A stretch of 40,249 nt of DNA from Deltaproteobacteria bacterium (GTDB lineage Bacteria > Desulfobacterota > Desulfomonilia > UBA1062), in the NCBI GenBank assembly GCA_021372395.1, contig JAJFUP010000045.1:1-40249 (forward strand), given 5' to 3'. Positions 1-40,249 of this stretch are shown here, piece by piece. How positions within the stretch are numbered: the stretch's first letter is position 1; each line of letters opens with the position of its first letter. The translations under genes and the position numbers were made by a program. The notes below the pieces were generated by a model. That model saw only the letters and a list, made by a program, of their open reading frames with translations, did not search any database and was not told where the DNA came from.

Positions 1-2
1 AG

Positions 3-104
3 CTGGCAGTGTTCTGCAGGACGAACCGGTTTCACCAGGCAGACAGCGGGGAAGACTTCGAGTGCTACCGGTTCTGCCTGGACAAGGCCACGGACGCAGA
101 CTGA
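3..104 (+). CDS. 3' end of an unidentified protein (partial)
   Basis: The window opens inside a reading frame that gives 33 codons and a TGA stop. Nearly every codon ends in G or C, as in the confident genes of this window, so I take it as a true coding end. The visible residues include Cys pairs (C-Y-R-F-C near the end) and finish in T-D-A-D. I do not recognise the family and assign no function. It does not look like the end of a phosphate transporter, the usual partner of the DUF47 gene that follows. Confidence 0.5.
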   Translation: MAVFCRTNRFHQADSGEDFECYRFCLDKATDAD

Positions 105-200
105 CCAGGGGATCACCGACGGGCCTTTGGGCAGCGGATCCACGAGAAGCCCCCTCCCTCAGACGCCAGAAGAGAGGGACCCGACCTTCCCATACATATT

Positions 201-230
201 TTCGTGCGAATGCCCGAGGAAATATATGAT
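201..230 (+). promoter_or_regulatory. weak sigma-70-like promoter before the DUF47 gene
   Basis: A TATGAT -10 candidate (225-230) lies 18 bases after TTCGTG (201-206), a poor -35. A second TATGAT occurs at 233-238. The surrounding 40 bases are markedly AT-rich against a GC-rich background. Upstream, TCCCTC (155-160) and GAGGGA (174-179) could form a hairpin with a 13-base loop, perhaps marking the end of the previous transcript, but there is no T run. The evidence is composition plus one box only. Confidence 0.3.
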
Positions 231-261
231 AGTATGATATAAGGACGACAGGTGCCCGACC

Positions 262-870
262 ATGTGGCGGAAAAAGAAAAAGCCCAAGGATGATTTCTTC
301 GAGCTGCTCTACGGCCAGGGGGGAAAGACCCTGGAAGGTCTCGATGCCCTGTGCGCGTTCGTCTCGAGCAGCACCAAAGAAAATGCAGAAAAGGTCAAGG
401 ATATCGAGATGGAGGCCGACGATCTGCGCAGGATCATCATAGACAGGCTCAACAATACCTTTATTACCCCCATTGACAGGGAGGACATCTTTTCGCTATC
501 TAGGGCCATTGACGACGTCATGGACTATGCCTGCACGACGGTGTACGAGATGCAGGTCTACAAGGTGGATGCCGACGGGCACATCCTGGCCATGACCGAG
601 ATCCTCAAGAAGGAATGCAAGGAATTGATAGCAGCGCTCAAAAACCTTCGTCACTACCCGAATGTCGCCATGGAGCACGCGCGGGAGGCGAAGGCCTGTG
701 AAAACAGGATGGAAAAGGAATACCGGAGGTCTCTGGGGCACCTGTTCGAGGGCAGCGATCCGGTATACATGCTCAAGATGCGGGAGATCTACCGGCACCT
801 GAGCAACGCCGCCGACCGGGGAGACGAAGCGGCGAACATCATCAGCGACATCATCGTGAAGATGACATGA
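262..870 (+). CDS. DUF47 / PhoU-like divalent family protein
   Basis: A 202-residue, all-helical cytoplasmic protein of the DUF47 (PhoU-divergent) family. The family signature is visible: T-F-I-T-P-I-D-R-E-D-I at residues 66-76, I-D-D-V-x-D-Y at 83-89, and the second acidic metal-binding repeat (S-N-A-A-D-R-G-D-E-A-A) near 181-191. Family members are accessory proteins of Pit-type phosphate transporters and are thought to bind metal clusters like PhoU. No transporter is next to it here, so the partner must lie elsewhere or upstream of the window. The start is supported by AGGTG at 250-254, seven bases before ATG. The N-terminus is very basic (four lysines in residues 4-7). The family call is firm. 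A role in phosphate uptake is inferred. Confidence 0.88.
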   Translation: MWRKKKKPKDDFFELLYGQGGKTLEGLDALCAFVSSSTKENAEKVKDIEMEADDLRRIIIDRLNNTFITPIDREDIFSLSRAIDDVMDYACTTVYEMQVYKVDADGHILAMTEILKKECKELIAALKNLRHYPNVAMEHAREAKACENRMEKEYRRSLGHLFEGSDPVYMLKMREIYRHLSNAADRGDEAANIISDIIVKMT

Positions 871-907
871 CCGAGGTCTCCAGGAGGCCCGGGTTTACGG
901 GGGTTTT

Positions 908-2392
908 ATGAATCTCTATACATGGCTTGCAACACACGCCCGGGTGCGGCCCGACAAGGTCGGCCTCAGGTTTCGGGGCAAGGGGACGACCTACGCCGAG
1001 CTCTACAGGCTCACCGACTCGCTGGGGACGGCTCTCCGGAAGGCCGGCATCCGCAGGGACGACCATGTGACCATCGTGCTGCCGAATGTCCCTGAGTTCG
1101 TCATCTCCTTTTTGGCGATCGTCGGGATCGGCGGGGTCGCCACGCTCGTGAATCCCGCCTACACCTCACGGGAACTGAAGCACATCCTGACCGACTCCGA
1201 CTCCAAGGCCCTCATCATAGGCCACGAAAACGTCGGGCTCTACGAAGCCATAGAGCAGGAGTGCCCCCAGGACATCGTCATCACCACGGGCGAGGAGGGG
1301 AACTTCTCCGGGTGGGTACAGGCTGGCGGCAGCGGCATCGTGGAGGAGAGGGGACCGGACGACGTCGCAGCCATGATCTACTCGTCGGGTCTCACCGGCT
1401 ACCCCATGGGTGCCATGCTCACCCAGGGGAATCTCGATCACCAGTCGGACCTTTTGCGGCTGTGCATGGATGCCGATGACACCGACACCACGCTGACGCT
1501 GATCCCCTGCTTCCATTCCTTCAGCATCAGCACCAACCTGCTCTCCATGATCCGGTACGGCGGCACCGCTTACCTCATGAAGAAGCTCGATTTCAAGGAG
1601 CTGCACTACGCCCTCAGCGAGGGTGGCGTAACCGCGATATGCGCGGTGCCCACGCTCTTCTATGGAATGGTCTTCCACCCGGATCTCTCGGACATCGATT
1701 ACAAGCACATGCGGTCTCTGATTGCAGGCGGCTCCGCCCTCTCCATGGAGGTTTTCCAGGCGTTCAAGGACCGCTTCCACACTGAGCTCTGCCAGGGGTA
1801 CGGCATCACCGAGGCGTCCCCCGTGTGTTCGGTCAACAACCGGCATGTGGAAAACAGGCCCGCCTCCATCGGGCTGCCGGTGCCCGGCGTCGAGGCCAGG
1901 GTGGTGGACGATGCGGGGCGGACAGTCGAGCCGCTGGAGACCGGGGAGCTCCTGTTCAAGGGGCCGAACATCATGAAGGGCTACTACAATCGACCCAAGG
2001 AGACCGCCGAGATCATCAGAGACGGGTGGCTCTACACCGGTGACCTCGGACACGTGGACAAGGACGGCTACCTCTATATCACCGGGTACAAGAAGGACAT
2101 GGTGATCACCTCCGGGTTCAACGTGTACTCCCGCGAGGTGGTCAATGTGCTGAATTCATTGCCCGGGATACGTGATTCGGCCATCGTCGGCGAGCCCGAC
2201 CCCATGAGGGGGGCCATCATCAAGGCTTATGTGGTCTGTGATGATCCGTCCATCACCGAGGACGACGTCAAGAAGTCTGCCCGCAAGCAGCTTACCTCGT
2301 ACAAGACCCCCAGGAAGGTGGAATTCGTGAGCGCGATCCCCCGGGATAAGAAGGGCAAGGTGCTCCTGGATCTCTTGAAGCACAGGACATGA
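908..2392 (+). CDS. AMP-binding acyl-CoA synthetase-like protein with altered core motifs
   Basis: A 494-residue member of the ANL superfamily (acyl/aryl-CoA ligases), which activates a carboxylate with ATP and transfers it to CoA. Visible motifs are the phosphate loop at 158-169, Q-G-Y-G-I-T-E at 296-302, Y-T-G-D-L at 376-380, and the C-terminal lysine in R-D-K-K-G-K (K484), which normally catalyses adenylation. Three positions depart from the family: the phosphate loop reads S-S-G-L-T-G-Y-P-M-G where T-T-G-x-P-K-G is usual, so Thr becomes Leu and the lysine becomes M167. The hinge reads G-Y-K-K-D where G-R-x-K-D is usual. Activity may therefore be modified. The substrate cannot be told from sequence. 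No good Shine-Dalgarno sits at normal spacing (AGGAGG is 20 bases away). The stop overlaps the next start by four bases (ATGA), so the two are probably co-expressed. Confidence 0.88.
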   Translation: MNLYTWLATHARVRPDKVGLRFRGKGTTYAELYRLTDSLGTALRKAGIRRDDHVTIVLPNVPEFVISFLAIVGIGGVATLVNPAYTSRELKHILTDSDSKALIIGHENVGLYEAIEQECPQDIVITTGEEGNFSGWVQAGGSGIVEERGPDDVAAMIYSSGLTGYPMGAMLTQGNLDHQSDLLRLCMDADDTDTTLTLIPCFHSFSISTNLLSMIRYGGTAYLMKKLDFKELHYALSEGGVTAICAVPTLFYGMVFHPDLSDIDYKHMRSLIAGGSALSMEVFQAFKDRFHTELCQGYGITEASPVCSVNNRHVENRPASIGLPVPGVEARVVDDAGRTVEPLETGELLFKGPNIMKGYYNRPKETAEIIRDGWLYTGDLGHVDKDGYLYITGYKKDMVITSGFNVYSREVVNVLNSLPGIRDSAIVGEPDPMRGAIIKAYVVCDDPSITEDDVKKSARKQLTSYKTPRKVEFVSAIPRDKKGKVLLDLLKHRT

Positions 2393-3291
2393 ACCCGTGC
2401 ACCCTGTGCCCGAGAAGGTGCGGCGTCGACCGGTCGAGAGCCAAGGGCGCCTGCGGGGTCGGGGATGAGATCCGGGTGGGGGCAATCGTCATACACCGGG
2501 GCGAAGAGCCTCCGCTGGTCGAAGGCGCCGGATCGGGAGCCATATTCTTCTGCGGCTGCCCTCTTCGGTGCTCCTATTGCCAGAACAGCCAGATAAGCCA
2601 CCTCTGTCAGGGAAGAACGATCGCCGCCCCCGAGCTTGCCGACTTCATGATGCGCCTGCAGGATGCAGGGTGTTCCAACATCAATCTGGTGAGCCCCACC
2701 CACTATACGCCCCAGATCCTCGACACCCTCGAGTCAGCCTTCCGTCTGGGGCTGAACCTCCCCATCGTCGTCAACTCCGGCGGCTATGAAACGCGGGAAT
2801 GTCTCGAGCTCTGGGGCAGGTACGCCCGCATCTATCTCATGGACCTCAAGTACGGCGACAACCATGCAGGCAGGAGTTTGAGCCGGGTGCCGGACTACTG
2901 GGACCAGGCCAGGGAGGCGATCTCCTTCCTGTGGGAAACGGTGGGGCCCCTGGAACTGGATCGCGAGGGCAGGGCGGTTGGCGGCCTCATTGTCAGACAC
3001 CTCCTGCTGCCCGGGATGCTCTCCAACCCCTTCTCCGTGCTCGAGTTCCTCGCCGGGCTCTCTCTCGACATCCCGTTCAGCCTCATGTCCCAGTACAACC
3101 CGAGGTTCTATCAGGGTGAATCACCGGAGATGATGCGCGGTCTCACCAGGGACGAGTATCAGGTCGTTCTCGAGCGGGCACTCGACCTGGGATTCACCAC
3201 GATTTTTGCCCAGGAGATGAATGCGAGCGGCTCCTATAACCCCGACTTCGATGCCGACTCCCCCTTCGGCGACCTCACGAGGCTGCTCTAG
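2389..3291 (+). CDS. PflX-type radical SAM protein (pyruvate formate-lyase activase-like)
   Basis: A 300-residue radical SAM protein. The cluster motif C-P-L-R-C-S-Y-C (C57, C61, C64) binds the [4Fe-4S] that cleaves S-adenosylmethionine. An N-terminal Cys set (C4, C7, C11, C22) is typical of the PflX branch (COG1313), related to pyruvate formate-lyase activating enzyme, and may hold a second metal site. The true substrate of PflX proteins is not established, and no pyruvate formate-lyase or other glycyl-radical enzyme gene lies in this window. Translation is coupled to the acyl-CoA-synthetase-like gene by a 4-base overlap, which suggests a shared function. The protein is likely cytoplasmic and oxygen-sensitive. 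The superfamily call is firm and the role unknown. Confidence 0.85.
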   Translation: MNPCTLCPRRCGVDRSRAKGACGVGDEIRVGAIVIHRGEEPPLVEGAGSGAIFFCGCPLRCSYCQNSQISHLCQGRTIAAPELADFMMRLQDAGCSNINLVSPTHYTPQILDTLESAFRLGLNLPIVVNSGGYETRECLELWGRYARIYLMDLKYGDNHAGRSLSRVPDYWDQAREAISFLWETVGPLELDREGRAVGGLIVRHLLLPGMLSNPFSVLEFLAGLSLDIPFSLMSQYNPRFYQGESPEMMRGLTRDEYQVVLERALDLGFTTIFAQEMNASGSYNPDFDADSPFGDLTRLL

Positions 3292-3293
3292 CC

Positions 3294-3313
3294 GACCCGT
3301 GCATCCTCGGGTC
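3294..3313. terminator. short hairpin between convergent genes
   Basis: GACCCG (3294-3299) and CGGGTC (3308-3313) form a perfect 6-bp stem with an 8-base loop. It lies in the 42-base gap between the converging pflX-like gene and the end of the flagellar operon. There is no T run on either strand, so intrinsic termination is not certain. Position is the main argument. Confidence 0.3.
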
Positions 3314-3333
3314 CCCGCGTCAGGAGAGGGCTG

Positions 3334-3882
3334 TCACTGCACCGCCGCGGCAGTCTCGGGTGCGGCCGTGCTCCCCAACCCCACGCGGAAGGTCATGAGC
3401 CTCTGGGTGATGGAGGCCGCCTTCTGCGGCTCCATATAGGCCAGGATGCTCCCTGCGATGTCTCCCTTCATGTTGAGGAAGACCTCGACAGCCACATCGA
3501 AATCGCAATTGTTCATCAGCGTTGCCGCTGCCTTGGGCTTCATGGAAGAATAGATCTTCACCAGGTGCTTGACCCGCTCGCCGCTCACGAGCTTGTAGGA
3601 CTGGAGGTCGGTCCTCACGGCCGCCTCGAGGGTTTCTAGCTGCTTGATCTTCTCGCCGACCTGTTTTTCCAGCTCCTTGAGCTCCATCTCGCGGGCCTTC
3701 ACCCGCTCCTCCCGCTGCCTGATCACCTCCATCTGTTCGCCAGGTGTCAGGATCTCCTGCTGCTGCACCGAGGTGGCCGCCGTGCTGTTTCCGGCCTCCA
3801 CAGGGGAGGGTTTTATGACAAGGTAGATGCCCACGCACATGATATTCATCAGTACTATACCCAGCAGGATCTTCGCCTTCAT
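3334..3882 (-). CDS. motE: MotE-like flagellar chaperone (MgtE-N-like)
   Basis: A 182-residue protein, last gene of the flagellar operon. Residues 4-23 form a single hydrophobic membrane anchor. Residues about 45-95 are a charged coiled coil. The C-terminal part (about 100-165) resembles the MgtE intracellular N domain, with M-K-P-K-A-A-A-T-L-M and M-E-P-Q-K-A-A-S-I. This is the layout of MotE, a periplasmic chaperone of the stator protein MotC in other proteobacteria, often encoded next to fliJ. The start overlaps the fliJ stop by four bases (ATGA). The product may be membrane-anchored with its bulk in the periplasm. The domain call is good. Assignment as MotE is by architecture and position. 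Confidence 0.8.
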   Translation of the reverse strand: MKAKILLGIVLMNIMCVGIYLVIKPSPVEAGNSTAATSVQQQEILTPGEQMEVIRQREERVKAREMELKELEKQVGEKIKQLETLEAAVRTDLQSYKLVSGERVKHLVKIYSSMKPKAAATLMNNCDFDVAVEVFLNMKGDIAGSILAYMEPQKAASITQRLMTFRVGLGSTAAPETAAAVQ

Positions 3883-4319
3883 CTCGTACCCCCATGCCTC
3901 ATTATTGCGATCTCATCGATGAAATTCATCTCCGCCTTCCTCTCGAGGGCGTCGAACCGTTCGCGGTGGATCTCTTTGAGCCTTTCCACAGCCTGATGTG
4001 CCCTTTTTGCCTCCAGGAGCTTTTCCCTCTTCAGCGTTACGTGCTGCTGGGAGATCCTGATGTTCTTCTCGATCTTTTCCAGGCTTTCTTTCAGGTGAGA
4101 GAGGTATTCGTAATATCCCCTGACCTCGGACGAGTTTATTCCTCTCTTCATCCGGTTCATGAGATCATGCCCCAGGTCGGTGCTTCTGGACTCGAGCTGT
4201 CCTCTCCTGGCCAGGAGGCTGAGGTGGTTCCTCTGAGCCTGGGAGAATGCCTGCTGGGCGATGTTCTCCCTGATCCTCCTCACGTTCAGCAGTGTCTCGT
4301 ACCGGTATTTGAAGGCCAT
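3879..4319 (-). CDS. fliJ: flagellar export protein FliJ
   Basis: A 146-residue, almost entirely coiled-coil protein beginning M-A-F-K-Y-R-Y-E-T-L-L, the usual FliJ opening. FliJ is the stalk-like component of the flagellar type III export apparatus that links the FliI ATPase ring to the export gate and recycles chaperones. The start was chosen at this ATG because AGGAGG stands eight bases ahead and the ATG shares one base with the fliI stop (TAATG). An upstream in-frame start would lie inside fliI. Sequence conservation of FliJ is low, so the call rests on coiled-coil pattern, length, N-terminal motif and location between fliI and motE. Confidence 0.88.
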   Translation of the reverse strand: MAFKYRYETLLNVRRIRENIAQQAFSQAQRNHLSLLARRGQLESRSTDLGHDLMNRMKRGINSSEVRGYYEYLSHLKESLEKIEKNIRISQQHVTLKREKLLEAKRAHQAVERLKEIHRERFDALERKAEMNFIDEIAIMRHGGTR

Positions 4320-5650
4320 TATGAACCTCCTGCGCCATGATCGCCCACCACGGCGCACATCTTCAGGACCGTCTCCTCGATCGTGGCCTTTTCATTGACC
4401 GCCTGCTTCAGGAAGCTGTTGATGGCATCGCTGTGACGGATCGCGGTGTCGATCTCGGGGTTGTTCCCTGCCACATACGCCCCGATATTGATGAGGTCCC
4501 GGGCCTCCTCGTAGACTGCGCACATGGCCTGGATCTTCCGGGAGGCCTCCAGGTGCCTGTCCGGAACTATATCGGTCATGACCCTGCTCACGCTCCTCAG
4601 GATATCGATGGCCGGGTAGTGGCCCCGCGCCGCCAGATCCCTGGAGAGCACGATATGCCCATCCACGATGGAGCGGACGGTATCGGATACGGGCTCGGTG
4701 AGGTCGTCTCCCTCGACGAGCACCGTGTACAGTCCGGTGATGCTCCCTGCGGACGAGGTGTTCCCCGCCCTTTCGAGGAGTTTGGGCATCTTCGCGAAGC
4801 AGGAAGGCGTGTACCCCTTGGTGGTGGGGGGCTCCCCGACGGCCAGCCCGATCTCGCGCATGGACATGGCATACCGCGTCACCGAGTCCATCATGAGGAG
4901 CACATTCAGGCCCTGGTCCCGGAAGAACTCTGCAATGGTGGTGGCGAGGTAGGCCCCGCGGATGCGTATGAGGGACGGCTGGTCCGAGATGGCAGCCACG
5001 ACCACCGATCGCTTGAGCCCCTCTTCCCCCAGGTCCCTTTCCAGGAACTCCTTGACCTCTCTGCCCCTCTCACCGATGAGCGCGATGACGTTCACATCCG
5101 CCTTGGTGTTGCGGGCGATCATGCCGAGGAGTACGCTTTTGCCCACCCCCGAACCGGCCATGATGGCCATCCTCTGTCCCTTGCCCACGGTCAGGAAGCC
5201 GTTGATGGCCTTGATGCCGAGGTCGAGCGGCTCACGGATGCGTTTCTTCTTCAAGGGGTTGTAGGGGTTGCCGTACAGGGGCATCTCGTGGTCGAGGATC
5301 AGCGGGCCCTTCCCATCCAGAGGAGAGCCCATGCCGTCGATGACCCTGCCGAGCAGCGATCTGCCGACCTTGACCAGGGGCTGCGACTTCCGTGCGACGA
5401 TCATGCTGCCGGGGCCTATCCCGGCAAGGTCTCCCAGGGGCATCAGCAGGACTCGCTTGTCCCGGAATCCGACAACCTCTGCCATGATGGAATCTTTTTT
5501 TGCCTTGGAGTAGATCTCGCACATCCCGCCCATGGCGCTTCCAGGTCCGTGACCTTCCACCACCAGGCCCACGATGTTGGTGACCTTGCCGCGGACCTGA
5601 ATGGGCTCCAGTTCCTGCAATGCCAGGATATGTCGCTTGAAGTCGGTCAT
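4319..5650 (-). CDS. fliI: flagellum-specific ATPase FliI
   Basis: A 443-residue F1-beta-like ATPase that energises flagellar type III protein export at the cytoplasmic base of the flagellum. Residues 165-172 (A-G-S-G-V-G-K-S) are Walker A, followed by G-E-R-G-R-E at 193-198, Walker B (L-L-M-M-D-S) at 251-256, and the family signature P-P-T-T-K-G-Y-T-P-S at 274-283. The N-terminal beta-barrel domain (1-100) and C-terminal helical domain are complete. Length is normal. The start overlaps the fliH stop by four bases (ATGA), and the stop overlaps the fliJ start by one base, so translation is coupled throughout. Confidence 0.96.
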   Translation of the reverse strand: MTDFKRHILALQELEPIQVRGKVTNIVGLVVEGHGPGSAMGGMCEIYSKAKKDSIMAEVVGFRDKRVLLMPLGDLAGIGPGSMIVARKSQPLVKVGRSLLGRVIDGMGSPLDGKGPLILDHEMPLYGNPYNPLKKKRIREPLDLGIKAINGFLTVGKGQRMAIMAGSGVGKSVLLGMIARNTKADVNVIALIGERGREVKEFLERDLGEEGLKRSVVVAAISDQPSLIRIRGAYLATTIAEFFRDQGLNVLLMMDSVTRYAMSMREIGLAVGEPPTTKGYTPSCFAKMPKLLERAGNTSSAGSITGLYTVLVEGDDLTEPVSDTVRSIVDGHIVLSRDLAARGHYPAIDILRSVSRVMTDIVPDRHLEASRKIQAMCAVYEEARDLINIGAYVAGNNPEIDTAIRHSDAINSFLKQAVNEKATIEETVLKMCAVVGDHGAGGS

Positions 5651-6300
5651 TTTTCCAGCAGCGTCTCTTTCATGAGCTCTATCTGGGACCGTATGCTCGC
5701 ATCGATCTCACCAAACTCGGTTTCGACGACGATGCCGCCACGATCCAGCGAGGAATCCTCGATGAAGTGGATGTTCCTGTTTCCGCTCAGGTGTTTCGTC
5801 AGGATGCGCTCGATATCGCGGATGTGCTCGAAGTCCGATGGGTGAAGCCTCAGGCGGATCTCGTCGGTCTCCATGAGATGGCTGCAGGAAGACTTGACGG
5901 TATCCAGGACGATTTCCGGACTGAGCTGGATCTGGCGATGGATGACCTTTTCCGCCACGAGCAGGAGGATCTCGATGATCTGGTCCTGGTGCTTCTCTAT
6001 GATGAGATGCCGCATCTTCTTGAGGTCTTCGATGCCCTTTGCCAGGGTGTCGAGCAGGGGTTCCATCTTTTTGACAGCCATCATCTGGCCCTGAGCCTGA
6101 CCCTGTTCCAGTCCTTTCCGGTAAGCCTCCATCTCGATGGCTTCCTTCTCGGCCTTGGCCTTTCCCAGGATCGCTGCTGCCTGATCCTTTGCATCCTTGA
6201 GATCTGCGTGCCTGACACGGTTCCCCATGTCCTTGGCGCAGTAGGGGGTGATGGTGCATTCCTGCTGGTCGCCGCCGCGGATGATTCTAGATGAGGACAT
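5647..6300 (-). CDS. fliH: flagellar assembly protein FliH
   Basis: A 217-residue negative regulator and membrane-docking partner of FliI. The middle (about 35-110) is a long charged helix with Gly- and Gln-rich spacing (G-L-E-Q-G-Q-A-Q-G-Q), resembling the GxxxG-rich segment common in FliH. The C-terminal half resembles the V/A-type ATPase E-subunit-like domain (P-E-I-V-L-D-T-V, D-R-G-G-I-V-V-E-T-E-F-G-E-I-D-A). The start overlaps the end of fliG by 14 bases. The call combines the C-terminal G-G-x-x-V-E-T motif with position between fliG and fliI. Confidence 0.92.
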   Translation of the reverse strand: MSSSRIIRGGDQQECTITPYCAKDMGNRVRHADLKDAKDQAAAILGKAKAEKEAIEMEAYRKGLEQGQAQGQMMAVKKMEPLLDTLAKGIEDLKKMRHLIIEKHQDQIIEILLLVAEKVIHRQIQLSPEIVLDTVKSSCSHLMETDEIRLRLHPSDFEHIRDIERILTKHLSGNRNIHFIEDSSLDRGGIVVETEFGEIDASIRSQIELMKETLLEK

Positions 6301-7303
6301 CCTCTCCGCCCTTTCCGCCGATGACGATCTTCCCGGCAGCCTCGAGCTTCCTGGCCACGCGGACGATGTTCTGCTGGGCGCTTTCCACGTCGGAAAGTTT
6401 CACCGGGCCCATGGCCTCCATGTCTTCCAGGAGCATCTCGGAGGCCCGAGACGACATGTTCTTGAGGATCTGGCCCTTGAGGCCCTCGCTCGCGGTCTTG
6501 AGCGCCAGCGACAGATCTTCGTTCGTGATCTCCTTCAGGATGGTCTGGATGCCTCTGTTGTCGATGTTGATGAGGTCCTCGAACACGAACATCTTCTGGC
6601 GGATGCTCTCGGCCAGGTCGGCATCCATCTCCTCCAGGGAGGCGAATATCATGTTCTCGGTGTTGTGATCGAGCTGGTTCATGATCTCGGCCACGGTCTC
6701 GATGCCGCCGAGTTTCTTGCTTTCCACGCTTCCCATGGCCTCGATCTCCTGCTTGAGCACATCGTCCACGTCCTCGATGATCCCGGAGGGTACCATCCCG
6801 AGATTCGCGATCCTGAAGATGATCTCGGACTGGAGCTTCTCCGGCATCTCTTTGATGATCTGGGCAACCTTCAGGTGGTCCAGGTGAGCGAGCACGAGCG
6901 CAATGGTCTGGGGATGCTCTCCCTTGAGGTATTCCACGAGCAGCGAGGAGTCGATGCCCCGCAAGGAGGAAAAGGCCGCAGTGTCCATGGCCTGGGAGAT
7001 GGAATCGAGGATGGGTTTTGCCTTGTCCTGCCCGATGGCGGATACCAGGGCACCACGAAGGTAATCGATCCCCTTGCCCGTGACGCCGCTTACCTCCGAG
7101 CTCAGCTGGTGGAACTCGTCCATGATGGTCTGAACGGTGTCTACGGAGATGGTCACATCTTCGAGGGCCGCCATGCGCTTGCCGAGCAGTCTGATCTCCT
7201 GGTCTGCCAGACCCTTGAAAATGGCCTTGGAGAACTCGTCCCCCATGGCCATGAGGAAGATGGCGGCCTTCTGGGGGCCGTCGATCTTTTTGAGCTTCGC
7301 CAT
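6287..7303 (-). CDS. fliG: flagellar motor switch protein FliG
   Basis: A 338-residue rotor protein that joins the FliF MS-ring to the C-ring and contacts the stator. The N-terminal domain matches FliG (K-A-A-I-F-L-M-A-M-G). The middle domain carries E-H-P-Q-T-I-A-L-V-L, the FliM-binding region. The C-terminal torque helix has the usual charged pattern (M-F-V-F-E-D-L, L-K-x-A-S-E). Two ATGs lie in tandem (7306 and 7303). I chose the second because AGGAGA is then seven bases away and the product starts M-A-K-L, as most FliG do. The first would overlap the fliF stop as ATGA and is also possible. Complete and normal in length. Confidence 0.95.
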   Translation of the reverse strand: MAKLKKIDGPQKAAIFLMAMGDEFSKAIFKGLADQEIRLLGKRMAALEDVTISVDTVQTIMDEFHQLSSEVSGVTGKGIDYLRGALVSAIGQDKAKPILDSISQAMDTAAFSSLRGIDSSLLVEYLKGEHPQTIALVLAHLDHLKVAQIIKEMPEKLQSEIIFRIANLGMVPSGIIEDVDDVLKQEIEAMGSVESKKLGGIETVAEIMNQLDHNTENMIFASLEEMDADLAESIRQKMFVFEDLINIDNRGIQTILKEITNEDLSLALKTASEGLKGQILKNMSSRASEMLLEDMEAMGPVKLSDVESAQQNIVRVARKLEAAGKIVIGGKGGEDVLI

Positions 7304-8919
7304 CATACGTTCTCCTGAAGCCAGGATTTCACCACCGCCGTGGCGGTGTTCATGTCATTCTTCGTGATGTTCTCTATGGCCTTCCTCTTGCCCTGGACAG
7401 CCCGCTTCATCTCGTCACTCTTGGCGCTCGCCTCGATCTGGGGCCTCTCTTCGGCCTCGATCTGCGCGCGTTCCTCCATGGTGATGGACATATCGCCGCC
7501 GTACCCCCGATCCGCCACCTTGGCCGACCGTGTGGTGATCCACTTCATCAAGGGCCTGATGACGAAGAGCACCACCAGGATCACGATGAGGAGGAACACG
7601 ACGGGCTTCAGGAGAGAGGTCAGGAAGTCTCTCGTCTGCTGCTTATCCGACACCGAGGTGAGGTCCGTGTCTTCCTGGGCGAAGGGCATGCAGGAGATGG
7701 CCATGGTGTCCTCCCGGTCTGCGCTGAAACCAACCGACTGCTTGACCGCGTTCTCGATTTCCTTGAGCTCGCCGGCCTGCCTCGGGACAAAGATCCTGTT
7801 CCCGGACGCATCCTTCTTGTACGTTCCGTCCACGACCACGGAAACGGTGAGCCGCTTGATGTTGCCGGGGGAGAGGATGCTCTCGGTCTGGTTCCGGGCG
7901 ATCTCATAGTTCCGGACAATGGCGGAGTTCGACTGGGAACCGACGGCGGGCACGGCATCCGCCCCCCCTTTCCCGGTGGGAAGGTTCGACTGGGTGCCTG
8001 CGATGCCCAGGGGGTTCTTGTCTGCGCCTGCCCCCGAGTTCTTGACCTCTTCACTGCGCACGACGTGGATCTCGGGGTCGTAGGTGTCCTCGACCCGCTT
8101 GACCATGTCCATGTTCACATCCGCGCTCACCTTGACCACGGCTGCCTGCGGTCCCACGATCCTCCCCAGGAGGTCCTGAGCCCTCTCTTCGAGCATGGTC
8201 TCTATGGAATGCTTGAATTCGAGCTGGTTGTTCGCCAGCGCCGCCGAGTCCGTCCCCTTCTTTCCTGCGTAGAGGACCCGGCCCTTGATGTCCACGATGC
8301 TGATGTTCTCGGAATCCAGCCCCCGCACACTCTTTTCCACCAGGTACACGACACCCTGGACCTTGGACTGGTTCATCTGCATGCCGGGTTTGGTCTTGAT
8401 GACGATGGAGGCCTTGGCCGGCTTCTCATCCTCGATGAAGATGCTCTCTTCGGGCATGACGATGTGGACCCTGGCAAATTCGACTTCATCGAGCGACATG
8501 ATGGTGTTCGCCAGCTCATTCTGCAGCGCCCGCTGGTAGTTGATCTTCTGGACGAACTCGGAGGTGGAAAAACCCGTCTCGTCGAAGAGCGCGAATCCCT
8601 TGTCGACCCCTCCCTTGGGGAGGCCCTGGGCAGCCAGGCTCAACCGGGTCTCGTAGACGTTCTTCTCGGGGATCATGATGGCCGTCCCCCCCTTGGTGAG
8701 CTTGTAGGGGATGCGGTTGTCCTTGAGGTTCTGAATGATGAGCGAGGCATCCGAATCCTTCAGGTCCGTGAAGAGGTACTGGTACTTCGGGGCCAGCGCC
8801 CACATGAGGCTCACAAACACCACGGCCGCCACCAGACCGGCCACGGCAAGGATGCCGAACTTCTGGCTCATGCTCATGCCGGCTACTTTGGACGAGAGTT
8901 GCTTCAGCGTATTCGTCAT
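7303..8919 (-). CDS. fliF: flagellar MS-ring protein FliF
   Basis: A 538-residue inner-membrane ring protein around which the flagellum assembles. Transmembrane helix 1 is at about 21-42 and helix 2 near 440-460, followed by basic I-R-P-L-M-K. Between them are the YscJ/FliF ring-building domains, with typical G-L-P-K-G-G-V-D-K-G-F, A-R-V-H-I-V-M-P and A-S-I-V-I-K-T segments. The acidic C-terminal tail (about 490-538) ends with the helix that binds FliG. It starts two bases after the fliE stop and has only a weak Shine-Dalgarno, so coupled translation is likely. Length is normal for the family. Confidence 0.96.
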   Translation of the reverse strand: MTNTLKQLSSKVAGMSMSQKFGILAVAGLVAAVVFVSLMWALAPKYQYLFTDLKDSDASLIIQNLKDNRIPYKLTKGGTAIMIPEKNVYETRLSLAAQGLPKGGVDKGFALFDETGFSTSEFVQKINYQRALQNELANTIMSLDEVEFARVHIVMPEESIFIEDEKPAKASIVIKTKPGMQMNQSKVQGVVYLVEKSVRGLDSENISIVDIKGRVLYAGKKGTDSAALANNQLEFKHSIETMLEERAQDLLGRIVGPQAAVVKVSADVNMDMVKRVEDTYDPEIHVVRSEEVKNSGAGADKNPLGIAGTQSNLPTGKGGADAVPAVGSQSNSAIVRNYEIARNQTESILSPGNIKRLTVSVVVDGTYKKDASGNRIFVPRQAGELKEIENAVKQSVGFSADREDTMAISCMPFAQEDTDLTSVSDKQQTRDFLTSLLKPVVFLLIVILVVLFVIRPLMKWITTRSAKVADRGYGGDMSITMEERAQIEAEERPQIEASAKSDEMKRAVQGKRKAIENITKNDMNTATAVVKSWLQENV

Positions 8920-8922
8920 AAG

Positions 8923-9210
8923 TTATCTCAGCGTGTTGAGTTCTTTATAACCGTCAATGATCTTGTTGGTCATGGTCACGATCATGCGCAGCGTGATGTC
9001 GGCCTTCTGCATTGCGATCATCGCCTCATGGATGTTCGCGGACTTGCCCATGGAGAGATCGAGCGCTGCCTGTTCGGAGTCCTTGACCGTAGCGTTCGTC
9101 TCGTTCAACGCCTCCTTCAGCGAATCCACGAAGTCCAGGCCCTTTCCTTTCTCCTGTCCCTTGGGGGAGAATGGTCCGGTGAGGGTAAAGCCGAGGTCAT
9201 CTATACGCAT
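8923..9210 (-). CDS. fliE: flagellar hook-basal body complex protein FliE
   Basis: A 95-residue small protein that joins the MS-ring to the proximal rod. The conserved C-terminal half is clear (I-H-E-A-M-I-A-M-Q-K-A-D-I-T-L-R, then T-N-K-I-I-D-G-Y-K-E-L). The ATG at 9210 is preferred over the GTG three bases earlier, because GGAGG lies five bases from the ATG but only two from the GTG. The GTG overlaps the flgC stop (TAGTG), so either gives coupling. FliE is exported without a cleaved signal, and none is seen. Confidence 0.93.
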   Translation of the reverse strand: MRIDDLGFTLTGPFSPKGQEKGKGLDFVDSLKEALNETNATVKDSEQAALDLSMGKSANIHEAMIAMQKADITLRMIVTMTNKIIDGYKELNTLR

Positions 9211-9212
9211 CA

Positions 9213-9614
9213 CTACCTCCCGATCGACAGCGCCTTGAGCGCCATGTCCTTCTGGGACTTGACGGCGATGGTGTTTGCCTCAAATGCCCTGGTAGAGCTG
9301 ATCATGTTTACCATCTCTTCCATCATGTTGACGTTGGGCATGGTGAGGTAGCCTTTCTCGTCGGCATCCGGGTTGCCCGGGTCATAGATCTGCTTGCCCG
9401 GTGTGGGGTCTGTCACGATGCGTTCCACATCGACGCTCGCGAGTTGTCCCTCGAAGGAGTTCTCCTTCAGGATCACGTCTCTGCGTTTGTAGGGACCACC
9501 CTCGCTCGTCCGGGTGGTCTGGGCATTGGCGATGTTGGAAGAGATGATGTTCATCCGTGTGCGCTGAGCTCTCAGCCCGCTCGCACTGATGTCCATGGCG
9601 GTGAAAAGGTCCAT
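9213..9614 (-). CDS. flgC: flagellar proximal rod protein FlgC
   Basis: A 133-residue rod protein. It starts M-D-L-F-T-A-M-D-I-S-A-S-G-L-R-A-Q-R with the rod/hook family motif (I-S-S-N-I-A-N-A-Q-T-T) at about 24-34. It ends with the usual C-terminal helix (S-S-T-R-A-F-E-A-N, then K-x-M-A-L-K-A-L-S-I-G). The start ATG shares one base with the flgB stop (TAATG). The length matches FlgC. It builds the periplasmic rod together with FlgB and FliE. Confidence 0.95.
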   Translation of the reverse strand: MDLFTAMDISASGLRAQRTRMNIISSNIANAQTTRTSEGGPYKRRDVILKENSFEGQLASVDVERIVTDPTPGKQIYDPGNPDADEKGYLTMPNVNMMEEMVNMISSTRAFEANTIAVKSQKDMALKALSIGR

Positions 9615-9997
9615 TAGCGGATGCCTCCTATGACGTCTTTGAGCTCCTGGAGCTTGCTCTGGATGATCTGGGCCGAGGCGTCGAAGAGGATCTGGTTCTG
9701 GTTGAGCTTCATCATCTCCCGATCGATGTCCACCGTGTTGGTGTCGTTCCCGATCCGGGAGAAGGGGTCTTCCGTGACGGGAAACCTGCTCTCCATCTCG
9801 GTCTTCTTCAGGTGTTTCTCGTCTGTCGTCTTCATGCCCAGCCTGGAATCCAGCTCCTGTTCGAAAACCGCCTCCTTGGCCTTGTAGCCGGGGGTGTCGA
9901 CATTGGCAAGGTTGCTGGAGATGATCTCCTGGCGGAAGGACCGGTAATTCATGTGGGTGGTGACTTCCGGGATGACCTTTCCGAATATTGAACCCAT
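9614..9997 (-). CDS. flgB: flagellar proximal rod protein FlgB
   Basis: A 127-residue rod protein and first gene of the basal-body operon. The motif I-S-S-N-L-A-N-V-D-T-P-G-Y-K-A-K is typical of FlgB. The start was set at ATG 9997 because AAGGAGG ends six bases before it. A second ATG at 10003 abuts the Shine-Dalgarno directly and is unlikely, and longer frames would run through the promoter. A consensus sigma-54 promoter lies just upstream, with a predicted leader of only about 13 bases that starts at the Shine-Dalgarno itself. The operon continues without a break to motE. Confidence 0.94.
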   Translation of the reverse strand: MGSIFGKVIPEVTTHMNYRSFRQEIISSNLANVDTPGYKAKEAVFEQELDSRLGMKTTDEKHLKKTEMESRFPVTEDPFSRIGNDTNTVDIDREMMKLNQNQILFDASAQIIQSKLQELKDVIGGIR

Positions 9998-10020
9998 TTT
10001 CATCCTCCTTGCCCTGAAGA

Positions 10021-10036
10021 AGCAATAGTCATACCA
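10021..10036 (-). promoter_or_regulatory. sigma-54 promoter of the flgB operon
   Basis: On the minus strand the site reads TGGTATGACTATTGCT, a full match to the sigma-54 consensus TGGYRYRNNNNTTGCW. The -24 GG is at 10035-10034 and the -12 GC at 10023-10022, exactly ten bases apart. Transcription would begin near 10010, at the AAGGAGG of flgB. The site sits in the 52-base gap right after the gene for a sigma-54 activator (10050-11402), its likely regulator. Confidence 0.8.
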
Positions 10037-10049
10037 ATGGGGCCCTGCC

Positions 10050-11402
10050 TCATGTTTCCATGGGTTCAGCCGTGGTTTCACTCGCGGGATATGCCCCATC
10101 ACCGTCAGAAAATTGACCATTGCCCGTGTACTCGTTGAGCTTGTTCCTCAGGGTCCGGATGCTGATGCCCAGGAGGGAGGCTGCCCTGGTCCGGTTGTTG
10201 TCGACGCTGTTCAGGGTCTGGAGGATGAGGCTCTTCTCCATGTCGTGGATCGTGGAGCCCACGGAGGAGGCCGTCCGGACCGTCATGGGGGAATCCGGAG
10301 CCTGGTCGATGTGCTCCACAGAGATCGCATTCCCTTCGGAGAGGATCATGGAACGCTCGATCACGTTCTCCAGCTCCCGGACGTTGCCCGGCCACGGATA
10401 GTTCAGGAGGGCATCTTTTGCCTCCCGGGTGAGCGTCTTTTCCTGGATGTCCTCCCGCAGGGCGATCTTTTTGATGAAGTGGAGGGCCATAGGGAGGATG
10501 TCGTCCCTGCGCGATCTCAGGGGAGGGACCTTGATGGGGATCACGTTCAGACGGAAATAGAGGTCCTGCCGGAACCGACCGCTTCTCACCTCCTCCTCGA
10601 TGTCGCGATTCGTGGTGGAGATCACGCGGAAGTCCACCTTGATGGGCGATTTGCCGCCCACCCGGTCTATCTGCCTCTCCTGCAGGACCCGGAGCAGTTT
10701 TGCCTGGAGGCCCTGGCTGATCTCGGTGACCTCGTCCAGGAGGATGGTCCCGTTGTCGGCCTGCTCGAACCTGCCTATCCTGTTGGCATATGCCCCTGTG
10801 AAGGCGCCTTTCTCGTACCCGAAGAGCTCGCTCTCAAGAAGGGTTTCCGGGATGGCGGCGAGGTTTATCCCGATGTAGGATCCCCCTCTTCGCTTGCTCA
10901 GGGCGTGGATATTCCTCGCAATGACCTCCTTGCCGGTACCCGACTCTCCCTGGATGAGGACCGGGGCCTGGGTTGGTGCGACCTTCCGGATGATCTCCAC
11001 GATGCGGCCCATGGCAGGGTCGGCCACGACGAAGGATCCGTTGTCCTTCGCGCCCTTGCGCTGTCTGGAGCTCAGCAGGACTTCCAGCACGCGCCGGATC
11101 TCCTCGGCACGGAAGGGCTTCTTCAAATAGTGGGCAGCCCCAGCCTTCAGGCTTTCCGCTCCATCCGCAGTCCCTATGCCCACGATCTCGATCGCGTCGT
11201 AGACCTGCTTGGTTCCTTCGATCACATCGACGAAATCGTCGCAGATGATGGCGATGGAGTGGCTCCTGGGGTTGATGGCCTCGAGGAATTTATCCTTGTC
11301 GATAAACGGGGACGGCGTCTCACCCATGTCTGCAATGAGCTCGGCGAGGATGTTCACCGTTGCCTTGTCCTGGTCCAGTATGGCGATTCCCATCGAGCTC
11401 AT
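10050..11402 (-). CDS. sigma-54-dependent flagellar response regulator (FlgR/FlrC-like)
   Basis: A 450-residue transcription activator. The receiver-like domain (1-110) keeps T78 and K95 of the usual active site, but it has D10/D12 in place of an adjacent acidic pair and C-D-D-F (D55, D56) with no Met-Pro after it where D-x-x-M-P is usual. The phosphorylation site is therefore atypical. The AAA+ domain has Walker A (G-E-S-G-T-G-K) and the sigma-54 contact loop (G-A-F-T-G-A). A Fis-type helix-turn-helix ends the protein (R-A-A-S-L-L-G-I-S-I-R-T-L). It is encoded directly before flgB and its sigma-54 promoter, so it is the likely activator of rod and basal-body genes. The start overlaps the TPR gene stop by four bases. 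No cognate kinase is adjacent. Confidence 0.88.
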   Translation of the reverse strand: MSSMGIAILDQDKATVNILAELIADMGETPSPFIDKDKFLEAINPRSHSIAIICDDFVDVIEGTKQVYDAIEIVGIGTADGAESLKAGAAHYLKKPFRAEEIRRVLEVLLSSRQRKGAKDNGSFVVADPAMGRIVEIIRKVAPTQAPVLIQGESGTGKEVIARNIHALSKRRGGSYIGINLAAIPETLLESELFGYEKGAFTGAYANRIGRFEQADNGTILLDEVTEISQGLQAKLLRVLQERQIDRVGGKSPIKVDFRVISTTNRDIEEEVRSGRFRQDLYFRLNVIPIKVPPLRSRRDDILPMALHFIKKIALREDIQEKTLTREAKDALLNYPWPGNVRELENVIERSMILSEGNAISVEHIDQAPDSPMTVRTASSVGSTIHDMEKSLILQTLNSVDNNRTRAASLLGISIRTLRNKLNEYTGNGQFSDGDGAYPASETTAEPMET

Positions 11403-14023
11403 TTCTCCCTGGAGCGTTTCTTCAGGAAGCCGTACGCTTCCATGTCAGACCGAAGGTCCATGTCATCCGCAGCCGTTCTCGCTGCAGCGAGCAGGATCGG
11501 GTCACTGCTGAGTCTGGTGACATTCGTGAGCAGCCCCTTGGCCTTTATGAAATCACCAAGCTCGGATTGAACCTGTGCAAGGTGATACATGGCCCAGTGT
11601 GTGCGTTTGGACCGGGGGTAGGTGGTGAGCATGTCCTGGTAGAGCGTCCCGGCCCTCTCGAACTCTCCGGAGCGTTTCAGCTGGGATGCCCGGAGGTAGA
11701 GAGCCTCCTCGATCACGGGGGAGGTGAGGGTCCCGTGATAGGAGATGATCTTTTCGAGAGTCTGTGTCTCTTTTTCCGGCATCGAGAGCCTGCGGTAGGC
11801 ATCGCAGAGGTAGGAAAGCGAGGTGAGCGCGGGTTGCCCCCCCTTGTTCGCAGAGGTCTCGAGGTATGGCATCGCCTCCCTGAGATTACCCAGGAGGTAC
11901 AGGACCTCGCCCCGTTTTCCCCTCATGACGGGGGCATCCTTGCCCTGTGGGTACGCGTTCAGGTAGAGGGTGTTCCACGTGAGGGCCTCCTGGTGGTTGC
12001 CCATCTTTTCATCGATTGCAAAGAGCAGGGAGAGAGCCTGATCACGGGTGGGCGAATCCCCCTTGACCGAGGAGGCGAGGACTGATCGGGCCATGTCCTT
12101 ATGCCCGGTCCGGTCCAGGGAGAACCCGATGATGAAGAGGATCTCGGGGTCGGAGAATTCTTTCATGAAGCTATCCTGGTAGCGCGCATACAGCGCATGG
12201 ATCTGCTCGTACCGTGAATCATGGAAGAGGAGACGGATACGCTGCGAGATGCTTTTGGCTGCCTCTGCCTGGGCATAGTGGTGGATCGGGTCCGTCTTTT
12301 TTGTCTCCAGCCAGACCTGCCGGTAGGCATCAAGCGACCGGTCCCAATCTCCATGTTTTGCATAGGCCTGAGCGATCCGGACCTTCACCAGCGAGGCAAG
12401 GGACGGGTCGTTGGTATCTTCCATCGATGTCAGAGACGCATAGATATCCATGACCTTGTTGAAGGTCTTGTCAGAAACCCTGCCCCGTTCATCCGTATCT
12501 TTCTCGAGCATGATCCTGGCCGCCTTCAGTTGAGCAATGACCCCGCTGTCGCTTTTCCGGGCGATATTCTCCACCTGGGAAAAGATCACGATGGCCCTGT
12601 CCTTTTCGCCGAGCTGATACAGACAGTCTCCCAGCATGAGAAGGTATCTCTGTCTGTGTGCCTGGTCACCCAGGTTTACGGCCTGCATGATGTAGCCCTT
12701 GGCCAGGGCATAGTCGTTCATATTATATGCCGCATCGGCCATGCGCGCCGGCAGGCCCGGGTCGCTCCGTATGAGCGCAGCATCGGCTGACAGGGCTTGT
12801 TTATAGAAACTGAGCGCCTTGGGATAATCGGAGAGCCCCAGGTAGGTATCGCCCTGGATAGACAGGGCGAACGCATGGAGCCTTGCCGGGATGGTTTCCT
12901 GCCTGAAGTCGCGCAGCATGCGTCTGTTTGCAACGTAGGCATCCTGAAATGCCCTCTTGCGGTTGAGGATGTCGATTTCTCTGAGAACTGCCTCCGCCGC
13001 GATGTCACCCCATGCGGAGTCCTTGAGGAACATGATGTACTCAAGCGCTTGGGGAGCACGGTCTGATTTTATGAGCATGGAGCAGTACTCGAGCATGAGG
13101 CGTTCCCTCTCTATGCCCGGGGCCATCGATCTGAGCGCCTCGTTCATCAGGGAGACGGCCTTGGCCGAGTCGTTCCCCATCCTGTAGGGATAGGATTTCG
13201 ACCAGTATGCCCTTGCCAGGAGTATCTTCTCCTGCACATTCAAGGTTTTCGTTGATGGCTCCAGGGTGGATATGACCCCCGCGACATTGCCCGACTCGGA
13301 GAAACTGCGTGCCATGGCAAGGCGCGAACCGGGGGAGACGCCGCCGGAGGTGCCTATCTCGAGGATGATCCTGGTATGATGATCTTCAATCCTGACACCG
13401 ACCAGCGTGTGCTTGTCCGACACGGAGAGGCAGAGCGCATACCCCTCCTGCATCTTCAGGGTTCCTTCATACCGGAGCTGCGGTATGGCAGAGAGGAGCC
13501 GCTGGACCTCCCCGCAGGAGATGTCACGGGGAAACTGGAGAAAGACTTTTCCGTGTCTGGAGGTTCGAACCTTTGGAGGACCCTCCTTTCCAAGGTACAG
13601 GGAGACCCTCATCATGCCTTTGCTCGGGACTGCGTCGATGCGTTTGATGGGGCACGTGACAGGCTCCTCCTTTCCCGCAGAGAGATTCAGGATGAAACGG
13701 GGAGGTTGCCCTTGAGACACCACCTGATAGGTGAACGGTTCCTTGATGGTGATCGTGGCCCGCATCCCGTCAAAGGCCAGATTCTCTATCATGAACTGGT
13801 TGGAAAGCGTCTGCGGATCTGCAACAGTGTCTGGAAAATTGACGATCAGGGTCCGGTTTTCCCGGGACACCTCGGGGGATACGGGTACCTTCAGGTCGAT
13901 GATGATTCGCGTGGCCGCATTCGACCCACCTATGTGCACGCTCCCGGCCCAGACTGGATCCGCAAGGATAAGAACCACGGTACACCAGAACGCTGCGGCG
14001 TATACGGAATTACCCTTTTTCAT
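11399..14023 (-). CDS. exported TPR-repeat protein with AMIN-like N-terminus
   Basis: An 874-residue envelope protein. Residues 1-26 form a signal peptide (basic M-K-K, hydrophobic core, cleavage after V-W-A). Residues about 30-115 form a beta-rich segment resembling the AMIN domain, which in other proteins directs attachment near the cell wall. The rest is helical with many TPR-like units, for example near G-D-T-Y-L-G-L-S-D-Y-P-K-A-L-S-F-Y, G-D-C-L-Y-Q-L-G-E-K-D-R-A and A-K-H-G-D-W-D-R-S-L-D-A-Y. It is coupled by a 4-base overlap to the FlgR-like gene and has a sigma-54-like site upstream, so a role linked to motility or envelope assembly is inferred. The Shine-Dalgarno AGGAGGAG is rather far from ATG (11-13 bases). 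No named homologue is claimed. Confidence 0.85.
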   Translation of the reverse strand: MKKGNSVYAAAFWCTVVLILADPVWAGSVHIGGSNAATRIIIDLKVPVSPEVSRENRTLIVNFPDTVADPQTLSNQFMIENLAFDGMRATITIKEPFTYQVVSQGQPPRFILNLSAGKEEPVTCPIKRIDAVPSKGMMRVSLYLGKEGPPKVRTSRHGKVFLQFPRDISCGEVQRLLSAIPQLRYEGTLKMQEGYALCLSVSDKHTLVGVRIEDHHTRIILEIGTSGGVSPGSRLAMARSFSESGNVAGVISTLEPSTKTLNVQEKILLARAYWSKSYPYRMGNDSAKAVSLMNEALRSMAPGIERERLMLEYCSMLIKSDRAPQALEYIMFLKDSAWGDIAAEAVLREIDILNRKRAFQDAYVANRRMLRDFRQETIPARLHAFALSIQGDTYLGLSDYPKALSFYKQALSADAALIRSDPGLPARMADAAYNMNDYALAKGYIMQAVNLGDQAHRQRYLLMLGDCLYQLGEKDRAIVIFSQVENIARKSDSGVIAQLKAARIMLEKDTDERGRVSDKTFNKVMDIYASLTSMEDTNDPSLASLVKVRIAQAYAKHGDWDRSLDAYRQVWLETKKTDPIHHYAQAEAAKSISQRIRLLFHDSRYEQIHALYARYQDSFMKEFSDPEILFIIGFSLDRTGHKDMARSVLASSVKGDSPTRDQALSLLFAIDEKMGNHQEALTWNTLYLNAYPQGKDAPVMRGKRGEVLYLLGNLREAMPYLETSANKGGQPALTSLSYLCDAYRRLSMPEKETQTLEKIISYHGTLTSPVIEEALYLRASQLKRSGEFERAGTLYQDMLTTYPRSKRTHWAMYHLAQVQSELGDFIKAKGLLTNVTRLSSDPILLAAARTAADDMDLRSDMEAYGFLKKRSREK

Positions 14024-14063
14024 AAGCTGTAAGGCTCCTCCTGTTCTTCACCGCAGGAAGAAA

Positions 14064-14079
14064 TACAACTTCCATGCCA
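14064..14079 (-). promoter_or_regulatory. sigma-54-like promoter of the TPR/flgR operon
   Basis: The minus strand reads TGGCATGGAAGTTGTA. It matches the consensus except that the -12 dinucleotide is GT instead of GC. GG and GT are separated by the required ten bases. Transcription would begin near 14053, about 30 bases ahead of the TPR start codon. The mismatch at -12 falls at a key base, so strength is doubtful, but the location directly after a terminator and before an operon encoding a sigma-54 activator supports it. Confidence 0.5.
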
Positions 14080-14085
14080 CGTTGC

Positions 14086-14124
14086 AAAAAGAAGGGCGGA
14101 CGTGACCCCCTTGTTTCACGCCCT
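14086..14124 (-). terminator. intrinsic terminator after the sigma-54 response regulator gene
   Basis: On the minus strand AGGGCGTGA pairs with a TCACG...CCCT arm containing a small bulge, with a G-rich loop between, and is followed by TTCTTTTT. It stands about 75 bases after the stop of the response regulator and just before the sigma-54-like promoter, separating the two units. The bulged stem makes it moderate. Confidence 0.45.
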
Positions 14125-14199
14125 CAAGAGGTTTTGTTGCCGGAACAGGAGAGGCGAGTTTTCTACACGGCCGGAGCGGTTCTTCTGCCGGCCGTCAGC

Positions 14200-15603
14200 C
14201 TAAGAAACGTTGAATTCGGAGGGTTTCTGGAGCTTCTGCTTCTTGATCTTCTCCACCAGGGTGGTCCTGTTCACGTGGAGGAGCTTGGCTGCCCGGTTTT
14301 TGACCCAGTTGCTCTTGTTCAGCGCCAGGATAATGATGTTCTTTTCAAAATCATTCACCGCCGTGGAGAGATCTATCCCTGTCTCGGGCAGGTCTATCTG
14401 CGGAACGAGCTGGGATCCTGCTGCTGCACCGGCCATAACCCGGTCGGGCAGGTCTCCTGCATCGATCATCGGGGAGTCGCTCAGCACGACCATCCGTTCC
14501 ACGAGGTTCTCCAGTTCCCTGACGTTTCCCGGCCACCGGTACTGCATGAGGGAAGACAAGGCCTTCTTGCTGAATTCCATGCCCTTGGAAGACTTGTTCT
14601 TCGGGTACTTTCCGAGGAAGTGTTTGATGAGGAGCGGTATGTCTTCAACCCTCTCGCGAAGCGGGGGAAGGTGAAGGGGGATGACATTGAGCCGGTAGTA
14701 GAGATCCTCCCGGAATCTCCCCTCGGACACTTCTTCTTCGAGGACCCTGTTCGTTGCCGCGATGATACGCACATCGGCTCTGATGGATTTGACCCCGCCG
14801 ACTCGTTCGAATTCTCTCTCCTGGATGACGCGCAGGAGCTTGACCTGGAGGTTCGGGCTCATCTCCGAGATCTCGTCCAGGAAGATGCTGCCGCCGCTGG
14901 CAAGCTCGAATCTGCCGATCCTGGTCCTGAAGGCGCCGGTGAAGGCACCCTTCTCATGACCGAAGAGCTCGCTTTCCAGCAGTTCCTCAGGGATGGCCCC
15001 GCAGTTCACCGGGACGAAGGGGTTGGCCGCCCTCAGGGAATTATAGTGGAGTGCCCGGGCGACGAGCTCCTTGCCGGTCCCCGACTCACCGAAGATCAGG
15101 ACCGTGGAGTCCGTGCCCGCAACCTTGTCGATGAGGCGGAAGACCTTCTGCATCTTCTCGGAGGTGCCCACGATGTTCTCGAACTTGTATTTCGCCTTGA
15201 GCTGCTGCTTGAGGTAGGTGTTCTCTTCCTGGAGCGCGAGGTGGTCGAGCGCTTTCTTCACCACCACCTTTATCTCGTCTGCCTTGAAGGGCTTGGTAAT
15301 GTAGTCGAAGGCGCCGAGCCTCATGGCATCGACGGCTGTCTTGACGGATCCGTAGCCCGTATAGATGATGCCGATGCAGTTGAGCTTGTTCTCCACGAGG
15401 TACTGGATGACGCCGAGCCCATCGAGCTCCGGCATCTGAAGGTCGGTGAGGACCACCTGGAACGGATCCTGCGAAAGTTTGGCAATGGCCTCCCTGCCGT
15501 TGGACGCGCTCGCCACGGTGTATCCCTCATCCGAGAGTATCTCGGAGAGGTATTCCCGGTTCTGGATCTCGTCGTCTGCAATGAGGATCGAATGGTTGCT
15601 CAT
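14200..15603 (-). CDS. sigma-54-dependent response regulator (NtrC/AtoC type)
   Basis: A 467-residue activator with a canonical receiver: acidic pair D10/D11, phospho-acceptor D54 in V-L-T-D-L-Q-M-P, and K-P-F near 104-106. The AAA+ domain carries Walker A (G-E-S-G-T-G-K-E) and the loop G-A-F-T-G-A that contacts sigma-54. The Fis-type helix-turn-helix lies near the C-terminus (A-A-K-L-L-H-V-N-R-T-T-L). No kinase gene is adjacent. It sits between the IHF-like gene and the TPR/flagellar operons on the same strand and could act on the sigma-54 promoters downstream, but the target is not shown by sequence. A strong sigma-70 promoter gives a leader of only about eight bases, so its mRNA would be almost leaderless. 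Confidence 0.92.
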   Translation of the reverse strand: MSNHSILIADDEIQNREYLSEILSDEGYTVASASNGREAIAKLSQDPFQVVLTDLQMPELDGLGVIQYLVENKLNCIGIIYTGYGSVKTAVDAMRLGAFDYITKPFKADEIKVVVKKALDHLALQEENTYLKQQLKAKYKFENIVGTSEKMQKVFRLIDKVAGTDSTVLIFGESGTGKELVARALHYNSLRAANPFVPVNCGAIPEELLESELFGHEKGAFTGAFRTRIGRFELASGGSIFLDEISEMSPNLQVKLLRVIQEREFERVGGVKSIRADVRIIAATNRVLEEEVSEGRFREDLYYRLNVIPLHLPPLRERVEDIPLLIKHFLGKYPKNKSSKGMEFSKKALSSLMQYRWPGNVRELENLVERMVVLSDSPMIDAGDLPDRVMAGAAAGSQLVPQIDLPETGIDLSTAVNDFEKNIIILALNKSNWVKNRAAKLLHVNRTTLVEKIKKQKLQKPSEFNVS

Positions 15604-15617
15604 ATATCCCTGGGAAG

Positions 15618-15646
15618 AGTATATATCATCTGATCGAATGCGTCAA
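15618..15646 (-). promoter_or_regulatory. sigma-70 promoter of the sigma-54 response regulator
   Basis: The minus strand has TTGACG (15646-15641), 17 bases, then TATACT (15623-15618): five of six matches in each box at optimal spacing. The predicted start near 15611 leaves only about eight bases before ATG 15603, with AGGG as the sole Shine-Dalgarno remnant. Confidence 0.7.
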
Positions 15647-15701
15647 TATCTAGACGCTATCATGGTGGGAAAAAACATGGAGGCAGGGTTTCTCGTGATC
15701 T

Positions 15702-15986
15702 CTATTCCGGTTTGCCGTTCACCCGGTCTCTCATATCCTTTCCGGATTTGAAGAAGGGGAGCGTCTTGGGCTTGACCTGGATCTTCTCGCCGCTCTTGGG
15801 GTTTCTCCCTATGTAGGGCCGGTAATCCCTCATGACAAAGCTGCCGAACCCCCTGATTTCAACCCGCCGCTTGTTCTTCATCGCGACTATCATTGAATTC
15901 AGGATGGAATTCACCAGGGCCTCGGCCTTCTTCGGGTGCAGAGCCATGCGCATGGAGAGTTCTTCAATAAGTTCCGACTTGTTCAT
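15702..15986 (-). CDS. ihfB: integration host factor-like DNA-binding protein (IHF-beta/HU family)
   Basis: A 94-residue DNA-bending protein. It starts M-N-K-S-E-L-I-E-E-L and has the family core G-F-G-S-F at 46-50 and the arm R-N-P-K-S-G-E at 61-67, whose proline (P63) intercalates DNA. The E-I-R-G-F-G-S-F and R-x-Y-x-G-R-N-P-K-S-G pattern fits the IHF beta branch better than HU. IHF commonly bends sigma-54 promoters to bring activators to the polymerase, so its position among sigma-54 regulators is notable. It has a consensus promoter and AGGAGG six bases from the ATG, implying high expression. IHF rather than HU is likely, not certain. Confidence 0.88.
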   Translation of the reverse strand: MNKSELIEELSMRMALHPKKAEALVNSILNSMIVAMKNKRRVEIRGFGSFVMRDYRPYIGRNPKSGEKIQVKPKTLPFFKSGKDMRDRVNGKPE

Positions 15987-16019
15987 TTATCTCCTCCTAA
16001 TGATGGACTAAATATTAAG

Positions 16020-16047
16020 ATTATAAAGGGAGGATGCCTCGTGTCAA
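16020..16047 (-). promoter_or_regulatory. consensus sigma-70 promoter of the IHF-like gene
   Basis: On the minus strand TTGACA (16047-16042) and TATAAT (16025-16020) are both perfect, with a 16-base spacer. Start of transcription is expected near 16013, leaving a leader of about 27 bases containing AGGAGG at 15998-15993. It is the best promoter seen in the window and lies just after the rluB stop. Confidence 0.85.
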
Positions 16048-16054
16048 GGTTTTT

Positions 16055-16777
16055 TTAATGTTTTTTTAGCAGCTTATGCAGTGACCCGACCTCGGATGGG
16101 CTTAATTCGCGTATCTGCCCGGGCGACATTCCCTTCAGGGTCAGCGGCCCGACGCGGGTCCTCTTGAGGGAGACAACCCTGAGCCCCACTGCTTCGGCCA
16201 TGCGTTTGATCTGATTTTTGACTCCCTGCACGAGGGTGATCCGGAGCAAGGACCCTTCGGGAGTGGAGTGGATCGTTTCGACCTTCGCGGGGAGCGTCCT
16301 TTCCCCATCAAGGATTATCCCGCGCTCCATCCGCCCGGTGGCGTCCAGGCCCGCCGGTGGCGTGACCTTCACCATATAGACCTTCGGGACGTGGAACCTG
16401 GGGTGGTGGATGGAATGCGCCAAATCGCCGTCATTCGTCAGGAGCAGGAGCCCTTCTGCGTCAAAATCCAGCCTGCCTACCGGGAACACACCCTGAAACC
16501 TCTTCGGGATCAGATCCAGGATACACGGCCTTCCCTGCGGATCGCTCATGGTCGTGACGACGAACCGCGGTTTGTAAAGGGCCAGGTAGAACACCTCCTG
16601 AGACGTTACTTTTTTATTGTCGAGGCACACCTCATCGGCCGCAGGATCCACGATATTCCCGGGTACGGCCTTTTTCCCGTTGATCCTCACGCGACCGCTC
16701 AGGATGAGCTCATCAGCGCGGCGTCTGGAGATGGCGCCGCTTGCGGCAATATATCTGTTGATGCGTATCCGGGTCAT
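16055..16777 (-). CDS. rluB: RsuA/RluB-family pseudouridine synthase
   Basis: A 240-residue rRNA-modifying enzyme that converts uridine to pseudouridine. The S4 RNA-binding domain occupies 1-50 (I-N-R-Y-I-A-A-S-G, S-R-R-R-A-D-E-L-I). The catalytic motif G-R-L-D-F-D-A-E-G-L contains D104. The C-terminal region (Q-G-V-K-N-Q-I-K-R-M) is typical of RluB/RluE/RsuA. ATG 16777 was chosen because AGGG lies nine bases ahead. A second ATG six bases upstream has the Shine-Dalgarno too close. In many bacteria rluB follows scpA-scpB; here it is about 3.4 kb away on the opposite strand, suggesting a local rearrangement. RluB is more likely than RluE or RsuA, but this is not proven. Confidence 0.87.
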   Translation of the reverse strand: MTRIRINRYIAASGAISRRRADELILSGRVRINGKKAVPGNIVDPAADEVCLDNKKVTSQEVFYLALYKPRFVVTTMSDPQGRPCILDLIPKRFQGVFPVGRLDFDAEGLLLLTNDGDLAHSIHHPRFHVPKVYMVKVTPPAGLDATGRMERGIILDGERTLPAKVETIHSTPEGSLLRITLVQGVKNQIKRMAEAVGLRVVSLKRTRVGPLTLKGMSPGQIRELSPSEVGSLHKLLKKH

Positions 16778-16883
16778 GGACATTACCCTATACCGGAAAA
16801 TACGCCCCCGGAAAAGCACCTATGCTCTGAGCGGCTTGCGCCGGCCTTTTCTGCTGCACCGCAGTAGCGGCGCTGCCGGCTCA

Positions 16884-17372
16884 TCAGGAGGTAAGGGTCA
16901 GGTCAGCCCTGCAGACCTCGCATGATTCATGGCAGTACGGTTCGCTGGAGCGGAAAATGACATATTCGATGTCGTTTTCGAGGCCGAAACGTTCGGCACA
17001 GGAGCAACAGACGATGCGACCGATGCTGTCAAGGTATCCGAGGACCGCCCCCCCCGGGGCAACCTTTGAGGATCGGTTTTCCTTGAACTCGCTGATGACC
17101 CCCAGCGAGGAGCACTTCGGGCATTCATAGCCCAGGTCCGCGCTCCAGAACGTCTCCGGGCACTTCATGTTCGCACAGTAATATCTCTCCACCCTCTTCC
17201 GGTTCTTCTTCATGAGGGCATCAATGGTATCCGTATAGATGTTGCCTGCCTTCGGGCTTTTTTTCTTCTTCTCGTCCGCCATCTTGTGCTCGCTGTCGGA
17301 TGCTTTCTCATCACGTCCATCGACTTCCATGAGGATCTTCCCCGGGAAATCCGATTCGGTTTTCTTTTTCAT
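16884..17372 (-). CDS. Cys-rich zinc-ribbon-like protein of unknown function
   Basis: A 162-residue protein I do not recognise. The first 60 residues are charged and likely disordered (D-E-K-K-K-K-S-P-K). Three Cys groups follow: C66/C71 with C84/C87 (C-P-E-T-F and Y-E-C-P-K-C), which looks like a zinc ribbon; C122, C123, C125; and C147-H148, C151, C154 near the end. The layout suggests two or three structural zinc sites. No signal peptide or membrane segment is seen. The start is chosen at ATG 17372 because GGGAG lies seven bases before it and the promoter TTGAAA-N17-TATTAC is about 60 bases upstream. It lies just upstream of rluB on the same strand. Function is unknown. Confidence 0.7.
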   Translation of the reverse strand: MKKKTESDFPGKILMEVDGRDEKASDSEHKMADEKKKKSPKAGNIYTDTIDALMKKNRKRVERYYCANMKCPETFWSADLGYECPKCSSLGVISEFKENRSSKVAPGGAVLGYLDSIGRIVCCSCAERFGLENDIEYVIFRSSEPYCHESCEVCRADLTLTS

Positions 17373-17433
17373 TTTATTCTCCCGCGACCTCTCATCCCTT
17401 GTTGGGTTCTTCCTGCGCTCCGGGTCTATGAGT

Positions 17434-17462
17434 GTAATAGTGGCCGCACAGGGCCTTTTCAA
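17434..17462 (-). promoter_or_regulatory. sigma-70-like promoter of the Cys-rich protein gene
   Basis: The minus strand has TTGAAA (17462-17457), a 17-base spacer and TATTAC (17439-17434). The boxes match five and four of six consensus bases at optimal spacing. The predicted leader is about 55 bases and ends with GGGAG before ATG 17372. Confidence 0.5.
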
Positions 17463-17561
17463 TAGCATGACCCGGGCAAAGATCATATGGCCAAGGGGCG
17501 AAAAGGTTCAAAGGCTGCGGTGGCGTCATGTCCCGGGGCTGAGAGGATGTCGTGGATAAAC

Positions 17562-17579
17562 TCGGTCAGGGCTGACCGA
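17562..17579. other. perfect stem-loop in a 366-base intergenic region
   Basis: TCGGTCA (17562-17568) and TGACCGA (17573-17579) form a perfect 7-bp stem around a GGGC loop. A second, smaller hairpin (CACGG 17662-17666 with CCGTG 17672-17676) lies further on, close to the M50 protease promoter. Neither is followed by a T run. The gap between the divergent genes (17373-17738) contains no convincing coding frame. It holds two promoters and these two structures, which could be operators or part of an RNA. Confidence 0.45.
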
Positions 17580-17700
17580 AAAGCTGGGGGATTGTATGGC
17601 GGGCAATCGCTCAGGGCTCAATGCCGGACTTTTTTAAAGAAGGTCGCGCGGTCGCGAGCTGCACGGTGCTGCCGTGTACGGCAATCCGGAAGCGAACTTT

Positions 17701-17729
17701 TTGACACACCGCTACCCATGAGGTATAAG
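17701..17729 (+). promoter_or_regulatory. sigma-70 promoter of the M50 protease-trpS-scpAB unit
   Basis: TTGACA (17701-17706) is perfect. After 17 bases comes TATAAG (17724-17729), five of six. Transcription would begin near 17736, only about three bases before ATG 17739, so the first gene would have an essentially leaderless mRNA. Confidence 0.7.
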
Positions 17730-17738
17730 GCCTGAGCA

Positions 17739-18380
17739 ATGAGCCAGATGAATGAAATAATCAGCAAGATCGCCCTCATGATTGTACCGGTCCTGCTCGC
17801 AATCACGGTCCACGAGGTGTGCCACGGGTATGCCGCGTATATGTTCGGCGACCCCACGGCGAAGAATTCGGGCAGGCTCACCATGAACCCTGTCAAACAC
17901 ATTGATCCGGTCGGCCTCCTGGTGCTTTTCTTGACCGGGATCATGGGCATGGCGATAGGGTGGGCAAAACCTGTGCCGGTAGACCCCCGTTATTTCAAGA
18001 AACCGCGATTTGACATGGTATGGGTTTCTCTCGCAGGCCCGGCATCGAACCTCGTCCTCGCCGTTCTGACCGCGATTCTCATCAGGCTGTTCGGGCCTGC
18101 TTTGTCGGGAACGATTTTCTATCCGCTGGTAGATATGGCCCGTTTTCTCGTCATGATCAATGTGGGGCTTGCGGTCTTCAACCTCATCCCCATCCATCCC
18201 CTCGACGGCAGCCATATCCTCGAAGGGTTGCTTCCTCTGCGCATGGCCTACGCCTATTCACGGCTTCAGCCATATGGATTTATCATCCTGCTCGCACTCG
18301 TATTTACGGGGGTTGTGAACATTGTCGTTTATCCGATAATCATTTTCATTTTGAATTTACTCGAGTTACTCATAAGGTAG
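17739..18380 (+). CDS. site-2 protease family membrane metallopeptidase (M50)
   Basis: A 213-residue integral membrane zinc protease. The active site H-E-V-C-H (H25, E26, H29) lies in the first membrane helix. The third zinc ligand is in N-L-I-P-I-H-P-L-D-G (D156). About five or six hydrophobic segments are seen (8-28, 57-73, 95-118, 132-150, 180-210). It lacks PDZ and CBS domains, so it is a minimal form common near trpS and scpA. Substrates are unknown; members cut transmembrane segments of regulators. The start has no Shine-Dalgarno and lies about three bases from the predicted transcript start. A start at the nearby second ATG (residue 4) is also possible. It is followed after ten bases by trpS. 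Confidence 0.9.
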   Translation: MSQMNEIISKIALMIVPVLLAITVHEVCHGYAAYMFGDPTAKNSGRLTMNPVKHIDPVGLLVLFLTGIMGMAIGWAKPVPVDPRYFKKPRFDMVWVSLAGPASNLVLAVLTAILIRLFGPALSGTIFYPLVDMARFLVMINVGLAVFNLIPIHPLDGSHILEGLLPLRMAYAYSRLQPYGFIILLALVFTGVVNIVVYPIIIFILNLLELLIR

Positions 18381-18393
18381 ACAAGGAGAAATG

Positions 18394-19386
18394 ATGGAGA
18401 AGAATCGCATCGTATCCGGCATCAGGCCCACGGGGGACCTCCACATCGGGCATTACCTCGGGGTCCTCAAGAACTGGGTGAATCTTCAGGACGATTACCA
18501 GTGCTTCTACTTCATCGCCGACTGGCACGCGCTCACCAGCGAGTACCGTGATCCCTCCATCATCGAGCAGAGCGCCCGGGACATGGTCATCACCTGGCTG
18601 GGCGTAGGCATCGATCCCGAAAAGTCCGTGATCTTCCGGCAGTCCCACATCAAGACGCACGCCGAGCTGTTCCTTCTCCTGTCCATGATCACCCCCACCT
18701 CCTGGCTCGAGAGAAATCCCACCTACAAGGAGATGAGGGAGGAGCTCACGGAGAAGGACTTGAGCACCTACGGGTTTCTGGGATATCCCGTGCTCATGGC
18801 TACCGACATCGTGATCTACCATGCCGACAAGGTTCCCATCGGCGAAGACCAGCTTCCCCACCTGGAGCTGACCCGGGAGATCGTGAGGAGGTTCAACTTC
18901 ATTTATGGCGATGCCATCCTGACCGAGCCCAAGGAGATACTCACGGAGACGCCGCGGGTCCCGGGTCTGGACGGAAGGAAGATGTCCAAGTCCTACGGCA
19001 ATGCCATCTTCATCGCCGAAACCGAGGAGAGCCTCGCCAAGAAGGTGATGCAGATGCTCACGGACCCGAAGCGCATGACCAGGAAAGACCCGGGCGAACC
19101 GAAAGACTGCAACCTGTACCCGTTTCACGAGTACTTCACCGACGAAGCCACCCGGGATGAGATACAGGCCGGGTGCAGGAGCGCAGGACTCGGGTGCGTG
19201 GACTGCAAGCGCATCCTCATCAAGAGCCTCGTCCGTGAGTTCGGTCCTGTCTGGGAAAAGATCGCATACTACCGGGGACACACCTCCCTGGTGGATGACA
19301 TCCTGAATGCCGGGTTTCAACGGGCAACCAGGGAGTCCGATCTCACCATGGCCCGGGTGAGGGCTGCCATGAAGCTCGCGGGGTAG
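18394..19386 (+). CDS. trpS: tryptophanyl-tRNA synthetase
   Basis: A 330-residue class I aminoacyl-tRNA synthetase that charges tRNA-Trp in the cytoplasm. The ATP-binding signatures are clear: H-I-G-H at 17-20 and K-M-S-K-S at 196-200. The Trp-pocket segment (G-Y-P-V-L-M-A-T-D-I) and G-E-D-Q are also present. Two tandem ATGs occur; the second is preferred, since AAGGAG (18383-18388) is five bases from it and only two from the first. Length is typical. It follows the M50 protease gene closely and precedes scpA by eight bases, so it is part of the same transcript. Confidence 0.96.
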   Translation: MEKNRIVSGIRPTGDLHIGHYLGVLKNWVNLQDDYQCFYFIADWHALTSEYRDPSIIEQSARDMVITWLGVGIDPEKSVIFRQSHIKTHAELFLLLSMITPTSWLERNPTYKEMREELTEKDLSTYGFLGYPVLMATDIVIYHADKVPIGEDQLPHLELTREIVRRFNFIYGDAILTEPKEILTETPRVPGLDGRKMSKSYGNAIFIAETEESLAKKVMQMLTDPKRMTRKDPGEPKDCNLYPFHEYFTDEATRDEIQAGCRSAGLGCVDCKRILIKSLVREFGPVWEKIAYYRGHTSLVDDILNAGFQRATRESDLTMARVRAAMKLAG

Positions 19387-19394
19387 GAGGACCC

Positions 19395-20123
19395 ATGGCA
19401 TATCTCGAAGGTGCACTGGCCCTGGAAAGCTCCTTCGTTCTGCGCCTGCCCATGTTCGAGGGACCGCTGGACCTGCTGCTGTACCTCATCGAGAAGAACC
19501 GGTTCACCCTCCAGGACCTCGAGGTCTGCCCCATCATCGACCAGTACCTGGCCTACATCGAGCAGATACGGTCTTTGGATATTGCGCTTGCAGGGGAGTT
19601 CCTGGACATGGCCTCGTATCTCATCTGGCTGAAATCGCGTATCCTGCTGCCCGTGGATGTCTCGCTCGCCGACGGGGAAGAACGCAACCCCGTGGAGGAG
19701 CTCAAAGAGATGCTCATGGCATACCGGGCCATCAAGCAGGCCTCCCACGAGCTCTCGGAAAGACCCATGCTGTTCCGGGACAAGTTCCCCAAGGGTGCCG
19801 CCCTCGAGGAGCGCGGCGTCTCCTCGACAACCATGGGCGCACTCCTCCAGGCCATCGATACGATCCGGGCGCGGACAAAGCAGGTCGTGATGAATATCCC
19901 CCCCATGCGGTTCAGCATCCACGAGATCATGGCGAGGATCCAGGGCCTGTTTGCCGGCCGTTCGAGGATTGCGCTGCAAGATGCAGCCCTTTCGGGGGAC
20001 AGGATGGAGATCATCGGGACCCTCATGGCAGCCCTGGAGATGTCGCGGCTGAGCATGGCGAGGATCGTCCAGAGGGGACTGTTTTCCGCCATCTACCTTA
20101 TCAAGAGGACCGGGAGCGAGTAA
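19395..20123 (+). CDS. scpA: segregation and condensation protein A
   Basis: A 242-residue kleisin that bridges SMC head domains in the bacterial condensin complex and works with ScpB in chromosome segregation. The N-terminal family motif is visible (F-E-G-P-L-D-L-L-L-Y-L-I, then I-D-Q-Y-L-A-Y). The helical middle follows (A-G-E-F-L-D-M-A-S-Y-L-I-W-L-K-S-R-I-L-L-P). The C-terminal winged helix (about 175-242) ends V-Q-R-G-L-F-S-A-I-Y-L. GGAGG lies five bases before ATG. Normal length, and scpB follows after 46 bases. Confidence 0.94.
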   Translation: MAYLEGALALESSFVLRLPMFEGPLDLLLYLIEKNRFTLQDLEVCPIIDQYLAYIEQIRSLDIALAGEFLDMASYLIWLKSRILLPVDVSLADGEERNPVEELKEMLMAYRAIKQASHELSERPMLFRDKFPKGAALEERGVSSTTMGALLQAIDTIRARTKQVVMNIPPMRFSIHEIMARIQGLFAGRSRIALQDAALSGDRMEIIGTLMAALEMSRLSMARIVQRGLFSAIYLIKRTGSE

Positions 20124-20147
20124 TGGGTCCCCCCGGGAATGGAAAAA

Positions 20148-20160
20148 CCTCGAAGCGAGG
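20148..20160 (+). promoter_or_regulatory. small hairpin covering the scpB Shine-Dalgarno
   Basis: CCTCG (20148-20152) and CGAGG (20156-20160) form a 5-bp stem with a 3-base loop. The right arm contains GAGG, the only Shine-Dalgarno candidate for scpB, nine bases before ATG 20170. Pairing would hide the ribosome site. The structure is short, so it may only damp translation or be chance. Confidence 0.35.
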
Positions 20161-20169
20161 CCGGTGAAG

Positions 20170-20673
20170 ATGGGAAAGAGGGAGATCGTAGAGGCGCTTG
20201 TCTTTTCTGCCAGCGGGTCATTGCCCGTGAAGGACATCCTCAAGGTCCTGCCCGAGACGACACCCGGAGAGATCGAGCAGCTCGTGGAGGAGCTCAACGG
20301 TATCTACGAGAGCTCTGCGAGGAGCTTCAGGATCGAGCGGGCATCGTCGGGGTATCTCTATGTGACCCTTGAGGAGTATGCTGCGTACCTCAGGCAGCTC
20401 CATGAACCCGTAAGGCTGTCGGCCGCCGCCCTCGAGGTCATTGCGGTTGTCGCGTACAAGGGCCCCTGCTCGAAACAGATTATCGACGGCATCCGGGGCG
20501 TGGACTCGGGATCGTGCCTCAAGCAGCTTCTCAAGCACCAGCTCATCGACATCAGGTCAGGCAAGCCCATGATGTACCACACCACCGAGAAATTTCTCGA
20601 GGTCTTCGGGCTCACCTCCCTGTCGGATCTGCCGGACATCGGCCAGTTCGAGGAGATCTTCGGACACCCCTGA
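20170..20673 (+). CDS. scpB: segregation and condensation protein B
   Basis: A 167-residue partner of ScpA and SMC. Two winged-helix domains are expected; the conserved segment L-S-A-A-A-L-E-V-I-A-V-V-A-Y-K-G-P appears at about 80-96, followed by the I-R-G-V-D-S-G family motif near 104-110. The ATG at 20170 is preferred to the GTG six bases upstream because the GAGG is nine bases from the ATG and only three from the GTG. It ends 22 bases from the converging mogA-like gene. It is slightly short but complete. Confidence 0.92.
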   Translation: MGKREIVEALVFSASGSLPVKDILKVLPETTPGEIEQLVEELNGIYESSARSFRIERASSGYLYVTLEEYAAYLRQLHEPVRLSAAALEVIAVVAYKGPCSKQIIDGIRGVDSGSCLKQLLKHQLIDIRSGKPMMYHTTEKFLEVFGLTSLSDLPDIGQFEEIFGHP

Positions 20674-20695
20674 CAAGGGCAGGTGACGCGAGCCC

Positions 20696-21190
20696 TCAGG
20701 AGCTCGGAGCACACTCGCTCATGTCGCCGCCGAGCTTGTCCAGGGCGTGAGGCAGTGCCGGGGCAATGCTTTCCAGGCATTCCTTCACCGCCTTGGGGCT
20801 GCCGGGGAGATTGACGATCAGCGTATGCTTCCTCACGCCGACGATCGCCCGGGAGATCATGGCATGGGGAGTCTTCTGGAGGCTCACCATCCGCATCACC
20901 TCTTCCATCCCCGGGACCCGCTTATCGATGATGGGCAGCGTCGCATCCGGGGTGACATCCCGCGGCGAGAGCCCCGTGCCCCCGGTGGTGACGATCAGAT
21001 CGAGATCCATCTCGTCGCACCAGGCGATGAGCCGCTTCTGGATGAGGTCGAGATCATCGGGGATGATCTCGGTGATCTCCACGGATATGCCCAGGTCCTT
21101 CAGCATGTCCTCTATGAGGGGACCGCTTTTATCCAGACGCTCGCCTGCAGAACCCTTGTCGCTCAGGGTGAGCACGCCGGCCTTTTTCAT
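20696..21190 (-). CDS. MogA/MoaB-type molybdopterin biosynthesis protein
   Basis: A 164-residue protein of the MoCF-binding family. MogA adenylylates molybdopterin before metal insertion; MoaB is a close relative. The signature T-T-G-G-T-G-L-S-P-R-D lies at 68-78, with N-L-P-G-S-P-K-A-V near 137-145. AGAGGTG is six bases ahead of the ATG. The start overlaps the stop of the small helical protein gene by four bases. A role in making cofactor for molybdenum or tungsten enzymes is expected, but no such enzyme gene is in this window. MogA and MoaB cannot be separated with certainty by eye. Confidence 0.88.
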   Translation of the reverse strand: MKKAGVLTLSDKGSAGERLDKSGPLIEDMLKDLGISVEITEIIPDDLDLIQKRLIAWCDEMDLDLIVTTGGTGLSPRDVTPDATLPIIDKRVPGMEEVMRMVSLQKTPHAMISRAIVGVRKHTLIVNLPGSPKAVKECLESIAPALPHALDKLGGDMSECAPSS

Positions 21191-21624
21191 TTTTTCACCT
21201 CTTTGAGCCTTGTCTGGGCCGCCGTCGCGATGGGCCTGGCCACGCCCTTGCTCTTGGACAGCGCCGAAAGATCCCTCTGGTTGAGGTAGGACAGCTGGGC
21301 CATGGCGATGGACAGCGGGGTCTTGGGATTGCTGACCAGGGAGAGGCGGATCTGATAGTTTCTCAGCCACTCCCGGTTCATGGCGATCTGCCGCAGGACA
21401 TCGTCGTTTATCTGCCTGTTGCCGGCGATGGAGAGGATCTCGCTCTCGGTGATCTTGGGGGAGGCCAGCACCGCGAGCTGGACGAGCCGGTTCGAATCGC
21501 GCAAAAGGATCGTGCGTGCCTCCTTCGATGCCTTGCGTGCAAGGTCGAGCTTTTCGGAGACTGTCATTGACTGGATTTTCTGGAACAAGCTCCGAGAAGA
21601 GGCATCTGTTCCGTCATTTTCCAT
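21187..21624 (-). CDS. small helical protein of unknown function
   Basis: A 145-residue, soluble, mostly helical protein I cannot name. It has short repeating helical units of HEAT or leucine-rich type (A-V-L-A-S-P-K-I-T-E-S-E-I-L, then L-R-L-S-L-V-S-N-P-K-T-P-L-S-I-A) with regular N-P-K-T-P and S-P-K-I-T turns. No signal peptide or Cys motifs are present. It overlaps the end of the EF-G-like gene by 11 bases and the MogA-like start by four, so the three are translated as one unit. Codon use matches its neighbours. A scaffold or binding role is possible but not shown. Confidence 0.75.
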   Translation of the reverse strand: MENDGTDASSRSLFQKIQSMTVSEKLDLARKASKEARTILLRDSNRLVQLAVLASPKITESEILSIAGNRQINDDVLRQIAMNREWLRNYQIRLSLVSNPKTPLSIAMAQLSYLNQRDLSALSKSKGVARPIATAAQTRLKEVKK

Positions 21625-23698
21625 CTCGTGCGACCTTCGCCTCCTCTACGATCTTTTCCTGCAGGTTGAAGGGCACCGGATCCAGGTGCGAGAAGTTCAT
21701 GGTGAAGGTTCCCCGTCCCGAGGTGATGGAGGTGAGGTTGGGTGCATAGGTGAGCACCTCGGCGAGCGGGACCTGCGCCTTCAGCTCCTGGTATTTGCCC
21801 CGGGCGGTCATCCCTTCGATTTTGGCCCTCCTGCTGTTGAGGTCGCCCATGATATCCCCCATGCACTCCTCCGGCACGGTGACGGCGATGTTCATGATGG
21901 GCTCCAGGAGAATCGGCCGGCACTGCTCCATGGCCTTTTTGAAGGCGAGCGAGCCCGCGATCTTGAAGGCCATTTCCGACGAGTCCACGTCGTGGTAGGA
22001 GCCGAAGTACACGGTGACCCTGATATCCACCACCGGGTTTCCTGCCAGGGGGCCGTTCTGCATCGACTCGATCACACCCTTCTCCACGGCCGGGATGTAC
22101 TGCCTGGGGATGACGCCCCCCACGATGCCGTTGACGAACTCGAACCCCTGGCCGCGCTCGAGGGGCTCCACCCTGAGCCAGCAGTCGCCGAACTGTCCGT
22201 GGCCGCCGGTCTGCTTCTTGTGCTTGCCTTGAACCTCCGCAGTGGCGGTTATGGTTTCCTTGTAGGGGACTTTCGGGGTCTTCAGTTCCACCTCGACGCC
22301 GAACCTTCTCTTCAGGCGGTCCACCGCGATCTCGATGTGGAGCTGGCCCAGGCCCGAGAGGATGAACTCGCCCGTCTGCTCGTCGCGGTGCACCTTGAGG
22401 ACCGGGTCTTCATCCATGAGCTTCTGGAAGGCCGGCATGATCTTCTCCACGTCGGCCTTGGTCTTGGGAGACACGGCCATGTTCATGATGGGCTCGGGGA
22501 AGGCCGGGCTCGGCAGCGTGAAGTTCAGGGTCTCGCCCAGGAGCGTGTCGCTGGTCTTGGTCTCTTTGAGCTTGGCCACGGCGAAGATGTCGCCGGGACC
22601 CACCGTTTCGAGGGGTTTCTGTGCCTTTCCCTCGAGCGTGATGATGGAGCCGACCCGCTCCTTGACCTCGTGTTTGGCGTTGTATATGTTCGAATCGGGG
22701 CTCAGGGTACCGGAGAGGCACCTGATGACGCTCAGGGTGCCGGTGTACGGGTCGCTCATGGTCTTGAAGACATACCCGCAGAAGACCTCTTCCTCGGTGG
22801 GTTTGAGCTCTCTGGTCTCTCCCTTGCTGTTCGTCAGCACCGGGATCGTTATCTTGTCGGGACTCACAAAGGAAGCGCTGATGAAGTCCATAAGGGGCTG
22901 CACGCCCGCGTTCAGGAGTCCCGAGCCGCAGAACACGGGGAGGAAGAGTCCCTTGGCAAGGCCTGAAGCCAGGGCGCTTTCGAGCTCTTCCGGCGTCAGT
23001 TCCGTTCCCTCGAGATACTTTTCCATGAGGGCGTCGTCCACCTCGGCCAGGTCCTCGATGACCTTGCTGTAGGTTTCCTCGAGGGCATCGAGCATATCGG
23101 AGGGGACAGGGGCTTCCTTAAAGGTGCCGGACCCGTCTTTCTCGCAGAGGTATGCCTTCTTCTTGAGCACGTCGACGATCCCGGAGAAGCTCTCCTCGGC
23201 ACCGATGGGCAGCGTGAGAGGCAACGGCTTGATCTCGAAGATCTCGGTGATGTCCGCGAGAACTGCCTCGAAATTTGCCCGCTCCCTGTCCATCTTGCTG
23301 ATGAAGCACGTCCGCGTCAGGCCTTCTTCCGTGGCCATCTTCCAGAGATTCTCCGAATAGGGCTTGATGGAATCGATGGCGTCGATCACGAACAGCGCGT
23401 TGTCGGCGGATTTCAGGCCAAGGATCACCTCGGAGGTGAAGTTGGTGTCGCCGGGGGTATCCAGGATTATGACGCCGGAGTTTTTCCATTTATAGTTGTG
23501 CAGAGCGCTGAAGATGGAAGACTGCCGCTTGACCTCCTCGGGCTCGAAGTCCAGGACGGAATTCCCATCGAGCACCTTCCCGAGCCTGGTGGTGGCCTTC
23601 GCATTGAACAGCATTGCCTCGGCAAGTGAGGTCTTTCCAGCCCCAGATTGCGACATGATGATCACATCTCTCAGATTTTCCGTGCGGTATTTCCTCAT
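21614..23698 (-). CDS. elongation factor G-like GTPase (EF-G paralogue)
   Basis: A 694-residue translational GTPase with the five-domain EF-G layout. The G1 loop is Q-S-G-A-G-K-T-S (17-24) where classical EF-G has A-H-x-D-A-G-K-T-T. Switch I reads R-Q-S-S-I instead of R-G-I-T-I. D-T-P-G-D is at 80-84, and G4 is S-K-M-D (134-137), not N-K-M-D. These shifts mark the divergent EF-G-like group rather than the ribosomal translocase fusA. Its function is not well defined. GGGGAGG lies five bases before ATG. It heads a three-gene unit ending in the MogA-like gene and is divergent from holB. Confidence 0.9.
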   Translation of the reverse strand: MRKYRTENLRDVIIMSQSGAGKTSLAEAMLFNAKATTRLGKVLDGNSVLDFEPEEVKRQSSIFSALHNYKWKNSGVIILDTPGDTNFTSEVILGLKSADNALFVIDAIDSIKPYSENLWKMATEEGLTRTCFISKMDRERANFEAVLADITEIFEIKPLPLTLPIGAEESFSGIVDVLKKKAYLCEKDGSGTFKEAPVPSDMLDALEETYSKVIEDLAEVDDALMEKYLEGTELTPEELESALASGLAKGLFLPVFCGSGLLNAGVQPLMDFISASFVSPDKITIPVLTNSKGETRELKPTEEEVFCGYVFKTMSDPYTGTLSVIRCLSGTLSPDSNIYNAKHEVKERVGSIITLEGKAQKPLETVGPGDIFAVAKLKETKTSDTLLGETLNFTLPSPAFPEPIMNMAVSPKTKADVEKIMPAFQKLMDEDPVLKVHRDEQTGEFILSGLGQLHIEIAVDRLKRRFGVEVELKTPKVPYKETITATAEVQGKHKKQTGGHGQFGDCWLRVEPLERGQGFEFVNGIVGGVIPRQYIPAVEKGVIESMQNGPLAGNPVVDIRVTVYFGSYHDVDSSEMAFKIAGSLAFKKAMEQCRPILLEPIMNIAVTVPEECMGDIMGDLNSRRAKIEGMTARGKYQELKAQVPLAEVLTYAPNLTSITSGRGTFTMNFSHLDPVPFNLQEKIVEEAKVARDGK

Positions 23699-23733
23699 CT
23701 GTCCTCCCCTTGTGCCGATTGTAGAGATTGGCT

Positions 23734-23761
23734 TTTATCCGAAAAGCACCCTCCAAGTCAA
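23734..23761 (-). promoter_or_regulatory. sigma-70-like promoter of the EF-G-like operon
   Basis: On the minus strand TTGACT (23761-23756) is followed after 16 bases by GATAAA (23739-23734), five and four of six matches. The leader would be about 30 bases and carries GGGGAGG before ATG 23698. The rest of this 276-base divergent gap shows no other feature besides the holB promoter. Confidence 0.5.
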
Positions 23762-23937
23762 GCTGTGCCTTTGTGCGGTTTGCTCTGTGCAGAGTCTTCT
23801 CTACTGCCCCCCGTTGTTTGTCGGATTGTTTTACCGTTTCGCCCGGTTGGCGCACGCGATCGTTCAAGTCCCCGGACACAAGGCGGTATGGCCTCTCACG
23901 CAGGTAGAGTCTCATGTACTCGGGTGGCACATACGGT

Positions 23938-23967
23938 TTGCGTGAAATCCCCTTCTTGGGATACAAT
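23938..23967 (+). promoter_or_regulatory. promoter with strong -10 at the holB start
   Basis: TACAAT (23962-23967) is a five-of-six -10 box. The -35 is weak: TTGCGT (23938-23943) at 18 bases. The predicted start near 23974 falls at the holB ATG (23975), pointing to a leaderless mRNA. Confidence 0.4.
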
Positions 23968-23974
23968 GCCGGGT

Positions 23975-24904
<930 letters not shown>

Positions 24905-25058
24905 TGGGAGGATCTCTGCGTTCCTGCCTGAACCCTCGTGGTATGGGAATGAAGAGGCTTCATGGGAAGGAAGCAAGGAAGCTGCAGCACGTGCTGAAAT
25001 GCCCGAGACTCAGAAAAAACGCCTTGGAACGGTATCCCCGAGCCAGATGCACCGAAGC

Positions 25059-25760
25059 TTACAGAGGTCTCTTCCACTTCGATTTTGCGGGCCTCTTCTT
25101 GAGCAGGACATAGAGGGCTCCGGTTCCCCCGTCGCAGGGGCGAGCGGAGCAGAAGGCGAGCACCAGGTGCGACAGTGTCCCGGTGGTGAGCCACTTTACA
25201 ACGCTCTCCTTGAGCACCGGGCCCACGTCGGATTTCAGTCCCCTGCCGTGGATGATGAGCAAGGTCCGGAAGTCCATGGCGTGGCTGTTCTGGATGAAGC
25301 TCGCCAGGACGGTCCTGGCCTCGTCACGGATATGTCCGTGAAGGTCGAGGTGGGCCTGAACCGTGAGTTCGCCGGATCTCAGTTTCCTTATAACACGCGG
25401 GTCCAGGTCGATCACATGGCCTTCCAGGTATTCGCCGGTAGTGGTGATGTCAAAGCGGGTTTTCCCGTTCACGAGTGCCTGGAGGGAATCGAGAACATCC
25501 TGGTCCTGCCTGCGCAGGCTCTCGCGCACCTGATGCACGACGGCGGCCCGGTCCAGGGGCTCGGGTGTCACCCTGTCGTTCGGCAGCTTTCTTACGCCAT
25601 CCATGGCTTGGATGAACAGGAACGCCTCATCCTCCGGGCTTTTGGCGCCTGTCTGCTGGCTCTCCTGGCCCTGAGGGAGAGGCTTCGGTTCCTTCTTCGG
25701 CGAAGGCACGCTCACCCCTTTGAGCTTGGAAAAAGGTGTGTTGAAGGGTTCATCTTCCAT
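25059..25760 (-). CDS. Smr-domain protein
   Basis: A 233-residue protein with a C-terminal Smr (small MutS-related) domain. L-D-L-H-G is at 138-142 and H-G-R-G at 171-174, the two motifs of Smr nucleases. The N-terminal 130 residues are Pro- and Lys-rich and then helical. Standalone Smr proteins are DNA or RNA endonucleases linked to repair or ribosome rescue; which applies here is open. The ATG has no visible Shine-Dalgarno. Only 16 bases separate it from a U9 terminator, itself preceded by a promoter on the same strand, so expression may depend on read-through (see the candidate RNA). Confidence 0.88.
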   Translation of the reverse strand: MEDEPFNTPFSKLKGVSVPSPKKEPKPLPQGQESQQTGAKSPEDEAFLFIQAMDGVRKLPNDRVTPEPLDRAAVVHQVRESLRRQDQDVLDSLQALVNGKTRFDITTTGEYLEGHVIDLDPRVIRKLRSGELTVQAHLDLHGHIRDEARTVLASFIQNSHAMDFRTLLIIHGRGLKSDVGPVLKESVVKWLTTGTLSHLVLAFCSARPCDGGTGALYVLLKKRPAKSKWKRPL

Positions 25761-25776
25761 TATGAATGCTTTTAGC

Positions 25777-25815
25777 AAAAAAAAAGGGCCCACTCAATAG
25801 AGGTGGTAGTGGGCC
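25777..25815 (-). terminator. strong intrinsic terminator in the leader of the Smr gene
   Basis: On the minus strand GGCCCACT (25815-25808) and AGTGGGCC (25794-25787) form a perfect 8-bp GC-rich stem with a 13-base loop, directly followed by C and nine T (25785-25777). This is the best intrinsic terminator in the window. It ends 16 bases before the Smr start codon and has no upstream gene on the same strand, since the LysR gene runs the other way. Confidence 0.85.
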
Positions 25816-25860
25816 TAAAAGGAGGTCTATAGCCCTTGAAAGAAATGCTATAGGCTGTGG
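25777..25860 (-). ncRNA. candidate small RNA or attenuator leader
   Basis: A minus-strand unit with its own promoter (TTGACA...TATATA), a predicted start near 25858, a first stem-loop (CTATAGC 25853-25847 with GCTATAG 25833-25827) and the U9 terminator hairpin, giving an RNA of about 80 bases. Between the hairpins lies CCTCCTTTT, complementary to a Shine-Dalgarno core. No start codon for a leader peptide is visible. It could be a trans-acting small RNA or an attenuator controlling read-through into the Smr gene. I matched it to no known riboswitch or RNA family. Confidence 0.5.
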
Positions 25861-25865
25861 CCGTT

Positions 25866-25893
25866 TATATAGGAGCTATTTAGGTGATGTCAA
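25866..25893 (-). promoter_or_regulatory. sigma-70 promoter of the candidate RNA/Smr transcript
   Basis: The minus strand has a perfect TTGACA (25893-25888), 16 bases, then TATATA (25871-25866), five of six; TATAAA at 18 bases is an alternative. It points towards the Smr gene and is the only promoter candidate for the two hairpins downstream. It lies about 55 bases from the LysR gene start on the other strand. Confidence 0.65.
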
Positions 25894-25946
25894 ATACAAT
25901 TATCTTATGGTAACGTTATACAAAAGTAAATAACTGTAGGAGAATC

Positions 25947-26855
25947 ATGAACATACATCAAGTACATATATTCAACATCGCTGCGAAAACCCTGAGCATC
26001 ACCCAGACCGCAAAAAAGATGCACCTGTCTCAACCGTCGGTAAGCATCCAGATAAAAGACCTGGAGGATGCCCTCCATGTGCGCCTCTTTGAGCGCATCA
26101 ACCGGAAGATCACCCTGACAGATGCGGGGAAGGTCTTTTTTGAGTACTCGGAGAAGCTCCTGAACCTGATCGAAGAGGTCAACGCCGTCATGAACGAGTT
26201 CAGCACCGGTGACGTGGGAAAGCTCGTGCTGGGTGCCTCCAGCACGGTGGGGATCTACGTGCTCCCCCGGCATCTCGGGGAGTTCAAGGATCTCTATCCC
26301 AAGGCCGAGATCGCGCTCATGGTACAGAACCGCCAGGAGGCCCTGGAACATTGCATCGCCGGCGAGATGGACTTTGCATTCATCCAGGACCCCCCCAAGC
26401 ACCCGGACCTTGTGTCGGAATTCTTCATGAAGGACGAACTGGTCGTCGTGTGCTCTCCCAAGCACCACTGGGCGAACAGGGAACACCTCACCATGAAGAT
26501 GCTCACCTCCGAGCCCGTTCCCATCATACTGCGGGAAAAGGGCTCCGGCACGAGGGACCTGATCGAGTACGTCCTCAAGAGATATGGGATCGAGCGCAAG
26601 GTCACCATGGAGCTGAGCTCCTCCGAGGGTATCAAGCGGGCAGTGGAGGCGAACCTCGGGGTAGCCGTGCTGTCCAGGAATGTGATCGGGGAAGAGGTCA
26701 AGAGCAGGAGACTCGTGTCCCTTCCCATCAGGGAGCTCAACACGAAGAGGGATTTCTACCTCGTCAGAAACAAAAAGCGCAGGTTCCTGCCGCTCATGAT
26801 GAAGTTCTACGACTTCATCCTCGCCAGGCGCGATCAGGGGGAAGGCTCGAAATAG
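25947..26855 (+). CDS. LysR-family transcription regulator
   Basis: A 302-residue regulator. The N-terminal winged helix-turn-helix (1-60) has S-I-T-Q-T-A-K-K-M-H-L-S-Q-P-S-V-S-I-Q-I, the classical LysR motif. The effector-binding fold follows (about 90-295), with G-A-S-S-T-V-G-I-Y-V-L-P and G-V-A-V-L-S-R-N, closest by eye to the CysL/CbbR-like group. AGGAG is five bases before ATG. It is followed after about 300 bases by the oxidoreductase operon on the same strand, whose upstream region has an inverted repeat suited to such a regulator. Regulation of that operon by a metabolite is inferred; the ligand is unknown. Confidence 0.9.
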   Translation: MNIHQVHIFNIAAKTLSITQTAKKMHLSQPSVSIQIKDLEDALHVRLFERINRKITLTDAGKVFFEYSEKLLNLIEEVNAVMNEFSTGDVGKLVLGASSTVGIYVLPRHLGEFKDLYPKAEIALMVQNRQEALEHCIAGEMDFAFIQDPPKHPDLVSEFFMKDELVVVCSPKHHWANREHLTMKMLTSEPVPIILREKGSGTRDLIEYVLKRYGIERKVTMELSSSEGIKRAVEANLGVAVLSRNVIGEEVKSRRLVSLPIRELNTKRDFYLVRNKKRRFLPLMMKFYDFILARRDQGEGSK

Positions 26856-27046
26856 AAGTACGCCCGGCTGAAAGATGCACGGTTGAATGCCGGGTCTCCC
26901 TTCAGGGAGAGGCTTTTGGCATGCCTGCTTTTCAGCTCCCTGGTGCGGCAGGGGGAACCAGGAGGAAAGCCCCGCGTCTTTCCCGGGGAGAAAAATCGGG
27001 GGAGACCCCTGGCTATCTCCTGGGGACACACACCTAATGAACTGAT

Positions 27047-27082
27047 ATATTGCATTAAAATGATATTTTTGCCTCATGCAAT
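27047..27082 (+). promoter_or_regulatory. inverted repeat, possible LysR operator
   Basis: ATTGCAT (27049-27055) and ATGCAAT (27076-27082) are perfect inverted repeats 20 bases apart in an AT-rich stretch, 17 bases upstream of the operon's -35 box. LysR proteins often bind such dyads at this place. The rest of the 309-base gap (26856-27164) holds GC-rich sequence and no gene that I can support. Confidence 0.4.
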
Positions 27083-27098
27083 AATGATTCCTCTTTTC

Positions 27099-27128
27099 TT
27101 GACAGTGCGAGAATAAGGATGATATGAA
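27099..27128 (+). promoter_or_regulatory. sigma-70 promoter of the oxidoreductase operon
   Basis: TTGACA (27099-27104) is perfect. TATGAA (27123-27128) follows after 18 bases with four of six matches. The leader would be about 30 bases and includes GGGAG five bases before ATG 27165. The LysR-type dyad sits directly upstream, as expected of an activated promoter. Confidence 0.5.
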
Positions 27129-27164
27129 TCCCTATTCAGTTTCTTTTTCAGTATGGGAGTGAGT

Positions 27165-27716
27165 ATGCAGGAAATCAGGTTTCATGGGAGAGGCGGTCAG
27201 GGTGCGGTCACTTCAGCGGAACTCATAGCCATTGCAGCGATCAACAAGGGCCAAAGCGCACAGGCTTTCCCGAGCTTCGGACCGGAGCGCCGGGGTGCGC
27301 CGGTTGTTGCCTTCTGTCGCGTCGACGACAAGAAGATCAACATCAGGGCCAAGGTGTACGACCCCGATGTGGTGATCGTCCTGGATCCGGGGTTGCTCAC
27401 GCTCCTCGATCCGACCGAAGGCATGAAGGAAGGCGGCTTCCTCATCATAAATACGAAGAAGACGCCCGAGGAGTTCGCGGAATCCGTGAATCCCGATATC
27501 AGGATTGCCACGGTGGACGCGGACAAAATAGCCTTCGAGGAGCTGGGGCGCGTGATCGTGAATACCACGCTGATCGGCGCTTTCATAAAGGCTACGGGCA
27601 TCATCAGTATCGAGGATATCAAGGAACCGCTCTTGGAGCGTTTTGGGGCAAAGCTTGGCGCGAAAAACATGAAGGCCTTGGAACGCGCCTACAAAGAGGT
27701 TGTGATCAAGGGGTAG
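27165..27716 (+). CDS. porC: 2-oxoacid:ferredoxin oxidoreductase gamma subunit
   Basis: A 183-residue subunit of the TPP-dependent CoA-acylating 2-oxoacid oxidoreductases. The family motif G-R-G-G-Q-G-A-V-T-S-A-E-L starts near residue 8, with S-F-G-P-E-R-R-G-A-P next. The ATG at 27165 is preferred over one 12 bases upstream, since GGGAG is five bases before it. It is the first gene of a seven-gene cluster with gaps of only 2-9 bases. The gamma-delta-alpha-beta order is that of thermophilic pyruvate oxidoreductases, but pyruvate, 2-oxoglutarate or an aryl/branched 2-oxoacid cannot be told apart here. The symbol shows family position only. Confidence 0.9.
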   Translation: MQEIRFHGRGGQGAVTSAELIAIAAINKGQSAQAFPSFGPERRGAPVVAFCRVDDKKINIRAKVYDPDVVIVLDPGLLTLLDPTEGMKEGGFLIINTKKTPEEFAESVNPDIRIATVDADKIAFEELGRVIVNTTLIGAFIKATGIISIEDIKEPLLERFGAKLGAKNMKALERAYKEVVIKG

Positions 27717-27720
27717 CACC

Positions 27721-28014
27721 ATGGCAAAACCGATGGAACAAATCACCTGGCAGGAATTGGAGATCGGGGCGGTCGTCACCGAGGTGGGAAGCGCCCGGCA
27801 ATATCATACAGGATCCTGGCGCTCCGAGAGGCCTGTGGTCAATAAGGACCAGTGCATAAAGTGCGGAGTGTGCTGGCTGTTCTGCCCGGATATCAGCATC
27901 GTGAGGGCAGCGGAGGGCCATTTCGAAGCCGACCTCACGTATTGCAAAGGATGCGGTATCTGTGCAAAGGAATGCCCCGTGGGCTGCATCACCATGGTCG
28001 GCGAGGAGGAGTGA
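27721..28014 (+). CDS. porD: 2-oxoacid:ferredoxin oxidoreductase delta subunit (2[4Fe-4S] ferredoxin)
   Basis: A 97-residue ferredoxin-like subunit. Two [4Fe-4S] motifs are complete: C45, C48, C51, C55 and C75, C78, C81, C85, each with Pro after the last Cys. The N-terminal 40 residues (with G-S-W-R-S-E-R-P) form the docking segment typical of PorD. It relays electrons from the beta subunit to the external acceptor. It lies four bases after the gamma gene and three bases before alpha. In this operon the next acceptor may be the NuoE/NuoF-like module rather than free ferredoxin, which is inference from context. Confidence 0.93.
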   Translation: MAKPMEQITWQELEIGAVVTEVGSARQYHTGSWRSERPVVNKDQCIKCGVCWLFCPDISIVRAAEGHFEADLTYCKGCGICAKECPVGCITMVGEEE

Positions 28015-28017
28015 ATC

Positions 28018-29196
28018 ATGGGCAAGGTACGCAAGGGTGTCGAGGTTTCCATTGCCATGGCAGACGCCGTGGCTCAGGCCGACGTGGATGTGATCGCTGC
28101 GTATCCCATCACGCCGCAGACGCACATCGTTGAGCACCTCGCGGACATCGTGGCGAATGGAGAGCTCGACGCCGAGTTCGTCCCGGTTGACAGCGAGCAC
28201 TCGGCCATGAGTGTCTGCTGCGGCTCCGCGGCAGTCGGTGCGAGGACCTTCACCTCGACGAGTTCCCAGGGGCTGGCGCTCATGAGCGAGATCTTCTTCA
28301 TCTCCGCGGCCATGAGACTGCCCATCGTCATGGCGCTGGCCAACCGGTCGCTGTCGAGCCCGCTTTCCATCTGGAACGATCACGGCGATGTCATGATGGT
28401 CCGCGACGCCGGCTGGATCCACGTGTTTGTGGAAAACGGGCAGGAGTCGTACGACAACGTCTTCTGCGCCTTCCGGATGGCTGAGGACCCGAACGTCATG
28501 CTCCCGGTCGCCGTGAACCTCGACGGGTTCATCCTCACCCATATGATCGAACCCGTGGAATACGAGGACGACGAGCTCATCAGGCAGTACCTGCCCGAAT
28601 TCAAGATGAAGCACGCGCTCCATCCCGACAAGCCGGTATCCATGGGATGTTTCGGGATGCCCGAGATCTACACCGAGACCCAGATGCACCGTGAGGACGG
28701 GGTGACAAACTCCTACCCGCATATCCTGAAGGCATGGGAAGAGTGGGGCAAGCTCACCGGCAGGTACTATCACCCCATCGAGACGTACCGTGCCGACGAT
28801 GCCGAGTACTGCATCGTGACCATGGGTTCCTACGGCGAAACCGCCATGGAGGTCGTGGATGCCCTGAGAGAAGAAGGAGAGAAGGTGGGGGTGGTGAAGA
28901 TACGGCTGTGGAGACCGTTCCCCTTCGATGAGTTCCGCAGGGCGGTGCTGGGGAAGAAGTCTCTCATCGTGATCGACCGGGCGCTGAGTTTCGGCGGACC
29001 CGGCGGCCCGGTGGCACTGGAACTGCGCTCGGCCCTGTACAAGAAGGAGGGGGCACCTACCATCGTGAACTATATAGCCGGACTTGCCGGAAGGGATGTC
29101 TCGCGGAAGGACTTCAGACACATCATCCTCGAGGGCAAGGAAAAGGCTGCCTCAGGCGACACAGAAGGGTTCACCCTGTACGGGTTGAGAGGATAA
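28018..29196 (+). CDS. porA: 2-oxoacid:ferredoxin oxidoreductase alpha subunit
   Basis: A 392-residue subunit with the pyrimidine-binding and transketolase-C-like domains. Y-P-I-T-P-Q-T is at 29-35, the hallmark of this family, and V-D-S-E-H-S-A-M-S follows near 57-65, the glutamate that activates thiamine diphosphate. The C-terminal part (I-D-R-A-L-S-F-G-G-P-G-G-P) is usual for pyruvate-type alpha subunits. It binds the 2-oxoacid and CoA together with beta. Substrate specificity is not readable. It is one of seven tightly spaced genes and complete in length. Confidence 0.93.
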   Translation: MGKVRKGVEVSIAMADAVAQADVDVIAAYPITPQTHIVEHLADIVANGELDAEFVPVDSEHSAMSVCCGSAAVGARTFTSTSSQGLALMSEIFFISAAMRLPIVMALANRSLSSPLSIWNDHGDVMMVRDAGWIHVFVENGQESYDNVFCAFRMAEDPNVMLPVAVNLDGFILTHMIEPVEYEDDELIRQYLPEFKMKHALHPDKPVSMGCFGMPEIYTETQMHREDGVTNSYPHILKAWEEWGKLTGRYYHPIETYRADDAEYCIVTMGSYGETAMEVVDALREEGEKVGVVKIRLWRPFPFDEFRRAVLGKKSLIVIDRALSFGGPGGPVALELRSALYKKEGAPTIVNYIAGLAGRDVSRKDFRHIILEGKEKAASGDTEGFTLYGLRG

Positions 29197-29205
29197 GGAG
29201 AGGGT

Positions 29206-30132
29206 ATGGATCGATTTTCGGTTTTTTCCGCGCGACTTGTCGACAAGTCTGAAAACTTCACCTCCGGCCACAGGGCGTGCCAGGGGTGCGCCGAGGCCCT
29301 GGCTGTCCGGCTCGTGATGAAGGCACTCGGCAGGGATACCATCGTGGCGATGTCTACGGGCTGCATGGAGATCATCTCCTCGCCGTTGCCGCTGACCTCC
29401 TGGAAGGTGCCCTGGATCCACAACGCCTTCGAAAACTCCGCAGCAGTCATCTCCGGCTGTGAGTCGGGCATGAAGGCCATGATGCGCAAGGGGAAACTCC
29501 CTGCCAAGAAGATAAACTTCGTGGGCATGGGAGGGGACGGGGCCACGGCGGACATCGGCATGGGCGCCCTTTCAGGCGCGCTTGAGCGGGGCCACGACAT
29601 GATCTATGTGTGCTATGACAACGAGGCATACATGAACACGGGGATCCAGCGGTCGAGCTCCACCCCCTTCGGCGCCAGCACCACCACGAGCCCTGCGGGC
29701 AAGGCGAGCATGGGCCAGCACACGAGGAAGAAGAACATGGCCCAGATCGCCGTGGCGCACAACATCCCGTACGTGGCCACGGCCTGCTCGAGCTTTCCCT
29801 TCGACCTCATGGAGAAGGTGAAACGGGCATCCGAGACCCCGGGGGCTGCATACGTACACATCCTCTCGGTATGTCCCACCGGCTGGAGGATACAGCCGCA
29901 CGATGCCATAAAATACGGGAGGCTGGCGGTGGATGCCTGCGTATTTCCTCTCTATGAGGTCGTGAACGGCAAGTACAGTCTCACATACCGGCCTCAGAGG
30001 ATCATACCGGTCAAGGAGTACCTGGGCGGCCAGGGCAGGTTCAGACACCTGACGGAAAAACAGGTCGAGCAGATCCAGGCTTTTGTGGACACAGACTACC
30101 AGAAGATCGTGAAATTGAGTGATGAGGTTTGA
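29206..30132 (+). CDS. porB: 2-oxoacid:ferredoxin oxidoreductase beta subunit
   Basis: A 308-residue subunit that binds the diphosphate of thiamine. G-M-G-G-D-G-A-T-A-D-I-G near 105-117 with Y-D-N-E-A-Y-M-N-T-G further on is the TPP-Mg motif. Cysteines C25, C28, C53 and one in V-C-P-T-G-W near 224 fit the proximal [4Fe-4S] cluster of PorB. Together with alpha it oxidises a 2-oxoacid to acyl-CoA and CO2 (reversible in many anaerobes). The stop is two bases from the NuoE-like start, the tight join between the two modules of the operon. Confidence 0.94.
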   Translation: MDRFSVFSARLVDKSENFTSGHRACQGCAEALAVRLVMKALGRDTIVAMSTGCMEIISSPLPLTSWKVPWIHNAFENSAAVISGCESGMKAMMRKGKLPAKKINFVGMGGDGATADIGMGALSGALERGHDMIYVCYDNEAYMNTGIQRSSSTPFGASTTTSPAGKASMGQHTRKKNMAQIAVAHNIPYVATACSSFPFDLMEKVKRASETPGAAYVHILSVCPTGWRIQPHDAIKYGRLAVDACVFPLYEVVNGKYSLTYRPQRIIPVKEYLGGQGRFRHLTEKQVEQIQAFVDTDYQKIVKLSDEV

Positions 30133-30134
30133 CA

Positions 30135-30593
30135 ATGGATGTAGATATCAAAAAGGTCAATGAGATCATCTCCCGCTACGATCAGTCCGAGGAATCGCTG
30201 CTCGCGATCCTGCAGGACTTCCAGAGAGAATTCCACTACGTTCCCGAAGAGGGGATGAAGAGGCTGAGCGATGTCCTCTATGTCCCCGAGAGCAAGATCT
30301 ATGCGATGGGTACCTTCTACAAGACCCTCTCCCTGGAGCCCCGAGGCAAGCATACCGTCAAGGTCTGCATGGGTACTGCCTGTCATCTCAAGGGGGCAGG
30401 CCAGATCCTCGAGGCCATCGAGCGCGAACTCGGCGTCAAGCGGAACCATACCACCGTGGATAAACGCTACACCATCGAGAGCGTGAACTGCGTAGGGGCC
30501 TGCGCCATGGCGCCGGTGGTCGTGGTGAATGAGAACTATTACGGCCACATGCGGCCTTCCAAGATTATGGACGTGCTCAACAAATACAAGTAG
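30135..30593 (+). CDS. NuoE/HydC-like [2Fe-2S] subunit
   Basis: A 152-residue thioredoxin-fold ferredoxin homologous to NuoE of complex I and to the small subunits of NAD(P)-linked hydrogenases. Its four cluster cysteines are C78, C83, C119, C123 (C-M-G-T-A-C and N-C-V-G-A-C). The helical N-terminus (1-60) with Y-V-P-E-E and M-G-T-F-Y is standard. It partners the flavoprotein encoded next. ATG 30135 was chosen because GAGG is about seven bases ahead and it avoids overlapping the porB stop; an in-frame TTG six bases earlier is less likely. Being encoded behind an oxidoreductase rather than beside hydrogenase or complex I genes is unusual. Confidence 0.9.
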   Translation: MDVDIKKVNEIISRYDQSEESLLAILQDFQREFHYVPEEGMKRLSDVLYVPESKIYAMGTFYKTLSLEPRGKHTVKVCMGTACHLKGAGQILEAIERELGVKRNHTTVDKRYTIESVNCVGACAMAPVVVVNENYYGHMRPSKIMDVLNKYK

Positions 30594-30600
30594 AGGGTGA

Positions 30601-32463
30601 ATGCAGATGGAAGCAATTCAGTCTTTCGAGCAGCTGGAACAGTACAGAGAGAGACTCAAGGCATCATATAACAAGGATCTCCCCACCGTCATGATCTGCT
30701 TCGGCACCGGGTGCCAGGCAAACGGTGCCCGTGACGTGGCGGATGCATTCAGGCATGAGATCGAGGAACAGGGCCTGAAGGTGGGTGTGGATATCGGATT
30801 CAAGACCACCGGGTGCCATGGCTACTGCGAGAACGGCCCCTTGGTCGTGCTGCGGCCGCGAGACATCCTCTACCTGAGGGTGGCCCCCAAGGATGTCCCC
30901 GAGATCGTGGAGAAGAGCATCAAGCAGGGCGAGATCATCGAACGGCTCGCCTACAAGGATGTCAACACCAAGGAGATCATAGCTCAGTACCACACCATCC
31001 CCTTCTATGCGCACCAGAAGCGCATTGCGCTCAGAAATATCGGGAACATCGATCCCGCGTCCATCGAAGACTATCTGCTCCACGACGGGTACAAGGGTCT
31101 GGCAAAGGCGCTTACCCTGGACCCTGATGCCATCATCTCCGAGGTCGAGGCCTCGGGTCTGAGGGGGCGGGGAGGGGGCGGATTTCCCACGGGCAGTAAG
31201 TGGCGCTCGTGCAAGGCCGTACCTTCCGATGTCCACTATGTGATGTGCAACGGTGACGAGGGCGACCCCGGGGCGTTCATGGACCGCTCCATCATGGAAG
31301 GCGACCCGCACTCCGTGATCGAAGGCATGATCATCGGTGCATATGCCATAGGCGCTTCCCAGGGGTACATCTACGTCCGCGACGAGTATCCCCTCGCGGT
31401 CAAGAATCTCCTGTCCGCCATCGGCTCCGCCCGTGAGAGGGGATTTCTCGGCCGGAATATCCTGGGCACGGACTTCGATTTCGACATCAAGATAAGCAGG
31501 GGCGGCGGTGCTTTCGTCTGCGGAGAGTCATCAGCACTCATGAGATCTCTGGAAGGCAAGGTCGGCGAGCCCAGGGCCAAGTATATCCGGTCGGTGGAAA
31601 AGGGCCTCTACGACAAGCCCTCGGTGCTCAACAACGTGGAGACCTGGAACAACGTTCCGGAGATCATCCTGAAAGGGTCGAAGTGGTACGCAGGCTTCGG
31701 TACCAAGGGATCCAAGGGGACGAAGGTCTTCTCGCTGGTGGGCAAGGTGAACAACACCGGCCTGGTGGAGGTGCCCATGGGCATCACCATCAGGGATCTC
31801 GTGGACAAGATCGGCGGAGGGGTGCTGGGCGGCAAGGCCTTCAAGGCGGTCCAGACAGGAGGACCCTCGGGAGGGTGCATACCGAAGGCGCTCGCCGATC
31901 TCCCCATCGACTTCGACAGCCTTACCGAGGCAGGGTCCATGATGGGCTCAGGCGGCATCATCGTGATGGACGAAGAAACCTGCATGGTGGATGTGGCTAA
32001 ATACTTCATCGGCTTCCTCGTGGAGGAGTCGTGTGGGAAGTGTACGCCCTGCAGGGATGGTCTGCCGAGAATGCTGAGCATCCTGACCGCCATTACGGAG
32101 GGCAAGGGCAAGGAAGGCGATATCGATACGCTCGAGGAGCTGTGCGAAGTGCTCAGCTATGGTGCCCTGTGCGGGCTGGGGACTTCTGCCGCCAACCCCG
32201 TGCTCTCCACCATCAAGTACTTCAGAGAGGAGTACGATGCCCACATCCTCGACAGGAAATGCCCTGCGGGTGTGTGCAAGGCCTTGATCACCTACCGGAT
32301 AGACCCGGATGCGTGCACGGGTTGCACCCTGTGTGCGAAGAAGTGCCCCCAGGAATGCATATCGGGTGAGCGAAAGCAGACCCACATCATTGACGAGACC
32401 AAGTGCATCAGGTGCGGTGTGTGCAAGGACGTGTGTAATTTCGAAGCCGTGAAGGTTGAATAG
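30601..32463 (+). CDS. NuoF/HydB-like NADH-binding flavoprotein with extra Fe-S domains
   Basis: A 620-residue diaphorase subunit. Domains in order: an N-terminal [2Fe-2S] thioredoxin-like domain (C33, C38, C72, C76); the NADH/FMN domain with G-R-G-G-G-G-F-P at 189-196 and [12 protein letters not shown] at 218-229; the N3-type [4Fe-4S] site (C478, C481, C484, C524); and a C-terminal 2[4Fe-4S] ferredoxin (C572, C575, C578, C582 and C602, C605, C608, C612). This is the layout of HydB of bifurcating hydrogenases and HndC, not of plain NuoF, which lacks both end domains. It should exchange electrons between NAD(H) and Fe-S clusters. An ATG six bases later is an alternative start. No hydrogenase gene is adjacent. 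Confidence 0.93.
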
Positions 32464-32472
32464 GAAGCTGCC

Positions 32473-33201
32473 ATGGAAAAGGTCACGATTATCATAGACG
32501 GGCGAGAGGTCGAGGGGATCAAGGATCAGAGCGTTCTGGATGTGGCACGGGAGAACGGCATCCCCATCCCGGCCCTGTGCTACCACCCCGAGGTGTCCAC
32601 CAGTGGCGGCTCCTGCCGTGTATGCCTTGTGGAGGCACACCAGAACGAAAGGATGAGGCTTGTCACCTCCTGTAATTACCCGGTGAGGGCCGGCCTCGAG
32701 ATCAGGACCGATACGGATCTCGTGAGAAGGATACGCAAAGGCGTTCTCGAACTCCTGCTCGCCAGGGTACCCGATTCCGAAGTTATCAGGGACATGGCAA
32801 GGGACTACGGTGTCGGCGAGCCCCGCTTCTTCAAGGACGAGGGAGAGGATAACCGGTACAAGTGCATAGCCTGCGGGCTGTGCACGCTCGTGTGTGAGGA
32901 GGTTGTGGGCGTGTGCGCCATATCCATGCTGAACAGGAGCCGTGAAAAGGCCCCGGGGACTCCCTACCACAAGGCAAGCAATGCCTGCATCGGGTGTGGC
33001 GCCTGTGTGTATGTGTGCCCCACAAGTGCCATATCCATGAAGGACGAAGGCGACACCCGCACCATCTGGGGAAAGCAGTTCACCATGATCAGGTGCAGCG
33101 TGTGCGGAAATCCGTATATCCCGGATGCTCAGGTGGACTGGATCGTGAAGACAACGGGCAAGGACAAGGCATTCTTCGAGAAGTGCCCTGATCATCGGTA
33201 A
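32473..33201 (+). CDS. NuoG/HydA-N-terminus-like multi-cluster Fe-S subunit
   Basis: A 242-residue electron-transfer protein. The N-terminal [2Fe-2S] plant-type domain has C36, C48, C51, C67. Two [4Fe-4S] motifs follow: C131, C134, C137, C141 and C172, C175, C178, C182. The His-Cys [4Fe-4S] domain usually found between these in NuoG and HydA is missing, and there is no molybdopterin or H-cluster domain. The C-terminus has C208-x2-C211 and C238-x2-H241, which may bind another metal. It resembles HndB/NuoG N-termini cut down to a wire. It ends the operon, nine bases after the flavoprotein gene, and may join the two modules. The exact family name is uncertain. Confidence 0.85.
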   Translation: MEKVTIIIDGREVEGIKDQSVLDVARENGIPIPALCYHPEVSTSGGSCRVCLVEAHQNERMRLVTSCNYPVRAGLEIRTDTDLVRRIRKGVLELLLARVPDSEVIRDMARDYGVGEPRFFKDEGEDNRYKCIACGLCTLVCEEVVGVCAISMLNRSREKAPGTPYHKASNACIGCGACVYVCPTSAISMKDEGDTRTIWGKQFTMIRCSVCGNPYIPDAQVDWIVKTTGKDKAFFEKCPDHR

Positions 33202-33228
33202 GGTTCGCCCCCTGCAGACCTTTTTTCA

Positions 33229-33264
33229 GGGAGCCCGGTGTGTGTCGGAGTGCCTCTCTTTTTT
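33229..33264 (+). terminator. possible terminator after the oxidoreductase operon
   Basis: GGGAG (33229-33233) can pair with CTCTC (33254-33258) using one G-U, with an inner CCG/CGG helix, and six T follow (33259-33264). The stem is imperfect, so it is weak. The rest of this 300-base gap up to ffh holds no supported gene, only the ffh promoter. Confidence 0.3.
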
Positions 33265-33438
33265 GTTCCATCCCCGTGTATATCCTTGCGCTGGGATTCT
33301 CAGGCTGCGGAAGTGTCCTCGACAGAGGAGATCCGCCGGTTTCACAGACGCCTGGGCGTCCATGGCCGTACGGGAGGCTGGGGTCTGAATGCCTGCAGTA
33401 CGGAGCATTCACACATTCACCAAGGAAGACGGCTTTCA

Positions 33439-33467
33439 TTGACAGGGGGATGGTGATAGTGGATAGC
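33439..33467 (+). promoter_or_regulatory. sigma-70-like promoter of ffh
   Basis: TTGACA (33439-33444) is perfect. After 17 bases comes GATAGC (33462-33467), which matches only three of six. Transcription would start near 33474, with a leader of about 28 bases ending in CGGGAGAGAGATC before ATG 33502. Confidence 0.4.
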
Positions 33468-33501
33468 GTATGAGGCCCGCATCACCATCGGGAGAGAGAT
33501 C

Positions 33502-34971
33502 ATGTTAGAAATGTTGTCGGACGGCTTTCGGAAGGCCCAGAATCTCCTTCAGGGCAAGGTTACCATCCAGGAGAAGCACATCGATGAAGCCATAAAGGAG
33601 ATAAGGGTTTCGCTCCTGGAGGCGGATGTGGAGTTTCACGTGGTCAAGGAATTCATCGACAACGTGAAGACCAAGGCCCTGGGAGAGATCGTACAGACCA
33701 AGGTAACGCACGACGGCAAAAGACTCAAGGTCTCCCCTGAGCAGCATTTCGTCAAGATCTGCTACGATGAGCTGGTGAGCCTCATGGGGCCGGTGGATAC
33801 CACGCTCGCCTTCGGGAGCCACGGAGTCAGCTCCATCATGATGGTTGGGCTTCAGGGCAGCGGCAAGACCACCACCACGGCAAAACTCGCGAGATTCATC
33901 CAGAAGAGCGGGAAGAAACCCATGATGGTGGCTGCAGACATCTACCGGCCGGCGGCCATCGAACAGCTCAAGGTCCTGGGGGGCCGTCTCGATATCCCCG
34001 TCTTCCATGCCCCCGGAAAGAACCCGACGCAGATCTGCAGGGATGCCCTGGAAGCCGCTCAGTTCAAGGGGTGCAACGTAGTGATCTTCGACACGGCAGG
34101 CCGGACCATCCTGGATGACACCCTCATGCAGGAACTCGTCGACATCAAGGAAGCCACGCACCCGGAAAACATCCTTCTCGTGGTCGACGCCATGATCGGG
34201 CAGGAATCCGTGAACGTTGCCGGCGAGTTCGACCGCAGGCTCGACCTCTCGGGGTTCATCCTCACCAAGCTCGACGGTGACGCCAGGGGCGGGGCAGCGC
34301 TTTCCATTAAAGAAGTCACGAAGAAACCCGTGAAGTTCCTCGGCATGGGCGAGTCGCTGGACCGCCTCGAGGAGTTCAGACCCGAAGGGCTCGCTTCACG
34401 CATCCTCGGGCATGGAGATATCGTGGGGCTCGTGAAGGACTTCGAAGAGGTCGTGGACGAGAAGAAGGCCGAGGAGGACGCTGCCAAGCTCCTTCGGGGC
34501 GATTTCACCTACGACGATTTTCTGAAGCAGCTCAAGGTCATGAAAAAAATGGGATCGCTCACCGACCTCATCGGAAAATTGCCGCTCGGCCAGCTCGGGC
34601 TTCCCCAGGGCATCCAGGTGGACGATCGCGAGATCGTGAGGGTCGAGGCGATCATCAACTCCATGACGACCCAGGAGAGGGTGAACCCGGATTGCCTGAA
34701 TGAGGCCCGGATCGCCCGCATCTCTTCAGGGAGCGGACAGCCCAGGCAGAAGGTCAAGGAGCTCATGGGAAGGTTCAACACCATGAGACAGGTGATGCAG
34801 GGGCTGGGCTCGGGCAAGAAGAAGGTGCTGGGCAAGCTCGGGATCAACCCCAACATCGCGGGTATGCTCGAGAAGGGGGCTCCCAAGTTGCCAAAAAAGA
34901 ATCTTGTCGATCTGAAGCAGGGCAAGAACAAGAGAAAGGCTGCCAAGAAGGCCAAGAAACGCAACCGCTGA
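33502..34971 (+). CDS. ffh: signal recognition particle protein Ffh
   Basis: A 489-residue SRP54 homologue that binds 4.5S RNA and signal sequences and targets membrane proteins. The N domain (1-95) is followed by the GTPase G domain with G-L-Q-G-S-G-K-T at 116-123, D-T-A-G-R and T-K-L-D-G-D-A-R-G-G. The M domain (about 330-440) has the Met-rich segments and the RNA-binding motif with G-S-G. The C-terminal tail is very Lys-rich. rpsP, which often follows ffh, is absent here. A 7-bp hairpin spans the stop codon. Confidence 0.96.
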   Translation: MLEMLSDGFRKAQNLLQGKVTIQEKHIDEAIKEIRVSLLEADVEFHVVKEFIDNVKTKALGEIVQTKVTHDGKRLKVSPEQHFVKICYDELVSLMGPVDTTLAFGSHGVSSIMMVGLQGSGKTTTTAKLARFIQKSGKKPMMVAADIYRPAAIEQLKVLGGRLDIPVFHAPGKNPTQICRDALEAAQFKGCNVVIFDTAGRTILDDTLMQELVDIKEATHPENILLVVDAMIGQESVNVAGEFDRRLDLSGFILTKLDGDARGGAALSIKEVTKKPVKFLGMGESLDRLEEFRPEGLASRILGHGDIVGLVKDFEEVVDEKKAEEDAAKLLRGDFTYDDFLKQLKVMKKMGSLTDLIGKLPLGQLGLPQGIQVDDREIVRVEAIINSMTTQERVNPDCLNEARIARISSGSGQPRQKVKELMGRFNTMRQVMQGLGSGKKKVLGKLGINPNIAGMLEKGAPKLPKKNLVDLKQGKNKRKAAKKAKKRNR

Positions 34972-34980
34972 AGAGCGGTT
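34963..34980 (+). terminator. hairpin across the ffh stop codon
   Basis: AACCGCT (34963-34969) and AGCGGTT (34974-34980) form a perfect 7-bp stem around a GAAG loop. The TGA stop begins at the last base of the left arm and runs into the loop. It lacks a direct T run (TTTT comes 16 bases later), so it may stabilise the mRNA end or act as a weak terminator. Confidence 0.4.
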
Positions 34981-35066
34981 CCGATAGCGCACGCGATTTT
35001 CCCCAAGGAATTTCGTTGAAGCGCGGCATGAAGGGGACATTTGCAGGGGCTTCGGCAAGGGTATGG

Positions 35067-35099
35067 TACGCCTGATCCCGGGGGTAAGCATCAGGCGTA
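35067..35099. repeat. perfect 10-bp inverted repeat before the histidine kinase
   Basis: TACGCCTGAT (35067-35076) and ATCAGGCGTA (35090-35099) are exact inverted repeats with a 13-base G-rich centre. They lie 35 bases before the kinase start. No T run follows on either strand, so this looks like an operator or an mRNA leader hairpin rather than a terminator. The protein that would bind it is unknown. Confidence 0.55.
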
Positions 35100-35134
35100 G
35101 CAGCGAATGATAGGGGAAGGGGGCCTGGTATATC

Positions 35135-37111
35135 ATGGAGAGCAGGGAGCTCGTAATCTTCCGGAGGATCAACGAGGCCATATCCCTGGCGCCGGACGTG
35201 GATGCCGTCGCGCGTGCCATCCTGGACATCGTCATCGATGAGACCGTGGCACAGAACGCGTCCATCATGATGCCTTCCACCGACGGCAGAACCCTTGAGA
35301 TCAAGGCCGCAAAGGGACACAAGGATACAAGCAGCCGTTATTCCGAAGAATCGCTGGGCCAGGTGTTCTCCATCGGAGAGGGCATTGCCGGCATGGTGGC
35401 GCAGCAAGGCAAGCCCATCATCATCCATGATGCCCGAAGCGATCCGCGGTTTCAGGCGAGGGACAACACGGTGAGCATCGGCTCCATCCTGAGTCTGCCG
35501 CTGATCTACAGCAAAGATGAGCTCGTGGGCGTTCTCAACATGAGTCACTCGAGCCCGTATGCCTTCCGGGATGACGACCTGGGGGTGCTGTCCGCGCTGC
35601 TGTCTCCTGCCGCCCTGGCGTTGAGGAACGCGAGGCTCATGAGAGAGGTTTCGGAGATCAACCGGGTGCTCAAGGCCGAGCTGTCCATGACGGACAGGGC
35701 CATGACGGAGTTCGGCAAGAGCATCTTCAAGGTATTCAACTGGATGTCCATGGGGGTACTCACCACCGACCCCGACGGGATCATCACGACCATCAACAAG
35801 CGTGCATCCGAGCAGCTTGGCATGACCACGGGCGAGAGCATCACCACTGTCGTCGAGCAGGAGGTGATGCAGAAGCTCGCATCCACTACCCAGGGGCTCT
35901 CCCTGGACATCGAGATCGGCGAACGGATCCTCAACCTGGAGCTCTCGCCGTTTCCCTTGAAACCGTCCTGGCAGATCCTCGTGTGCATAAGGGATGTCAC
36001 CGTGGAGCGGTTCAAGGAGCGGGATCTCGTCAGGGTCAAGGACCGGTACAAGGACATGGTGGAGAAGGCCATCGATGCCGTGTACATCATCAGACACGGC
36101 CGCTTCCTGCTGGTGAACAGGAAGTTCCAGGAGATGCTGGGCTATGAACCGGACGAGATCCTGAACAGGCATATCAGGCATTTTCTCACCAAGGAATCCA
36201 TTGCCGCTCTGGCCGATGTCCTGAGGCCCCAGAAGGGGAACATCTTCGTGCCCAACCTCGAAGTTCAGGCTCTGCGGAAAGGCGGCATGCGGCTCTTCCT
36301 GGAGATCAGCATCGGGAGGCTCAGGATCGACGATGACCAGTGCTACGTGGGTGTGGTCCGGGACATCACGAGCAAGAAGGAGCTGTTTGCACTGAAGACC
36401 AGGTTCCTCCACGTTGCATCCCACGAGATCCGTGTCCCGCTCACCGTGATCCGCGGCTACGGGAGGATGCTGGCACGGGACAAGGAGTGTGCGCTGAACG
36501 AAAGCCAGAAGGAATGTGTCTTCGAGATAGAGAAGCAGTGCGAGAAGCTGCTGCATTTCAGCAACTCCCTGCTTGATTTTGCGAAGATCCATTCCGATAA
36601 GTTCACCCTGAACAGGGAGAGGGTCGATGTGGCGGAGTTTATCAAAAGGATCGTGCGGAACATGCAGATGAGTGCCAGAGAAAAGCGGGTATCCATCGAA
36701 TTCGACGAGGTCTGTGGAGTGGACTCCCTGTTCGTTGATCCCCTCCGGTTCGAACAGGCCTTGTGCAACCTCCTCGACAATGCCATCAAGCACACCCCCG
36801 AGGACAGTGTCGTGCGGGTGAGGCTGGAACGGGGGATGCCCGAAGGAGAGACCCTCCACCGGATGCTGAGCCGGGAATGCGCCGTGATCTCGGTGCACGA
36901 TCAGGGGCCCGGCATCAGGGCGGAGGAGGCACGCGACCTGTTCAGCGATTTCTTCGTGGGCACGAGCGGCAGGGCGAAGGGCGGCATCGGGCTCGGGCTT
37001 GCCATCACCAAGGAGATCGTCCACGCCCATGGGGGGCAGGTGGAGGCAAAACCGAGCGATTCGGGCGGCCGTTTCGTCATCACAATACCCTTGAAGTGGC
37101 ATGATGATTAA
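35135..37111 (+). CDS. soluble GAF-PAS-PAS sensor histidine kinase
   Basis: A 658-residue kinase with no membrane segment or signal peptide, so it senses inside the cell. Order: GAF domain (about 15-165), first PAS (about 190-285), second PAS (about 305-415), HisKA with phospho-acceptor H430 in S-H-E-I-R-V-P-L, then the HATPase domain with N549 (L-L-D-N-A-I-K-H-T), D-Q-G-P-G-I at 589-594 and G-G-I-G-L-G-L at 616-622. All catalytic motifs are present. The next gene, 34 bases on, is a sigma-54 response regulator, its probable partner, and polysaccharide-export genes follow. The signal is unknown. The arrangement recalls the PrsK/PrsR pair of exosortase systems, but PrsK normally has membrane helices. 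Confidence 0.93.
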   Translation: MESRELVIFRRINEAISLAPDVDAVARAILDIVIDETVAQNASIMMPSTDGRTLEIKAAKGHKDTSSRYSEESLGQVFSIGEGIAGMVAQQGKPIIIHDARSDPRFQARDNTVSIGSILSLPLIYSKDELVGVLNMSHSSPYAFRDDDLGVLSALLSPAALALRNARLMREVSEINRVLKAELSMTDRAMTEFGKSIFKVFNWMSMGVLTTDPDGIITTINKRASEQLGMTTGESITTVVEQEVMQKLASTTQGLSLDIEIGERILNLELSPFPLKPSWQILVCIRDVTVERFKERDLVRVKDRYKDMVEKAIDAVYIIRHGRFLLVNRKFQEMLGYEPDEILNRHIRHFLTKESIAALADVLRPQKGNIFVPNLEVQALRKGGMRLFLEISIGRLRIDDDQCYVGVVRDITSKKELFALKTRFLHVASHEIRVPLTVIRGYGRMLARDKECALNESQKECVFEIEKQCEKLLHFSNSLLDFAKIHSDKFTLNRERVDVAEFIKRIVRNMQMSAREKRVSIEFDEVCGVDSLFVDPLRFEQALCNLLDNAIKHTPEDSVVRVRLERGMPEGETLHRMLSRECAVISVHDQGPGIRAEEARDLFSDFFVGTSGRAKGGIGLGLAITKEIVHAHGGQVEAKPSDSGGRFVITIPLKWHDD

Positions 37112-37145
37112 TGTATTTTGTAAACGCTGTTCTTTGTAGGTCCCT

Positions 37146-38570
37146 ATGGTGATGAAAGAAAATATCAGGATTCTGGTCGTTGATGATGACGAGAGCATTC
37201 GGAGGTACATCGTCAAGCTTCTTTCCCAGAGCGGGTACGATGTCTCTGCGGTTCCCAGCGGGAAAGATGCTCTCCAGGCATTGAGGGCGGGCCAGGAATT
37301 CTCTCTGGTGATTCTCGACATACTCATGCCCGACATGGACGGGCTGGAAACGCTCTCCGAGATCAGGAAGCTCTCCAACGACATGCCGGTCCTGATGCTC
37401 AGTGCGCTGGGGCAGACGAACATCATCGTGAAGGCCATGAAGGCCGGCGCCACCGATTACGTGGTGAAGCCCTTCGAGGAGGATGAAATCGAGCTTGCCA
37501 TCACCAAGTCGCTCGAGAAGAAGAGGCTTCTCTCCGAGATATCCAGCCTGAAGAAGCAGCTCCGCATCGACGAGCTCAGGGGCGAGTTCATCTTCAACAG
37601 CGCCAAGATGCAGAAGGTCAAGGACCTCATAGACCAGGTGGCGGAGACGGATGTCAGCGTGCTCATCGAGGGGGACAGCGGCACCGGGAAAGAGCTGGTG
37701 GCAAGGTCTCTGCACTACAGGTCGCGCATGAGGGACAAGCCCTTCGTGAAGGTGAATTGTGCGGCGCTCCCCCATGAGCTCCTGGAATCCGAGCTCTTCG
37801 GGTACGAACGGGGGGCCTTCACCGGTGCCTACCGGTCGAAGCCCGGCAAGTTCGAGCTTGCAAACAACGGGACCATCTTTCTCGACGAGATCGCCGAGAT
37901 GGACATGGGCATCCAGTCCAAGCTGCTCCAGGTACTGCAGGAAGGATCTTTCTCCCGTCTGGGCGGCAAGCAGGACGTGCAGGTCAATGTCAGGGTTATT
38001 GCCGCCACGAACAAGGAACTGAAGAAGGCCGTGGAGCAGGGAACCTTCCGCGAAGACATCTATTACCGGCTCAATGTCGTGAACATCACCATACCTCCGC
38101 TCACCGACAGGAGGGAGGATATCACGTACCTGTTCGAGTACTTTCTGGACACCTACAACGAAAAATACGGGAAGAGCATCCATGTCACCAAGGAAGACCT
38201 GTACCCGCTGCTGATCTCCTACCCATGGCCCGGGAATGTCCGCGAACTGAAGAATCAGGTGAAGCGTCTCGTCATCCTCGGGAACATAGATGAGATGATC
38301 TCCTACCTCAAAGGCGGCGGCAGCCTCGTCATGGAAAAGCGGCCCCAGGATGTCCGGGGCAGGCCCCTGGAGCTCGTGGCACGGGATGACCCCCAGGAGA
38401 TCATGCCGCTCAAGATGGCGGCGAAAGAGGCGACGCTGAAGGCCGAACGGGAGATGATGCTGAGGGCGTTACGCGAAACGAACTGGAACAAGAAGAAGGC
38501 GGCCCAGCTCCTCCAGGTGAGCTACAAGGCCCTGCTGTACAAGATCAAGGAATGCGGGATTGAGAAGTGA
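37146..38570 (+). CDS. sigma-54-dependent response regulator, partner of the GAF-PAS kinase
   Basis: A 474-residue activator. The receiver has D13, D14 and D15 and phospho-acceptor D58 (V-I-L-D-I-L-M-P), with V-V-K-P-F at its end. The AAA+ domain has G-D-S-G-T-G-K-E-L-V-A-R and the sigma-54 loop G-A-F-T-G-A. A Fis-type helix-turn-helix ends the protein (A-A-Q-L-L-Q-V-S-Y-K-A-L-L). Two starts are possible (ATG 37146 or 37152), both with weak ribosome sites. It follows the kinase closely and precedes the polysaccharide-export gene by 13 bases, so it probably controls exopolysaccharide genes. No clear sigma-54 site was found in this part of the window. Confidence 0.92.
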   Translation: MVMKENIRILVVDDDESIRRYIVKLLSQSGYDVSAVPSGKDALQALRAGQEFSLVILDILMPDMDGLETLSEIRKLSNDMPVLMLSALGQTNIIVKAMKAGATDYVVKPFEEDEIELAITKSLEKKRLLSEISSLKKQLRIDELRGEFIFNSAKMQKVKDLIDQVAETDVSVLIEGDSGTGKELVARSLHYRSRMRDKPFVKVNCAALPHELLESELFGYERGAFTGAYRSKPGKFELANNGTIFLDEIAEMDMGIQSKLLQVLQEGSFSRLGGKQDVQVNVRVIAATNKELKKAVEQGTFREDIYYRLNVVNITIPPLTDRREDITYLFEYFLDTYNEKYGKSIHVTKEDLYPLLISYPWPGNVRELKNQVKRLVILGNIDEMISYLKGGGSLVMEKRPQDVRGRPLELVARDDPQEIMPLKMAAKEATLKAEREMMLRALRETNWNKKKAAQLLQVSYKALLYKIKECGIEK

Positions 38571-38583
38571 AAGGAACATACGC

Positions 38584-39129
38584 ATGAAAAAACATGTACT
38601 CTGGATCTCATTCTGGATGATACTTCCCCTCGGCCTCTGGGCGGCGCAGGAGGCGAGCTACAGTATCGGGGCATCGGATCTTCTGGAGATATCGGTATGG
38701 GGCGAGCAGAACCTGTCGAGACAGGTGACCGTCAGAAGTGACGGATTCATCTCGCTGCCGCTTGCCGGGGACATCCTGGCAGCCGGGAAGACACCTCCCC
38801 AGCTCAAGAAGGACATCGAGAGCATGCTCACGAAATACATCAAGGAACCCCGCTGTGCCGTGATCGTGATCGAGCCGAGGAGCAAACGGTTCTACATCCA
38901 GGGGCAGGTTGTCCGGCCGGGGCAGTTCACCCTCGACCAGGACCTGTCCCTCACCCAGGTCATACCCCTCGCAGGGGGGTTTACCGAGTGGGCCGATGCA
39001 GGGGCAATCGTCATCCTCCGTGTCGACGGGGACAAGAAGAAGAGATTCAAGATAGACTATGACAAGATCCTCAAGGGTAAGAGCGATGATATCCCGATCA
39101 AGCCCGGCGACACCATTATAGTCCCGTGA
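38584..39129 (+). CDS. polysaccharide export protein (Wza/EpsE-like, SLBB)
   Basis: A 181-residue exported protein. Residues 1-20 form a signal peptide with cleavage after G-L-W-A; the Cys of a lipoprotein box is absent, unlike classical Wza. The poly-export domain follows (Y-S-I-G-A-S-D-L-L-E-I-S-V-W-G-E, then S-L-P-L-A-G). An SLBB domain starts near R-F-Y-I-Q-G-Q-V. It ends I-K-P-G-D-T-I-I-V-P. Such proteins form the outer-membrane or periplasmic channel for exopolysaccharide. AAGGAA is seven bases before ATG 38584; a start 24 bases upstream would overlap the regulator gene and lacks a signal peptide. The stop overlaps the next start. Confidence 0.9.
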   Translation: MKKHVLWISFWMILPLGLWAAQEASYSIGASDLLEISVWGEQNLSRQVTVRSDGFISLPLAGDILAAGKTPPQLKKDIESMLTKYIKEPRCAVIVIEPRSKRFYIQGQVVRPGQFTLDQDLSLTQVIPLAGGFTEWADAGAIVILRVDGDKKKRFKIDYDKILKGKSDDIPIKPGDTIIVP

Positions 39130-40249
39130 GACAGAACACGATCTCCTGCATCCTTGTCCTGGCTGCTGTCCTGATGCCGGCCAGTCTTGTGAGCGCCATG
39201 AATTACGAGGCCCACCCGGGCCTCTACTCCTCGTACGAGTACTCCGACAATTACTTCGGCACCTCCCGTGACGAGAAGACCGACGGCTTCTTCGAGGTCG
39301 GCCCGAGCCTGGAACTCAGGGCCACGGCCCCCAATTTCACCGGGGATCTCACCGGACGCGTGGCCAGGAGCCTCCACAACAGGTATGACGAAGACGATTC
39401 CACCGAGGCGAGCGTTGCCTCCCATGCCACACTCTCAGAGCTGCACCAGACGTTCGGGCTTTCCTATGCGTATCTTCAGACGCGCAGGCGGGAGGCCCTG
39501 TCGGAGCCTGCGGGCCAGGTGAAAACACACACCGGGGCTGCAACCTATTCGAGGGCGCTCACGCCCGGGGCAACGCTGTCGCTGGGCTATGACATCACGG
39601 ATGAGTCAAGACAGGCCCCTTATGAGGACGAGACCTCCCAGGGGGGGAACATCGGGCTTACCTACCTGTTCACCCCGAGGAACACGATCGACCTCACCTG
39701 CAGCTACCGCGACCACGACTACGAGATCAGCCAGGACGTCAAGGAGACGGCAGCGGGCGTGTCATGGAGCCAGACCGCAACTGCCAGACTGCGGTACGGC
39801 CTCAGGTCCGCCTACACGCAGGAAGACCGGGGCGACCTCCCGGGCGAATACCGCTATGACCTGAGTGCCTTCGGGACCTACTCCGTGGCCCAGCACACGA
39901 GCGTAAGCGCATCAGGGGGCCAGAGCTGGCTGGTCATGGAGCACCAGGACCGCGAGACCATCTACACCACGAGTGCAACCCTGGAGTATGCCGTTGACCG
40001 GGACAGGCTCGCAATCAGCGTTTCCAAAGGGTACACGTCGGAATTCACCACCACCCGGTACGGCACCTACGATACGAGGACCGCAACGCTCACCCTGGAG
40101 AAAGGCCTCCTGGCGACGCTCACCGGCTCGACGGAGCTGAGCGTCGAGAAGCGCAAACCCACAACCGGAACCGGCGGAGAGGAGTACACGGACACGTCGA
40201 CACGGGCCTCCCTCGCGTGGGTACCGTGGGCACCCAGGGACTATGCCAC
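39126..40249 (+). CDS. outer-membrane beta-barrel protein, polysaccharide locus (partial)
   Basis: A reading frame open to the window end, 374 codons so far, starting at a GTG that overlaps the export-protein stop by four bases (GTGA). The first 24 residues form a signal peptide (M-R-Q-N-T-I, hydrophobic core, cleavage after L-V-S-A). The mature part shows many short alternating strands with aromatic ends, for example near Y-S-S-Y-E-Y-S-D-N-Y-F, L-S-L-G-Y-D-I and Y-G-L-R-S-A-Y. The Y-S-D-N motif after the signal peptide resembles the barrel family linked to exosortase/PEP-CTERM polysaccharide systems. It probably sits in the outer membrane and may assist export. The C-terminus is outside the window. 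The family name is tentative. Confidence 0.75.
   Translation, partial: MRQNTISCILVLAAVLMPASLVSAMNYEAHPGLYSSYEYSDNYFGTSRDEKTDGFFEVGPSLELRATAPNFTGDLTGRVARSLHNRYDEDDSTEASVASHATLSELHQTFGLSYAYLQTRRREALSEPAGQVKTHTGAATYSRALTPGATLSLGYDITDESRQAPYEDETSQGGNIGLTYLFTPRNTIDLTCSYRDHDYEISQDVKETAAGVSWSQTATARLRYGLRSAYTQEDRGDLPGEYRYDLSAFGTYSVAQHTSVSASGGQSWLVMEHQDRETIYTTSATLEYAVDRDRLAISVSKGYTSEFTTTRYGTYDTRTATLTLEKGLLATLTGSTELSVEKRKPTTGTGGEEYTDTSTRASLAWVPWAPRDYA

Follow-up and report, generated by a model that had tools for sequence, protein, structure and literature searches.

A conserved, predicted small RNA gene with candidate anti-Shine-Dalgarno segments between divergent LysR and Smr genes in the Desulfomonilia family UBA1062

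To describe the region between a LysR-family regulator gene and a divergent gene for an Smr-domain protein, we analyzed a DNA stretch of 40,249 nucleotides, the whole of which we call the window. The locus contains the following features, listed with the basis for each:

25947-26855, plus strand: LysR-family regulator, candidate controller of the small RNA (sRNA) (PF00126 and PF03466)
25901-25932, no strand assigned: block separating the two divergent promoters, with consensus ATTTACTTTTCTTTAACCATATCATAAGATA; candidate operator for LysR, promoter of lysR, or both (conservation)
25866-25893, minus strand: predicted sRNA promoter P1, TTGACA (25893-25888), N16, TATATA (25871-25866) (pattern match in the window and conservation)
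25777-25860, minus strand: predicted sRNA of about 80 nt (fold; match to covariance model R1 at 25777-25855, 96.7 bits)
25827-25853, minus strand: 5' hairpin of 7 bp, CUAUAGC (25853-25847) with GCUAUAG (25833-25827) (sequence and fold)
25817-25834, minus strand: invariant core GGCUAUAGACCUCCUUUU, including the anti-Shine-Dalgarno (anti-SD) stretch ACCUCCUUUU at 25826-25817 (identity of GCUAUAGACCUCC in 24/24 copies)
25787-25815, minus strand: GC-rich terminator stem-loop of 8 bp, GGCCCACU (25815-25808) with AGUGGGCC (25794-25787) (sequence, fold, and compensatory changes)
25777-25785, minus strand: terminator U9 tract (sequence; at least six U in all copies)
25769-25797, minus strand: candidate Smr promoter P2, TTGAGT (25797-25792), N17, TAAAAG (25774-25769), with TG (25777-25776) ahead of the -10 (conservation)
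25059-25760, minus strand: Smr-domain protein, 233 aa (PF01713, 5e-22)

The promoter, 7-bp hairpin, anti-SD stretch, and terminator with nine U described in the original prediction all lie on the minus strand exactly where it had placed them. The U-tract indeed ends 16 nt ahead of the Smr ATG (25760), which has no Shine-Dalgarno sequence. TTGACA-N16-TATATA is the sole promoter match in the 40-kb window with at most one mismatch allowed (0.03 expected), and the stem plus U9 terminator pattern also matches once in the window (0 in 100 shuffles). A generic signal scanner misses both elements because it demands T at position 6 of the -10 and a loop of no more than 8 nt, which here is 13 nt. With its 5' end placed 6-8 nt past the P1 -10, the predicted transcript folds into exactly two hairpins, the 5' hairpin and the terminator (-21.9 kcal/mol, z -2.7), and an equally good fold occurs in one of 200 shuffles. 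ACCUCC of the linker is unpaired in this fold, and the terminator loop carries ACCACCUC, a second, conserved anti-SD-like segment. On the plus strand, no U-tract lies downstream of the hairpin, and a 55-aa ORF that overlaps the RNA gene (25766-25933) has no match in Pfam. The locus thus has what is generally looked for in a trans-encoded sRNA gene: an intergenic position, a promoter and an intrinsic terminator of its own, and no conserved ORF.

No family in Rfam 15 attains its own gathering score with this sequence at gathering or permissive thresholds. The best sub-threshold matches, all to short sRNAs, are weak and fall far below the gathering scores: RF02837 (anti-hemB; 18.6 vs 49.5 bits), RF02278 (Betaproteobacteria_toxic_sRNA; 16.4 vs 50 bits), and RF00519 (suhB/mmgR; 16.0 vs 41 bits). 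A DNA search of 60 relatives gave strong matches confined to the host's own family, which we take to be UBA1062, assigned to the class Desulfomonilia (PMC13248872). A covariance model built from 22 copies (R1) detects the RNA in 21 of the 24 family genomes. It gave no hit in the 18 remaining genomes of the class, nor in any non-family genome of a set of 395 taken from the phylum, with part of these searches run under stricter filters. The Smr gene likewise has no match in the three family genomes without the RNA, so either an assembly gap or a joint loss is possible. The exact core pattern, searched against 84,980 GTDB species genomes, occurs at 19 loci, in Deltaproteobacteria or Thermodesulfobacteriota MAGs that include "Syntrophaceae bacterium UBA1062" and "UBA6087." One match on a viral contig was judged to be due to chance, as it falls within a coding region of a phage-like contig and has neither terminator nor hairpin.

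The RNA is unevenly conserved along its length. GCUAUAGACCUCC is identical in all 24 copies. Among the 21 Smr-type copies, mean pairwise identity within P1 is 0.97 for TATTTGACA vs 0.39 for the spacer. In hairpin 1, the 5' arm reaches 0.77 and the loop 0.51, and GGCUAUAGACCUCC reaches 0.97. In the terminator, the values are 0.96 in the 5' arm and 0.91 in the loop segment ACCACCUC, and UUGAGUGGGCC has 1.00. The 5' hairpin is retained in 22 copies and is longer in some of them (L020, L084), at about 10-11 bp, while its 5' arm is missing in genomes G001 (L017) and G009 (L021). The 3' arm and anti-SD stretch are identical in these two, so the constraint on this part falls on its sequence and not just on a stem. 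Covariation across relatives, which had been proposed as a check on the two stems, is limited but points the expected way. The terminator stem shows two compensatory pair changes, both in paralogues (L054, L084), which exceeds all shuffles; with so little variation in the stems, RNAalifold reports almost no covariation. With a core this invariant, covariation support is thin, amounting to two pairs.

Three genes of the RNA lie away from the Smr locus. By covariance model, genome G010 has three copies and G013 has two, and the extra copies (G010:C5, G010:C4, G013:C323) are at unrelated loci with core and terminator kept. In the two whose flanks we compared (G010:C5 and G013:C323), neither Smr nor LysR is nearby. 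Conversely, G002, G009, and G012 have lost LysR yet keep the RNA and P1. The core is thus invariant where the neighboring genes or the 5' stem are gone. The paralogues without Smr, together with retention of the RNA after LysR loss, argue for an autonomous RNA gene and not an attenuator of Smr. Of the two options originally put forward, an independent RNA of about 80 nt is therefore the one borne out, with promoter, anti-SD core, and terminator conserved across the family. We are highly confident that the locus holds a real, conserved, and previously undescribed small RNA gene.

The LysR gene, which the original prediction had missed along with the conserved block beside it, P2, and the sibling RNAs described below, is divergent from the RNA in 17 of the 20 loci linked to Smr, at a constant spacing that puts its start 112-123 nt from the RNA core. 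Among NCBIfam models, the selenium-metabolism-associated LysR comes closest; the window protein scores 237 bits, below the cut-off of 250, and so we do not assign it to that group. Identity of the intervening block to its consensus is 0.67-0.94 in loci with LysR and falls to 0.24-0.58 in those without it. The T-N11-A box is the established binding pattern of LysR-family proteins, and several copies of the block contain TTA-N9-TAA, which is compatible with it. A LysR gene adjoining a conserved intervening region is the arrangement expected of a LysR-controlled sRNA. In enterobacteria, the sRNA genes of the GcvA-gcvB and OxyR-oxyS pairs are likewise divergent from the LysR-type genes that control them. 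The layout is the same as in the window, whereas the RNA sequences are unrelated and LysR control is here something we only infer. We give even chances to control of the sRNA by the LysR protein, which would then operate in most genomes of the family.

Downstream, the terminator appears to overlap a second promoter. TTGAGT is present in the terminator loop and 3' arm in 21/21 Smr-type copies, followed after 16-18 nt (17 in most) of stem and U-tract by a -10-like hexamer. An extended -10 (TGnTAnnnT) is indicated by correctly spaced TGnTA, which the script finds in 19 of 21 copies and reading by eye in 20 (G004 added), compared with a mean of 0.6 and a maximum of 4 in shuffle controls. The Smr ATG lies 6-8 nt past the P2 -10 in most genomes (8 nt in the window) and 10 nt past it in G012; distances in G019 and G010 were taken by eye, as the script picked an earlier ATG. 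At the place of TTGAGT, the three paralogues without Smr read ATCGAGT, CGTGAGT, and TTACAGC, and TGnTA is absent there. Since related genomes are non-independent samples and the window -10 (TAAAAG) is a weak match, as it is in a few relatives, we treat P2 as a candidate; nevertheless, this pattern of conservation makes it probable that P2 is the promoter of Smr within the 3' half of the terminator. As DNA, that half would supply the -35 of P2, and transcription would start at, or a few nt from, the Smr ATG. A nearly leaderless mRNA would account for the missing Shine-Dalgarno sequence, and Smr is probably translated from such an mRNA. In G008, the Smr ATG is not near the P2 -10: the locus (G008:C102, L020) has a strong P2 (TTGAGT-N17-TATACT), yet the Smr match begins about 200 nt further downstream than elsewhere.

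The anti-SD linker is not confined to this RNA. A pattern of ACCUCCUYU followed by a U-tract has several matches in most family genomes, compared with about 0-1 for the reversed control in nearly all, and these matches form at least two further classes besides the window RNA. The second class combines ACCUCCUCUU with a GGAUGGCG...CGCCAUCC terminator and a conserved loop of the UCCUAUGCCCUAAC type. It occurs one to three times per genome in most family genomes (G000:C72 [L168], G000:C59 [L170], L171-L178, L180-L183, and L185-L187), including G003 and G017, both of which lack the window RNA. In the third class (G000:C252 [L169] and G002:C39 [L179]), ACCUCCUCUU is joined to a GGGGAAGC...GCUUCC terminator. 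The sister family f2 has an element of its own (L138-L140, L142-L154), CCCAUAUCCAUACCUCCUUUCACGCCC... followed by a terminator, with the conserved form CCCAUAUCCAUACCUCCUUU(C)ACGCCC(C/U)GAG ahead of the terminator. Nearly every f2 genome has it at a single locus. It lies upstream of a short-chain-dehydrogenase-like gene in the three loci checked. We had considered whether the sister-family matches were 3' ends of 16S rRNA and rejected this, as their flanks show a separate conserved element, which is likely another anti-SD sRNA. The module common to the sibling classes is the anti-SD linker (ACCUCCUYUU) immediately ahead of the terminator, with different stems. That only this module is kept while the rest differs suggests that the linker is the shared functional part.

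Taken together, the locus is, in our judgment, probably an independent, trans-acting sRNA gene of about 80 nt that acts by Shine-Dalgarno pairing, likely with Hfq and LysR, and whose terminator doubles as P2. Transcription of the RNA, on the minus strand, would begin at its own sigma-70-type promoter and stop at the strong intrinsic terminator. The linker segment ACCUCCUUUU and the terminator-loop segment ACCACCUC would base-pair with the Shine-Dalgarno sites of target mRNAs, preventing their translation. ACCUCC, invariant in 24/24 copies and unpaired in the window fold, and the conserved loop ACCACCUC are what is expected of an anti-SD sRNA, and action through these two segments is the most economical reading of the locus and a likely one. 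Hfq, which would probably assist target pairing, is encoded in 21 of 25 genomes, including all 18 high-quality ones. The extension able to pair with the sRNA, AAAAGGAGGTC, precedes 33 start sites, vs 68 for AAAAGGAGGTG, the 16S-type extension; these counts hence give no sign of a large conserved target set. Starts of acyl-CoA synthetase-like and dehydrogenase-like genes recurred by eye and were dropped as candidate targets, since similar genes appear in the control set, which is twice as large. A search for long complementarity (AAAAGGAGGTCTATAG, at most two mismatches) returned mostly the RNA itself, the third G010 paralogue, or scattered sites, with no repeated gene.

The RNA might instead act in trans in another mode, as an RNA or protein sponge or independently of Hfq and LysR, with its anti-SD likeness incidental. 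The absence of target enrichment in the extended Shine-Dalgarno searches would fit this, as would persistence of the RNA after LysR loss and the conserved stretch GGCUAUAGACCUCCUUUUUGGGCCCACUACCACCUC, which exceeds the anti-SD and could be a protein-binding site. We nonetheless consider it improbable, because at least two further RNA classes of these genomes, plus one from the sister family, retain only ACCUCCUYUU and a terminator. Somewhat less likely again is the other option of the original prediction, an attenuator or riboswitch-like leader in which Smr is transcribed from P1 and its level depends on regulated read-through of the terminator. The terminator does end just ahead of the Smr ATG and adjoins Smr in most genomes, and some read-through is physically possible. 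However, the three paralogues lie apart from Smr, the 5' hairpin is absent in two genomes, Smr has its own P2 signature, no Rfam cis-element matches, and the folds show no competing antiterminator that would be mutually exclusive with the terminator. Finally, it is most improbable that the region is a mere DNA spacer parting divergent LysR and Smr units, its transcript incidental: the terminator does supply a candidate Smr promoter, but termination and promotion need neither an invariant unpaired linker nor the 3' arm of hairpin 1, both of which the paralogues elsewhere keep while losing TTGAGT.

For the trans-acting anti-SD sRNA, the closest known systems are AbcR1/LsrB and the alpha-r14 (NfeR1) sRNAs. 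AbcR1 and AbcR2 of Sinorhizobium meliloti are homologous, Hfq-associated trans-sRNAs with two anti-SD motifs that silence many mRNAs; their genes adjoin a LysR gene, whose product LsrB activates AbcR1 (PMC8844928), as the divergent LysR may do for the window RNA. The likeness lies in the two anti-SD segments, the LysR neighbor, and the homologous copies, without demonstrated sequence homology. The window RNA is shorter (about 80 nt vs 114-121 nt), differs in sequence and phylum, is divergent from its LysR gene, and has a terminator that carries a candidate promoter. In alpha-r14/NfeR1 and other CCUCCUCCC ("cuckoo") RNAs, ultraconserved anti-SD motifs are unpaired while stems differ, and NfeR1 is activated by a LysR regulator (PMC10746234, PMC3927594). 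NfeR1 has three hairpins, each with CCUCCUCCC, whereas the window RNA has two hairpins, a linker that carries ACCUCCUUUU and CCUCCUUUU, and a terminator loop with ACCACCUC, and so does not share the alpha-r14 architecture.

These results add a previously undescribed conserved sRNA family and its siblings to a group of mostly uncultured anaerobes; for UBA1062, a link to syntrophic fatty-acid oxidation has been described (PMC13248872). In a collection of open-access papers that we searched, none combines Deltaproteobacteria, sRNA, Hfq, and anti-Shine-Dalgarno. Our analysis suggests that LysR-adjacent anti-SD sRNAs, known from rhizobia, arose or persist far beyond the Alphaproteobacteria. A terminator that doubles as promoter for a nearly leaderless gene would also be a compact and unusual arrangement. 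More speculatively, several sRNAs with unrelated stems and one anti-SD linker-plus-terminator module might form a general layer of translational control across the class. Termination of the window sRNA and initiation of Smr would share base pairs and might interfere, coupling sRNA output to production of leaderless Smr mRNA. We regard this extension as a tentative possibility; if true, the leaderless Smr mRNA would be beyond silencing by anti-SD sRNAs.

Some minor observations concern the GGAUGGCG-type loci. In G000 and G003, one subtype is followed about 0.2 kb downstream by a purM-like gene (MSLTYRDAGVDIDKQ). At L172 (G004:C61), two copies are 227 nt apart with Ns between them, which may be an assembly artefact. 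Upstream of these RNAs (e.g., L168, L173, and L175), a conserved TGCATCCTTT...GCATCAAAATAAT-like sequence replaces the TTGACA promoter and is perhaps a site for another sigma factor or a regulator.
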